Assembly (NCBI GenBank): GCA_017507905.1
Contig: JAFWAA010000023.1
Span: 1-48,407 of the forward strand
Length of the DNA stretch: 48,407 bases
Reading direction: 5' to 3'
Source: Clostridia bacterium
GTDB taxonomy: Bacteria > Bacillota > Clostridia > Oscillospirales > CAG-272
The stretch's first letter is position 1; every line of letters begins with the position of its first letter. Positions 1-48,407 of this stretch are shown here, one piece after another. The notes under the pieces are model-generated. The model saw only the letters and a program-made list of their open reading frames with translations. It did not search any database and was not told where the DNA came from. The position numbers were made by a program, and so were the translations under genes.

Positions 1-348
1 CCCGAGCTGAACGGCAAGCTGATCGGTTCCGCTCAGCGCGTTCCCGTTCCCACGGGCTCTACCACTCTGCTCGTTGCTGTTGTTAAGGGTAAGGACATCA
101 CCAAGGAGGGCATCAACGCCGCAATGAAGGCAGCTTCCTCCGATTCCTTCGGCTACACCGAGGAGCAGCTGGTTTCCTCCGATATCATCGGCATCACCTA
201 CGGCTCTCTCTTCGATGCAACCCAGACCATGGTTGCAAAGATCGACGAGGACACCTACCAGGTTCAGGTCGTTTCTTGGTACGACAACGAGAACTCCTAC
301 ACCAGCCAGATGGTTCGCACCATCAAGTACTTCGCAGAGCTGGCTTAA
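1..348 (+). CDS. gap: Glyceraldehyde-3-phosphate dehydrogenase, C-terminal part (5' end outside window)
   Basis: This is the last 115 codons of the NAD-dependent glycolytic enzyme that oxidises and phosphorylates glyceraldehyde-3-phosphate in the cytoplasm. The visible part is the end of the catalytic domain: a [12 protein letters not shown] stretch, a [13 protein letters not shown] segment and the family's C-terminal [13 protein letters not shown] signature, finishing near YFAELA. The catalytic cysteine lies upstream of the window. Codon use is strongly biased (many ...C-ending codons), as expected for a highly expressed gene. A strong terminator follows 17 nt after the stop, so this is the end of its transcription unit. 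Confidence 0.97.
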
Positions 349-365
349 TCTGCAAAACAAAAACG

Positions 366-398
366 GGGAGAAGGCAAACGCCTTCTCCCTTTTTTTTT
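366..398 (+). terminator. Rho-independent terminator of gap
   Basis: A perfect 10-bp stem (366-375 with 380-389) closes an AAAC tetraloop and is followed by nine T residues (390-398), 17 nt after the gap stop codon. Confidence 0.95.
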
Positions 399-433
399 GC
401 GGGACGGAAAAACGGAACGGGAAAGAAAAAAAG

Positions 434-471
434 AAGATAGGGACTTCCGTTTCGCGGGAAGTCCCTATCTT
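434..471 (-). terminator. Rho-independent terminator of the DUF177-rpmF operon
   Basis: A 15-bp perfect stem (434-448 with 457-471) lies just downstream of rpmF. Read on the minus strand it is followed by a T-rich tract (complement of 419-433), so it works for the leftward operon rather than for gap. Confidence 0.9.
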
Positions 472-498
472 GCCATTTCGGTTGCGGTCGCGGAAGGA

Positions 499-693
499 TC
501 AAGCATCCTTCTTGACGTCCAGAACCTGCTTGCCGTTATAGAAGCCGCACACCTTGCAGACGCAGTGATTCTTTACGAATGCGTCACATGCAGGGTTGGA
601 GCACTTTGCCATACCGGGCATAGAGAGCTTGCTGTTGTTGGAGCGTCTCTTGTCTCTGCGGGCTTTCGATACTTTTTTCTTTGGTACTGCCAT
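499..693 (-). CDS. rpmF: 50S ribosomal protein L32
   Basis: This is a 64-residue large-subunit ribosomal protein. The N-terminus MAVPKKKVSKARRDKR is the family signature (basic, rRNA-contacting), followed by SKLSMPGMAKCSNPAC and a second cysteine pair CVCKVC, which together form a zinc ribbon. The start is the ATG at 693, because AGGAGG sits a few bases upstream; an in-frame ATG eight codons earlier lacks such a site. The gene lies 27 nt downstream of the DUF177 gene on the same strand, the same pairing as ylbN-rpmF in Bacillus, and ends at its own terminator (434-471). Confidence 0.97.
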   Translation of the reverse strand: MAVPKKKVSKARRDKRRSNNSKLSMPGMAKCSNPACDAFVKNHCVCKVCGFYNGKQVLDVKKDA

Positions 694-720
694 GTCTACA
701 CCTCCTCTTGGGCACACATT

Positions 721-1257
721 TTAGTCTTGTGTGTTTTCGTTATCTTCCTCATTTTTGTCAAACAGCGTCTTCAGCACGGCAAGCCGCGGATCCGGATCCC
801 TCTCGGGGCAGCCGCAATCGCCAAGGCGCTTGGGCTTTCCGCATTTGGGACACAGGCCGGGGCAATCCTCCCGGCAGAGGATGCGCATGGGGAAGGACAA
901 AAGGATCTCCTCGCGGATCTCTTCGTCCAGATCGAGCGTGCCGTTTTCGATCACGGCGTACTCGTCCACATTCTCCTCCAGCTGCTCTTGGGTAAGAGTG
1001 CCCTCCGCAGCGACCGTCCGTTCGAGCTGAACGGCAAAGTCTCCGCTAACGGGCTCCAGACAACGGGCGCACTCGGTGTGATAGGAGAGAGCCGCCGTCA
1101 GGGTCAGGCGCATATAGCCTGCCTTGTCGGTAATGTCTCCAACCACGTGCGCGTCGCCGTCGAACTCCGCACCATCCGGAAGATCAGGTGTCAGCAGGTA
1201 ATCGATATGGATGTGATCCACCTCGCCTCGCAGCATGGGACGCATATCCAGGATCAC
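721..1257 (-). CDS. DUF177 (YceD/YlbN family) protein, GTG start
   Basis: This is a 178-residue DUF177 protein. The family is nearly always encoded next to rpmF and is linked to 23S rRNA or L32 biogenesis; its biochemical role is not settled. Visible features are ILDMRPMLRGEV at the N-terminus, the conserved ECARCLEPV motif, an acidic middle, and a C-terminal CREDCPGLCPKCG cluster typical of Bacillota members. The start is placed at GTG 1257 because GGAGG lies 9 nt upstream; upstream in-frame ATGs (at 1284 and 1296) would put that site inside the gene. It is driven by the promoter at 1302-1330. Confidence 0.9.
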   Translation of the reverse strand: MILDMRPMLRGEVDHIHIDYLLTPDLPDGAEFDGDAHVVGDITDKAGYMRLTLTAALSYHTECARCLEPVSGDFAVQLERTVAAEGTLTQEQLEENVDEYAVIENGTLDLDEEIREEILLSFPMRILCREDCPGLCPKCGKPKRLGDCGCPERDPDPRLAVLKTLFDKNEEDNENTQD

Positions 1258-1301
1258 GGTTACCCACCTCCATTTGGTTGACATAAAATGCGACAATACT
1301 T

Positions 1302-1330
1302 ATTATACCTACTTTCCCCCATTTTGTCAA
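1302..1330 (-). promoter_or_regulatory. Sigma-A promoter for DUF177-rpmF
   Basis: On the minus strand there is a consensus -35 TTGACA (complement of 1325-1330), a 17-bp spacer and a consensus -10 TATAAT (complement of 1302-1307). Confidence 0.92.
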
Positions 1331-1435
1331 TAGCTTTTTTGCATTTTCCGCGCATTTTCCGTGCAATTTGCAAACTTTTCCTTGGCGGAGCGGAGCAATT
1401 GCGGACATTCCTCTGCTTTGTTGCGGATTTCTCGG

Positions 1436-1464
1436 TTGACAAAGAGGGCTCTGCGTGCTATAAT
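1436..1464 (+). promoter_or_regulatory. Sigma-A promoter for tmcAL
   Basis: TTGACA at 1436-1441, a 17-bp spacer, TATAAT at 1459-1464. It fires divergently from the DUF177 promoter about 105 bp away. Confidence 0.92.
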
Positions 1465-1505
1465 AAACCTGAAGAAATCATCGAGCGGAGGAGGCGAGGC
1501 TACCC

Positions 1506-2690
1506 ATGCGCAGTGCAGGCATGATCTGTGAATGCAATCCCTTGCACGAGGGGCATCTTCGCCTGCTTCGCAAGGCAGGATCGGACGGGGACGCGGCCGT
1601 GATCTGCGTGATGAGCGGCTGCTTTACGCAACGCGGCGAGGCGGCGATCCTTGAGCCGCGCGCACGCGCCGATGCCCTCCTTGCAAGCGGTGCTGACGCC
1701 GTGCTGGAGCTGCCCTTTCCCTATTCCTCCGCAGGCGCGGAATTTTTCGCCCGTGCGGGGGTGAGCATTCTCTCCCGACTGGGGGTAGAGGAGCTTTGGT
1801 TTGGCTCGGAGAGCGGAGATCTTGCTCTGCTTTGGGCCATGGCCGAGGAGGTCTCCTCCCCCGCCTTTCAAGAGGCCTATGCCGCAGGAGCGAGAGGGGC
1901 GGACGGAACGGCAAAGCATTTTTTTGCCCTGCTTGCCGAGCGAATGGGAAGGGAGAGTGAGACCTTGCCCAACGACATTCTCGCCGTCTCCTATCTGCGC
2001 GCGATCCGACAGCTTGACGCGAGCCTTGCGCCTCACGTTCTTTTGCGTGAGGGAAGTGCCTTTCACGAGACCGCGCTTGAGGAGGGGGTCGTCCCCTCGG
2101 CGAGTGCTTTGCGAAAGGGACTTCTGACCGACGGCCCTTCGGCAATTGATGCGCATTTGCCCCGTGAGAGCGCACGCGTGCTTCGCGAAATGCTGGAGGC
2201 AGGACGCGCTCCCGCCACGCTTTCCAACGCTGAGGCTTTCCTTTTAGGCTCGCTTCGCCGAGCGGATAAGGGCTCGCTTTCCGCGATCGCGGAGCTTTCG
2301 GGCGGACTTGGCGCACGTCTTGTGCAAAAGGCGGCCGAGGCCTGCACGCTTCGGGAGCTTCTTTCCGCTTGCGCGACCAAAAAATACACCAATGCCCGCA
2401 TTCTGCGCGGCATTCTCTTTGCCATGACCGGCGTTTTGCGCGAGGATCTTTGTCGGGAGCCTGCCTACGTGCGTCTGCTCGGCGCAACCGAAAAAGGGCG
2501 CGCCTTCCTCGGGCAGGCACGCCGCACGGGGGAGATCCCCCTCGTGACGCGGCAAAGCGATCTGCCAAGGACGCCCGAGGCACTCCGCCAGGCCGCGCTT
2601 GAGCGCGAGGCGCTATCGCTCTACGCCCTTTGTCTGCCCACGCCGACCTCCCCCGCCTTCTTTCTGCGGCAGAGGCCGATCCTGCGCTGA
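1506..2690 (+). CDS. tmcAL: tRNA(Met) cytidine acetate ligase (YlbM/TmcAL family)
   Basis: This 394-residue enzyme makes N4-acetylcytidine at the wobble position of elongator tRNA-Met, using acetate and ATP. The nucleotidyltransferase-like N-terminus carries GMICECNPLHEGHLRLL with an HxGH site at residues 14-17, followed by SGCFTQRGEAA and ADAVLELPFPYSSAGAE, all typical of YlbM. The C-terminal half holds the conserved SALRKGL and TKKYTNARILRGIL segments. Length matches the family (about 400 residues). An AGGAGG site lies 11 nt before the ATG. Its position next to DUF177-rpmF, divergently here, mirrors the ylbM-ylbN-rpmF neighbourhood of Bacillus. Confidence 0.9.
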   Translation: MRSAGMICECNPLHEGHLRLLRKAGSDGDAAVICVMSGCFTQRGEAAILEPRARADALLASGADAVLELPFPYSSAGAEFFARAGVSILSRLGVEELWFGSESGDLALLWAMAEEVSSPAFQEAYAAGARGADGTAKHFFALLAERMGRESETLPNDILAVSYLRAIRQLDASLAPHVLLREGSAFHETALEEGVVPSASALRKGLLTDGPSAIDAHLPRESARVLREMLEAGRAPATLSNAEAFLLGSLRRADKGSLSAIAELSGGLGARLVQKAAEACTLRELLSACATKKYTNARILRGILFAMTGVLREDLCREPAYVRLLGATEKGRAFLGQARRTGEIPLVTRQSDLPRTPEALRQAALEREALSLYALCLPTPTSPAFFLRQRPILR

Positions 2691-2859
2691 CGCCGAAAAA
2701 AGCGTCCGCGTACCGAAAAAAACAAAGCTTCTGCGGCGCGCGTCGGCTCCTTTTAGGCGCGCTCTGCATAAGATATAGAGTCACGGGTGACCTGCTTTAC
2801 CGCTCTATCCAAATCCAAAGCTGCTTATTGATTTTCACAAGAAACGAGGTTTATTGATC

Positions 2860-3582
2860 ATGCGTGTAATTGTTGTCAAGGATTACGATGCCATGAGCCG
2901 AGAGGCGTTTCGCCTCATGAAGGCAACGCTTACCGAAAAGAAGGACGCCGTGCTGGGTCTTGCCACGGGCTCTACGCCGATCGGACTGTATCGCGAGATG
3001 ATCGCGGACTACCGTGCGGGCGGAACGAGCTATCGCGACGTGCGCACCTTCAATCTGGACGAATACGTCGGGCTTGACGTCTCCTCTGATCAGAGCTACG
3101 TCTACTTCATGCGCAAAAATCTGTTTGACCATATCGACGTGCTCCCCGAGAACACGAACATCGAAAACGGCAAGGCGGAGGATCCCGAGGCGGAGTGCGC
3201 GCGCTACAACGCACTGCTCGCCGAGGCGGAGATCGATCTGCAGATCCTGGGCATCGGCTCCAACGGACACATCGCCTTCAACGAGCCGGGCACGCCCTTT
3301 GACTCGGTCACGCACGTGGTCGAGCTTGCCGAAAGCACCGTCAAGGATAATTCCCGTCTGTTCAAGAGCATCGACGAGGTACCAAGACGCGCCTTTACCA
3401 TGGGACTTGCCAACATCATGGCGGCAAAGAAGGTGGTGATCCTCGCCAACGGCGAAAACAAGGCACGGGCCGTATACGGGCTTTGCCGCGGCGAGATCAC
3501 CGAGCAGCTCCCCGCAAGCATTCTGCAGAAGCACCCCGACTGCACGCTGATCTGCGACGAGGCGGCGGCGAGCCTGCTTTGA
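2860..3582 (+). CDS. nagB: Glucosamine-6-phosphate deaminase
   Basis: This 240-residue isomerase/deaminase converts glucosamine-6-phosphate to fructose-6-phosphate and ammonia. Diagnostic motifs are LGLATGSTPIGLY (residues about 32-44), FNLDEYVGL and GIGSNGHIAFNEPG, the sugar-phosphate and catalytic segments of the NagB family. The start is ATG 2860; a TTG two codons upstream was passed over because GAGG at 2846-2849 fits the ATG better. The upstream gap (2691-2859) has no gene but contains a possible GTCAC/GTGAC hairpin near 2781. nagA follows 13 nt downstream, and a nucleotidyltransferase after that, so this is the first gene of an amino-sugar operon. Confidence 0.95.
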   Translation: MRVIVVKDYDAMSREAFRLMKATLTEKKDAVLGLATGSTPIGLYREMIADYRAGGTSYRDVRTFNLDEYVGLDVSSDQSYVYFMRKNLFDHIDVLPENTNIENGKAEDPEAECARYNALLAEAEIDLQILGIGSNGHIAFNEPGTPFDSVTHVVELAESTVKDNSRLFKSIDEVPRRAFTMGLANIMAAKKVVILANGENKARAVYGLCRGEITEQLPASILQKHPDCTLICDEAAASLL

Positions 3583-3595
3583 CGGAGATGACAAG

Positions 3596-4747
3596 ATGAA
3601 GACGTTCAAAAACGTTCTGTCCTACGTGGAAGGGCAGGGGATTATTCGCACGGATCTTTCCTTTGACGAGCGGATCGAGCGGATCGGACAGGGCACGTCC
3701 TGCGGGGACGTGATCGAGCTGCCCGAGGATGCGATCGTTCTTCCCGGCTTTATTGACGGGCATATTCACGGTGCGGGCGGCGCAGATGCGATGGACGGCA
3801 GCGTGGAGTCGCTTGCCCGCATCGCCAAAACGGTCGCCGAGGAGGGCACGACCTCCTTCCTCGCCACCACGATGACGCAGAGCCCCAAGGCCATCAAGGC
3901 CGCGTTGCATGCGGTCAAGACCTATCGCGAGGGGAAGCACACGGGGGCAAGACTGCTCGGCGTGCATCTGGAGGGCCCCTTTATCTCGCCCGAGCATAAG
4001 GGCGCACAGCCGCTTTCCTACGTGCAAAGCCCCGACGTTGGGGTCTTTGACGAATACAACGCCGCGAGCGGAAATTGTATTCGCACCGTAACGCTTGCTC
4101 CCGAGCGTGAGGGGGCGAGCGAGCTGATCGCGCACCTTGCGCGTCTTGGGATCCTTCCCTCGATCGGACACACGGGGGCAACGTACGCGGATATCGAGGG
4201 GGCCGTGCGCCTTGGCGCACGCTGCATCACGCATACCTACAACGCGCAGAGCGCGCTCCATCACCGCGAGATCGGCACGGTGGGCAGTGCCCTGCTGCTT
4301 GACGACCTTGCCTGCGAGCTGATCGCAGACACGGTGCACGTCAGCCCTCCCGCCATGCGTCTTCTGCTCAAGTGCAAGCCGCACGGCAAGCTGATCCTCG
4401 TCACCGACGCCATGCGCGCCAAGGGCCTTTTTGACGGGGAGAGCGAGCTTGGCGGACAGCGGGTGACCGTGAAGAACGGGCAGGCACGTCTTGCCGACGG
4501 CACGCTGGCGGGGAGCGTTCTCCGCATGAACGAGGCCGTTCGCAATATGGTGGAGGTCCTTGGGCTTTCGCTTACCGAGGCCTGCGATCTGGCCACGGCA
4601 AACCCGGCGGCCCTTTTGGGGATCGATCGGGAGACGGGCAGCATTCGCAAGGGAAAACGCGCCGATTTTGCGGTGCTGGACAGCCGCTTTGCGGTGATCT
4701 GCACGGTCTGCGGCGGCGAGATCGTTTATCAAAGAGAAAACCGTTAA
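3596..4747 (+). CDS. nagA: N-acetylglucosamine-6-phosphate deacetylase
   Basis: This 383-residue amidohydrolase removes acetate from GlcNAc-6-phosphate, feeding NagB. Visible metal and catalytic features are PGFIDGHIHG (HxH near residue 56), LEGPFISPEHKGA (metal-binding Glu), PSIGHTGA, HHREIG and LVTDAM (catalytic Asp). The segment that usually reads THLFNAM is THTYNAQS here; the histidine and asparagine are kept but the surrounding residues differ. The SD GGAGATG begins 4 nt after the nagB stop, so the two genes are probably co-translated. Confidence 0.94.
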   Translation: MKTFKNVLSYVEGQGIIRTDLSFDERIERIGQGTSCGDVIELPEDAIVLPGFIDGHIHGAGGADAMDGSVESLARIAKTVAEEGTTSFLATTMTQSPKAIKAALHAVKTYREGKHTGARLLGVHLEGPFISPEHKGAQPLSYVQSPDVGVFDEYNAASGNCIRTVTLAPEREGASELIAHLARLGILPSIGHTGATYADIEGAVRLGARCITHTYNAQSALHHREIGTVGSALLLDDLACELIADTVHVSPPAMRLLLKCKPHGKLILVTDAMRAKGLFDGESELGGQRVTVKNGQARLADGTLAGSVLRMNEAVRNMVEVLGLSLTEACDLATANPAALLGIDRETGSIRKGKRADFAVLDSRFAVICTVCGGEIVYQRENR

Positions 4748-4756
4748 GGAGAAGCT

Positions 4757-5611
4757 ATGGAAACAACGCTTGTGGTCATGGCGGCAGGCATGGGCAGTCG
4801 CTTTGGCGGACTGAAGCAGGCCGAGCCGATCACCGAGGACGGCAAGGGCATTCTGGATTTTTCGGTGTACGACGCCAAGCGTGCGGGATTTTCGCGCGTG
4901 GTCTTCATCCTTCGCGAGGACATGGCCGCGGATTTTCGGGCGCTCGTTGGCGATCGGATCGCCAAAAGCATTCCCGTGGATTACGTCATGCAGGACACGA
5001 GCCTGCTTCCCGCAGGACGAAAAAAGCCCTTTGGAACGGGGCATGCGATCTACTGCTGCCGCGACGCGGTAAAGGGTCCCTTTGCAATCATCAACGCGGA
5101 CGATTACTACGGCGCAAACGCGTTTGACGAGATGCAACGGTATCTTGCCACGGCTAAGGCAGGCGAATTTGCCATGACGGCCTTCCGCCTTGGCAACACG
5201 CTCAGCAAAAACGGCACGGTCTCCCGAGGCGTTTGCGAGCTGGAGGAGGGATACCTCAAGCGCGTCACGGAGGTGACGGGCATCTCTCCCGACGGCTCCT
5301 GCGAACGGGACGGCGCGCGCGTGACGCTTGCCGCGGATACGCCCGTTTCGATGAACCTCTGGGGCTTGACGCCGGATATCTTTTCGCTTTTGGAAGCGGA
5401 GTTTTCCGCCTTCCTCGAGCACGCGGATCTGCTGAAGGATGAGCTGTATATTCCCTCCGTGATCTCCCACGCCCTCGAATTGGGCAAGGCAACGGTCAAG
5501 GTGCTGCAAAGCGCCGACAAGTGGTACGGCATCACCTACCGCGAGGACCTGGCCGAGATCAAGGAGGCCATCGGCGAGTACCTGCGCGAGGGCCTTTACG
5601 AGGGGATCTGA
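4757..5611 (+). CDS. Sugar-phosphate nucleotidyltransferase-like protein
   Basis: This 284-residue protein has a GT-A type NTP-transferase fold. VVMAAGMGSRFGGLKQ at the N-terminus is the nucleotide-binding GxGxRxxxxxK loop, PFGTGHAIYCC follows the base-recognition position, and FAIINADDYYG is the metal-binding aspartate segment. The family normally couples a sugar-1-phosphate to a nucleotide. Ten nt after nagA with its own AAGGAG, it belongs to the amino-sugar operon, so a hexosamine-1-phosphate substrate is plausible but is only an inference. The terminator at 5645-5685 ends the operon. Confidence 0.8.
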   Translation: METTLVVMAAGMGSRFGGLKQAEPITEDGKGILDFSVYDAKRAGFSRVVFILREDMAADFRALVGDRIAKSIPVDYVMQDTSLLPAGRKKPFGTGHAIYCCRDAVKGPFAIINADDYYGANAFDEMQRYLATAKAGEFAMTAFRLGNTLSKNGTVSRGVCELEEGYLKRVTEVTGISPDGSCERDGARVTLAADTPVSMNLWGLTPDIFSLLEAEFSAFLEHADLLKDELYIPSVISHALELGKATVKVLQSADKWYGITYREDLAEIKEAIGEYLREGLYEGI

Positions 5612-5644
5612 CGAGGGCGTTGCACAATCGGACACGGACACAAG

Positions 5645-5685
5645 GAGCGAGGAGAAAGAGTGAGATCTTTCTCCCCGCTCTTTTT
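5645..5685 (+). terminator. Terminator of the nag operon
   Basis: A long hairpin: GAGCG and a 9-bp GGAGAAAGA stem close a GTGAGA loop and pair with 5666-5680. Five T residues follow. Confidence 0.9.
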
Positions 5686-5731
5686 CATGGAAAAGGCAAA
5701 ATTTTTCGTTTTGGATATCGGGGAGAAAAAC

Positions 5732-5760
5732 TTGACTTTTTTCGGGAAGTGTTGTATAAT
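5732..5760 (+). promoter_or_regulatory. Sigma-A promoter for miaB-ricA-mutS-mutL
   Basis: TTGACT at 5732-5737, a 17-bp spacer and TATAAT at 5755-5760, about 40 bp before the miaB start. Confidence 0.9.
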
Positions 5761-5800
5761 AAAGAGAAGATGAAAAAATGGGAAAGGGGAGTGTCTCGAG

Positions 5801-7216
5801 ATGAAACAGCAAACGGATCGTCCTGCGCTTTCTGCGGAATGCAAGGCCGCTATGGAGCGCGTACGGCGCGAGAACGAGGTTTTCCTTGCCGCAAACGGAC
5901 GCGCACCCCGCGTGTTCGTTCTGACCTTTGGCTGTCAGCAAAACGAGGCGGACAGCGAAAAGCTCCTGGGGCTTTCCCTTGCGATGGGATACGAGCAGAC
6001 CGACCTTCCTGATCAGGCCGAGCTGATCCTCGTCAACACCTGCGCCATCCGTGAGCACGCCGAGCAAAAGGCGCTCTCCACCGTTGGGCAGTACAAGCAC
6101 CTCAAGGCCAAAAATCCCGCGCTTCTGATCGGCGTTTGCGGCTGCATGGTCACGCAGGAGCATCGCAGTGAGGAGCTCAAGCGGCGTTACCCCTACGTTG
6201 ATTTCATTCTCGGCACGGCCTCCCAGCACCGCCTTCCGCAGGTGATCTGCAAGAGACGGGATGCGTCTCGCCGCGTCTTTGACCGTGAGGACATTTCTTC
6301 TCCCATGGAGGAGGGGATCCCGATCCGCCGCGCCAGCGGCTACCGCGCATGGGTCTCGATCATGTACGGGTGCAACAATTTTTGCTCCTACTGCATCGTG
6401 CCCTACGTCAGGGGACGGGAGCGAAGCCGCGATCCCCATGCGGTGATCGCCGAGGTGCGCGCGCTGGTGGCCGAGGGCTACCGCGACATCACGCTTCTCG
6501 GGCAGAACGTCAATTCCTACGGCAAGGACCGCGCGGACGGCTATGACTTTGCCGATCTTCTGCGCGAGCTGGATCGCATCGAGGGCGACTTCTGGCTTCG
6601 CTTTATGACCAGTCACCCGAAGGACGCAGGCCGCAAGCTGATCGACGTGATGGCGGAGTCGCGCCACGTGGCGCATCAGTTCCATCTGCCCCTGCAGTCG
6701 GGGAGCGACGGGATCCTCAAGGCCATGAACCGTCACTACGATACCGCGCGCTATCTTTCCATCGTGGATTATCTGCGCGAGCGCATTCCCGACGTGACTA
6801 TCACCTCGGACATCATCGTCGGCTTCCCGGGCGAGAGCGAGGAGGATTTTGAGGGCACGCTTGCGATTTTGCGCCGCGTGCGCTTCGATATGCTTTACTC
6901 CTTCATCTACTCCCCAAGAAAGGGAACGCCTGCCGCCGCGATGGAGCAAGTTCCGAGAGACGTGCAGGGCGCGCGCTTTGACCGTCTTCTGCAAACGCAG
7001 AACGCCATCGGCAAGGAGCAAAATCAGCCCCTTGTCGGTCGCACGCTCCGCGTGCTTTGCGACGGGGAGAGCAAGACCAACCCCGCCCTCTGCTCGGGAC
7101 GCACCGAGGGCAACAAGATCGTTTTCTTCGAGGCAGGACGTGAGCATACGGGACGCTTCGTCAACGTCCGCATCGACCGTGCCGACGCTTTTGCGCTCTA
7201 CGGCGAGCGGCAATAA
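5801..7216 (+). CDS. miaB: tRNA-2-methylthio-N6-dimethylallyladenosine synthase
   Basis: This 471-residue radical-SAM methylthiotransferase acts on A37 of tRNAs reading UNN codons. The N-terminal UPF0004 domain has three conserved cysteines (FGCQQNEADSE, NTCAIRE, GVCGCM) that hold the auxiliary Fe-S cluster. The radical-SAM site is YGCNNFCSYCIVPYVRGRE (CxxxCxxC). HLPLQSGSDGILKAMNRHY and DIIVGFPGESEEDF are typical of MiaB, and a TRAM domain lies at the C-terminus. GGAAAGGGGAG precedes the ATG. It leads an operon whose order (miaB, ricA, mutS, mutL) is conserved in Bacillota. Confidence 0.96.
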   Translation: MKQQTDRPALSAECKAAMERVRRENEVFLAANGRAPRVFVLTFGCQQNEADSEKLLGLSLAMGYEQTDLPDQAELILVNTCAIREHAEQKALSTVGQYKHLKAKNPALLIGVCGCMVTQEHRSEELKRRYPYVDFILGTASQHRLPQVICKRRDASRRVFDREDISSPMEEGIPIRRASGYRAWVSIMYGCNNFCSYCIVPYVRGRERSRDPHAVIAEVRALVAEGYRDITLLGQNVNSYGKDRADGYDFADLLRELDRIEGDFWLRFMTSHPKDAGRKLIDVMAESRHVAHQFHLPLQSGSDGILKAMNRHYDTARYLSIVDYLRERIPDVTITSDIIVGFPGESEEDFEGTLAILRRVRFDMLYSFIYSPRKGTPAAAMEQVPRDVQGARFDRLLQTQNAIGKEQNQPLVGRTLRVLCDGESKTNPALCSGRTEGNKIVFFEAGREHTGRFVNVRIDRADAFALYGERQ

Positions 7217-7258
7217 ACCGTTATCCTACCGATACAAGATACAGAGAGGAACAGTACC

Positions 7259-7645
7259 ATGGAAATTTTTGAACTGGCTGCCGAGCTTGGCAGAAAGCTG
7301 AAGGACGACAAGCGACTGATCGCGCTGGAGGAGGCAAAGAAGGCCTACGAGAGCGACCGCAGCCTGCAAAAGCTGATGATCGAATACGAGGTCCAGCAAA
7401 AGGCAATGCAGAACGAGGTGGCCAAGAGCGACCGCGATATGCAGATGATCGAGGCCATTCAGCGCCGCACGGACGAGCTTTACACGCTGATCACCGAGCA
7501 TCCCGTTTTTGCAGAGCTGAACCGCACGCAGAGCGAGGTCAACGAGCTGATGAATGCGGTCAACCAGACCATTATGACGCAGATCACGGGTGAGGAGCCC
7601 TCGGGTTGCACCCACAATTGCAGCACCTGCGGAGGCTGTCACTGA
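7259..7645 (+). CDS. ricA: YlbF/YmcA (RicA) family protein with a cysteine-rich tail
   Basis: This 128-residue, almost entirely helical protein of the YlbF/YmcA family lies between miaB and mutS, the position of ymcA (ricA) in Bacillus. There RicA, RicF and RicT form a complex carrying Fe-S clusters that influences RNase Y-dependent mRNA processing and sporulation. The N-terminal part (ELAAELGRKLKDDKRL ... LITEHPVFAELNRTQSE) fits the family. The last twelve residues, CTHNCSTCGGCH, supply four cysteines plus histidines suited to cluster or metal ligation. The partners are not in this window, so the role is inferred from family and synteny. Confidence 0.82.
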   Translation: MEIFELAAELGRKLKDDKRLIALEEAKKAYESDRSLQKLMIEYEVQQKAMQNEVAKSDRDMQMIEAIQRRTDELYTLITEHPVFAELNRTQSEVNELMNAVNQTIMTQITGEEPSGCTHNCSTCGGCH

Positions 7646-7678
7646 TTTTTTGAGCATCGAGGAAGGAGAGTCACGCTT

Positions 7679-10288
7679 ATGACCCCCATGATGGAGCAAT
7701 ACTTTGAAATCAAAAATCAATACAAGGACTATCTGGTCTTCTACCGTCTGGGTGACTTCTACGAGATGTTCTTCGACGACGCCATTCTTGCCTCGCGTGA
7801 GCTGGAGCTGACGCTGACGGGCAGGGATTGCGGCGAGGCGGAGCGCGCTCCCATGTGCGGCGTGCCCTTCCATTCCTCCGAGAGCTACATCGGCAGGCTG
7901 ATCGAAAAGGGCTACAAGGTGGCCATCTGCGAGCAGACTGAGGATCCCGCCCTGGCAAAGGGGCTGGTCAAGCGCGAGGTCATTCGCGTGGTCACGCCAG
8001 GAACGCTGATCGAGTCCAACCTTCTCTCCGAGCAAAAGAACAACTATCTCTGCGCCATCTACATGACCGAGAGCTCTGCGGGCATCTGCTTTGCGGATAT
8101 CTCCACGGCGCAGATCTCGGCCTCGTCCTCGTCGGGCGAGTCCTTCCGCACCTTCCTGCGAAACGAGCTTGGCACCTATTTGCCGCGCGAGGTGGTCTGC
8201 AATCTCAACCTTGCCCACATGGGTGAGGTCGGCGAATTTTTGCAGGCGCACCCCGAGATCACCGTTTCGGACGGGCAATCCTTCCGCTTTGATCCCCTTG
8301 AGGCCCACGCCCGCCTGCGCGAGCAGTTCGGCGAGACGCTCCGCGAGGAGATCCTCGAGGACAAGGCGCTGGTTCTGGCCACGGGTGCGCTTCTGCATTA
8401 TCTGTCCGACATGGGCAAGAGCGATACCTCCTATATCCGCGAGCTGAACGTCTACACGGGCGGGCAGTTCCTGGAGATGGATCTCAATACCAGACGCAAT
8501 CTGGAGCTGACCGAGTCCATGCGCGCCAAGGAGAAGCGAGGCTCGCTGCTTTGGGTGCTGGACAAGACCGAGACCGCCGCAGGCGCGCGTATGCTGCGCG
8601 CATGGGTGGAGCGTCCTCTGCTTTCGCCCTCCGCGATCCGTGCAAGACAGGGAGCGGTGGAGGAGCTTTGCGGCGACTTTATGCTCCGCCAGCAGATCTC
8701 GGAGCTTCTTTCGGGCGTTTTGGATCTGGAGCGTCTGGTCACGCGTACCGTCTACGGCACGGCCAACGCAAAGGATCTGCGCGCCATCAGCAGCACGGCG
8801 GCCATTCTGCCCGAGCTGCGCAGCCTGCTTTCGGATTGCAAGAGCGAAAAGCTCCGCACCATTTGCGAGGAGCTGGACCCCTTGACCGACGTTTGCAAGC
8901 GTGTTTCGGATGCGATCTGCGAGGATCCCCCCTTCTCCCTGCGCGAGGGCGGCATTATTGCCGACGGCTACGACCGTGACGTGGACCATTTGCGCACCGT
9001 GATGAAGGACGGCAAGGGCTGGATCGAGAAGATCGCCGAGGAGGAGCGCGAGGTCACGGGCATCAAAACGCTCAAGGTCAGCTACAACAAGGTCTTTGGT
9101 TACTACATCGAGGTCACCAAATCCCTGATCGGCCAGGTGCCCGACCGCTATATCCGCAAGCAGACGCTCTCCAACTGCGAGCGCTACATCACGCAGGAGC
9201 TCAAGGACATGGAGGCCACGGTGCTGGGTGCGGCCGACCGCATCTGCGCCTTGGAGTACGAGCTTTTCCAGGGCGTCCGCAATTTCGTGGCCGAGCAGAG
9301 CGCACGCATTCAGCGCACCGCCGCCCTGCTTGCCGAGCTTGACGCCTACCTTTCGCTTGCCACCGTGGCAAGCAAGAACAAATACGTCCGTCCCGAGATC
9401 GACCAGAGCGACGTCATCGAGATCAAGGACGGCAGACACCCCGTGGTGGAGCAGTTCGTCAAGGACACCTACTTCGTGCCGAACGACGTGCTTTTGGACA
9501 CCGACAAGAACCGTCTGATGCTCATTACCGGACCTAATATGGCGGGTAAGTCCACCTATATGCGACAGGTGGCGCTCATCACCGTTATGGCGCAGATCGG
9601 CTCCTTCGTGCCCGCCGCCGAGGCGCGCGTGGGCGTTGTGGACAAGGTCTTCACCCGTGTGGGCGCGTCGGACGATCTGGCGTCGGGACAGTCCACCTTT
9701 ATGCTGGAGATGAACGAGGTCTCCTATATCCTGAAGAACGCCACGCGCAAGAGCCTGATCATTTACGACGAGGTCGGGCGCGGCACCTCCACCTTTGACG
9801 GCATGAGCATCGCGCGTGCCATCGTGGAGTACACCAGCAGCCGCAAGATCGGCGCAAAGACGCTTTTTGCCACGCATTACCACGAGCTGACCTCCATGGA
9901 AGAGGAGTTCGAGGGCATCGTGAACTATAACATCGCCGCCAAGAAGCGCGGCGACAGCATCACCTTCCTGCGCAAGATCCTGCGCGGCTCCACCGACGAC
10001 AGCTACGGCATTGAGGTGGCAAAGCTTGCAGGACTGCCAAACGAGGTCATCAAGCGCGCACGCGAGGTCCTGGCCTCGGTGGAGGAGACCGCAAGGGCGC
10101 TCTCCGAGGGAACCGAGGGGGGCATCGGCAAGCGCAAGAAGACCGCCACAAAGGACGAGAGCCTCATTTCCTTTGAGGACGTGACGAACGAGCAGGTTAT
10201 CGCCGAGCTCAAGGCGGTGGACCTCAACGCGCTCTCCCCCTTTGAATGTATGTCCTTCCTGTTCGATCTCAAAAAGAGATTGCAGTAA
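7679..10288 (+). CDS. mutS: DNA mismatch repair ATPase MutS
   Basis: This 869-residue mismatch-recognition protein binds mispairs and small loops. The mismatch-reading Phe-X-Glu motif is in GDFYEMF (residues 27-29). The connector and lever domains follow. The C-terminal ABC ATPase has Walker A GPNMAGKST at 618-626, a signature region DDLASGQSTFMLEM, Walker B LIIYDEVGRGTST and the switch THYHEL. The full length is usual for bacterial MutS1. GGAAGGAGAG precedes the ATG. mutL starts 36 nt after the stop, so both repair proteins are made from one transcript. Confidence 0.97.
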   Translation: MTPMMEQYFEIKNQYKDYLVFYRLGDFYEMFFDDAILASRELELTLTGRDCGEAERAPMCGVPFHSSESYIGRLIEKGYKVAICEQTEDPALAKGLVKREVIRVVTPGTLIESNLLSEQKNNYLCAIYMTESSAGICFADISTAQISASSSSGESFRTFLRNELGTYLPREVVCNLNLAHMGEVGEFLQAHPEITVSDGQSFRFDPLEAHARLREQFGETLREEILEDKALVLATGALLHYLSDMGKSDTSYIRELNVYTGGQFLEMDLNTRRNLELTESMRAKEKRGSLLWVLDKTETAAGARMLRAWVERPLLSPSAIRARQGAVEELCGDFMLRQQISELLSGVLDLERLVTRTVYGTANAKDLRAISSTAAILPELRSLLSDCKSEKLRTICEELDPLTDVCKRVSDAICEDPPFSLREGGIIADGYDRDVDHLRTVMKDGKGWIEKIAEEEREVTGIKTLKVSYNKVFGYYIEVTKSLIGQVPDRYIRKQTLSNCERYITQELKDMEATVLGAADRICALEYELFQGVRNFVAEQSARIQRTAALLAELDAYLSLATVASKNKYVRPEIDQSDVIEIKDGRHPVVEQFVKDTYFVPNDVLLDTDKNRLMLITGPNMAGKSTYMRQVALITVMAQIGSFVPAAEARVGVVDKVFTRVGASDDLASGQSTFMLEMNEVSYILKNATRKSLIIYDEVGRGTSTFDGMSIARAIVEYTSSRKIGAKTLFATHYHELTSMEEEFEGIVNYNIAAKKRGDSITFLRKILRGSTDDSYGIEVAKLAGLPNEVIKRAREVLASVEETARALSEGTEGGIGKRKKTATKDESLISFEDVTNEQVIAELKAVDLNALSPFECMSFLFDLKKRLQ

Positions 10289-10324
10289 GGAAGTCCCAAA
10301 AATCAAGACGAAAGGAGAATGGGA

Positions 10325-12430
10325 ATGCCAAAGATCAACGTTTTACCCTTTGCCGTTGCGAATTTGATCGCCGCGGGCGAGGTGGTGGATCGACCGGCAT
10401 CGGTCATCAAGGAGCTGATGGAGAACTCCATCGACGCGGGAGCCACGCGCATCACCGTGGAGATCCAGAACGGCGGCGTTACCTTTATGCGCGTCACCGA
10501 CAACGGCTGCGGCATGGAGCCGGAGGACATTCCCACCGCCATTCGCCGCCACGCCACCAGCAAGATACGGAGTGCCGAGGATCTGGACGGCATTCTGACG
10601 CTGGGCTTCCGCGGTGAGGCACTTGCCGCGATCGCGTCGGTCTCGGATCTGCGCATCATCTCCAAGACCGAGGAGGCCGAGTTCGGCACGCTGCTTGAGG
10701 CGCACTGCGGCGAGATCGTGTCCCTTTGTGAGCAGGGCTGCTCCACGGGCACGTCGGTGATCGTGGAGAACCTCTTTGCCAACGTTCCCGCACGGCGGAA
10801 ATTCCTTAAGAAGGACGTTACCGAGTCCATGGCGGTCACCGCCAACGTGGAGAAGGTGGCGCTCTCCAATCCGCACATCGCCATGCGTCTGATCGTGGAC
10901 GGCAACGTGAAACTCGAAACGGCTGGCGACGGCAACCTCAAAAACACCATCTACTCGGTGTTTGGCAAGGAGTTTGCCTCGCGTATGATCGAGGTGGACA
11001 GCGAGAGCGAGGGGATCCGCGTGCGCGGATTCATCGGACGCACCGACAACGTCAAGGCCAACCGCAACCACCAGAATTTCTTCATCAACGGACGTTACGT
11101 CAAGAGCAAGACCGCCATGGCGGCTCTGGAGCAGGCGTACACCTCCTATCTTCCTCCCGAAAAATTTCCCGCCTGCGTGCTCTATCTTTCGCTCAACCCC
11201 GCACGCGTGGACGTCAACGTCCACCCGGCAAAGCTGGAGGTCAAGTTCTCCAACGAGAAGCCGGTCTTTGAGGCGGTCTATTACACCGTGCGCACGGCGC
11301 TGGAGTCCAATTCCGCGCGCCCCTCGGTGGAGCTTTACGTTGGAAAACGAAAGGGAAGCCCCCGTGTAGGCGGCAGAGTATCCGACGCCACCCTCCCCGT
11401 GGAGGACGGACGCCGCGAGTCGCTTTCCTCGCGTCAGCTTTCCTACAATCTCGCGGGAGAGCCCCTCTCCTACGATCTCAAGGGCGAGACCCAGCCCCAG
11501 CCGCAGATGCGAATGACGGCCGAGGAGTATCGCAATCTTTACGTGGATAACGCGCCCGCCCATAAGGCGCCTGCCATCGCGCAGAAGCAGCCCGACCTGA
11601 CCGTGCAAAACCGCGGCAACCTGCCCACGGTCACGGCCAAGGAAGCTGCCGCCCCCGTACAAGAGAAAACCGCACCCGTGCAGGAACCTGTTGCACCCGC
11701 GCAGGAAACTTCCATACCCGCGCAGGAAACTTCCATACCCGCGCAGGAGGCAACCGTACCCGTACAAGAGAAAACTGCACCCGTGCAGGAAGCCGCCGAG
11801 CCCATTCAGGAAAAACCTGCGCAGGAGGAGGCACCGCGTGAAATTCCTTCCTACCGCATCGTGGGAGAGGTCTTTCATTCCTACGTTATCGTCGAGTGCG
11901 AGGACAAGATGCTCCTCGTGGACAAGCACGCCGCGCACGAGCGCATTCTCTTTGAGCAGCTCAAGGCAGGACTTCATCAGGTCGCGCCCACCTCACAGCT
12001 TCTCATGCTTCCCGTGGAGGTCATGATGACCAGCGGCGAGGTAGAGGCCCTCAAGGAGTATGGCGACGAGCTGGCAAGGATCGGCTTCTTCCTGCGCTAC
12101 GCGCGCAACACGGTCTACGCCGACGCCATTCCCGAGGGCGTGGAGAGCGGCGCGGTCGCGGATATGCTTTCCACCATGGCGGGAAGGATCCTGAACGCCA
12201 CGGGCAGCGTCAAGCTCACGCGCGACATCATCTTTGAAAAGGCCCTCTATCAGGCGGCCTGCAAGGCGGCCATCAAGGCAGGACGGATCTACGCGGACGA
12301 GCATATTCAATGGATCGTGCAAAAGCTGATGGAGATCCCGGATATTACCTTCTGTCCGCACGGACGTCCCGTGGCGCTCGAGCTTTCGCACCGCACGCTG
12401 GACAACCAGTTTAACCGCACGGGATTTTAA
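10325..12430 (+). CDS. mutL: DNA mismatch repair endonuclease MutL with repetitive linker
   Basis: This 701-residue GHKL ATPase couples MutS to strand incision. The N-terminal ATPase shows VVDRPASVIKELMENSIDAG, DNGCGM and LGFRGEAL. The C-terminal domain has DKHAAHERILFE, matching the DQHA(X)2E(X)4E metal-binding motif of nicking MutLs, plus ACKAAIKAG and CPHGRP, so endonuclease activity is expected. The linker contains eight copies of a seven-residue P-(A/V)-Q-E repeat (11654-11821), unusual for MutL. The start is ATG 10325, not 10319, since AAAGGAG would be only 1 nt from the earlier ATG. Confidence 0.96.
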   Translation: MPKINVLPFAVANLIAAGEVVDRPASVIKELMENSIDAGATRITVEIQNGGVTFMRVTDNGCGMEPEDIPTAIRRHATSKIRSAEDLDGILTLGFRGEALAAIASVSDLRIISKTEEAEFGTLLEAHCGEIVSLCEQGCSTGTSVIVENLFANVPARRKFLKKDVTESMAVTANVEKVALSNPHIAMRLIVDGNVKLETAGDGNLKNTIYSVFGKEFASRMIEVDSESEGIRVRGFIGRTDNVKANRNHQNFFINGRYVKSKTAMAALEQAYTSYLPPEKFPACVLYLSLNPARVDVNVHPAKLEVKFSNEKPVFEAVYYTVRTALESNSARPSVELYVGKRKGSPRVGGRVSDATLPVEDGRRESLSSRQLSYNLAGEPLSYDLKGETQPQPQMRMTAEEYRNLYVDNAPAHKAPAIAQKQPDLTVQNRGNLPTVTAKEAAAPVQEKTAPVQEPVAPAQETSIPAQETSIPAQEATVPVQEKTAPVQEAAEPIQEKPAQEEAPREIPSYRIVGEVFHSYVIVECEDKMLLVDKHAAHERILFEQLKAGLHQVAPTSQLLMLPVEVMMTSGEVEALKEYGDELARIGFFLRYARNTVYADAIPEGVESGAVADMLSTMAGRILNATGSVKLTRDIIFEKALYQAACKAAIKAGRIYADEHIQWIVQKLMEIPDITFCPHGRPVALELSHRTLDNQFNRTGF
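11654..11821 (+). repeat. In-frame 21-bp tandem repeats in the mutL linker
   Basis: Eight consecutive 21-bp units encode heptapeptides such as PVQEKTA, PAQETSI (two identical in a row), PAQEATV and PIQEKPA. Two neighbouring units (from 11695 and 11716) are identical at the DNA level, so unit gain or loss by slippage is possible without frameshift. Confidence 0.95.
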
Positions 12431-12570
12431 CAAAGGGAAAAAAGTGCGCTTTTCCCGACAAGGGTTTTAACAAAGGGAAAAAGAGTGCGCTTTTTCCGAA
12501 AAGGATTTTAACGAAGGGGAGAGAGTACGCTTTTTCCAAAAGAGATTTTAACAAAGGGGAGAGAGTGCGC
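12425..12570 (+). repeat. Tandem ~40-bp repeat starting at the mutL stop codon
   Basis: About 3.6 units with periods of 40, 41 and 40 bp begin at TTTTAAC (12425, 12465, 12506, 12546); the first TTTTAA contains the mutL stop. Each unit carries an AAAGGGRRA purine run, then GTGCGC or GTACGC. Units 1 and 2 can fold into GGGAAAA/TTTTCCC-type hairpins. The last unit supplies the Shine-Dalgarno of the next gene. Confidence 0.93.
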
Positions 12571-13062
12571 ATGAAAAAGCTTAGGCTACGGCTCGACGTG
12601 GTAACGACCTTACGGTCGTTGATCCGTGAGCACGTCAGCATGGCGCTGATCTGCCTGGCCTTCTTCGTGGCTTATCGGAGGATCACCGGAACGGCCTTGA
12701 TGCTTGCGATCATTGCCTTTGTGCTTCTCTACGTTGGCGCAATTACGGGGTGCCACTTTGGAATGACTAGGTTTTTGCAGCACGAAACAAACAACACGGT
12801 CACGCAGAAACGGCTGTTCGGATATTCCTTTTTGATCGCATTGCCTATTTATTATCTGTGGCTGCTGTTTTCCTTGATCCCGATCGCGCATTATTCGGTT
12901 TGGATGCTCTCGGGATTTCCGCTGGTGGTCACAACAGGCTTTACGCTCTTCTCGATTGCAGATCGCTGGAAGGGAAAACAGGCACTCTTCTGGACTGCCC
13001 AGCTTGTGCTTTATCTCTGCTTGCTCTTGGGTGGGCAGTGGGCGATCCATTCTCTCTTTTAA
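12571..13062 (+). CDS. Small integral membrane protein of unknown function
   Basis: This 163-residue protein is not recognised. About four or five hydrophobic segments are visible (ALICLAFFVAY, ALMLAIIAFVLLYVGAI, SFLIALPIYYLWLLFSLI, a segment around VVTTGFTLF, and AQLVLYLCLLLGGQW), with a basic N-terminus (MKKLRLRLD). The start is ATG 12571, six nt after the AAAGGGGAGAGA provided by the last tandem repeat; GTG 12565 would be too close. Codon use is AT-richer than in mutL. Position suggests co-transcription with mutL or expression through the repeats, with no functional hint. A small AACGACC/GGTCGTT inverted repeat lies within its first codons. Confidence 0.75.
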   Translation: MKKLRLRLDVVTTLRSLIREHVSMALICLAFFVAYRRITGTALMLAIIAFVLLYVGAITGCHFGMTRFLQHETNNTVTQKRLFGYSFLIALPIYYLWLLFSLIPIAHYSVWMLSGFPLVVTTGFTLFSIADRWKGKQALFWTAQLVLYLCLLLGGQWAIHSLF

Positions 13063-13232
13063 CGACGGCTTCCTTCCAAAGCACCGAAGTAACCCTGACC
13101 GTAAGCATTCCCCCTTTTAAGCGTTTTTGCAAAGGGATGGGGAAGCCCTTTTCCCCAAAAGGCCTCCCCGCGAAGAAATACACCCAAAGAGGCGCAGACT
13201 GTTTTTCTGCGACCGAGAAAGGACGTTGAATC

Positions 13233-14378
13233 ATGGCAAAGCAATTTGAACTTTTGGCCCGGGACGGACGCGCGCGCCGCGGCGTTCTGCACACCGTGCA
13301 CGGGGATATTCAGACCCCCGTCTTCATGAACGTGGGCACCTGCGCCGCCATCAAGGGCGGTGTCAACACGATGGAGCTGCGGCAGATCGACTGCCAGGTG
13401 GAGCTTTCCAACACCTACCATCTGCATCTGCGTCCGGGCGACCGCCTCATTCACGAGATGGGCGGCCTGCACAAGTTTATGAACTGGGATCGCCCGATCC
13501 TCACCGACAGCGGCGGATTTCAGGTCTTCTCGCTCTCCCAGCTGCGCAAGATCACCGAGGAGGGCGTTCGCTTCGCCTCGCACATCGACGGCAAGCGCAT
13601 CTTTATGGGCCCCGAGGAGAGCATGCAGATCCAGTCCAATCTCGCTTCCACCATCGCCATGGCCTTTGACGAGTGCGTGGAAAATCCCGCGTCGCACAAG
13701 TATTGCAAGGACAGCATGGAGCGCACCTACCGCTGGCTTTTGCGCTGCCGCGCCGAAATGGACCGACTCAATTCGCTCCCCGAGACCATCAATAAGCAGC
13801 AGATGCTGTTCGGCATCAACCAGGGAGGCACCTACGAGGATCTGCGCGTGGAGCATATGCACATGATCCGCGAGGTCAACTGCGAGGGCTACGCCATCGG
13901 CGGACTTGCCGTGGGTGAGCCGACCGAGGAGATGTACCGCATCATCGACGCGGTTGAGCCGCATATGCCCGAGGACAAGCCGCGCTACCTCATGGGCGTG
14001 GGCACGCCCTGCAACATTCTGGAGGCCGTGCATCTGGGCGTCGACTTCTTCGACTGCGTCATGCCCAGCCGCAACGCGCGCCACGGCAACCTCTTTACCT
14101 GGCACGGCAAGATGAATCTGATGAACGAGAAATACGCCAAGGATCCCAGACCCTTTGACGAGACCTGCGACTGTCCCGCCTGCCGCCATTACAGCCGCTC
14201 CTACGTGCGCCACCTGCTCAAGGCCAAGGAGGCCGTGGGCATGCATCTGGCGGTCACGCACAATCTGTATTTCTACAACAACCTCACGCGCAAGATCCGC
14301 GAGGCGCTGGACGGAGGCTACTTTGAGAGCTTCTACCAGAAGTACCGCAACATTCTCGGCGAGCGTCTTGCCGATTGA
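13233..14378 (+). CDS. tgt: Queuine/preQ1 tRNA-ribosyltransferase
   Basis: This 381-residue enzyme exchanges guanine-34 of GUN-anticodon tRNAs for preQ1. It shows ELSNTYHLHLRPGD, LTDSGGFQVFSL (catalytic Asp region), FGINQGGTYEDLR, GYAIGGLAVGE, DCVMPSRNARHG (nucleophilic Asp) and the zinc site CDCPAC...H near residue 310. The length is normal. AAAGGACG precedes the ATG. The 170-nt leader (13063-13232) contains short GGGGAA/TTCCCC and CGCAG/CTGCG inverted repeats, but I see no preQ1 riboswitch. Confidence 0.96.
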   Translation: MAKQFELLARDGRARRGVLHTVHGDIQTPVFMNVGTCAAIKGGVNTMELRQIDCQVELSNTYHLHLRPGDRLIHEMGGLHKFMNWDRPILTDSGGFQVFSLSQLRKITEEGVRFASHIDGKRIFMGPEESMQIQSNLASTIAMAFDECVENPASHKYCKDSMERTYRWLLRCRAEMDRLNSLPETINKQQMLFGINQGGTYEDLRVEHMHMIREVNCEGYAIGGLAVGEPTEEMYRIIDAVEPHMPEDKPRYLMGVGTPCNILEAVHLGVDFFDCVMPSRNARHGNLFTWHGKMNLMNEKYAKDPRPFDETCDCPACRHYSRSYVRHLLKAKEAVGMHLAVTHNLYFYNNLTRKIREALDGGYFESFYQKYRNILGERLAD

Positions 14379-14386
14379 GAAAAATA

Positions 14387-14422
14387 AAAACGTCTCCTGT
14401 TGTAACGGGGGACGTTTTGTTT
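14387..14422 (+). terminator. Terminator of tgt
   Basis: An 11-bp stem (14387-14397 with 14408-14418, one G-T wobble) is followed by a T-rich stretch, 8 nt after the tgt stop. Confidence 0.88.
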
Positions 14423-14471
14423 TCGAGCACAGCCTTAATGCAGGGGCTTTCTGTGGTGGAAATTGGTGTTG

Positions 14472-14594
14472 AGCCTCCCTTGTGTAAAGGGAGGTGGCTT
14501 GCGAAGCAAGACGGAGGGATTGTAAAAAGATAAAGCTCTGCACAAACAATCCCTCAGTCGCCTTCAGCGACAGCTCCCTTTGCACAAGGGAGCC
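14472..14594. repeat. Palindromic MITE-like interspersed repeat
   Basis: Two ~50-bp arms are imperfect inverted repeats of each other. The left arm starts GCCTCCCTTGTGTAAAGGGA and ends ACGGAGGGATTGT; the right arm mirrors it, ending CACAAGGGAGCC. They surround a ~21-bp AT-rich centre. Each arm has a smaller hairpin (left CTTGC/GCAAG, right TCGCC/GGCGA) in which stem bases differ but the GAGGGATTGT part is kept. No ORF is inside. From memory, similar elements are common in gut Clostridia. The rest of the 14379-14751 gap holds only terminators. Confidence 0.85.
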
Positions 14595-14691
14595 TTGGGA
14601 AAGAACATTCTGCGCCGACTTTTGACAGGCTTTTGCTCATCGAAACGGCCTCTTGAACTGCGTGGCTATCTTTTGTGGCTTGCTTGGCAAC

Positions 14692-14727
14692 AAAAAGACC
14701 GTCGTCAACAGACGGCGGTCTTTTTTT
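14692..14727. terminator. Bidirectional terminator, end of the amino-acid ABC operon
   Basis: A 15-bp stem (14692-14706 with 14711-14725) has an AACA loop and one wobble. A-runs on the left and T-runs on the right let it act in both directions. It ends the leftward transporter operon 25 bp past its last stop. Confidence 0.9.
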
Positions 14728-14751
14728 GTATTCGTTTTTTCGGAAAGCTCC

Positions 14752-15543
14752 TCACAGCACCTTGCTGAGGAACTCGGCGGTGCGGGGATGCTTGGGATTG
14801 GTAAAGAGCTCTGCGGGGGGAGCGTCCTCGGCGATGCGACCGTCGTCCATAAAGAGAACGCGGTCGGCCACCTCACGGGCAAAGCCCATCTCGTGCGTGA
14901 CGATCACCATGGTCATGCCCTCATCGGCCAGCTGCTTGATCAGATCCAGCACCTCGCCAACCATCTCGGGGTCAAGCGCGGAGGTGGGCTCGTCAAAGAG
15001 AATGACCTTCGGGTTCATGGCCAGCGTGCGAATAATGGCGATGCGCTGCTTCTGTCCGCCCGAGAGGGTGGAGGGGTAGGCGTTGGCCTTTTCCTCAAGT
15101 CCGATGCGGCGGAGCAGGGTCATGGCCGTCTCGCGGTTGCGCGCCTTGATCTCGGCCTTTACGGCACGCTTGGTAAAAATGCCGCCTGCCTTCTTGATCT
15201 GCAGATGCACGGGCGCGAGCATGATGTTCTGCAGGACGGTCTTGTTGTTGAACAGGTTGAACTGCTGAAAGACCATGCCGATGTTTTCGCGGTGCTTGTT
15301 GATGTTCACGCGCATATCGGCCAGGTCCTCGCCGTCAAACCAGATCGAGCCTGCCGTGGGGTCCTCCAGGCAGTTCAGGCAGCGGAGGAATGTGCTTTTT
15401 CCGCTTCCCGAGGGGCCGATCACGGCTACCTTCTCGCCCTTGCAGATCACGGTGTCCACGCTCTTTAGCACCTGCGTGTTGCCAAAATCCTTGCACAGCC
15501 CCTTGACCTCGATCAGGGGGATCTTATTTCCTTCTGCGTTCAT
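14752..15543 (-). CDS. Polar amino-acid ABC transporter, ATP-binding protein (GlnQ/HisP type)
   Basis: This 263-residue ATPase shows Walker [11 protein letters not shown]-loop MVFQQFNLF, signature [10 protein letters not shown], Walker [14 protein letters not shown] and the H-loop VTHEM. This combination and length are typical of PAAT-family importers. A ~15-residue basic insert ([20 protein letters not shown]) between the Q-loop and the signature distinguishes it from the shortest members. It overlaps the permease gene by 20 nt and has AAAGGAG 11 nt upstream, so it is the third gene of the operon. Confidence 0.94.
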
Positions 15544-16348
15544 TCTTGCTCAGACTCCTTTCCATCAGCTTTACCAAAGCGGCGATCACGGCAACGATCA
15601 CGATATAGAGCAGAGCCATGACGAGATAGGGGATCATGTATTCGTAGGAGTTGTCTCCCTGATCCTGGAAGGCCTTGGTGATGTCCACCGCGCCAACGTA
15701 GCCCACGATGGCGGTCTCCTTGATCAGCGCGATAAACTCGTTGCCCATGGTGGGCAGGATATTCTTAACGGCCTGGGGCACGACGACGTGCAGCATGGAG
15801 GTGGAGAAGGGAAGACCCAGGGCGCGTGCGGCCTCCAGCTGTCCCGCATCGACCGACTGAATGCCGCCGCGCATGATCTCGGAGATATACGCGCCGCTGT
15901 TGAGGCCGAAGATCAGCATACAGGAGGTGACGGGGGGAAGCGAAACGCCGAGCAGGGGGAGCAGAATGTAGTAGCCCACGAGGAGCTGGACCACGATAGG
16001 CGTTCCGCGGAAGAAGGCCACGTAGATATTGCAAACGGTCTGGGCGTAGCGCGTGAGCTTTTTGTAGGGTGGGATCACCTTGACGATGGCGATCAGCGTG
16101 CCGATGACGATACCGATCAAAAGACCGAACACCGCGATCAGGGCGGTATTCTGCATACCGGTGAGCACCTTGTTGTAGCCCTTGTTCTCAAAGAAATGCT
16201 CGCAGAAGACCTCCCACTTTGCCGCAAAGTTGAAGCGCTGGGAGATGCTGATCGCGAGGACGATCGCGGCGGCGATCACGGCAAGGATCACGAGAAGATC
16301 CACCCAATGCCGACGAAAGAAGCCGCGCATAGACTTGGTTTTTTGCAT
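15524..16348 (-). CDS. Polar amino-acid ABC transporter, permease (HisM/GlnP type)
   Basis: This 274-residue inner-membrane protein has a first TM at [18 protein letters not shown], then TMs of the BPD_transp_1 domain. [15 protein letters not shown] is the PAAT permease signature and [25 protein letters not shown] the EAA loop that docks the ATPase (cut here for length: [10 protein letters not shown]...VVPQA). The start ATG 16348 was chosen because AAAGGACG lies upstream; in-frame codons further upstream have no ribosome site. It lies between the binding-protein and ATPase genes. Confidence 0.93.
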
Positions 16349-16431
16349 GAAAAGCGTCCTTTCGGATAGAATTTGTTCAGGGGAAAACGCAAAACAAGGG
16401 AGACGGTGTCTCCCTGCTTTGCTCATGCGGA

Positions 16432-17343
16432 TCAGTTGACGGCGTTGATCTTCTCGGAGATGGCCTTGGCAGGACCCTCGTCCAGGATCACGTAATTGAC
16501 GTTGCCGTTGAGAATGTTCTGAATGGCCAGAGCGCCGGTGTTGTAGCCAACAGTGGTGTAGGCGTAGCCGTCAAAGCCCCAGTCTGCATCACCCTCGCAG
16601 TACTTCTTGCCGGTGGTGCCGTTCTGCACGCCGACCTTGGTCGACTTGTCAAGTCCTTTAAGAATGTTCTCCACGTCGGCAGCGGTCTTGCAGGCGTCAA
16701 AGGTGGTGTCGTCCTCGGCCACGATCAGAACCTGTGCGGCGTTGTAGTAGGACGCGGAGAAGTCCAGGATCTCCTCACGGTCGGGGCTGACGGTAAGGCC
16801 TGCGGCAGCGATGTCGCAGATGCCGCCCTGCACGGTCTGCAGGTCGCCGTTCTCGTCGGTGTAGGTACCGCCTGCGGAGGAGACGGCCAGGCAAACGGCG
16901 TCAAAGTTCATGTTCATGATATAGAGCTCCTTGCCCAGGTGCTGTGCAAAGAGGGACATGATCTCCATATCGATGCCGTAGTAGTTCTCGCCCTTCATAT
17001 ACTCAAAGGGCTCAAATGCGGCGTTGGTGGCCACGATCAGCTGGGTGCCGTCGTTCTTCTTTTCGGTGGCAGAGACTACAGGTGTGGGCGTGCCGTCGCC
17101 GAAATACTTGTTCAGGATATCGTCAAAGGTGCCGTTTTCGCGAATGGTGGCCATAAAGGCGTTGAGCTGCTCGAGCAGAGCGGTGTTGCCCTTCTGTACG
17201 GCAAAGGCGTATTCCTCCTCGGTCAGGCCGATGTCGATCACCTTGACGCCGCCCTTAGCCTCGGCGTTCTGGCAGGATGCAAGTGCGCAAATGCAGCTAA
17301 CCGTCAGCAGGACGGCGAGCAGCAGAGTGGTCAGCTTTTTCAT
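16432..17343 (-). CDS. Amino-acid ABC transporter substrate-binding lipoprotein, apparently circularly permuted
   Basis: This 303-residue SBP_bac_3-type lipoprotein has a signal peptide ending CALASC (lipobox, cysteine near residue 24). After it comes a segment, EEEYAFAVQKGNTALLEQLN ... NGTFDDILNKYFG, that in normal family members is the last ~60 residues of the protein. Only then does the usual N-terminal lobe begin (QLIVATNAAFEPFEYMKGE), followed by GGICDIAAAGLTVSPDREE and KVGVQNGTTGKKY. The chain stops at ILDEGPAKAISEKINAVN, exactly where the moved segment would normally follow. Each element is present once, so this is a permutation rather than a duplication. It is the first gene of the operon, with GGAGG before the ATG. 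Confidence 0.9.
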   Translation of the reverse strand: MKKLTTLLLAVLLTVSCICALASCQNAEAKGGVKVIDIGLTEEEYAFAVQKGNTALLEQLNAFMATIRENGTFDDILNKYFGDGTPTPVVSATEKKNDGTQLIVATNAAFEPFEYMKGENYYGIDMEIMSLFAQHLGKELYIMNMNFDAVCLAVSSAGGTYTDENGDLQTVQGGICDIAAAGLTVSPDREEILDFSASYYNAAQVLIVAEDDTTFDACKTAADVENILKGLDKSTKVGVQNGTTGKKYCEGDADWGFDGYAYTTVGYNTGALAIQNILNGNVNYVILDEGPAKAISEKINAVN

Positions 17344-17407
17344 GATAGAATTCCTCCGTTATCAATCGTTATTCGTTTCGCAAGGTCAAAAATGACTTAC
17401 GATGCAC

Positions 17408-17436
17408 ATTATAGCGCATAAATATACATTTGTCAA
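17408..17436 (-). promoter_or_regulatory. Sigma-A promoter of the amino-acid ABC operon
   Basis: On the minus strand: TTGACA (complement of 17431-17436), 17-bp spacer, TATAAT (complement of 17408-17413), about 60 nt before the binding-protein start. Nothing else was recognised between 17437 and 17571. Confidence 0.9.
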
Positions 17437-17571
17437 GCGTTTTTGTGAATATTTTTTCATTTTAATCATTTTGCACAAGAAGCGGGCAGGTGGGAAAAGC
17501 ATTTTATCCAAAACGCCTGCTCTTTTCGGAAAAAGGAGGACTTTCCTTGGGGCTCTTTGCGAAAAACGCGG

Positions 17572-17600
17572 TTGACAAGAAAGGGAAAATATGCTACAAT
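17572..17600 (+). promoter_or_regulatory. Sigma-A promoter for the DUF554 gene
   Basis: TTGACA 17572-17577, 17-bp spacer, TACAAT 17595-17600. Confidence 0.88.
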
Positions 17601-17664
17601 ATACTGGGTATGTCCGTGCGAAAAGCAAGACGGACGAAATTGCATTAACGGAGTAAATATACAA

Positions 17665-18483
17665 ATGGAAGATTTTTCTCTTTGGGGGGCGATCGTCAAC
17701 GCGTTGGCGGTGATCCTCGGCTCGGGCGTCGGTCTTCTGATCAAGCGGCTGGCGACGGGAAGGAAGAAGGGCTCGGGCGAGCTTTCGGATACCGTGCTTA
17801 AGGGGCTTGCGCTGGGCGTTCTCGGCGTGGGCATCACGGGGGCGGTCCGTGCGGCCGTGAACGGGCAGATCGCCGATGCGCTGGAGGGCAGCTTCGTCGG
17901 CTCTCCCGATCAGCCGCTGCAGCTGGTTCATACGCTCTTTGGCGAGGAGACGCTGATCATCATTCTCTCGCTGGCGATCGGCGCGGCGCTTGGGCATCTT
18001 TTGCGCCTGGACCACGCCATTCACGCGCTGGGCGATCGGATCGAGGCGGCTACGCGCTCGCGCTTTGGCAACGTGGCGGAGGGCTTCGTTTCGGCCTCTC
18101 TCCTCTTTTGCGTGGGATCGATGACGGTCGTCGGCGCGCTCAACAGCGGCCTTACGGGCGACCACTCCATGCTCTATACCAAGTCCATTCTGGACCTGGT
18201 CTCCTCGATCCTGCTTTCTCTGTCCATGGGCATCGGCGTTTTGCTGTCCGCGGGCTTCGTTCTGGTCCTGGAGGGCTCCATCGCCCTTCTGGCGCAGTGG
18301 ATCGCGCCCTTCCTTGGGGAGGCGGTGGTGCTGTGTATGTCGGGGGTGGGATCGCTCCTGATCATCGGTCTTGCCCTCAACGTTCTGGGCGTGACCAAGC
18401 TTAAGATCATGAACTATCTTCCTGCCATTTTCCTGCCCATCGGGCTTATTCCTCTGTCCAATTGGCTTGCCTCTCTCTTTTAG
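17665..18483 (+). CDS. DUF554 (YdfK/YqgA) family membrane protein
   Basis: This 272-residue polytopic inner-membrane protein, probably about seven TM helices, is of unknown function. Family features include the N-terminal glycine-rich GAIVNALAVILGSGVGLLIK, the ASLLFCVGSMTVVGALNSGL segment in the middle and the C-terminal NVLGVTKLKIMNYLPAIFL. The start is ATG 17665: upstream codons run through the promoter region, and GGAG is 11 nt before this ATG. prfC follows 87 nt downstream, across a GCCTGCC/GGCAGGC hairpin (18505-18524). Confidence 0.9.
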   Translation: MEDFSLWGAIVNALAVILGSGVGLLIKRLATGRKKGSGELSDTVLKGLALGVLGVGITGAVRAAVNGQIADALEGSFVGSPDQPLQLVHTLFGEETLIIILSLAIGAALGHLLRLDHAIHALGDRIEAATRSRFGNVAEGFVSASLLFCVGSMTVVGALNSGLTGDHSMLYTKSILDLVSSILLSLSMGIGVLLSAGFVLVLEGSIALLAQWIAPFLGEAVVLCMSGVGSLLIIGLALNVLGVTKLKIMNYLPAIFLPIGLIPLSNWLASLF

Positions 18484-18570
18484 TCTGCCGCAGGAGAGGA
18501 GACGGCCTGCCGAGAGAGGCAGGCAGGAAAAAACATCGGCAACGCATAACGAAAGGGAGTCTGAAAGACC

Positions 18571-20157
18571 ATGAATCATACGTTTGAACAAGAGATCAAC
18601 CGCCGCAGGACCTTTGCGATCATCTCGCACCCCGACGCGGGCAAGACCACGCTGACCGAGAAGTTTTTGCTCTACGGCGGCGCGATACAGACGGCCGGCT
18701 CGGTCAAGGGCAAGGCCTCGGACCGCCACGCGGTCTCGGACTGGATGGAGATGGAGAAGAAAAGAGGAATCTCCATTACCTCCTCGGTCATGCAGTTCCG
18801 CTACGAGGGCTACTGCATCAACATTCTGGATACCCCCGGGCACCAGGATTTCTCGGAGGACACCTACCGCACCCTCATGGCGGCAGACAGCGCCGTGATG
18901 GTGATCGACGCCGCCAAGGGCATCGAGCCGCAAACGCGCAAGCTCTTTAAGGTCTGCGCCATGCGGCATATTCCGATCTTTACCTTTATCAATAAGCTCG
19001 ACCACGAGGCGAGGGACCCCTTTGACCTGTTGGACGAGCTGGAGCGCGAGTTTGGCATCGGCACCTACCCGATGAACTGGCCCATCGGCTGCGGCGTCAG
19101 CTTCAAGGGCGTGTACGACCGCGAGGGAAGACGCATTCTCTCCTTTGCCGACGCCCACCGAGGACGCGATCGCCTCGCCTCGATCGACTGCGACATTACC
19201 GACACGGCGCGTCTTGACGAGCTGATCGGTCCCTACGCCCGTGAGGAGCTGACCGAGCAGGTGGAGCTTCTGGACGGCGCGTGCTTCGACTTTGATCTGG
19301 AGCAGGTGCGCTGCGGCAAGCTCAGCCCCGTCTTCTTCGGCTCGGCGCTCAACAACTTCGGCGTGGAGTTCTTCCTCGAGCATTTTCTCAAGATGACCAC
19401 GGCGCCGCTTTCCCGCGCGGCCAAGGAGGAGACGGTCTCTCCCTTTGACCCCGGATTTTCGGCCTTCGTCTTCAAGATCCAGGCCAACATGAACAAGGCG
19501 CACCGCGACCGCATCGCCTTTATGCGCATCGTGTCGGGCAAGTTTGAGCATGACAAGGAGTATTTCCACGTGCAGGGCGGCAAGGCCCTCAAGCTCTCCC
19601 AGCCCCAGCAGATGATGGCGCAGGAGAGATCCGCCGTTGAGGAGGCCTATGCGGGCGACATCATCGGCGTATTTGACCCGGGCATCTTCTCCATTGGAGA
19701 TACGGTCTGCGATAAGTCGCGCAGGATCGAGTTCGAGGGCATTCCCACCTTTGCGCCCGAGTGCTTTGCCATGGTCGAGCAGATCGACAGCATGAAGCGC
19801 AAGCAGTTTGCCAAGGGCATGAACCAGATCGCGCAGGAGGGTGCGATCCGCATCTTCATCGAGCCGGGCGGAGGCCTGGAGCGCGTTTACGTCGGCGTTG
19901 TGGGAATGCTGCAATACGACGTGCTGGAGTCCCGCATGAAGGCGGAGTACGGCGTGACCTACAAGCAGTATCCGCAGCCCTATCAGTATATCCGCCGCGT
20001 AAAGGGAGGGAAGGACCCCTCAACGCTGCATCTCTTTGACGTCAAATGGGTGCAGGATTTCCGCGGAAACGATTATCTGCTCTTCAACAGTGAGTGGCAT
20101 ATCCGCCACACACTGGAGCAAAACGAAGGACTGGAGCTTGGCGAGTTCGGCGAGTGA
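18571..20157 (+). CDS. prfC: Peptide chain release factor 3
   Basis: This 528-residue translational GTPase recycles RF1/RF2 from terminating ribosomes. GTPase motifs: G1 SHPDAGKTT (residues about 20-28), G2 region KRGISITSS, G3 DTPGHQDF, G4 NKLD. The RF3-specific features are the C-terminal KQFAKGMNQIAQEGA and VVGMLQYDVLESRMKAEYG, and the length, which is shorter than EF-G. AAAGGGAG precedes the start. The phosphotransferase gene follows 38 nt downstream. Confidence 0.96.
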   Translation: MNHTFEQEINRRRTFAIISHPDAGKTTLTEKFLLYGGAIQTAGSVKGKASDRHAVSDWMEMEKKRGISITSSVMQFRYEGYCINILDTPGHQDFSEDTYRTLMAADSAVMVIDAAKGIEPQTRKLFKVCAMRHIPIFTFINKLDHEARDPFDLLDELEREFGIGTYPMNWPIGCGVSFKGVYDREGRRILSFADAHRGRDRLASIDCDITDTARLDELIGPYAREELTEQVELLDGACFDFDLEQVRCGKLSPVFFGSALNNFGVEFFLEHFLKMTTAPLSRAAKEETVSPFDPGFSAFVFKIQANMNKAHRDRIAFMRIVSGKFEHDKEYFHVQGGKALKLSQPQQMMAQERSAVEEAYAGDIIGVFDPGIFSIGDTVCDKSRRIEFEGIPTFAPECFAMVEQIDSMKRKQFAKGMNQIAQEGAIRIFIEPGGGLERVYVGVVGMLQYDVLESRMKAEYGVTYKQYPQPYQYIRRVKGGKDPSTLHLFDVKWVQDFRGNDYLLFNSEWHIRHTLEQNEGLELGEFGE

Positions 20158-20195
20158 CCGAGCGCCGCTGTGCTTTGGGGAAGGAGAGTGTCCGC

Positions 20196-21068
20196 ATGGA
20201 GCGCATTACGCAAAGACGCCTGATCCGCAGAGGCTGGTCGGGGGACCGAAAATACCGCGTCCGCACCGAGAGTGGCTACCGCTTTTTGCGCATTTCCCCA
20301 ATCGGGAAGCACGCGCGTGCGGAGGAGGTTTTTCGCACGATGAAGCGCTTTTTTGACCTTGGGATCTCTATGTGCGAGCCCTTGGAGATGGGCGTTTGCG
20401 AGGAGGGCGTTTATGCCTTGTCGAGCTGGATCGACGGCGAGGACGCCGAGCGGGCACTTCTTCATCTCTCCCCCGAGGAGCAGTACGCCTACGGGCTCTG
20501 CGCAGGACGAATGCTTTGCCGTATGCACACGCTCCGCGCCCCGAGAAATACGCCTCCCTGGGAGGAGCGCTTCGGGCAGAAGATCGACCGCAAGCTTCGC
20601 GCCTATCGGGAATGTCCCGTACGCGTAGCGGGGGAGGAGCAGTTCCTTCGCTATATCGAGGCGAACCGCTCGCTTCTTGCAAACCGTCCGCAGGTGCTTC
20701 AGCACGGCGACTACCATGCGGGAAATCTGATGATCGACCGCGAGGGCAAGCTCTTTGTCATCGACTTTGACCGCTTTGACGTGGGAGATCCGTGGGAGGA
20801 GTTCAACCGCATCGTCTGGGATGCCGAGAAGCGCCCCGACTTTGCCTCGGGCATGATCGACGGCTATTTTGGCGAGGGAGAGGTCCCAAAGAATTTCTGG
20901 AGGCTTCTGGCGCTTTACCTTGCCGTCAACGCGCTTGGCTCGATCCCCTGGGCGATCCCCTACGGCAAGCGCGAGATCGGTGTTATGCGGCACCTGGCGG
21001 GGAAGGTCCTGCTTTGGTACAATGGCATGACCGAGATCCTGCCCTCGTGGTACCGTCGGCGCGTCTGA
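20196..21068 (+). CDS. APH/choline-kinase family phosphotransferase
   Basis: This 290-residue protein-kinase-like small-molecule kinase has the catalytic loop LQHGDYHAGNLMID and metal-binding DFDRFDVGDPWEEF (Brenner and DFG-like motifs), as in aminoglycoside and choline/ethanolamine kinases. The N-terminus resembles a glycine-poor nucleotide loop. The substrate cannot be read from the sequence; chromosomal position behind prfC argues against a dedicated resistance gene. GGAAGGAGAG lies before ATG 20196. No terminator was recognised before the lysC promoter. Confidence 0.85.
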   Translation: MERITQRRLIRRGWSGDRKYRVRTESGYRFLRISPIGKHARAEEVFRTMKRFFDLGISMCEPLEMGVCEEGVYALSSWIDGEDAERALLHLSPEEQYAYGLCAGRMLCRMHTLRAPRNTPPWEERFGQKIDRKLRAYRECPVRVAGEEQFLRYIEANRSLLANRPQVLQHGDYHAGNLMIDREGKLFVIDFDRFDVGDPWEEFNRIVWDAEKRPDFASGMIDGYFGEGEVPKNFWRLLALYLAVNALGSIPWAIPYGKREIGVMRHLAGKVLLWYNGMTEILPSWYRRRV

Positions 21069-21166
21069 CCGTCGACACGTCAAAGGCGGGCGGGGGGTAT
21101 GCCCTCCGATCCATCGCAAAAAAGCGTCAAAATTCCGCAAAAAGCGAAAGTTTCGGCGCACAGGGC

Positions 21167-21195
21167 TTGACAAATGCGCTCTCGCGTCATATAAT
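21167..21195 (+). promoter_or_regulatory. Sigma-A promoter for lysC
   Basis: TTGACA 21167-21172, 17-bp spacer, TATAAT 21190-21195. The ~70-nt leader is too short for a lysine riboswitch. Confidence 0.92.
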
Positions 21196-21270
21196 GGTGA
21201 AGTAAGAAGGTTATTTTATTTGACAAGGCTGCACGCCATGCGGCAGGCAGGAAAGGAAGTTACAGTATTC

Positions 21271-22587
21271 ATGGGAATCAAGGTTGTTAAATTCGGAGGC
21301 TCCTCGCTGGCAGATGCCGAGCAGTTCCGCAAGGTCGCCAAGATCGTCAAGAGCGATCCCGACCGTCGCTTCGTCGTGGCGTCTGCGCCCGGAAAGCGCT
21401 ACCGTGACGACGTTAAGGTCACGGATATGCTCTACCACTGCTACGATATGGTTCGCAATCACGAGGATATCTCCGCCTATTATGCACAGATCGCCGAGCG
21501 CTACAACGGCATCATCCGCGAGCTCGGTCTGCAATTTGACATTTCGGGCGAGCTGGATTACATCCGCAACGCCATCACGCACCACTCGGGACGTGATTTT
21601 GCCGCAAGCCGCGGCGAGTACCTCAATTCGCTGATCCTGGCCAAGTACCTCGGCTTTGACTTTATCGACGCCGAGTCGGTGGTCTTCTTCCGCGAGAACG
21701 GCGTGTACGACGAGGAAAAGACCAAGCAGGAGATGCGTGAGGAGCTCAAGAAGCACCGCTACGCCGTGATCCCCGGCTTTTACGGCGTCATGCCCAACGG
21801 CACGATCAAGACCTTCAGCCGCGGTGGCTCGGACGTAACCGGCTCGATCGTTGCGCAGGCGGCAGACGCCTCGCTCTACGAGAACTGGACCGACGTCTCG
21901 GGCTTTATGATGGCAGACCCTCGCGTGGTCAAGAACCCCGAGTCCATCAAGACCATCACCTATCGCGAGCTGCGCGAGCTTTCCTACATGGGAGCATCGG
22001 TTTTGCATGAGGAGGCTGTTTTCCCCGTGCGCAACGCAGGCATTCCGATCAATATCCGCAACACCAATGATCCGAACGCTCCCGGAACCATGATCGTGGC
22101 GGGAACCAAGGAGTACGATACCGAGCGCATCATCACGGGTATTGCGGGCAAGAAGGGCTTTTCGGTCATCACCATCGAGAAGGATCTGATGAACGCCGAA
22201 ATCGGCTTTGGCCGACGCGTTCTGGACGTTCTGGAGGACAACGAGATCCCCTTTGAGCATCTGCCCTCGGGCGTGGACACCATGAGCGTGGTGGTCGCCT
22301 CCGAATATCTGCAGGGGCGTGAGGAAAAGCTCATCGCCTCGCTCAACAAGCGCGTCCGCCCCGACAGCGTCGTCGTTGAGGACGGCATGGCACTGCTGGC
22401 CATCGTGGGACGCGGCATGGTCAAGGCCAAGGGTACGGCGGCTCGCGTGTTCGATGCGATCTCCCGTGCCGACGTCAACATCCGCATGATCGACCAGGGC
22501 TCGAGCGAGCTGAACATCATCGTCGGTGTTGAGGAGCGCGATTTCGACAAGGCGCACAACGCCATTTATCACGAGTTCGTGAAGTAA
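21271..22587 (+). CDS. lysC: Aspartate kinase
   Basis: This 438-residue monofunctional aspartokinase makes aspartyl-phosphate, the first step to lysine, threonine, methionine and diaminopimelate. Motifs: VVKFGGSSLA (ATP site, residues 5-14), TFSRGGSDVTGSIVA, TDVSGFMMADPRVVKNP, and a C-terminal pair of ACT domains (SVITIEKDLMN... and LLAIVGRGM...). Start ATG 21271 has AAAGGAAG upstream; the in-frame extension lacks a site. The last ten codons are repeated downstream (22603-22632). Confidence 0.95.
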   Translation: MGIKVVKFGGSSLADAEQFRKVAKIVKSDPDRRFVVASAPGKRYRDDVKVTDMLYHCYDMVRNHEDISAYYAQIAERYNGIIRELGLQFDISGELDYIRNAITHHSGRDFAASRGEYLNSLILAKYLGFDFIDAESVVFFRENGVYDEEKTKQEMREELKKHRYAVIPGFYGVMPNGTIKTFSRGGSDVTGSIVAQAADASLYENWTDVSGFMMADPRVVKNPESIKTITYRELRELSYMGASVLHEEAVFPVRNAGIPINIRNTNDPNAPGTMIVAGTKEYDTERIITGIAGKKGFSVITIEKDLMNAEIGFGRRVLDVLEDNEIPFEHLPSGVDTMSVVVASEYLQGREEKLIASLNKRVRPDSVVVEDGMALLAIVGRGMVKAKGTAARVFDAISRADVNIRMIDQGSSELNIIVGVEERDFDKAHNAIYHEFVK

Positions 22588-22632
22588 GTGTGGGTCAGGA
22601 AAAACGCCATTTATCACGAGTTTGTGAAGTGA
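22558..22632 (+). repeat. Duplicated 3' end of lysC
   Basis: The final 30 nt of lysC (22558-22587, encoding NAIYHEFVK plus stop) recur 45 bp downstream at 22603-22632 with only two differences (TTC to TTT, TAA to TGA), separated by 15 nt. Confidence 0.95.
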
Positions 22633-22652
22633 AGAAAGAACAGAAAAATGAA

Positions 22653-22681
22653 GAAGCGAGAGGTCGGAGATCTCTCGCTTC
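22653..22681 (+). terminator. Hairpin after lysC, possible terminator
   Basis: A perfect 10-bp stem GAAGCGAGAG/CTCTCGCTTC with a 9-nt loop. No good T-run follows, so its strength as a terminator is uncertain. Confidence 0.6.
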
Positions 22682-22709
22682 TATGTCAAAAAGAAGGGAA
22701 GGTTAAGAA

Positions 22710-23456
22710 ATGACGTTGAAGTGGGGAACCTTTGGCATCACGCATTTGCTATCATTGGTTGTGGCGATCCTGTTGAACGTAGGTCTTTATTTTCTGCTCA
22801 AGAGACGGAGCCGCCGCGTGCAGCTGACCGTTTTGGGTGTGCTTTCCTTTGCGGGAATTGCCGCGATCCTCTTTAATCTGTTGCGGTGGGGAAGTCCGCT
22901 GGAGTATCTGCCGTTCCACCTCTGCTCGCTCTCGGCCATGCTTTTGCCGATCGCGGTGCTGACGCGTAAGCGCATTCCCTGCAATCTGCTTCTGCTCTGG
23001 TCGCTCGGCGCCTTCGTGGCGCTCGTGCTGAACTATTCGGTGGCCGAGGCGGAGCTTTTTAGCTGGACCTTTTTCTTCTACTATTTTCCGCACATGCTGG
23101 AGTGCGGCATTCCGATCCTGCTCTTTAAGCTTAGGCTCTCCGAGCTTTCGCCCCGCTGCATTCTGCCCACGGTTGGCATCACTCTCGCGGCGTATACCGC
23201 CATTCACGCCATCAACCTGGCCGTCAACCGCTATTGCCTGACCCATCACGTGTTAAATCCCTCGGGCGAGCTCGTGCAGGTGAACTATATGTTCTCCATC
23301 ACGCCCGAAAATCCGCTTCTCGCGCTCTTTTACCAATGGATCCCGCATCCTTATTGGTATATGCTTCCCGTCATCGCCGTGGTCGTGCTCTACCTCGGGG
23401 CGATCTACGGGATCCACGCCCTCATCCGACGCCGCAGGGCAGGGCATAAGGCATAA
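22710..23456 (+). CDS. YwaF/TMEM164-type (TIGR02206) membrane protein
   Basis: This 248-residue integral membrane protein has about seven hydrophobic helices. Features consistent with the TIGR02206/YwaF group are LEYLPFHLCSLSAMLLPIAV, FFYYFPHMLECGIPILL and NYMFSITPENPLLALFYQW..HPYWYMLP near the C-terminus. The biochemical function is unknown; animal TMEM164 homologues have acyltransferase activity, which cannot be assumed here. The coding sequence ends in RRRRAGHKA, and the stop codon lies at the start of a tandem repeat. Confidence 0.82.
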   Translation: MTLKWGTFGITHLLSLVVAILLNVGLYFLLKRRSRRVQLTVLGVLSFAGIAAILFNLLRWGSPLEYLPFHLCSLSAMLLPIAVLTRKRIPCNLLLLWSLGAFVALVLNYSVAEAELFSWTFFFYYFPHMLECGIPILLFKLRLSELSPRCILPTVGITLAAYTAIHAINLAVNRYCLTHHVLNPSGELVQVNYMFSITPENPLLALFYQWIPHPYWYMLPVIAVVVLYLGAIYGIHALIRRRRAGHKA

Positions 23457-23566
23457 GGCATAAAGCAAAAGGGAAAACCGAAGGAAAAAGGGCATAACGC
23501 ATAAAGCAAAAGGGAAAGCCGAAGGAAAAAGGGCATAAAGCAAAAGGGAAAACCGAAGGGAAAAAG
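23457..23566 (+). repeat. Tandem ~34-41-bp repeats starting at a stop codon
   Basis: Three units of the type GGCATAAAGCAAAAGGGAAA followed by a CCGAAGGAAAAAG end. The first abuts the GGCATAA that contains the preceding gene's stop; the second carries a short insertion. There is no spacer/repeat alternation, so it is not a CRISPR. Confidence 0.93.
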
Positions 23567-23571
23567 GTATA

Positions 23572-23614
23572 AAAATTCTCCCCGCCGCGCAGAGCTGCGT
23601 GCGGGGAGAATTTT
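23572..23614. terminator. Bidirectional terminator between convergent genes
   Basis: A perfect 14-bp stem (23572-23585 with 23601-23614) with A/T-rich flanks, between the YwaF-like gene and the leftward HIT gene. Confidence 0.88.
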
Positions 23615-23630
23615 CGAGGGGGGAAAAGGA

Positions 23631-23972
23631 TCAGCCCATCTGATCGGGCAGCTTTTTGCCGCCGAGGATATGGAAATGCAGATGCTTTACCGACTGGCAA
23701 CCGTCCTCACCGCAATTGGTGATCACGCGGTAGCCGTTCGAAAGCCCCTCTGCGGCCGCGATCTTGGGGACCGTCTCAAAGATGCGGGCAACGTAGCGGC
23801 TGTTTTCGGCGTTGACGCCGTCGGCCGAGGGGATATGCTCCTTGGGCACGACCAGAATATGCACGGGAGCCATGGGGTTGATGTCGCGGAAGGCGTAGAT
23901 CAGCTCGTCCTCAAAGACCTTGGAGGAGGGGATCTGGCCTGCGATGATCTTGCAGAAGATGCAGTCGGACAT
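23631..23972 (-). CDS. HIT family (HinT-like) nucleotide hydrolase
   Basis: This 113-residue histidine-triad protein, probably an adenosine phosphoramidase of the HinT branch. It begins SDCIFCKIIAGQIPSSKV, has FRDINPMAPVHILVVPKEH in the core and ends with the catalytic HLHFHILGG (HxHxH). The start is ATG 23972 with AAAGGA upstream; a longer in-frame reading would cross the promoter. Transcribed alone from 24025-24053, ending at the 23572-23614 terminator. Confidence 0.93.
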   Translation of the reverse strand: MSDCIFCKIIAGQIPSSKVFEDELIYAFRDINPMAPVHILVVPKEHIPSADGVNAENSRYVARIFETVPKIAAAEGLSNGYRVITNCGEDGCQSVKHLHFHILGGKKLPDQMG

Positions 23973-23995
23973 GGTGAGTTTTCCTTTCGTATTCC

Positions 23996-24011
23996 GCAGG
24001 ACGCGTCCTGC
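23996..24011. promoter_or_regulatory. 16-bp perfect palindrome in the HIT gene leader
   Basis: GCAGGACGCGTCCTGC lies just downstream of the predicted start of transcription of the HIT gene. It could be an operator or an mRNA hairpin. Confidence 0.5.
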
Positions 24012-24024
24012 TGACCTTGCTATC

Positions 24025-24053
24025 AGTATACCGCAAAGCGCGGTGTTTGTCAA
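24025..24053 (-). promoter_or_regulatory. Sigma-A promoter for the HIT gene
   Basis: Minus strand TTGACA (complement of 24048-24053), 17-bp spacer, TATACT (complement of 24025-24030). Confidence 0.9.
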
Positions 24054-24081
24054 GAATTTTTCACAGGAAGGAGGGAGAAGC

Positions 24082-25194
24082 ATGGGCTTTTCCGTCAAGC
24101 AAGACCTCTGGGAGAGGCTTGCCGCAAGCGAAAAGAAGATCCTGCTCTACGGCATGGGCAACGGAGCGGACAAGATCCTGGACGTTTGCAAGAGTAAGGG
24201 GATCACGGTCTCGGGCTGCTTTGCCAGCGACGGCTTTGCCCGAGGACACAGCTACCGCGGCTTTCCCGTGCGCACCTGGAGCGAGACAAAAGCGCTTTAC
24301 GGCGCGGAGAACGTGACCGTTCTGCTCTCCTTCGGCACGTCGCGCGAGGACGTGCTGGCGAATATCCGCCGTATTGCACAGGAGGCCGAGCTTTACGCGC
24401 CCGACGTTCCCGCCTTTGGCGACACGCTCTTTGACCGCGCCTTCCTTGAGGCACATCGGGAGGAGCTGGAGAGGGCGGCCGAGCTTCTTTCGGACGAGGC
24501 GTCCGTGCGCATCTTTTGGAACGTGGTTGCCTTTAAGCTGACGGGGGAGATCGCCTTTTTGGAGAGCGCCGAGAGTGACCGCGAGGCGGATCTTTTGCGC
24601 TTCGTGCGTCCCGAGAGGCTGACGGCGGCCATGGATCTTGGCGCCTACAACGGCGACACGGTGCGCGAGCTGCTCGAGCGCTCGGGGGGAAGCCTTAAGC
24701 GGATCTACGCCATGGAGCCCGATGCCAGAACCTACAAAAAGCTTTTGGCGTATGCCGAGGGAGAGACGCGCGCCGAGGTGATCGCACTGCCGATGGGGGC
24801 GTGGTCGGAGCGAAGGACGCTCACCTTTGACGCCAGCGGAAACCGAAACGCGTCGATGGGCGAAAATCGCTCGGGCGTGCTTGCCGACCGTCCGATCCGC
24901 GTGCGCACGGTGGAGGCGGATTCCCCCGACAACGTCCTGTCTGGCGAGCGGGTGGATTATATCAAGTACGACGTGGAGGGCTCGGAGCGCGAGGCTTTAC
25001 TTGGCTCAAGGCAAACGGTGGAGCGCTGGGCGCCCACGCTCATGGTCTCGCTCTATCACCGCAGTGAGGATCTGTTTGCGCTTCCTCTGCTTTTGCGCGA
25101 GCTGTTCCCGCAGTACGAGGGCTATTATCTGCGCCGCAGACGGGGCGTGCCCGCCTGGGACGTTGACCTGTACCTGACGCGAGAGAAGCGGTAA
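24082..25194 (+). CDS. FkbM family methyltransferase
   Basis: This 370-residue protein has an N-terminal Rossmann-like domain (KKILLYGMGNGADKILDVC, residues about 17-35) and a C-terminal FkbM SAM-dependent methyltransferase domain. The latter shows AAMDLGAYNGDTVREL (SAM-binding), YAMEPDARTYKKL and YIKYDVEGSEREALLG. FkbM enzymes usually O-methylate sugars or natural products. A two-domain form like this is common near glycan or flagellin genes, but none are here. Start ATG 24082 follows GGAAGGAGGGAG. No promoter was recognised upstream. A hairpin (25209-25230) follows. Confidence 0.87.
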   Translation: MGFSVKQDLWERLAASEKKILLYGMGNGADKILDVCKSKGITVSGCFASDGFARGHSYRGFPVRTWSETKALYGAENVTVLLSFGTSREDVLANIRRIAQEAELYAPDVPAFGDTLFDRAFLEAHREELERAAELLSDEASVRIFWNVVAFKLTGEIAFLESAESDREADLLRFVRPERLTAAMDLGAYNGDTVRELLERSGGSLKRIYAMEPDARTYKKLLAYAEGETRAEVIALPMGAWSERRTLTFDASGNRNASMGENRSGVLADRPIRVRTVEADSPDNVLSGERVDYIKYDVEGSEREALLGSRQTVERWAPTLMVSLYHRSEDLFALPLLLRELFPQYEGYYLRRRRGVPAWDVDLYLTREKR

Positions 25195-25208
25195 AAACGG
25201 AAAACGCG

Positions 25209-25230
25209 GGGATACGCCAGAGCGTATCCC
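25209..25230 (+). terminator. Hairpin after the FkbM gene
   Basis: A perfect 9-bp stem GGGATACGC/GCGTATCCC with a CAGA loop. No T-run follows; probable but weak terminator. Confidence 0.55.
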
Positions 25231-25291
25231 TTACGGAAAAACGCCCGTGGGAATAGGGAAAAAGAAGAAAAAAATATTTTGCAAAAAGGGG

Positions 25292-25320
25292 TTGACAAAC
25301 AGGATCGGGTGTGCTATAAT
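25292..25320 (+). promoter_or_regulatory. Sigma-A promoter for the tRNA pair
   Basis: TTGACA 25292-25297, 17-bp spacer, TATAAT 25315-25320, 30 bp before tRNA-Thr. Confidence 0.93.
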
Positions 25321-25350
25321 ATTCCTGTTCCGAAGCGGACCGAAACGTTC

Positions 25351-25425
25351 GCTGGTGTGGCTCAATGGCAGAGCAGCTGATTTGTAATCAGCAGGTTGTT
25401 GGTTCGACTCCGATCACCAGCTCCA
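25351..25425 (+). tRNA. tRNA-Thr (anticodon TGT)
   Basis: A full cloverleaf with encoded CCA. Acceptor GCTGGTG pairs with CACCAGC, discriminator T, anticodon stem GCTGA/TCAGC with loop TTTGTAA (TGT at 25383-25385), and T-loop GGTTCGACTC. Confidence 0.96.
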
Positions 25426-25454
25426 CCAAGTCCACACATCGTGGACTTTCATAT

Positions 25455-25540
25455 GGGAGATTTCCCGAGTGGCCAAAGGGGGCAGACTGTAAATCTGTTG
25501 CGTCTTCGCTTCGGTGGTCCGAATCCACCATCTCCCACCA
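25455..25540 (+). tRNA. tRNA-Tyr (anticodon GTA)
   Basis: A class II tRNA with a long variable arm. Acceptor GGGAGAT/ATCTCCC, discriminator A, encoded CCA, anticodon loop CTGTAAA (GTA at 25489-25491). It lies 29 nt after tRNA-Thr in the same transcript. Confidence 0.95.
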
Positions 25541-25569
25541 AAAATCCGATGCGAAAGCATCGGATTTTT
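25541..25569 (+). terminator. Terminator of the tRNA operon
   Basis: A 12-bp perfect stem with a GAAA tetraloop (25541-25552 with 25557-25568) ends in a T-run, directly after the tRNA-Tyr CCA. Confidence 0.9.
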
Positions 25570-25572
25570 CAT

Positions 25573-25815
25573 TTGTGTCCGCAGGACACAACATCGTTTG
25601 CGTGCAACGCACGCAACATCATTTGAGCGTCAGCTCAACATCATTCCGCCGCAAGGCGGACACAAATGAACGAGGTTGAGGCGTTGCCTCAAATGAAGTT
25701 ACGGCTATGCCGTAAATGATGTTGCACCGTTGGTGCAAATGAAGTTGCCTTCGGCAAATGAAGTGATGCTTCGCATCAATGATGTTGCGCTTCGCGCAAA
25801 CGGAATTAGACCGTT
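25573..25815. repeat. Array of ten diverse hairpins with constant 6-nt spacers
   Basis: Consecutive perfect hairpins (stems 5-8 bp, loops 3-4 nt) lie at 25573-25591, 25598-25616, 25623-25638, 25645-25660, 25676-25692, 25699-25715, 25722-25738, 25745-25757, 25764-25778 and 25785-25799. Stem sequences all differ, but most arms begin TT and end AA. Spacers are exactly 6 nt: CATCGT, CATCAT, CATCAT in the left part, then ATGAAG, ATGATG, ATGAAG, ATGAAG, ATGATG in the right part. CATCAT is the reverse complement of ATGATG, so the array flips orientation near 25661-25675. A final CGG-AATTAGA-CCG hairpin closes it. No believable ORF is inside. Confidence 0.95.
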
Positions 25816-25837
25816 CGCTCAGTGCGCTGAAATATAG

Positions 25838-25866
25838 TTGAATTATTACCGAAAGTATGATATAAT
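25838..25866 (+). promoter_or_regulatory. Sigma-A promoter of the four-helix-bundle gene
   Basis: TTGAAT 25838-25843, 17-bp spacer, TATAAT 25861-25866, between the hairpin array and the gene. The array is therefore upstream of, not within, this transcript. Confidence 0.85.
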
Positions 25867-25890
25867 AATTTCAAGAAAGGCGGTGGTACT

Positions 25891-26259
25891 GTGAGAGAGG
25901 ATAAGCTCGGTGATCTTTCGATGGAATTATCCGTCGAGGTTTTGCAATTAACAAAAGAATTGCGTACAAAACATGAGAATGTAATCTCTAATCAAATCGG
26001 CAGAAGCGCAACGAGTATTTGCGCCAACATCGCTGAAAGCAAATATGCTCACGGTCGCGCCGACTTTATAGCAAAACTTGAAATTTCACTTAAAGAGACC
26101 AATGAAACGAGCAAATGGCTTGAACTGCTTTGGAAAAGTGATTATATTGATGAAACAAGATATAAAGCACTTGACCGTAAGTGCTCGACAATAAGATTTT
26201 TGCTTGTAACGTCGATTACAACAGCGAAAAAGAACCTCAATACAGCTAAGGAGTGCTAA
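25891..26259 (+). CDS. Four-helix-bundle protein (IVP / S23 family, related to bAvd)
   Basis: This 122-residue helical protein of the family first found inside 23S rRNA intervening sequences and related to the accessory protein bAvd of diversity-generating retroelements. The hallmark is SNQIGRSATSICANIAESKY followed by an acidic/aliphatic helix (FIAKLEISLKETNETSKWLE). The start is GTG 25891, preceded by AAGGCGG. The gene is AT-rich against a GC-rich chromosome and sits beside the hairpin array, which suggests it binds structured nucleic acid; that role is inferred. No reverse transcriptase is present. Its stop touches the next start (TAA then ATG). Confidence 0.88.
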   Translation: MREDKLGDLSMELSVEVLQLTKELRTKHENVISNQIGRSATSICANIAESKYAHGRADFIAKLEISLKETNETSKWLELLWKSDYIDETRYKALDRKCSTIRFLLVTSITTAKKNLNTAKEC

Positions 26260-26745
26260 ATGAAAAAAAGGTTTATCGCTTTTTATGATCTTTTCTGTTT
26301 TATAATCATAGCTGGCGTTATGTGGACGATTGCAATTATGATTTTGATTACCGGTCAATTTGGGGATTTTGATTGGTGTGTTGAAAATTGGTATTTGGTC
26401 CTTGTTTTTGCGATATGTGTGGCTGTGCCAGTAACGATTATGTTATCACTACAAAAAATTTATATTGACTTGTCGTGTGATAAAGTGAGTCTGTTTTATT
26501 TGGTAAACTTCAGAAAAAATGAAAAAGATTTACATAGCAATTGGATATTTTACCCGTCAGAAATTGAAAGCATTGATATAGTAAAGTTGTCAAATGAAGA
26601 AAAGAAGAAGTACACTTCGGCACGATTTGTGTTCAGTAGATATTTGAAAATAAACTTTAGATTCGGTCATTGCAAATATGTTTATGTTTCGCATTATGCT
26701 AATTGGCAAATTAAAAAAATAATTGAGATGTTAACAAAAACATAG
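26260..26745 (+). CDS. Two-TM membrane protein of unknown function
   Basis: This 161-residue protein is not recognised. Two TM helices near the N-terminus (FYDLFCFIIIAGVMWTIAI and WYLVLVFAICVAVPVTIML) are followed by a ~95-residue soluble domain with alternating hydrophobic strands (WIFYPSEIESIDIVKL, ARFVFSRYLKINFRFG, KYVYVSHYANWQIKKI). This layout is reminiscent of bacterial PH-like domain membrane proteins, but I cannot confirm it. The ATG directly follows the upstream stop, with AAGGAG inside that gene, so the two are translationally coupled. AT-rich codon use like its partner. Confidence 0.75.
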   Translation: MKKRFIAFYDLFCFIIIAGVMWTIAIMILITGQFGDFDWCVENWYLVLVFAICVAVPVTIMLSLQKIYIDLSCDKVSLFYLVNFRKNEKDLHSNWIFYPSEIESIDIVKLSNEEKKKYTSARFVFSRYLKINFRFGHCKYVYVSHYANWQIKKIIEMLTKT

Positions 26746-26815
26746 TCTACCCTCTGCAAAATCAAGGTGCATCTAAATCAGCAACACACGGCTTTGCATC
26801 TAAATCAGACACACA

Positions 26816-26859
26816 TCACAGAAAAAAGCACTTGCGAAAGCAAGTGCTTTTTTCTGTGA
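26816..26859. terminator. Terminator with a perfect 20-bp stem and GAAA loop
   Basis: Arms 26816-26835 and 26840-26859 pair completely around a GAAA tetraloop; an A6/T6 tract within the stem gives a T-run on either strand. It ends the two-gene cassette. Between the gene and this hairpin, TGCATCTAAATCAG occurs twice (26768 and 26795). Confidence 0.85.
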
Positions 26860-26862
26860 AAT

Positions 26863-26933
26863 TCGCCTTCGGCGAGTGAAATATGGCTTCGCATCAATGA
26901 TGTTGCGCTTCGCGCAAACGGAATTAGACCGTT
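26863..26933. repeat. Second, partial copy of the hairpin array end
   Basis: A TCGCC-TTC-GGCGA hairpin, a degenerate one, then 48 nt (26886-26933) identical to 25768-25815, including the GCATCA arm, ATGATG spacer, TTGCGC-TTC-GCGCAA hairpin and CGGAATTAGACCG end. It forms a direct repeat around the two-gene cassette. Confidence 0.95.
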
Positions 26934-26993
26934 ACTCCTGCCCATATTTACAGGTGGGGGAGAAGCTGCTTTTCACACCTTAATCGATAAGAA

Positions 26994-27039
26994 CTGCCCG
27001 AAATGCTTGCTTTTGCCTTTCGGGCAGGCTTCTTTTTTT
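26994..27039 (+). terminator. Rightward terminator with no visible upstream gene
   Basis: A 10-bp stem CTGCCCGAAA/TTTCGGGCAG (26994-27003 with 27018-27027) followed by T7 (27033-27039). The T-run is on the plus strand only and overlaps the stop codon of leftward sigE. No plus-strand gene lies between 26746 and here, so a small RNA may end here. Confidence 0.75.
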
Positions 27040-27733
27040 ACAGCTTTCCTGCGATGCTCTCGCGCAGACCGGCGAGAATGCGCTTTTCCAGACGGGAAAT
27101 GTAGGATTGCGAGATGCCCAGCAGGTCGGCAACCTCCTTTTGCGTCATCTCCGTGCCGCCTCGCAGGCCGTAGCGCAGCTCGATCAGCTCCCGCTCGCGC
27201 GGCTCAAGGCAGGCGACCGCCTCTCTGACCACGCGTCTCTCCTCCCGCAGCTCCAGCTCGTAGGAGACCGTGTCCTCCTCGCTCCCCAGAACGTCCGAGA
27301 GCAAAAGCTCGTTGCCGTCCCAGTCTACGTTGAGGGGCTCGTCGATGGAGACCTCGCACCGCTGTCCGCTGCTCTTACGGATATACATCAGGATCTCGTT
27401 CTCGATGCAGCGCGAGGCGTAGGTGGCAAGCTTGATGCTCTTGTCGGCACGGAAGGTGTTGATCGCCTTGATCAGGCCGAGCGTGCCGATCGAGATCAGA
27501 TCCTCAATGCCCGTGCCCGTATTCTCAAAGCGCTTGGCAATATAGACCACCAGGCGCAGGTTGTGCTCCACGAGGCGCGTGCGGTAATCCTCCTCGTCCA
27601 GGTGCGCGATGCATTCGGCCTCCTTCTCGTGTGAGAGGGGAGCGGGAAGAACGTCCGGACCGTTGATGTAAAACAGCGCGTTTCTTCCGCGCCGAAGCGA
27701 GAGGTAATGTGCGATTTTTTGGAAGATATCCAT
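27038..27733 (-). CDS. sigE: Sporulation sigma factor SigE (mother cell, pro-form)
   Basis: This 231-residue sigma-70 family factor drives early mother-cell gene expression during sporulation. FENTGTGIEDLISIGTLGLIK (region 2), TYASRCIENEILMYIRKSS, then FDEPLNVDWDGNELLLSDVL-type residues (here IDEPLNVDWDGNELLLSDVL) are SigE hallmarks. Region 4 carries the HTH EVADLLGISQSYISRLEKR. The N-terminal ~25 residues (MDIFQKIAHYLSLRRGRN...) correspond to the inhibitory pro-sequence cut by SpoIIGA, whose gene lies directly upstream. Start ATG 27733 has GGAAAGG upstream. Confidence 0.96.
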   Translation of the reverse strand: MDIFQKIAHYLSLRRGRNALFYINGPDVLPAPLSHEKEAECIAHLDEEDYRTRLVEHNLRLVVYIAKRFENTGTGIEDLISIGTLGLIKAINTFRADKSIKLATYASRCIENEILMYIRKSSGQRCEVSIDEPLNVDWDGNELLLSDVLGSEEDTVSYELELREERRVVREAVACLEPRERELIELRYGLRGGTEMTQKEVADLLGISQSYISRLEKRILAGLRESIAGKL

Positions 27734-27831
27734 GAGCTATCCTTTCCGATCGGCGGGCCGATCCTGCGGTGAACGGGCGTGACGGTTTTTTTAAGAGAGA
27801 GAGGGGAAGGGCGGTGCCCCGGAGACGGAGA

Positions 27832-28689
27832 TCAGCCGTTTGCCATCACGGCGTCAAAGTCGCGCGCCTCCTCGCCAAGATCCGAGATGGCGATCAGCTG
27901 GTCGCCCGAGTAGGTCGTGCAGCGGTCGGTCACGCGCACCTCCTCGGGGATCACGGCGGGCAGGAGCCCTTCTCCCGTTGCGCTATGTACGGGGATCAGG
28001 CGGATCAGGCGCGCAAGCTCGTGGTCCGCAAGCAGGTCGGTCAGCTTTTGCGGGGTGTCCGCCGCGAGAAGCGTTTCGGGGAGCAGGCCGCGCAGTGCCC
28101 GTCGGTCCGCCACGATCACGCCCCGACCGCTCAAGGGGTCCTGCAAAAGGTTGCCCGAGTCGAGCAGGGCACGCAGGGTGGCCGTTTGCCCAAAGAGGGT
28201 AACCGTCAGCGTCACGTAGCGCCGCCGCGCCGAAAAGGCGAACAGGCGTCCCCCCTTGAGGGTGGCAAGCCCTGCCGCCGCGCCGAGCAGGGCAAAGATC
28301 CAGGCCTCAAGGCCGTCCTCCTGCAAACTGTCCAGGGGCAGGTCGAGGCGGTTGAGGAGGGCGTAGAGCGCGGTCATGACCCCGCCGAGCAGGACGGAGG
28401 AAAGAAAATACACCCCCGTCACGCGGAGAAGGCGTCCAAAGCCGTTCCCTCGCTCGGCAAAGGCCACGGCAGAGAGACCGAGGGCCGCGAGCAGGTCAAG
28501 CAGAAGCCCCGGAAGCCCCGTGGGGGAAAAGAGCAGGGAGAGCAGGGCGTAAAGCCCTCCCATGCCCGCGGCCGTCAGAATGCGCCACCGGCGTGCGGGG
28601 AGGTGAAGGAGGGAGGCCGTTACCGTAAGGCAGAGCAGATCCATGCCGAAATTGATCAGCACGTAAAGGTCTGCGTAGATTTCCTGCAC
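27832..28689 (-). CDS. spoIIGA: Sigma-E processing peptidase SpoIIGA
   Basis: This 285-residue septum-localised aspartic protease cleaves pro-SigE. The N-terminal half has about five TM helices, beginning QEIYADLYVLINFGMDLLCL. The C-terminal half has the catalytic ALLDSGNLLQDPLSG and the conserved IPVHSATGEGLLPA and VIPEEV segments. The start is GTG 28689, 11 nt after AGGAGG; upstream in-frame codons pass through the promoter. The order spoIIGA-sigE is the classic one. sigG, usual as the next gene in Bacillus, is not here. Confidence 0.93.
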   Translation of the reverse strand: MQEIYADLYVLINFGMDLLCLTVTASLLHLPARRWRILTAAGMGGLYALLSLLFSPTGLPGLLLDLLAALGLSAVAFAERGNGFGRLLRVTGVYFLSSVLLGGVMTALYALLNRLDLPLDSLQEDGLEAWIFALLGAAAGLATLKGGRLFAFSARRRYVTLTVTLFGQTATLRALLDSGNLLQDPLSGRGVIVADRRALRGLLPETLLAADTPQKLTDLLADHELARLIRLIPVHSATGEGLLPAVIPEEVRVTDRCTTYSGDQLIAISDLGEEARDFDAVMANG

Positions 28690-28722
28690 CGCAAGGCACC
28701 TCCTTTCCTTCGCTCTGCCTCC

Positions 28723-28755
28723 ATTATACCGCTCGCCCTCTGCGCAATTTGTCAC
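28723..28755 (-). promoter_or_regulatory. Candidate spoIIG-type promoter with a long spacer
   Basis: Minus strand GTGACA (complement of 28750-28755), 21-bp spacer, TATAAT (complement of 28723-28728). The Bacillus spoIIG promoter also has an over-long spacer (22 bp) and depends on Spo0A; no clear 0A box was found here. Confidence 0.6.
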
Positions 28756-28836
28756 AATGTGCAGGGCAAAAAAATTTCGCAGATCGGACAAAGAAACGAA
28801 AAATTTTCAGTTTCGCTATACTTTTTCCAAAAAATA

Positions 28837-28845
28837 TGCTATAAT
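28837..28845 (+). promoter_or_regulatory. Extended -10 promoter for the M24 peptidase gene
   Basis: TGCTATAAT at 28837-28845 is an extended -10; the -35 region (around 28817) is poor. GC-rich hairpins (GCTGCC/GGCAGC and GGGAGGG/CCCTCCC, 28858-28897) occupy the leader before the SD. Confidence 0.7.
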
Positions 28846-28908
28846 AGATAGGATAAGGCTGCCTCAGGGGCAGCACGGGAGGGGGAGCCCTCCCCGAAAG
28901 GAGCAACA

Positions 28909-29988
28909 ATGTCACATTTAAGCCAATTTCGACGCCTGCTGGAGGAGAGCGGTAAGGACGCCGCCATCATTTCGGATAAGACCAACCAACGCTATCTCTC
29001 CGGCTTTGATTTTGACGACGGACTGGTTCTCGTCACGCGCGGACAGTCCTATCTGATCACGGACTTTCGCTATGCCGAGGCCGCAAGGGCCGAGTGCAGC
29101 CGCGAGCTGACCGTGCTGACGCCCGAGGGCGGCCAGCTGGTCTGCGTTGCAGGTCTTCTTGCGGACAACGGCTGTCACACCGTGCTGACCGAGGAACAGG
29201 CGCTCTCCTGCGCAAGCTTTGCGCGCTATACCGAGATGCTCAAGGACTTTACCCTTGAGGGCGGCGCATCCGCCATGCTCACCGAGCTTCGTCTGATCAA
29301 GGACGAGGAGGAGCTGGAAACCATCGCGCGCGCCCAAACCATCACCGACGCGGCCTTTTCGCACATTCTCACCGTTCTGCACCCCGAGATGACCGAGATC
29401 GAGGTGGCGCTCGAGCTGGAGTTCTTCATGCGCCGCAACGGCGCGGAGGACATCGCCTTCTCCACGATCGCGGTATCGGGCACCAATTCCGCACGTCCCC
29501 ACGGCGTACCCCGTCGCTGCCGTCTTGAGCGCGGCTTTCTGACGATGGACTTCGGCGCCAAGGCGGACGGCTACTGCTCGGACATGACGCGCACCGTCTT
29601 CCTCGGCCGCGCCGACGCGGAGGAGAAGAAGCTTTACGACACCGTTCTCCGGGCACAGACCGCCGCGCTCGACGCCCTCTCGGAGGGAGCCTCCTGCCGC
29701 GAGCTTGACGCCGTTGCGCGCAACATCATTGACGGCGCTGGCTACAAGGGTCTGTTCGGCCATTCCCTGGGACACGGCGTGGGAATGTTCATTCACGAGA
29801 ACCCCCGTCTCTCCTCTGCCGCCAAGCCCGAGAGTGTGCTCAAGCGCGGACACGTGGTCACGGTTGAGCCCGGCATCTACGTGGAGGGCAAATACGGCTG
29901 CCGCATTGAGGACATGGTGGCCATCTCGCACGACGGAAGCGTTCGCAACTTTACCAAGAGCAAAAAAGAGCTGATCGAGCTCTTCTGA
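28909..29988 (+). CDS. M24 family aminopeptidase (Xaa-Pro peptidase type)
   Basis: This 359-residue cytoplasmic metallopeptidase has an N-terminal creatinase-like domain (TNQRYLSGFDFDDGLVLV) and a C-terminal pita-bread catalytic domain. The dinuclear metal ligands are visible: MDFGAKADGYCSDMTR (two Asp), GHSLGHGVGMFIHE (His), TVEPGIYVEG (Glu) and GCRIEDM (Glu). HENPRLSS is typical of Xaa-Pro aminopeptidase/dipeptidase members in Bacillota. GAAAGGAG precedes the ATG. plsY follows 11 nt downstream. Confidence 0.93.
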   Translation: MSHLSQFRRLLEESGKDAAIISDKTNQRYLSGFDFDDGLVLVTRGQSYLITDFRYAEAARAECSRELTVLTPEGGQLVCVAGLLADNGCHTVLTEEQALSCASFARYTEMLKDFTLEGGASAMLTELRLIKDEEELETIARAQTITDAAFSHILTVLHPEMTEIEVALELEFFMRRNGAEDIAFSTIAVSGTNSARPHGVPRRCRLERGFLTMDFGAKADGYCSDMTRTVFLGRADAEEKKLYDTVLRAQTAALDALSEGASCRELDAVARNIIDGAGYKGLFGHSLGHGVGMFIHENPRLSSAAKPESVLKRGHVVTVEPGIYVEGKYGCRIEDMVAISHDGSVRNFTKSKKELIELF

Positions 29989-29999
29989 CGGAGGACGTT

Positions 30000-30761
30000 A
30001 TGCTGTTTGCTATGACTGCTTCGGCAGAGCCCATCGTGATCCTGCGCTACTGGAACCTGGTGGATCTGCTTATCCGTTGGCTGGATCTTCAGGGGACGGC
30101 AAGCGCGCTCGTGCATTTTTGCGGCGCGCTGATCTGCATTATCGTTCCCTATCTTCTGGGCAGCATCAACCCCGCGATCCTGATCTCCAAAGCGGTCTAT
30201 CACGAGGATATCCGCGAGTTTGGCAGCGGAAATGCGGGCACCACCAATATGCTTCGCACCTACGGCAAAAAGGCGGCGATCGCCACCTTTGCGCTCGATC
30301 TTGCCAAGGCGGCCGTGGCCGTGATCCTCGGCAAGCTGATCTGGGAGTCGGACGGCGGAGCACTTGCGGGCTTTTTCGTCATGTTCGGGCACATGTTCCC
30401 GATCTACTACCGCTTCCGCGGCGGCAAGGGCGTGGCCTGCCTTGCCATGGTCATTCTCACGCTCAGCCCCATCACCTTCCTGATCCTTTTGGCCATTTTT
30501 CTCATCATCGCTATCGGCACGCGCTACATTTCGCTGGCGTCGGTCATGTGCGCCTTGCTCTATCCTCTGCTTCTGCGCGCCTTTGCCAACGACGGCCTCA
30601 ACGTGGCCATGGCGGTCATGTCCACCGTCTTCGTGGTGTATATGCACCGCGAAAACCTCAAGCGCCTTTGGGCGGGGCAGGAATCCAAGGTGGATTTCTC
30701 CAAGATCAGCAAAAAGAAAAAGGGCTCGTCCGAGGACAGCCCCAAGGGGGATGACAAATGA
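30000..30761 (+). CDS. plsY: Acyl-phosphate:glycerol-3-phosphate acyltransferase PlsY
   Basis: This 253-residue polytopic membrane enzyme makes lysophosphatidate from acyl-phosphate. Motifs: LLGSINPAILISK, REFGSGNAGTTNMLR (catalytic motif 1), FRGGKGVA (phosphate-binding motif 2) and HRENLKRL (motif 3). Compared with typical ~200-residue PlsY it has an extra ~40-residue hydrophobic N-terminus and a basic C-terminal tail. Its stop overlaps the next start (ATGA). Confidence 0.94.
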   Translation: MLFAMTASAEPIVILRYWNLVDLLIRWLDLQGTASALVHFCGALICIIVPYLLGSINPAILISKAVYHEDIREFGSGNAGTTNMLRTYGKKAAIATFALDLAKAAVAVILGKLIWESDGGALAGFFVMFGHMFPIYYRFRGGKGVACLAMVILTLSPITFLILLAIFLIIAIGTRYISLASVMCALLYPLLLRAFANDGLNVAMAVMSTVFVVYMHRENLKRLWAGQESKVDFSKISKKKKGSSEDSPKGDDK

Positions 30762-31915
30762 CGCCCTACGAGCTTCTCGCCCGACTGATCGCGCGCGCGC
30801 TTTCGGCAGGCGTGCTGAAAAAGGCGGTTTTCTCGAAGCCGAAGGACAAGACCGTCCGCCGTGCGGTGCTGACGCCCCGTACCCTTGGCGAGAGACGGGT
30901 GGCCCAGCTGGAGATCTTCTTTGCCGACAACAAGGCAGGGCACGAAAATCTTTCGCCCGATGACGAGGAGCGCTTTTCCGCTCTGGCCACGGGCTTTGGA
31001 CAGGTCAACCTGCTCACCACGGCGGGGGAGGCCGAGCTGCGCACCTCCAAGGGCGGAAAATGCACCCTGATCGGGGGCGACCGCCTGCGCCGCGCCATCG
31101 AAAAGGGGGACGCTCCTCCTGCCGAGGTGCAGGGCAACGATCGCAAAAAGGAGCGCATCCTGCAGGGAGACGAGCCGTTTCTGCGCCTGCTTGACGTCAG
31201 CGACGCCACGGGGCGTGTGCATGACAAGAAGCAATCCAAGTTCCGCCAGATCAACCGCTTTCTCGAGCTGATCCGCGATTGCCTTTCCGCCCTTCCCAAG
31301 GAGGGGGAGCTTCGCATCTGCGATCTCTGCTGCGGAAAGAGCTATCTTTCCTTTGCGGTGTACCATTATTTTACCTACGTCCTCGGACGTCGCGTGCGCA
31401 TGACGGGCGTGGATCTCAAGCCCGACGTGATCGCCTACTGCAACGAGGTGGCAGGGAAGCTGGGCTTTGACGGTCTGGAATTCCTTTGCGGTGACGTGGG
31501 ACGCTACGATGCGGGGGAGCACGTGCATATGGTCATCTCGCTCCACGCCTGCGACACGGCAACCGACCTTGTGCTGGAGCGGGCGATGACATGGGACGCC
31601 GACGTGATCCTCTCCACCCCCTGCTGCCACCACGAGCTCAATCACACGCTCAACTGCGCGCCGCTTGCCTTTATCGCCGAGCATTCCATGCTTCGGCAGA
31701 AGCTGTGCGACGCCGCCACCGACGCGCTCCGTCTTAAGCTCCTGGCGTCCGTGGGCTACGCCGTTTGCGCGCTGGAGCTGATCGACCCCGAGGAGACCCC
31801 CAAGAATATCATGCTGCGCGCGCTCAAAAGACCGCACTTCGATCCCGCGTCCCCTGAGGCGGAGGCACTGCGCGCGGAATACGCTGCAGCAAGAGCCTTC
31901 TTACTGGGCGGCTGA
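30758..31915 (+). CDS. Class I SAM-dependent methyltransferase
   Basis: This 385-residue protein has an N-terminal region containing QLEIFFADNKAGHEN and the conserved LDVSDATGRVHDKKQSKFRQ, which looks substrate-related, then a Rossmann methyltransferase domain: ICDLCCGKSYLSFAVYHYF (SAM loop), MTGVDLKPDVI, and ISLHACDTATDLVL. STPCCHHELNHTL replaces the usual motif IV, as in the TRMT13/GSTCD-like group. The target, perhaps rRNA or tRNA, is unproven. It overlaps plsY by four nt. Confidence 0.85.
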   Translation: MTPYELLARLIARALSAGVLKKAVFSKPKDKTVRRAVLTPRTLGERRVAQLEIFFADNKAGHENLSPDDEERFSALATGFGQVNLLTTAGEAELRTSKGGKCTLIGGDRLRRAIEKGDAPPAEVQGNDRKKERILQGDEPFLRLLDVSDATGRVHDKKQSKFRQINRFLELIRDCLSALPKEGELRICDLCCGKSYLSFAVYHYFTYVLGRRVRMTGVDLKPDVIAYCNEVAGKLGFDGLEFLCGDVGRYDAGEHVHMVISLHACDTATDLVLERAMTWDADVILSTPCCHHELNHTLNCAPLAFIAEHSMLRQKLCDAATDALRLKLLASVGYAVCALELIDPEETPKNIMLRALKRPHFDPASPEAEALRAEYAAARAFLLGG

Positions 31916-31928
31916 GGAGGAAAACGCC

Positions 31929-32255
31929 ATGTTCAAGCTCTTTTCCCGAAAAAAGGATCCCAACAGCAAGCAATACCGTTGGGAGATGGCCAGACAGATG
32001 GCCAATCATCATATCCGCTACGTCACCGAGAAGATCGACGGCGTGGACGAGGTCATCGGCAAGAACGGTGGACTCAACATCCGCGACGACGAACTTCTGG
32101 TCTTTGCCTCGGCAGACGTGATCTTCCGTTGCAAGATCGAGCAGATGCAGGCCTGGGAGCTGCTCTCCAAGGACGGCGTCGTGATCACCGCGCCCGACCT
32201 TGAGCACGAGGGGCGCGAGCGCACCATCATCGTCTTTTACGTTTACTACCGTTGA
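31929..32255 (+). CDS. Conserved hypothetical protein
   Basis: This 108-residue soluble protein has no family I can name. It has a basic start (MFKLFSRKKDPNSKQYRWEM) and a compact alpha/beta C-terminal half (NIRDDELLVFASADVIFRCK, ERTIIVFYVYYR). It starts 13 nt after the methyltransferase stop with GGAGG upstream and is the last gene before a terminator, so it belongs to the plsY operon. Confidence 0.8.
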   Translation: MFKLFSRKKDPNSKQYRWEMARQMANHHIRYVTEKIDGVDEVIGKNGGLNIRDDELLVFASADVIFRCKIEQMQAWELLSKDGVVITAPDLEHEGRERTIIVFYVYYR

Positions 32256-32266
32256 CCGAAAAAAAG

Positions 32267-32307
32267 AAAAGCGCCGCCTCTCCGTTCTTGAAGAAGCGGT
32301 GCTTTTT
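32267..32307 (+). terminator. Terminator of the plsY operon
   Basis: An 11-bp stem AAAAGCGCCGC/GCGGTGCTTTT (one wobble) ends in five T residues. Confidence 0.8.
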
Positions 32308-32405
32308 CGCGCTTTCGGCAGTGCCCGCCACTGCTCCTTTGGACCTGCGCAAAAGGCCTTTGAGGAGGTCGGCCCCGTTTTTTTTGAAAAAATGCAAAAA
32401 AACTC

Positions 32406-32434
32406 TTGACAAATCCGGCAGAAGGGTATATACT
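32406..32434 (+). promoter_or_regulatory. Sigma-A promoter of the T-box leader
   Basis: TTGACA 32406-32411, 17-bp spacer, TATACT 32429-32434. Confidence 0.92.
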
Positions 32435-32440
32435 GTTAAA

Positions 32441-32716
32441 AAATCCAAACCGATGAGGAAGAGGAGTAGCAGGCGTAAGCCCTTTTTCAGCGAGCCGCGG
32501 ACGGTGAAAGCGTGGCAAAGGAGCGGCTGTGAATGGACTTCCGAGGGCGGACCGAAGGGCGGCAACGCTTGGTAGGCTCCGACGGGGCGCGCGCCCGTTA
32601 CCCATAGCGCCGCATATGTCTCGTATGCGCAGAGGGGAAAAGCAAAGCTTTTCTAACCGGGTGGTACCGCGGATCTGTTGATTCGTCCCGATCATGATGC
32701 ATGATCGGGGCTTTTT
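32441..32716 (+). promoter_or_regulatory. T-box leader, tryptophan specific, with terminator
   Basis: A tRNA-sensing transcriptional switch. Stem I opens with GGAAG (32457-32461), has the AGTA bulge (32465-32468) and closes with CTTCC (32538-32542); opposite the AGTA lies GAATGGA, giving specifier TGG (Trp, 32534-32536) followed by A. The T-box bulge AACCGGGTGGTACCGCGG is at 32655-32672. The competing terminator is a 10-bp CCCGATCATG stem (32687-32709) with a T-run. Uncharged tRNA-Trp should favour read-through into the downstream transporter genes. This accounts for the gene-free stretch 32308-32845. Confidence 0.93.
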
Positions 32717-32741
32717 GTTTTTCATTGAAAGGAGAAACCGT

Positions 32742-32774
32742 ATGTTTATTTTGCAGGAGCGATGGCGAGGCTGA
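32742..32774 (+). CDS. Possible 10-residue leader peptide containing Trp
   Basis: MFILQERWRG has an excellent AAAGGAG 8 nt upstream, better than that of the transporter gene that follows. It lies just after the T-box terminator and contains one TGG codon, suggesting a second, translational layer of tryptophan sensing. It could also be a relic. Confidence 0.4.
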   Translation: MFILQERWRG

Positions 32775-32845
32775 CAGAGCTTTTTCGCTTACGTCGATCC
32801 GTCAATCCATTTCAAATCCAATTCATAGAAAAGAGGAAAAATACC

Positions 32846-33856
32846 ATGAAAAAATTCGTTTCGATCCTGCTGGCAGCTCTTATGCTTGCCCTTTCCGCGC
32901 TGACGCTGGCCTCCTGCAACACCCGGGACATGACCCCTGCCGAGAAGATCGCGGCAGGGGAAGCGCTCAAGGTGGGCGTGATCCAATACATGAGCCATCC
33001 TTCTCTTGACAACTGCTACGAGGGCATTCGCGAGGCGCTTCTCGATTCGGGCATCAAGATGGACATCAAGCGCCAGACCGGCTCTGCCGCCTCCGCTGAT
33101 TCGGATTGCGGCATTACCGCCGAGAACATGGTGGCCGCAGGCTACGACATCCTCATCGCCATCGCAACCCCTGCCGCCGAGGCTGCCTTCGCCGCAACCG
33201 AGAATACCGACATTCCCGTGATCTTCTGCGCCGTATCCGACCCCGTCAAGGCCAACCTGGTCGAGAGTGCGGAGGCCCCCGGTGACAATTGCACGGGAAC
33301 CTCCGACGTGCTTGACCTTGCCGCACAGCTTGCGCTGATCCGCGCAATGCAGCCCGACGTCAAGAGCATCGGCGTGCTTTACACCTCCTCCGAGAGCAAT
33401 TCGCTCTCCAATCTCGCCGTATTCCGCACCCTGTGCGAGCAGAACGGCATTGAGCTGGTCTCCAAGGCCGTGCAATCGGCATCGGATATTCCTGCATCTG
33501 CCGCAGATCTTGCCTCCCGCGTGGACTGCATCAACAACTTTACCGACAACAACGTCGTCAACAATCTTTCCGTCGTTCTGACGGCGGCAGAGAATAACGG
33601 CATTCCCGTTTACGGCTCCGAGGTGGAGCAGGTCAAGAAGGGCTGCCTTGCGGCCGTTTCCATCGATTACGTGGCACTTGGCAAGGTGACGGGCGAGATG
33701 GCGCTGGACGTTCTGCGCGGAGCGGACGCCGCAACGCTTGCGGTCAAGACCATCACCGACGCCACCCCCGTGATCAACACCGAGGTCCTCGAGGCGCTTG
33801 GCATGACCATGCCCGAGGCATACCGCGAGATCGCCGACACCGTCGTTACGGAGTGA
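32846..33856 (+). CDS. trpX: TrpX-type ABC transporter substrate-binding lipoprotein
   Basis: This 336-residue extracytoplasmic lipoprotein of the ABC_sub_bind (PF04392) family. The signal peptide ends ALTLASC (lipobox). VGVIQYMSHPSLDNCYEGIREAL, IAIATPAAEAAFAAT, PVIFCAVSDPVKANLVES and IGVLYTSSESNS are characteristic of TrpX proteins, thought to bind tryptophan or tyrosine. Start ATG 32846 has AGAGGAAAA upstream; an in-frame ATG at 32762 was rejected for lack of a signal-peptide start and spacing. Control by the Trp T-box supports tryptophan as ligand. Confidence 0.92.
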   Translation: MKKFVSILLAALMLALSALTLASCNTRDMTPAEKIAAGEALKVGVIQYMSHPSLDNCYEGIREALLDSGIKMDIKRQTGSAASADSDCGITAENMVAAGYDILIAIATPAAEAAFAATENTDIPVIFCAVSDPVKANLVESAEAPGDNCTGTSDVLDLAAQLALIRAMQPDVKSIGVLYTSSESNSLSNLAVFRTLCEQNGIELVSKAVQSASDIPASAADLASRVDCINNFTDNNVVNNLSVVLTAAENNGIPVYGSEVEQVKKGCLAAVSIDYVALGKVTGEMALDVLRGADAATLAVKTITDATPVINTEVLEALGMTMPEAYREIADTVVTE

Positions 33857-33910
33857 CCGATACCAAATCTACCGAAAACTGCATGATGCTATGCAGAGAA
33901 AGGAGGGGCT

Positions 33911-34876
33911 ATGCAGATCCTGCTTGCCACCTGTGAGGTCTTTTTGAAGTCCGGCTTTGTGTTTTCCCTGATCGCCATGGGCTACTATATTTCCTACACC
34001 ATATTGGATTTCCCCGATCTGACGGTGGAGGGCACCTTCCTCTCGGGAGCGGCGGTCTTCGCCATTCTCATCAGTAAGGGAGTCAACGCGTGGATCGCGC
34101 TGATCCTGTCCTTCTTCGTCGGCTTCCTCTTTGGAACGCTGACGGGCGTTTTGCACGTCAAGCTTCGCATTCGTCCGCTGCTTTGCGGCATTCTCGTCTC
34201 CACCGCCCTCATCACGGTCAATCTGATCGCCGTGAGCGCGGGCATGACGGGGGATTTCTCCGGAGAATCCACTTCCCAGATCTCCTATGGACGCGGCGCG
34301 CCGACCCTGGACAATATTTTTCCCCTCAACCTGATCCCCGCACGCATTCCCGGGCTGAATCTGGCCCTGCGTGAGCTGATCCTGTTTGCGCTGGTGGCGA
34401 TCCTGTTCAAGCTTCTCATGGATTGGTTCCTGTCCACCAAGCGCGGAATGCTGCTTCGCGCAACGGGAAGCAACGACCGCTTTGTGACCACCATGGCCAA
34501 GGACTGCGGCAACAGCAAGATCCTGGGTCTTGGCATCGGCAACGCCTACGCCGCCGTGGCGGGTGCGCTTTATACGCACATCAGCGGCAACGTCAACCAG
34601 GGCATGGGCATCGGAACCGTGGTGATCGGTCTGGCCTCCCTGATCATCGGCCTGTCGGTCTTCAAGAAGGTGCGCTTTCTCCGTCAGAGCACCAAGGTCA
34701 TTCTCGGTGCGATCCTGTACCAGCTCTGCCTGACGGTGGCGCAAAAGCTTGGCGTGCCGAGCGCGTATAACAAGCTGATCATGGCGGTGCTCTTTACGGG
34801 TGCATTGCTCCTGAGCCGTCACGGCACGCGCGCCAAGGCGGCGACCAAGCATGCGCAGGAGGTGAAAAAATGTTAG
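33911..34876 (+). CDS. trpY: TrpY-type ABC transporter permease
   Basis: This 321-residue permease has about eight TM helices. FPDLTVEGTFLSGAAVFA, RPLLCGILVSTALITVNL, GNAYAAVAGALYTHISGNVNQGMGIGTVV (abridged: GNAYAAVAGAL) and VVIGLASLIIGLSVF match the permeases that accompany TrpX. GAAAGGAGG precedes the ATG, and its 3' end overlaps trpZ by 7 nt. Confidence 0.9.
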   Translation: MQILLATCEVFLKSGFVFSLIAMGYYISYTILDFPDLTVEGTFLSGAAVFAILISKGVNAWIALILSFFVGFLFGTLTGVLHVKLRIRPLLCGILVSTALITVNLIAVSAGMTGDFSGESTSQISYGRGAPTLDNIFPLNLIPARIPGLNLALRELILFALVAILFKLLMDWFLSTKRGMLLRATGSNDRFVTTMAKDCGNSKILGLGIGNAYAAVAGALYTHISGNVNQGMGIGTVVIGLASLIIGLSVFKKVRFLRQSTKVILGAILYQLCLTVAQKLGVPSAYNKLIMAVLFTGALLLSRHGTRAKAATKHAQEVKKC

Positions 34877-35643
34877 AGCTTCAACGCATCACCAAGATCT
34901 ATAACCCGGGAGAGGTGACCGAGAACTGCCTCTTTCAGGATTTTTCCCTGCAGATCGCGGACGGCGAATTCGTTTCGGTCGTCGGCTCGAACGGAAGCGG
35001 AAAGACATCGCTGCTCAACATCATCTGCGGATCCATTCCCGTGGAGAGCGGAAGGCTGCTTCTGGACGGGAAGGACATTACGCATCTTCCCGAATACCGC
35101 CGCTACGAGCAGATCGGCAGAGTGTATCAGAATCCCGCCATGGGGAGCTGCCCCGATCTGACCATTCTCGAGAATCTCTGCCTTGCGGAGAACAAAAACA
35201 AGCGCTTTGGCTTCGGCCGCGCCGTGGACCGCAAGCGTGCGGCGCAGTTTGCCGAGATGCTTCGCCCCCTGGGACTTGGGCTTGAGGAAAAGCTGGACGT
35301 CCTCGTGGGTGCGCTTTCGGGCGGACAGCGGCAGGCGCTCTCCCTGCTAATGGCAACGATGACGCCCATTCGCTTTCTCATTCTCGACGAGCATACCGCT
35401 GCTCTTGACCCCAAGACGGCCGAGATCATCATGGAGCTGACCGACCGCATCGTGCGCGAAAAGGGCTTGACCGCCATCATGGTCACGCACAATCTGCGCT
35501 ATGCGGTGGAATACGGCAGCCGTATGCTGATGATGCACAAGGGGAACGTGATCCTAGATAAGGCGGGCGAGGAAAAGGCCGCCGTCACGGTCGCGGATCT
35601 TCTCGCTACCTTTAACGACATCAGCATCGAGTGCGGAAATTAA
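34870..35643 (+). CDS. trpZ: TrpZ-type ABC transporter ATP-binding protein
   Basis: This 257-residue ATPase has Walker A VGSNGSGKTSL, signature LSGGQRQALSLL, Walker B FLILDEHTAALDP (His where most ATPases have Pro, as is usual in this subgroup) and H-loop VTHNLRYAVEYG. GCAGGAGG lies within the end of trpY. It completes the T-box controlled three-gene transporter. Confidence 0.92.
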   Translation: MLELQRITKIYNPGEVTENCLFQDFSLQIADGEFVSVVGSNGSGKTSLLNIICGSIPVESGRLLLDGKDITHLPEYRRYEQIGRVYQNPAMGSCPDLTILENLCLAENKNKRFGFGRAVDRKRAAQFAEMLRPLGLGLEEKLDVLVGALSGGQRQALSLLMATMTPIRFLILDEHTAALDPKTAEIIMELTDRIVREKGLTAIMVTHNLRYAVEYGSRMLMMHKGNVILDKAGEEKAAVTVADLLATFNDISIECGN

Positions 35644-35644
35644 C

Positions 35645-35694
35645 AAAAAAAGAGCAGACGCCCTGCAAATTGCGTGGACGTCTGCTCTTTTTTT
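35645..35694. terminator. Bidirectional terminator between trpZ and the AraC gene
   Basis: AGAGCAGACG (35651-35660) pairs with CGTCTGCTCT (35679-35688), flanked by A and T runs on both sides. Confidence 0.92.
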
Positions 35695-35734
35695 CTTGTT
35701 TTGACCTGCTTGTAAAGTTTTCTTTCCGATCGTT

Positions 35735-36586
35735 TCAGCGGGATGTTTTGGCGATGCGGTGCTTCTTTCGGTAGGCGGTGGGGGAGAGCCCGTCGGCGAA
35801 TTTTTGAAACACGCGGCAGAAGTAGTTGGGGTTGGGGAAGCCGACCATCTCGGAAAGCTGTGCGATGGAGACCTCGCTGTCACGCAGAATGCGCTTGGCG
35901 CAGGTGATGCGGTAGCGGTTCAGGTACTGAATGGGGGGCATACCCACCTCACGCGAAAAACGGCGGTGCATATAGTTGACCGAAAGGGAGGTCAGCTCTG
36001 CCAGATCCCCCTCGCTCACGTGCTCGGCGTAATGGCGGTGAATGTGGTCGAGGATCTTGCGCATAGGGGGGGAGATCTTCTCGGCCGCCTCCAGCGTGGC
36101 CTTGGCGTGAAGGGCCAGCAGACGGTAGAGGGCGCCCAGCGTATAGTGGTGATCCTCGGCGTGCTGATAATTGGAGAGATCGCAAAGATCCCGAAACACC
36201 GCAAAGGCGCGGTCGATATAGGGGCAGGGGTAGACGGCGTTCTGCGCGGGAATGCCTGCCCGCTCCAGTACCTCGCCGACCGTGTCTCCCTCCAGCAGCA
36301 TCCAGTATTGCTCCGCAGGGGGGCTGTCCTCGGTCATGCGGTACCACTGCGGCGCCTCGGGCGTCATGAGGAACATACAGGGGCCCTCATACACCTCTCC
36401 CTGATAGAGAAAGCGTCCGCCCTTCATAAAGTGCAGGGCATAGCGAGGGCGGCGCATCACGGAGGTGGCGTATCCCGGCCACGGGCAGCTGTGGCCAAAG
36501 GAATAGACGAACAGGGAGCTGTTGCGCAGCTTGCCCGTGTCGTAATAGTTTTCCGCACGGTCGGGCTCGTAGAAAAAGCGTTGCAT
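35735..36586 (-). CDS. AraC family transcriptional regulator
   Basis: This 283-residue regulator has an N-terminal cupin-like sensing domain (YALHFMKGGRFLYQGEVYEG ... MTPEAPQWYRM) and two C-terminal HTH motifs: DLAELTSLSVNYMHRRFSRE and the family signature SIAQLSEMVGFPNPNYFCRV, ending FADGLSPTAYRKKH. Start ATG 36586 has AGGAGGAGG upstream; the in-frame extension lacks this. Transcribed divergently from the lipoprotein cluster, which it probably activates through the direct repeats at 36688-36722. Confidence 0.92.
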   Translation of the reverse strand: MQRFFYEPDRAENYYDTGKLRNSSLFVYSFGHSCPWPGYATSVMRRPRYALHFMKGGRFLYQGEVYEGPCMFLMTPEAPQWYRMTEDSPPAEQYWMLLEGDTVGEVLERAGIPAQNAVYPCPYIDRAFAVFRDLCDLSNYQHAEDHHYTLGALYRLLALHAKATLEAAEKISPPMRKILDHIHRHYAEHVSEGDLAELTSLSVNYMHRRFSREVGMPPIQYLNRYRITCAKRILRDSEVSIAQLSEMVGFPNPNYFCRVFQKFADGLSPTAYRKKHRIAKTSR

Positions 36587-36656
36587 ACCTTCCTCCTCCT
36601 TTTGGAAGAAACCTTCCTTGCGCGCCGCGCGTTTTGCACGGGCGCCTACTAAATCT

Positions 36657-36685
36657 ATTCTATCACGCTTTTTTTCTTCTGTCAA
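36657..36685 (-). promoter_or_regulatory. Sigma-A promoter of the AraC gene
   Basis: Minus strand TTGACA (complement of 36680-36685), 17-bp spacer, TAGAAT (complement of 36657-36662). Confidence 0.88.
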
Positions 36686-36687
36686 GA

Positions 36688-36722
36688 AAAAAGGTGTGAA
36701 AAAGGAAGAAAAAGGTGTGAAA
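36688..36722 (+). promoter_or_regulatory. Two direct AAAAAGGTGTGAAA repeats, likely AraC-type operator
   Basis: Identical 14-mers at 36688-36701 and 36709-36722, 21 bp apart (two helical turns). The second ends 6 bp before the -35 of the lipoprotein promoter, the arrangement expected of an AraC-type activator site. Confidence 0.7.
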
Positions 36723-36728
36723 TGTTCA

Positions 36729-36757
36729 TTTACAAGTGCAGATTTTTATGTTATAAT
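36729..36757 (+). promoter_or_regulatory. Promoter of the lipoprotein cluster
   Basis: TTTACA 36729-36734 (imperfect -35), 17-bp spacer, TATAAT 36752-36757. Confidence 0.88.
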
Positions 36758-36787
36758 AAAAGCACTATAAAAAAGGAGGGCTTTTTT

Positions 36788-38311
36788 GTGAAAAATTCCA
36801 AATGGATCGTTCGCATTGCATTGCTGCTGCTCATCTGCACGATGGTGCTTAGTGCAGTTGCCTGCAATCAGACCCCCGCGGACGGACCGGGTACCGATCC
36901 CGTTGAGACCGATCCCGTGACCGACCCCGTCAATCCCGGAACCGACCCTGAGACAGACCCCGATACCAACCCCGAGACCGACCCCGAGACCGATCCCGAG
37001 GTGGACGCAAGCCTGCCCGAGCTTGACCTGGGCGGTACGGAATTCACCGTTCTGCTCCGCACGGGCGACGAGTACATCAACGACATCGGCATCATGAAGG
37101 TCTTTGAGAGCTCCTCGTCGATTGACCGCGCCGTTTATACGCGCAACAGAGCGGTGATGGATAAGTACAATATGATCTTCAACTTCAAGCAGACCGGATC
37201 CTTCTCCTCCGACGTGTCCACGGGACGTGCACGCCCCGATCAGTACGATATTCTCGTCGGCATGGGACGTGAGATCTTCAACGGCATCATTGCCGGCTAC
37301 TACGCCGATTGGAACGACCTTAAGTACGTTGACCTCACCCAGCCCTACTGGGCACAGAGCGCGATCGACCAGTGGTCCACTCCGGGTGGAAAGCTCTTTG
37401 CCATGAACGGCGACCTCTCCTATATGTCCGTGGGTAACTCTACGGCGATGTTCTTCAACAAGAGCATCATCAGCGAGGTTGGCGTAACCTCTCCCTATCA
37501 GCTGGTTTATGACGATGCATGGACGGTCGAGGCCTTCATTCAGATGGTCACCGACTGCGACAGCAACATGGACGGTGACGGCTCCGGCAACATCGCCAGC
37601 GACGGCTTCGGCTATGCTACGCAGGGCTGGCGCGGACCGATATACGCTACCTTCTGCGGCGGCGTTGGCGCACTGGAGAAGAAGAGTGACGGTACCTACA
37701 AGATCGGTATCGAAAAGGAGAGCGTTGCCGATGTCATTCAGGATTACATCGATATGATCGTTACCACCGACGTGGCACACTACGGCGAGCTTGGCGCAGT
37801 ACGTCAGGCCTTCCAGGGCGGCAGAGTTGCCTTCCTGGATGACAACGTGCAGTGCGCCGTCAGCTTCAGCGGCACGGCCCTCGACTTTGGCATTCTGCCT
37901 TGGCCCAAGGCTGCTTCGCGCGGCAATTACGTCAGCCTTGTCGGCTCGGGAACCAACACCTTTGCCGTTTACGGCAACATGAGTGAGGAGGCCATGGATG
38001 CATCCTCCGCCGTGCTTGAGGCAATGGCTCTCTACGGCAAGCATGAGGTTCTGGATTACTACTACGGCACCGTTCTTTCCTACCAGGGCACCAAGGATGA
38101 GGACTCTCTGGCTATGCTGGAGATCATTCACGATTCGCTCTTCTATGACTTTGCGCATTATGCTTGCTTCGGCGGCATTGGCGACGTGGTGAAGAGAGTC
38201 ATCGAGGATTCCGGAACCTACGGTGGAAGCATCTACACGGGTATTGCCCACCTCAGGGACCAGACCATGGTTGATCTTGAGGTATGGTATCTGCTTGACC
38301 TTGAGGAGTGA
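36788..38311 (+). CDS. Extracellular solute-binding lipoprotein, paralogue 1
   Basis: This 507-residue lipoprotein has a basic start (KNSKWIVRIA), signal peptide ending SAVAC, then a ~45-residue linker made of T-D-P, E-T-D-P and N-P-E-T-D-P repeats, then a large extracellular binding-protein-like domain (TEFTVLLRTGDEYINDIG ... GNSTAMFFNKSIISEVG ... AWTVEAFIQMVTDCD). The latter pattern resembles family 1 sugar-binding proteins. No permease is in the window. The start is GTG 36788, seven nt after AAGGAGG. The next gene is a close paralogue, indicating tandem duplication. Confidence 0.85.
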   Translation: MKNSKWIVRIALLLLICTMVLSAVACNQTPADGPGTDPVETDPVTDPVNPGTDPETDPDTNPETDPETDPEVDASLPELDLGGTEFTVLLRTGDEYINDIGIMKVFESSSSIDRAVYTRNRAVMDKYNMIFNFKQTGSFSSDVSTGRARPDQYDILVGMGREIFNGIIAGYYADWNDLKYVDLTQPYWAQSAIDQWSTPGGKLFAMNGDLSYMSVGNSTAMFFNKSIISEVGVTSPYQLVYDDAWTVEAFIQMVTDCDSNMDGDGSGNIASDGFGYATQGWRGPIYATFCGGVGALEKKSDGTYKIGIEKESVADVIQDYIDMIVTTDVAHYGELGAVRQAFQGGRVAFLDDNVQCAVSFSGTALDFGILPWPKAASRGNYVSLVGSGTNTFAVYGNMSEEAMDASSAVLEAMALYGKHEVLDYYYGTVLSYQGTKDEDSLAMLEIIHDSLFYDFAHYACFGGIGDVVKRVIEDSGTYGGSIYTGIAHLRDQTMVDLEVWYLLDLEE

Positions 38312-38376
38312 CCCCTCTAAGCGATAAAGAGAAAACGATTGCAAAACGACTTATTGATTTGATCAGTTCAAGCAAC

Positions 38377-38406
38377 AGAACGGGGTTGCTTCCGCAGCTC
38401 CGTTCT
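38377..38406 (+). promoter_or_regulatory. Hairpin upstream of paralogue 2
   Basis: A 13-bp stem (38377-38389 with 38394-38406, two wobble pairs) with a TTCC loop whose right arm ends CTCCGTTCT. The same right-arm core recurs before the next two genes. Confidence 0.75.
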
Positions 38407-38437
38407 TCGCTTCCCTTGACCAAGAAACGGAGGAATG

Positions 38438-39943
38438 ATGAAAACAAAAACTTCCCTTCGCATTTTCCTTTTCCTGCTTTGTGCAGCTTGCGTCCTGCCT
38501 CTCGTGGGATGCCAGACCACGCCCGATCCCGTGGAGACCGATCCCGTGACCGATCCTGTGACCGATCCTGCGACCGACCCCGAGACCGATCCCGACAGCA
38601 ACCCCGAAACCGATCCCGAGACCGACCCCGAGGACGAGTATGTCCTGCCCGAGCTTAACATGGGCGGCAAGGAGTTTACCGTTCTGCTCCGCACGGGCGA
38701 CGAGTACGTCAACGATATTGGCATCATGAAGGTCTTTCAGAGCTCCTCGTCGATCGACCGCGCCGTTTATACGCGCAACAAAGCGGTGATGGATCAGTAC
38801 AGCATGATCTTCAACTTCAAGCAGACCGGATCCTTTGCGGAAGACGTATCCGCGGGACGTGCGCGCCCCGATCAGTACGGCATTCTCGTCGGCCACGGCC
38901 GCGAGATCTTCAGCGGCATTGTTGCCGGCTACTACGCCGATTGGAACAACCTTGAGCACGTTGACCTCACGCAGTCCTACTGGGCACAGAGTGCGATCGA
39001 GCAGTGGTCCACTCCCGCAGGCAAGGTCTTTGCCATGAACGGCGACCTTTCCTATATGTCCATCGGTAACGCTACGGCAATGTTTTTCAACAAGAGCATC
39101 ATCGAGGAGGTCGGCGTGACCTCTCCCTATCAGTTGGTTTATGACGATGCATGGACGGTCGAGGCCTTCATTCAGATGGTCACCGACTGCGACAGCAACC
39201 TGGACGGAGACGGCTCCGGTAGTGCGCTGACCGACACCTTCGGTTATGCAACCGAGCGTTGGCGCGGACCCGGCTTCGTTACCTTCTGCGGCGGCGTTGG
39301 CGCGCTGGAGAAGAAGAACGATGGCACCTACAAGATCGGCATCGCCAAGGAGAGCGTTGCCGACGTGATCCAGGATTACATTGATATGATCATGACCACT
39401 GACGTTGCCCTCTACGGCTCGCTCGGTGACACCCGTAACGCCTTCCAGTCCGGACGCGCTGCCTTCCTGGATGACAACGTCAAGTGCGCGGTCAACTTCA
39501 GCGGCACGGCCCTCGACTTTGGCATTCTGCCTTGGCCCAAGGCCTCCACGCGCGGCGATTACGTCAGCCCCGTAGGCTCGGGAACCAACACCTTTGCCGT
39601 TTACGGCAACATGAGCGAGCAGGCGATGAAGGAATCCTCCGCCGTGCTTGAGGCGATGGCTCTCTACGGTCAGCGTGACGTTCTGGACTACTACTACGGC
39701 ACCGTTCTTTCCTACCAGGGAACCAAGGACGAGGATTCTCTGGCGATGATGAAGATGATCCACGACGCCCTTTTCTACGATTTCGCGGCTTATTCCAGCT
39801 TCGGCGGAATCGCTGACGTTGTGCAGAGAGTCATTGAGGACTCCGGAACGTACGGTGGAAATATCTACACGGCAATTTCTCACCTCGAGGAGCAGACCAT
39901 GGTCGATCTTGAACTGTGGTATCTGCTTGACCTTGAGGAGTGA
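38438..39943 (+). CDS. Extracellular solute-binding lipoprotein, paralogue 2
   Basis: This 501-residue protein is nearly identical in organisation to the preceding gene: signal peptide ending LPLVGC, T-D-P/E-T-D-P linker, and the same binding domain (KEFTVLLRTGDEYVNDIG ... GNATAMFFNKSIIEEVG ... DLELWYLLDLEE). Differences cluster in the linker and around SGSALTDTFGYATERW, where a binding specificity change is possible. ATG 38438 rather than 38435 is chosen on SD spacing (CGGAGG). No own promoter was seen, so it probably depends on the upstream one. Confidence 0.85.
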   Translation: MKTKTSLRIFLFLLCAACVLPLVGCQTTPDPVETDPVTDPVTDPATDPETDPDSNPETDPETDPEDEYVLPELNMGGKEFTVLLRTGDEYVNDIGIMKVFQSSSSIDRAVYTRNKAVMDQYSMIFNFKQTGSFAEDVSAGRARPDQYGILVGHGREIFSGIVAGYYADWNNLEHVDLTQSYWAQSAIEQWSTPAGKVFAMNGDLSYMSIGNATAMFFNKSIIEEVGVTSPYQLVYDDAWTVEAFIQMVTDCDSNLDGDGSGSALTDTFGYATERWRGPGFVTFCGGVGALEKKNDGTYKIGIAKESVADVIQDYIDMIMTTDVALYGSLGDTRNAFQSGRAAFLDDNVKCAVNFSGTALDFGILPWPKASTRGDYVSPVGSGTNTFAVYGNMSEQAMKESSAVLEAMALYGQRDVLDYYYGTVLSYQGTKDEDSLAMMKMIHDALFYDFAAYSSFGGIADVVQRVIEDSGTYGGNIYTAISHLEEQTMVDLELWYLLDLEE

Positions 39944-39988
39944 TCTCGCTGTGGACAAACGGCTGATTTAAGCGTACAGTTAGCAAAA

Positions 39989-40017
39989 GGACGGGGCCGT
40001 ATATCACGGCTCCGTTC
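39989..40017 (+). promoter_or_regulatory. Hairpin upstream of phosphoesterase 1
   Basis: A 12-bp stem (39989-40000 with 40006-40017, G-T wobbles tolerated) around ATATC; the right arm contains GCTCCGTTC, as in the neighbouring leaders. Confidence 0.75.
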
Positions 40018-40043
40018 TCTGCTTCCTTCAAAAAGGAGTAACC

Positions 40044-41183
40044 ATGAACAAAAAGCTTTCCTTTCGTATTCTGCTTTTCCTGCTTTGCGCAGCTCTCATG
40101 CTGCCGCTCGTGGGATGCCAGACCACACCCGACCCCGTGGAGACCGATCCCGTGACCGATCCCGTGACCGATCCTGCGACCGATCCCAAAACCGACCCCG
40201 AAACTGCCCCCGAAACTGACCCCGAGACCGAGCCCGAGACCGAGCCCGAGGACAAGGACACCATGTGGACCTACACGCATGAGGCGGGCGGAATGCTGGT
40301 GCGCAACATCACGATCAAGACGGACAAGGGCGGCGATCCCATAGAGATCATTCAAGCAACGGATATCCACGTCAATTACCTCAACGACCGAGACCTCGCG
40401 GGAGATCAGGACGTGATCAATATCGCCAATTCCTATTGGCTGGCCAACGGCGCTTCCTTGCCCGGAATTCAGCGCGTGCTCAACCTGGCCAAGGACGCCG
40501 ATCAGTTGGTCGTTACGGGCGACCTGATGAGCTATATCGGCTACGGCTGCCTGGAGTTTTTGGATGAGCACCTGTTTACCGACGAATTTGAGGGCCGCAT
40601 CATGGCGTCGCTCGGTAACCACGAGACTTATGCCGGCCGATCGGGAACCGAGGCCGAGGTCAAGGCGTACATCGAGCGCATCGCACAGGTCTGGCCGAAC
40701 GATCCCACGTACAGCTCTAAGGTGCTTGGCGAGAAGGTGATGCTCATTCAGATGGACAATGCGAGCAGCACTGACATTCCCGGTGTGGGCACTTGCTTCT
40801 ACCAGGAGCAGGTCAGCCTCCTGCGTGCGGATCTGGAGACAGCGAGAGAAAAGGGCTACGTGGTGCTGCTGTTCTATCATATTCCGATCGCTACGGGAAA
40901 TCCGAAGGACTACCGCAGCATCTCGCCCTATAACGGTGAGCAGGCCAACTTCTATTCGAGCGGCGTAGGACGCTATTCCACGGGCGCATCCAAGGAGATC
41001 TACACGCTGATCACGGAGAACGCCGACATCATCAAGGGTGCCTTCTGCGGCCACGTGCACAACGACTACTACACCAACATCAAGGGCACGGGTCAGAACG
41101 GCACGGGTCACCTGATCCCGCAGTACATCGTGCGTTGCAATCCCTACGAAAACGGACATACGTTCCGCATCATCGTGGAATAA
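40044..41183 (+). CDS. Secreted calcineurin-like phosphoesterase lipoprotein 1
   Basis: This 379-residue lipoprotein has signal peptide ending LPLVGC and a T-D-P/E-P-E repeat linker to about residue 70, followed by a metallophosphatase domain. The metal ligands are all visible: QATDIHVNY (DxH), VVTGDLM (GD), SLGNHET (GNHE), LLFYHIPI (His) and CGHVHND (GHxH). Such enzymes hydrolyse phosphomonoesters or diesters outside the cell. The shared export module and clustering with binding proteins suggest a joint nutrient-scavenging role. Confidence 0.88.
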   Translation: MNKKLSFRILLFLLCAALMLPLVGCQTTPDPVETDPVTDPVTDPATDPKTDPETAPETDPETEPETEPEDKDTMWTYTHEAGGMLVRNITIKTDKGGDPIEIIQATDIHVNYLNDRDLAGDQDVINIANSYWLANGASLPGIQRVLNLAKDADQLVVTGDLMSYIGYGCLEFLDEHLFTDEFEGRIMASLGNHETYAGRSGTEAEVKAYIERIAQVWPNDPTYSSKVLGEKVMLIQMDNASSTDIPGVGTCFYQEQVSLLRADLETAREKGYVVLLFYHIPIATGNPKDYRSISPYNGEQANFYSSGVGRYSTGASKEIYTLITENADIIKGAFCGHVHNDYYTNIKGTGQNGTGHLIPQYIVRCNPYENGHTFRIIVE

Positions 41184-41276
41184 CGCTTGCCCGACACGGA
41201 AGAAGGGAAGGGGCTGCCGAGGCAATATCGCTTCGCAAAACCGTAGGATTTTCCCTGTTTTCAAGAGGATCGTCTA

Positions 41277-41305
41277 TTGACATTTTTTACCCCATCGGTT
41301 ATAAT
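41277..41305 (+). promoter_or_regulatory. Sigma-A promoter before phosphoesterase 2
   Basis: TTGACA 41277-41282, 17-bp spacer, TATAAT 41300-41305. The fourth cluster gene can therefore be expressed on its own. Confidence 0.88.
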
Positions 41306-41312
41306 CACAAGT

Positions 41313-41343
41313 GGACGGAGTAGCGAGGCTCGTTGCTCCGTTC
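41313..41343 (+). promoter_or_regulatory. Hairpin in the leader of phosphoesterase 2
   Basis: GGACGGAGTAGC pairs with GCTCCGTTC-type right arm (41313-41327 with 41329-41343, wobbles included), right at the predicted transcription start. Third occurrence of the same hairpin type in the cluster. Confidence 0.72.
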
Positions 41344-41382
41344 TGCATTCTTACCGCACGGTACGTGCAGAAAGGAAGTTTT

Positions 41383-42534
41383 ATGAACCGTTTGCCTATG
41401 TTCCGTCTTCTGCTGCTCCTGCTTTGTGCAGCCTTTGTTCTGCCGCTTGTGGGATGCCAGACCACGCCCGATCCCGTGGAGACCGATCCCGTGACCGATC
41501 CCGTGACCGATCCTGCGACCGATCCTGCAACCGATCCTGCGACCGATCCCGAGACCGATCCTGCAACCGAGCCTGAGACGGAGCCCGAGACCGAGCCCGT
41601 GGACACCATGTGGACCTACGTTCACGAGAAGAGCGGCGTGCTCACGCGCGAGATCACCATTCAGTCGGGCAAGGGCGGATCCCCTGTTGAGATCATTCAG
41701 ATCTCGGATATTCACTTCAATTACTGCAACGCGCAGGATTTTGAGGAGAAGAATCCCGCAATCATGAGCACCTATGAGTACCGGAAATGGCTTGCAAACG
41801 GAGAATCCGTGTCGAACGCGAAACGGTGTCTCAGCCATGCCAAAGAGGCCGATATGCTGGTCTTGACCGGTGACACGTTGGACTACCTTTCTCACGGCTG
41901 TATTGAGCTGACGCAAAAAAATCTGCTTGAGCCATGGAAGGACGCGATCCTGGCCTCTCCCGGAAACCACGAGCCGCTGCGGCAGATGCAGGGGGTGGTC
42001 GAGGATACGACCTCGCTGCAATCCCGTCAGGATCTTTTGCAGTCGATCTGGCCTCACGATCTGCATTATGCCTCCTTCGTGCTGAAGGGCAAGGTCATGC
42101 TGATCCAGTTGGATAATGCCAGCATGTGCGAGGAGGGTGGCTCTGCCTTCCTGCAAGAGCAGATCGAGCCCTTCAAGGCTGATCTTGCGAAGGCCAGAGA
42201 AAAGGGCTACGTGGTGCTTCTGTTCTACCACATCCCGATCGCTACGGGAAATCCCGAGGATTACCGCAGCATCTCGCCTAACAACGGGGATCAGGTCAAC
42301 TTCTATTCGAGCGGCGTAGGACGCTACTCCAAGGGCGCGTCCAAGGAGATCTACACACTGATCACGGACAACGCCGACATCATCAAGGGCACCTTCTGCG
42401 GCCACGTGCACAACGACTACTACACCAACATCAAGGGCACGGGTCAGAACGGCACGGGTCACTTGATCCCGCAGTATATTATGACTGCCAGTGCGTATCA
42501 GCAAGGCCATATTTTCCGCATCATCGTGGAGTGA
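41383..42534 (+). CDS. Secreted calcineurin-like phosphoesterase lipoprotein 2
   Basis: This 383-residue paralogue of the preceding gene has signal peptide ending LPLVGC, then V-E-T-D-P, V-T-D-P and A-T-D-P repeats. The ligands are QISDIHFNY (DxH), VLTGDTL (GD), SPGNHEP (GNHE), LLFYHIPI and CGHVHND. The C-terminal third is nearly identical to paralogue 1 and the middle diverges, hinting at different substrates. ATG 41383 has AAAGGAAG upstream. It has its own promoter. Confidence 0.88.
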   Translation: MNRLPMFRLLLLLLCAAFVLPLVGCQTTPDPVETDPVTDPVTDPATDPATDPATDPETDPATEPETEPETEPVDTMWTYVHEKSGVLTREITIQSGKGGSPVEIIQISDIHFNYCNAQDFEEKNPAIMSTYEYRKWLANGESVSNAKRCLSHAKEADMLVLTGDTLDYLSHGCIELTQKNLLEPWKDAILASPGNHEPLRQMQGVVEDTTSLQSRQDLLQSIWPHDLHYASFVLKGKVMLIQLDNASMCEEGGSAFLQEQIEPFKADLAKAREKGYVVLLFYHIPIATGNPEDYRSISPNNGDQVNFYSSGVGRYSKGASKEIYTLITDNADIIKGTFCGHVHNDYYTNIKGTGQNGTGHLIPQYIMTASAYQQGHIFRIIVE

Positions 42535-42638
42535 TCCTCGCGCTTAAGGAACGAAAAAAGCCGCCATCCTTCTGCTGCTCGTTCTTAAGGACAGTTTCTG
42601 AGAATTAAGAACTACGAGCATTGCGAAGGCGAAGAAAG

Positions 42639-42670
42639 ATACGAGAACATTTCGGTGTTTCTCGTATTTT
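42639..42670 (+). terminator. Terminator upstream of the tnpV gene
   Basis: ATACGAGAA (42639-42647) pairs with TTCTCGTAT (42659-42667), then T-rich sequence. A longer, bulged TGCTCGT-TCTTAA/TTAAGAAC-GAGCA hairpin precedes it around 42580-42620. The gap 42535-42744 holds nothing else recognised. Confidence 0.8.
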
Positions 42671-42744
42671 TCTTTTTTGCACATTTGCAGATTTTCCGTC
42701 TTTATAGTACACTTAAAGCACCTAAGGAAAGGAAGGTGCAATAT

Positions 42745-43110
42745 ATGGAAAAGTACATTAAAGAAAACGGAATTACCTACGAACTCAGAGGCGAGCAATA
42801 TTACCCCTTGCTTGAACTTCCCGAACAAAAGGAAATCGGCAAGTACGGAAGATTGCACCTCGAATATCTCAAAGCGCATCGCAAAGGTCGTTACACAAAT
42901 ATTCTCTCGGAAGGTGCTCTCAATCAGCGGCTCTATGAGATTGACGTTGAAGCTAAAACGATGGTGGAAAGCATTATCTCTCGCGTTGCTACCGAAAGAG
43001 GTATTGATGAAAACTTGAAATCTCACGATATGCTCCGTTGGGTTGCCGAGATGAACAACATCAAAGCAAGCGCGGAAGAAATCGTTTTGCGGGAGGTGGT
43101 CTACGTATGA
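42745..43110 (+). CDS. tnpV: TnpV family transposon-encoded protein
   Basis: This 121-residue protein has the TnpV pattern: LLELPEQKEIGKYGRLHLEY, a central RYTNILSEGALNQRLYEID and a C-terminal SHDMLRWVAEMNNIKASAEE. TnpV is carried by clostridial integrative elements, but its function is undefined. No recombinase or transposase is near. AAGGAAGG precedes the ATG. Its last bases overlap the next start (ATGA), so the two are coupled. Codon use is AT-richer than to the left of 42.5 kb. Confidence 0.85.
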   Translation: MEKYIKENGITYELRGEQYYPLLELPEQKEIGKYGRLHLEYLKAHRKGRYTNILSEGALNQRLYEIDVEAKTMVESIISRVATERGIDENLKSHDMLRWVAEMNNIKASAEEIVLREVVYV

Positions 43111-43373
43111 GGTCAATCCTGCAAGAACTGTGGCACGGAAATATCTGCTCTCAGACCGATAGCCGAAACAACTCTCCCGAAATGAAGCAGCTTATGGAAT
43201 TTATGGCGCGGCATCACGATGACCTGCTCAAAACAATGACCGACGAACAAAAGGAAATCTTTGAAAAGTTCGACGATTGTTGGAGCGAATACGTGAGCTG
43301 CGCCGAGGAAGCCATCTTTACATACGCATTCAAGCTCGGAATGCAGATCGCGATAGAAACATTAACTGAATAG
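43107..43373 (+). CDS. DUF6809 family small protein
   Basis: This 88-residue helical protein begins RSILQELWHGNICSQTDSR and ends in EAIFTYAFKLGMQIAIE, the pattern of DUF6809 proteins seen in clostridial mobile elements. Function unknown. Overlaps tnpV by four nt; GGGAGG is inside tnpV. A hairpin terminator follows 7 nt after the stop. Confidence 0.8.
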   Translation: MRSILQELWHGNICSQTDSRNNSPEMKQLMEFMARHHDDLLKTMTDEQKEIFEKFDDCWSEYVSCAEEAIFTYAFKLGMQIAIETLTE

Positions 43374-43379
43374 CCCACG

Positions 43380-43407
43380 AGGGCTGACAGAAAAAGCTGT
43401 CAGCCCT
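43380..43407 (+). terminator. Terminator AGGGCTGACAG/CTGTCAGCCCT
   Basis: An 11-bp stem with a short A-rich loop. The same AGGGCTGAC core recurs at 44179 and 48253. Confidence 0.82.
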
Positions 43408-43422
43408 TATAGGTTTGAACGG

Positions 43423-43451
43423 TTGATAAGTTCATAGAAATATGATATAAT
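43423..43451 (+). promoter_or_regulatory. Promoter upstream of the XRE gene
   Basis: TTGATA 43423-43428, 17-bp spacer, TATAAT 43446-43451. Another -10 (TATAAT 43565-43570) lies nearer the gene with no clear -35. A GCAAC/GTTGC inverted repeat (about 43506-43520) lies between and could be an operator. Confidence 0.75.
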
Positions 43452-43595
43452 AAACTCACCGATAAATAAGAATTTATGGAGCAATGTCCATAATTGTATT
43501 AGTTTGCAACTTTAAGTTGCCAAAACGCAAATATAGGTTGGTAGATTTCGCTTTGTCTGTGTTGTATAATTAGTTGTGTAAAGGAGGTAAGGTAT

Positions 43596-44135
43596 ATGAG
43601 CTTTGCAGAAAATCTGAAACAACTAAGAAAAGAGAAACAAATATCGCAGGAGGAGTTAGCGGAGATTCTTGATGTGAGTCGTCAAGCCGTTTCAAAATGG
43701 GAACAAGGAATTGGCTACCCGGAAGTGGAAAAGTTGTTGTTGCTTTCAAGTAAATTGAGTGTTTCGCTGGACAGTTTAATGGAAACGGAGATTGCGCAAA
43801 AATCCAATACCCAAAAGCAGAATGTAACAGGAACAATCACGATAACATCACCAATTGAACGTGTAATTGCTACTTGTCATAAGGTTGTGTCTTCTCAAAA
43901 AATGTCTGGTGGAAAAGCATCGCCACAGTATGCACTTTTCGGTAAAAATGAAGGAAAAGGATTATTCGGTGAAGAACCAACCACTTTTTTAGGTTGGTAT
44001 GCAAACGAAGAGGATATTTCAAAAGAGCTTATGGAAATCCACAATGCAATTGTGAATGGGATCGCAACGTATACGTTGAAGTACAATGTTCGCACGAAAA
44101 AAAGGTTGCTTGGAATAAAAATAGAATCAGAATAA
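43596..44135 (+). CDS. XRE family transcriptional regulator
   Basis: This 179-residue protein has an N-terminal HTH (NLKQLRKEKQISQEELAEIL, VSRQAVSKWEQGIGYPEVEK) ending at about residue 65, then a soluble C-terminal domain of unclear fold (ITSPIERVIATCHKVVSSQK ... TFLGWYANEEDISKEL) which may sense a signal. AAAGGAGGT precedes the start. AT-rich like its neighbours. Convergent with the acetyltransferase gene. Confidence 0.85.
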   Translation: MSFAENLKQLRKEKQISQEELAEILDVSRQAVSKWEQGIGYPEVEKLLLLSSKLSVSLDSLMETEIAQKSNTQKQNVTGTITITSPIERVIATCHKVVSSQKMSGGKASPQYALFGKNEGKGLFGEEPTTFLGWYANEEDISKELMEIHNAIVNGIATYTLKYNVRTKKRLLGIKIESE

Positions 44136-44178
44136 CAAGTAGTCAAATTCCAATTTATCGGTATAAACAACACAAAAC

Positions 44179-44208
44179 AGGGCTGACGGATTGATTTCCG
44201 TCAGCCCT
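44179..44208. terminator. Terminator between convergent genes
   Basis: An 11-bp stem AGGGCTGACGG/CCGTCAGCCCT (44179-44189 with 44198-44208). Confidence 0.82.
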
Positions 44209-44223
44209 CAAACATTTCAAAAG

Positions 44224-44796
44224 TTATTTACCGCGCTTATCCCATTCCTTTTTCAGTATCGCATACTGATAGGTGTTCTCGTAGATAGGATAGCCGTTTT
44301 CGTCATTCACAAAGGATATGAACTCCATAAATAATCCTTCTTGGCGCATACCGAGCTTTTCGCAGAGTTTCTGACTTGCAATATTATAGTCCTCCGTATA
44401 TGCATAGAGCCTACGTGCGCCTTTCTCGTTAAAAAGATAGTCGAATACAGCGTTAGCCGCTTCGTATGCATATCCCTTGCCGTGATAATCCTTATTCAGC
44501 ATCCAACAAGGGCTATACGTATCATCGGAATATCCGCCCTCCGAACAGTCTTCCTCCATACCTTCTCCGTCGGGGTGAACGAAGATCTCGCCGATCACCT
44601 TGCCGGTATCCTTCAGCTCAATGGCAAAATAGCAATCGGTTTCCATGCGCTTGACAGCTTCCTCTTTGGCTTCATCCATCGAGGATATTTTCATATCAAA
44701 AAAGCAATGCACCGTTGGCTCGTGCAGATATTCAAACAAATCCACCGCATCATTTTCCGTAAACGGACGAAGTATCAGTCTTTCTGTTGTAATCAT
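44224..44796 (-). CDS. GNAT family N-acetyltransferase (RimJ/RimL type)
   Basis: This 190-residue acetyl-CoA-dependent acetyltransferase begins ITTERLILRPFTENDAVDLF, has KVIGEIFVHPDGEG, the acetyl-CoA loop NKDYHGKGYAYEA and the closing NIASQKLCEKLGMRQEG. This fits RimJ/RimL-like enzymes, which modify protein N-termini or small amines. Start ATG 44796 lies 7 nt after GGAGG; TTG 44802 was rejected. It lies 18 nt downstream of the MATE gene in the same operon, so both may respond to the same attenuator. Confidence 0.9.
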   Translation of the reverse strand: MITTERLILRPFTENDAVDLFEYLHEPTVHCFFDMKISSMDEAKEEAVKRMETDCYFAIELKDTGKVIGEIFVHPDGEGMEEDCSEGGYSDDTYSPCWMLNKDYHGKGYAYEAANAVFDYLFNEKGARRLYAYTEDYNIASQKLCEKLGMRQEGLFMEFISFVNDENGYPIYENTYQYAILKKEWDKRGK

Positions 44797-44814
44797 AGTC
44801 AATCCTCCAAAATT

Positions 44815-46164
44815 TTATTGAGTTTTCTTTGCTTTGATATTGGCATTCAATGTCAGATAAAGCATAACCGTAAATATTGCACTTAACGTACACGATGCAA
44901 GCGCACTGAGCCAAACACCATTGAGTTCAAGAAAAGGTGTCAAGGCAAACAATGCTCCAATCGGGAAAACAAGCGTACCGAAGAATGATGTAAGCATTGA
45001 ACGAACAGGTCTTTCGAGTGCGGTGAAATAGGACGAGAAGCACATATCCACCCAACCCGTAAGATAAGAAAGGGAGAATAGCTTCATACCGATGATGCTG
45101 ACCGCCAAAAGCTCGGTATCCTCGGGTTTGACGAACAAAGGCGCTACATACTGACCTGCGAACATCATAAACAGGAGTGAAGCTGCGGATAGAACGATAG
45201 CTCCGAGAATAATGCGATGGAATATCGCTTTTACTTTACTCATAAGTCCTGCGCCGTAGCAATAGCTGATGGCAGGTTGGAGTGAGTCGCACATACCGAA
45301 CACGAGCATTCCGATGATGCTATCCACGTACATGATAACCGAGAATGCAGCAAGAGCGGTTGTGCCACCGTATTTGAGCAAAAAGAAATTATACACGATA
45401 GACATAATCGACATCGAGATACTACTGAAGAATTCACTTGATCCGTTGGCGAGGATGCGGAAGAACACTGCCTTTTCAATCTTGCCTTTGGTATAGTACA
45501 AATCCATACGCTTCTTTCGGAAAAGGATAAGCGTAATGACCGAACCAAGAGCCATTGCAAGACAGCTTGTAAATGCCGCCGCCCATACGCCTTGACCAAG
45601 GAAAACGATGAGAATTACATCAAGTACAATGTTGAATGCTTGTGTTCCTATGCTTAACCACATAGAAAGCCGTTCCTTGCCGCAAGCACGGAGGTAGTTG
45701 TCGGTAGCGTGGTAGATCAGCATCAACGGAGCGAAAGCGGCGTAAACACGAGTATAAGTAATGCCGTATTCAATAGCCTGCTCGGTAGCACCCGGTGCGA
45801 GAAACCGCACGAACGGCTCGGCAAATATAAATCCAACCGCACCTACAATGCAGGAAATCAAGAAAATGAGTTTTAGTGTGAAGGTGAACACCTGCGATGC
45901 TTCTTCACGCTTCTTTTCTCCAAGCAAAATCGAGATACGTGCGGATGCTCCCGTGGCTATTAAATTAGCAAAGCCAAACACAATCATAATGATCGGCATA
46001 ATGAGATTGACGGCAGCAAGTGCATCCTCACCGATAAACCGACCAACGAACAACCCGTCAGCAATCTGATAGAGCGCACCAAACGCCATTGTTATCATAG
46101 ATGGTATCGCACAATTGAAGAACAGCTTCGTTGGCGATAGTTTTTCAAAAATCTCGGAATCCAT
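44815..46164 (-). CDS. MATE family efflux transporter 1
   Basis: This 449-residue, twelve-TM antiporter. Segments: IPSMITMAFGALYQIADGLF, ANLIATGASARISILLGEKK, NYLRACGKERLSMWLSIGTQ, NGSSEFFSSISMSIMSIVYN, DSLQPAISYCYGAG. These are family features of the multidrug/toxin extruders that use Na+ or H+ gradients. The start MDSEIFEK has AGGAGG 9 nt upstream. Its ~130-nt leader carries an attenuator and a leader ORF, suggesting antibiotic-responsive expression. Confidence 0.93.
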   Translation of the reverse strand: MDSEIFEKLSPTKLFFNCAIPSMITMAFGALYQIADGLFVGRFIGEDALAAVNLIMPIIMIVFGFANLIATGASARISILLGEKKREEASQVFTFTLKLIFLISCIVGAVGFIFAEPFVRFLAPGATEQAIEYGITYTRVYAAFAPLMLIYHATDNYLRACGKERLSMWLSIGTQAFNIVLDVILIVFLGQGVWAAAFTSCLAMALGSVITLILFRKKRMDLYYTKGKIEKAVFFRILANGSSEFFSSISMSIMSIVYNFFLLKYGGTTALAAFSVIMYVDSIIGMLVFGMCDSLQPAISYCYGAGLMSKVKAIFHRIILGAIVLSAASLLFMMFAGQYVAPLFVKPEDTELLAVSIIGMKLFSLSYLTGWVDMCFSSYFTALERPVRSMLTSFFGTLVFPIGALFALTPFLELNGVWLSALASCTLSAIFTVMLYLTLNANIKAKKTQ

Positions 46165-46193
46165 AGTGTAAAACCTCCTAAAAAACAAAAATA

Positions 46194-46228
46194 GAGCCTC
46201 GGCTATTGCTAAACAATAACCCAAGCTC
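46194..46228 (-). terminator. Attenuator terminator in the MATE leader
   Basis: On the minus-strand RNA, GAGCUUGGGUUAUUG pairs with CAAUAGCCGAGGCUC; the G-U pairs are valid only in that orientation. A U-rich tract follows. An alternative CCAAG/CTTGG stem (46221-46234) would break it. Confidence 0.75.
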
Positions 46229-46249
46229 ACTTGGACACCTAATCCGGCA

Positions 46250-46288
46250 TTACGGTACTACGGTACACAGCCTCCGGTGACGAATCAT
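46250..46288 (-). CDS. Possible 12-residue leader peptide of the MATE operon
   Basis: MIRHRRLCTVVP, a short ORF starting near the beginning of the transcript and ending about 16 nt before the antiterminator stem. It has no strong SD. Ribosome stalling here could favour the antiterminator. Confidence 0.4.
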   Translation of the reverse strand: MIRHRRLCTVVP

Positions 46289-46301
46289 TCTGTTGGTATT
46301 T

Positions 46302-46330
46302 ATTATATCATCAAATTCTAAATAAGTCAA
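46302..46330 (-). promoter_or_regulatory. Sigma-A promoter of the MATE-GNAT operon
   Basis: Minus strand TTGACT (complement of 46325-46330), 17-bp spacer, TATAAT (complement of 46302-46307). Confidence 0.9.
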
Positions 46331-46370
46331 TGACATTATTCCCAAAAATCAAAAAATGTGCAAAAAGCTC

Positions 46371-46418
46371 TTGACAAAAGTACGATTTCGTATTATAATA
46401 TCAAAGTACGAAATCGTA
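46371..46418 (+). promoter_or_regulatory. marR promoter with twin operators
   Basis: TTGACA 46371-46376, 17-bp spacer, TATAAT 46394-46399. TACGATTTCGTA (46381-46392, within the spacer) and TACGAAATCGTA (46407-46418, around the transcription start) are reverse complements, both near-palindromes, 26 bp apart. Confidence 0.9.
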
Positions 46419-46438
46419 TTTTACAAAGGAGAACCGTA

Positions 46439-46885
46439 ATGAGAAATTTATCACGAAAATTGACACTTGCGCTCAATAAAATAGACATTGTTTATTTGGC
46501 AAACGAAAACAAAAAGACGATCAGCGACGCAGAGTACTGCTTTATGTATGCTCTTGACGACGCGCTCCCTCACTCACAGAAGGAGATAAGCGAGGAATGG
46601 CTCATTCCGAAAACCACAATAAATTCGATAGCGAAAAAATATGAGCGCGAGGGCTATATCAATTTTTCACGTGTTCCCGGCGCACGCAGAGAAATGATGA
46701 TCACGCTGACGGACATCGGCAGCGAGTACGTAAAGAATCAGCTTGCTTTTATGTATCGCGCAGAGGAAATCGCTACACGAAAAACGGTGGAGCAGTTCGG
46801 TGAGGAATTTATAGAAATTATAGAGGCATACGGTAAAAATTTAAAAGATGCCTTTGTTACCGACGAAAAGAAAGACGGTCAATAA
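46439..46885 (+). CDS. MarR family transcriptional regulator
   Basis: This 148-residue winged-helix repressor. The HTH is PHSQKEISEEWLIPKTTINS and the wing is YEREGYINFSRVPGARREMM; flanking helices form the dimer interface. MarR proteins release DNA on binding phenolic or other toxic ligands. Start ATG 46439 has AAAGGAG. It very likely binds the twin TACGAWWTCGTA sites in its own promoter and thereby also controls the MATE gene 16 nt downstream. Confidence 0.92.
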   Translation: MRNLSRKLTLALNKIDIVYLANENKKTISDAEYCFMYALDDALPHSQKEISEEWLIPKTTINSIAKKYEREGYINFSRVPGARREMMITLTDIGSEYVKNQLAFMYRAEEIATRKTVEQFGEEFIEIIEAYGKNLKDAFVTDEKKDGQ

Positions 46886-46901
46886 CTGTTTGGGAGATAA
46901 C

Positions 46902-48236
46902 ATGCGAATTCAATTATCGGATCACTTCCATTACAGAAAGCTGTTGGCGTTCACCCTGCCGTCAATCGCGATGATGGTCTTTACTTCTATTTATAGCTTG
47001 GTGGACGGCTTCTTTGTGTCAAACTTCGTGGGGAAAACAGCTTTTTCCGCTATCAATTTGATAGGCCCCGTTTTTTCTATCGTCGGTTCTCTCGGTATGA
47101 TGATCGGCGCGGGAGGAACGGCAATCGTTGGTAAGACTCTTGGGGAAAAAGAACCCGAGAAGGCAAATAAATACTTTTCAATGCTGATCTTTACCGTTCT
47201 TATGATCGGCACTGTAACCGCAATCATAGGGTGGTTTATAACAGAACCTTTGGCGGTCATGCTCGGCGCGGAAGGACAAATGCTTGAGGATTGTATCGTA
47301 TACGGGCGCATTAGCTTTCTTGGCTCACCCTTTTTTATGCTTCAATTTTCCATGCAGACCTTTTTCATAACAGCTGAAAAGCCAAGGCTTGGTCTTGCCG
47401 TTACCGTTCTTGGCGGCGTTTCCAATATGATACTCGACGCGCTTTTGATCGCTGTATTTCCGCTCGGTGTGCTTGGCGCGGCGGTTGCTACTACGCTTGC
47501 TCAGGTAATAGCTACGCTTTTTGCACTGATATACTTTGCGTTTCCGAATAACAGCCTGCTGCACCTTACCTTCAAGACGAGAATATACGGCAGAGTGTTA
47601 GGGTCGGCGTGCGTCAACGGCTCATCCGAAATGGTTACAAACATAGCGTATTCCATCGTTACCATATTGTATAATACGCTTCTTTTGAGGTACTATGGAG
47701 AGGACGGTGTCGCAGCATACGGCGTCCTTATGTACGTTGGCTTTATCTTTTCCGCCATCTATTACGGATACTCAATGGGTGTTGCTCCCGTGATCAGCTA
47801 CAACTACGGCGCGGCGAACCACAAGGAAATGAAGAATTTGTTTCGCAAGAGTATGGTGCTGATCACGTTCTTTGGCATTACGATGCTCGCAATATCTCAA
47901 CTCGCAACACCTCTGCTCTCAAAGATCTTCGTTGGATACGATAAAGAATTGTACGATCTGACCTGCCACGCAATGCGTATATATTCAATATCCTTCCTCT
48001 TTATGGGAGTGGCGGCGTTTGGATCTTCCTTCTATACGGCGTTGAACAACGGCGTAATATCCGCCGTTATATCCTTCGTCAGAACCTTTGTTTTTGAGAT
48101 AGGTTGCATTCTTCTTTTGCCGTTTGTATTTGGAGAGGAAGCCATCTGGTGGGCAGTCGTTGCGTCGGGTGCTGCCTCTACGCTTCTGACGGTTATCTTC
48201 TTCGTCGCATATCGAAAGAAGTATCAATATGCTTGA
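46902..48236 (+). CDS. MATE family efflux transporter 2
   Basis: This 444-residue, twelve-TM exporter. LPSIAMMVFTSIYSLVDGFF, IGAGGTAIVGKTLGEKEPEK, NGSSEMVTNIAYSIVTILYN and MGVAPVISYNYGAA are typical of the MATE family. It is distinct from the other MATE gene (not a recent duplicate). Start ATG 46902 has GGGAGA upstream; an in-frame earlier start would overlap marR. In one operon with MarR, probably induced by its substrates. Confidence 0.93.
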   Translation: MRIQLSDHFHYRKLLAFTLPSIAMMVFTSIYSLVDGFFVSNFVGKTAFSAINLIGPVFSIVGSLGMMIGAGGTAIVGKTLGEKEPEKANKYFSMLIFTVLMIGTVTAIIGWFITEPLAVMLGAEGQMLEDCIVYGRISFLGSPFFMLQFSMQTFFITAEKPRLGLAVTVLGGVSNMILDALLIAVFPLGVLGAAVATTLAQVIATLFALIYFAFPNNSLLHLTFKTRIYGRVLGSACVNGSSEMVTNIAYSIVTILYNTLLLRYYGEDGVAAYGVLMYVGFIFSAIYYGYSMGVAPVISYNYGAANHKEMKNLFRKSMVLITFFGITMLAISQLATPLLSKIFVGYDKELYDLTCHAMRIYSISFLFMGVAAFGSSFYTALNNGVISAVISFVRTFVFEIGCILLLPFVFGEEAIWWAVVASGAASTLLTVIFFVAYRKKYQYA

Positions 48237-48252
48237 TAACAGACCGGAAAAT

Positions 48253-48280
48253 AGGGCTGACGAAATCAATCGTCAGCCCT
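48253..48280. terminator. Terminator between convergent genes
   Basis: A 10-bp stem AGGGCTGACG/CGTCAGCCCT (48253-48262 with 48271-48280), the third copy of this terminator type. Confidence 0.82.
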
Positions 48281-48312
48281 CAAAAATTGCGTTGCAGAAA
48301 GCAAAGAAATAT

Positions 48313-48407
48313 TTATTGTCTTTCAAGCAGAGGCTTTGCCAAAATGTCATCTTTTCTTGTGATCAGATCATCCGTCGCAATTGCCGCTTCAAGAGCATCC
48401 GTGCCTA
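48313..48407 (-). CDS. Possible C-terminal fragment of a gene entering from the right
   Basis: An open minus-strand frame runs from the window edge to a TAA at 48313-48315, encoding DALEAAIATDDLITRKDDIL then AKPLLERQ. It is too short to identify. It faces the 48253 terminator, which fits a real convergent gene. Confidence 0.45.
   Translation of the reverse strand, partial: GTDALEAAIATDDLITRKDDILAKPLLERQ

Follow-up and report, generated by a model that had tools for sequence, protein, structure and literature searches.

A hairpin array with inverted linkers at the front of a tRNA-linked cassette in gut Clostridia

The locus and its hairpin array

The window analysed here is the whole of a 48,407-nucleotide stretch of DNA from a Clostridia bacterium (contig JAFWAA010000023.1), and the array lies within it behind two tRNA genes, the features listed in this paragraph all being on the + strand. 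A pattern scan finds a promoter-like site for the tRNAs (TTGACA-17-TATAAT, 12/12) at 25292–25320, followed by tRNA-Thr(TGT) at 25351–25425 (ARAGORN and Rfam) and tRNA-Tyr(GTA) at 25455–25540 (ARAGORN), whose CCA end is the probable insertion point, as this site holds different sequences in sister species. A terminator hairpin of 13 bp with a T-run (25540–25569) comes next, which we read as the first part of a cassette since it differs between elements at one tRNA and also precedes internal cassettes. Beyond the array a second promoter-like site (TTGAAT-17-TATAAT, 25838–25866, pattern scan) stands in front of an IVP gene of 122 aa (25891–26259; profile matches to PF05635 and TIGR02436) and a cargo ORF of 161 aa (26260–26745) without a Pfam or PADLOC match. 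The cargo is followed at 26743–26819 by an apparent remnant of a cassette 3′ module, M2, with two copies of GCATCTAAATCAG, a reading that draws on its sequence and on its repetition in sister genomes. By eye, a hairpin with a T-run at 26820–26855 reads as the terminator belonging to another cassette, now truncated, and 26856–26933 as what is left of a GTGAAAT-type array, joined to an ATGATG-type right end; 26886–26933 is a perfect 48-bp repeat of 25768–25815, the right end of the window array.

The window also holds, within long ORFs, runs of a 12-bp unit (GAGACCGAYCCC-like) of about 8–10 copies each (36905–37000, 38534–38632, 40140–40250 and 41479–41599), a 40-bp repeat of 3.7 copies between ORFs (12422–12570) and a T-box leader RNA (32444–32693, 103 bits).

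The window IVP protein matches PF05635 (23S_rRNA_IVP) with E 3.9e-26 (91.8 bits against a cut-off of 33.8) and TIGR02436 (four helix bundle protein) with E 5.1e-28 (97.5 bits against a cut-off of 24). Among solved structures its relatives are 2RLD (E 1.4e-22) and, weakly, 2GSC (E 0.24), both of them five-chain depositions. PADLOC matches neither this protein nor the cargo ORF, and a defence label for the two was dropped on that ground. The protein family is common: 53 of the 148 class genomes sampled contain it, as do 72 of 118 in the sample of the taxonomic family. Four IVP matches occur in the window's own genome, of which one is cut at a contig end and the three readable ones have the linkers ATGAWG, ATTCCAT and ATATCAC.

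The array consists of ten perfect hairpins in 227 bp (25573–25799), with stems of 5–8 bp and loops of 3–4 nt, much as the first-pass annotation of this DNA had described it. Its further rules need amendment. Spacers of exactly 6 nt throughout had been claimed, and this is so for eight of the nine, the exception being the 15 nt at 25661–25675. All spacers had been given as ATGAAG or ATGATG, which is right for the five between hairpins 5–10 of the right half-array (25676–25799; ATGAAG 25693–25698, ATGATG 25716–25721, ATGAAG 25739–25744, ATGAAG 25758–25763 and ATGATG 25779–25784) and wrong for the three between hairpins 1–4 of the left (25573–25660; CATCGT 25592–25597, CATCAT 25617–25622 and CATCAT 25639–25644), which are their reverse complement. 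Because the linker orientation flips in this way from CATCRT to ATGAWG, a flip that had been missed, the array is an inverted pair of half-arrays around a 15-nt centre (25661–25675). Stems starting with TT and ending with AA make up eight of the ten, hairpins 4 (TCCGCC/GGCGGA) and 9 (TGATGC/GCATCA) having only the outer T and A. The right half-array exceeds by two units the four that are common among relatives.

The centre contains part of a second partner for the 5′ arm of hairpin 1, an additional copy with which it pairs at 15 of 15 positions (25568–25582 with 25656–25670). This arm has, then, alternative partners, either its own 3′ arm or the central copy, and by eye the same arrangement recurs with changed letters at three other loci (L020, L024 and L036).

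When the 227 bases were shuffled 1000 times with dinucleotides preserved, the hairpins numbered 0.9 on average and at most 4, against the 10 observed, and spacers of six nt averaged 0.004 and never exceeded one, against 8 observed. Among 964 sliding windows, none clear of the array region exceeds 4 hairpins, and RNA folding of 25570–25805 gives z = −6.55. With a terminator on one side of the array and a promoter-like site on the other, neither neighbour need transcribe it, a point that we count against the explanation preferred below. The terminator-like hairpin at 25540–25569 (+), together with three array hairpins that meet a loose terminator rule on the − strand, might suggest that ordinary selection has built a row of weak terminators insulating the genes behind tRNA operons. 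However, on the + strand the ten array hairpins include no terminator-like one, and the conservation of the linkers, their inversion and the linkage to the IVP gene would all be left unexplained, and we regard this account as very improbable.

Covariation and distribution in relatives

Alignment A1 comprises 25 of 32 arrays found by pattern, the window array, which is two units longer, being among the seven left out. In these 25 arrays the local hairpins pair in 91.4% of cells, and 20 of 41 stem pairs have changed on both sides, a number that none of 500 shuffles reaches and that compares with a maximum of 9 in slid controls. Two hairpins are less well paired in A1 (upper hairpin 3, 54.7%, and reference hairpin 7, 80%), for which misalignment is partly responsible. 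These two-sided changes bear out the earlier proposal that selection acts on structure. Whole stems differ between loci at one position while the same stems turn up at other positions, and 30 arrays contain 36 distinct stems of at least 5 bp. End-to-end folding is found for 167 of 230 segments, a count in which the left half, unparsed in 4 of the 30 arrays, was scored as a miss. A ladder of linker–linker pairs proposed by RNAalifold pairs in 97.4% of cells, with both-sided changes in only 3 of 23 pairs, a level reached by 3 of 500 shuffles; the ladder pairing thus rests mainly on the inverted repeat, and we rejected it.

Mismatches within the stems bear on the form in which the array acts. There are 304 distinct hairpins bounded by linkers, 266 of them perfect and 38 with one mismatch, and among these single mismatches G.T outnumbers A.C by 20 to 3 (p 0.0005), the pattern that folding of the sense strand would give. 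In weaker arrays, another 96 hairpins gave 6 G.T and 4 A.C, and a looser mismatch scan 110 and 86 (p 0.10); RNA-type tetraloops show no strand bias (37 versus 37 of 179 four-nt loops). The mismatch pattern favours a folded sense strand, short of proof.

One alternative reading is a structured non-coding RNA resembling Gut-1 (RF01706), which would be made by read-through from the tRNA operon or from a promoter of its own and would regulate IVP or tRNA expression, with the IVP as an RNA-binding partner and any mobility incidental. The strict mismatch count and the folding score would both suit such an RNA, as would two loci (L003 and L004) at which the array ends near the IVP start and leaves scant space for a promoter. 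Moreover, halves of sister arrays of the GTGATAT/GTGAAAT type score above the Gut-1 gathering threshold (L031, L147, L148 and L150). However, at L031, L147, L148 and L165 Gut-1 matches, some of them below the gathering score, fall on both strands of one array, which is not what a one-strand RNA would give, and an Rfam scan of the window array, which is of the ATGATG type, has no Gut-1 hit at gathering score. With the differences between sister species and the unrelated cargo described below also against it, we consider this RNA reading unlikely.

To follow the array beyond the window we used IVP genes as anchors. A similarity search with the window IVP protein gave 80 loci, mostly, by their titles, from metagenome-assembled gut Clostridia, and these were combined with class and family samples (the best-scoring IVP rows plus 40 and 60 picked by hand), loci of the window's own genome and loci selected for tRNA-Tyr. 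The set is accordingly non-random; it began as 253 IVP hits and stood at 237 after removal of duplicates and of loci with less than 300 nt upstream. Upstream of 179 of the 237 clostridial IVP genes we see a 7-mer in at least 6 copies, in inverted orientation to the left and in direct orientation to the right, against 8 of 237 shuffles that preserved base composition only and were scored under this loose rule, not the stricter one. Two of the best Pfam-scoring IVPs of the class sample, which by eye have no array (L097–L110), nevertheless score 6 and 7 in the automatic search (L107 and L110), so the 179 include false positives. The stricter array rule retains 118 of 237 loci, and the commonest count among them is four copies on the left and four on the right (26 of 118).

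A tRNA in the sense orientation lies within 450 nt at 127 of the 237 IVP loci, the other 110 being without one, and an antisense tRNA within this distance is found at none of the 237. By sample, the sense tRNA is present at 58 of 78 loci similar to the window IVP, 45 of 85 from the family, 19 of 68 from the class, 2 of 3 from the window's own genome and all 3 selected for tRNA-Tyr; at a limit of 470 nt the first figure is 59 of the 78 loci with at least 250 nt upstream. Over the loci similar to the window IVP the tRNAs represent 17 amino acids and 25 anticodons. The order tRNA-Arg, GTGATAT-type array, IVP is also seen in a human-faecal contig deposited as phage (L344). At three loci (L012, L019 and L047) the array precedes cargo without an IVP; we count this against the preferred explanation, and the presence of arrays before unrelated cargo also speaks against a Gut-1-like regulator.

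The first-pass annotation had named absence of such arrays elsewhere, or stems that do not covary, as the marks of local noise. Both points were examined: many arrays are present in other genomes, the layout recurring among relatives and across further genera of both family and class, and the stems covary. Noise or an expansion private to this genome is thus hardly credible.

Linker class was also placed on a FastTree phylogeny of the IVP proteins from 117 of the 118 strict-rule loci, 21 of which have no class label and in which 52 of 114 inner branches are unresolved. The 96 labelled rows need 16 changes of linker class, with a minimum of 11 and a shuffled mean of 55.9, and none of 200 shuffles is as low; leaving out the 36 ATGAWG-type rows gives 15 changes. 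This shows that linker type follows the IVP clade and that array and gene travel together. Such travelling together is expected both from recognition and from linkage alone, so the tree does not prove recognition.

Exchange at tRNA ends and on plasmids

Depending on the sister species, the same tRNA-Tyr is followed by a GTGAAAT, GTGATAT, GTGATGT, ATGATATA or TGATG array, with or without an IVP gene, or by no array (19 loci compared, several of them cut by contig ends). The presence of different arrays at one site in sister species again argues against a Gut-1-like RNA. Two loci (L154 and L166) share a downstream gene behind different arrays, and two others (L156 and L160) share a downstream gene with about 1.4 kb present in one and absent from the other; this differing segment is array-free, which we count against the preferred explanation. 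The window's own array type yielded no clean empty allele.

At four loci (L019, L031, L047 and L165) two or three cassettes stand in a row after one tRNA, and every one of them has a terminator hairpin, an array and a gene to itself. L175 has two tandem cassettes at the start of its contig, with arrays that are 96% identical over 269 nt and cargo DNA without a blastn hit. Many of the cassettes that were read end in a 3′ module, M1, whose stem has by eye changed on both sides (GTTGCAC/GTGCAAC and GTTAAAAG/CTTTTAAC). A short M1 pattern with one mismatch allowed occurs in 11 of 35 genus genomes, one of which (G157) has a match that looks coding by eye, and not in G000; a reversed control pattern gave 2 matches. 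In L165 (2790–2876, 3715–3801 and 4965–5052), L019, L020, L023 and L177, M1 (CAAGCATGG...CCAAGGG) is followed by two direct copies of the short M2, and the M1 modules of L165, L019 and L020 have no convincing Rfam match.

After a number of tRNAs we see by eye a terminator hairpin and then an inverted piece of the tRNA 3′ part (L149, L156, L158 and L162, all tRNA-Tyr, and L005, L037, L061, L070, L072, L073 and L075). In L005, L037, L070, L072, L073 and L075 the tRNA 3′ end also recurs beyond this as another direct copy. By eye these look like another kind of unit at tRNA ends.

A genome-wide search for transposition enzymes covered the reverse transcriptase (PF00078) and Y1 transposase (PF01797) families. 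Neither has a match in G000, a 92% complete draft; among the 35 genus drafts the former is matched in 8 and not in 27, and the latter in 6 and not in 29, absence in drafts not being final. Origins from RAYT/REP or from a reverse transcriptase were rejected, these families being missing from G000 and from most genus drafts. This result also bears on a reading in which the array is a site used at the DNA level for recombination or protein binding, along the lines of a REP pair or of attC in its folded form, with a host recombinase acting in trans and the units serving also as homology for exchange. The inverted symmetry of the linkers, the chimeric array and perfect 48-bp repeat in the window, the tandem cassettes with varied cargo and the lack of strand bias in the tetraloops are all in keeping with such a site. 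The excess of G.T over A.C in the strict count is not, nor are the missing Y1 transposase of G000 and most of its genus, and our estimate is that this reading is quite unlikely.

IVP genes are also found on plasmids, and from a longer list of records we examined 20 such loci (15 Cyanobacteriota, 2 Chloroflexota and one each from Spirochaetota, Bacteroidota and Clostridia), several of which are kin (L353, L354 and L355; L359 and L360). By eye, none of the 20 has a hairpin array within 260 nt upstream. Inverted heptamers, scored as a heptamer with two or more copies in the 250 nt upstream and two or more of its reverse complement in the 200 nt downstream, flank the IVP in 15 of the 20 (13 of the 15 cyanobacterial loci and 2 of the 5 others); controls gave 1 of 400 shuffles and 0 of 317 placements in the window.

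On two Nostoc plasmids the extent of the unit can be read from relatives. In Nostoc sp. C052 (L352) the insert occupies 623–1053, homology to L363, L364 and L365 ending at 621–622 and resuming at 1054, and the relatives have 197–198 nt there. In L353 the insert at 643–1108 takes the position of 328 nt of a cytosine methyltransferase gene in L366 and L367. Alleles with and without the unit thus exist on Nostoc plasmids, and the IVP gene with its inverted heptamers is a discrete insert, of 431–466 bp, which appears from the relatives to have replaced target DNA.

Several plasmid and other loci have neighbours of interest by annotation. In Nostoc sp. TCL26-01 and Anabaena cylindrica PCC 7122 the plasmid-borne IVP has cas2 on one side and cas1 on the other (L357 and L362). 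In L359 and L360 it lies between a DUF1156 gene and a Swt1-HEPN gene, and an interrupted IVP frame lies between hsdS and hsdR in L341. On Planktothrix agardhii plasmids (L348 and hits H61 and H62) it adjoins a helicase gene annotated as DISARM drmD in kin records, and also a BREX pglX or MmeI gene. In L342 and L345 the region upstream of the IVP contains long degenerate tandem repeats, which are GGAAAGT-like in Treponema saccharophilum and comprise about 14 copies of TTAGTGA in Bernardetia.

Interpretation and comparison with known systems

The array forms the front part of a cassette that is widespread and whose usual protein, itself common, is poorly understood. The cassette is a unit of fixed order with inverted linkers and covarying hairpins; roughly half of the loci have a tRNA address, and a single site can hold different elements. 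We propose, with a probability of roughly 60%, that a small mobile cassette, which encodes an IVP and is lodged behind tRNA CCA ends, has in this array its 5′ module for recognition and folding. In this model the cassette would run from its own terminator hairpin through the inverted hairpin array, often with about four linkers each way, to a promoter, the IVP and/or cargo and sometimes a conserved 3′ module. The IVP may bind the linker motif of its own array, the hairpins presumably presenting the linkers at a fixed spacing, and the array would act in folded form, more likely as the sense single strand, so as to mark the unit for copying or insertion.

A wider and more tentative proposal, which we hold to be possible at somewhat less than even odds, is that PF05635 proteins define a class of mobile units across phyla that has no recognised transposase and is bounded by clade-specific inverted arrays of 6–8-nt motifs, about four copies a side, the unit perhaps moving as a single strand, folded and bound by a ring of IVP. 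Gut Clostridia would have gained hairpins between the motifs, tRNA CCA sites and gene-cassette cargo, and Gut-1 RNA and some of the cyanobacterial heptameric repeats would be parts of the same class. If true, three orphans would find a home, namely the IVP/four-helix-bundle genes, Gut-1 RNA and some short inverted heptamer repeats; the tRNA ends of gut bacteria would host a cassette-carrying system without a known recombinase; and whether each IVP binds only its own linker would become a directly testable question.

The array had been described as a repeat that matches no named class, neither CRISPR nor REP/BIME. Its reading as a free-standing class is not supported, the array being the 5′ part of a tRNA-linked cassette that usually has an IVP, and sister-type halves match Gut-1 RF01706. 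The two exclusions hold for the defining features that were compared. In CRISPR identical repeats alternate with unique spacers, whereas here the hairpins vary, as the stem count above shows, and the spacers are fixed, which is the reverse pattern. REP/BIME elements with their RAYT are small hairpins beside a short fixed motif, arranged as inverted pairs; in the arrays described here the stems vary while the linker is fixed, there is a positional link to the IVP, and the Y1 transposase is missing from G000 and from 29 of 35 genus genomes.

Intervening sequences of 23S rRNA consist of an IVP reading frame with complementary flanks. The units here differ in lying behind tRNA genes or between protein genes and in having short tandem motifs, and in Clostridia both half-arrays are upstream of the IVP. 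The window locus is no 23S rRNA insertion, since it lies behind tRNA-Tyr and Rfam finds no rRNA in the window. Integron cassettes with attC are tandem, varied small genes, each with a foldable site, and the cassettes here are likewise tandem, with varied small genes and a foldable site each; they differ in that the site precedes the gene, in having their own terminator and promoter-like site, and in starting at a tRNA.

PF05635 has been noted as resembling Avd, the accessory protein of DGRs (PMC10053308); the reverse transcriptase of a DGR has no match in G000 or in 27 of the 35 genus genomes. The published account of Gut-1 presents a non-coding RNA with no affiliation to mRNAs, known only from human gut metagenomes (Weinberg et al. 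2010, PMC2864571), and the portions of that description available to us mention no inverted partner, tRNA, IVP or cassette, unlike the arrays here. The heptameric simple repeats of Xanthomonas and Nostoc have 7-nt units with a clear preference for four copies, and one Xanthomonas genome has 70 convergent inverted pairs (Rehm et al. 2015, PMC4692102). As far as the accessible text of that paper extends, they are treated as quadruplex repeats, hairpins between the units are not described, and the terms 23S, S23 and four helix bundle are absent, with no link to an IVP. The papers searched, in the parts open to us and with bioRxiv outside the scope, likewise yielded no link of IVP genes to such arrays. 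Within this limited coverage of the literature we rate the assembled system as new in kind, its parts, namely Gut-1, the heptamer repeats and PF05635, having been described apart before.
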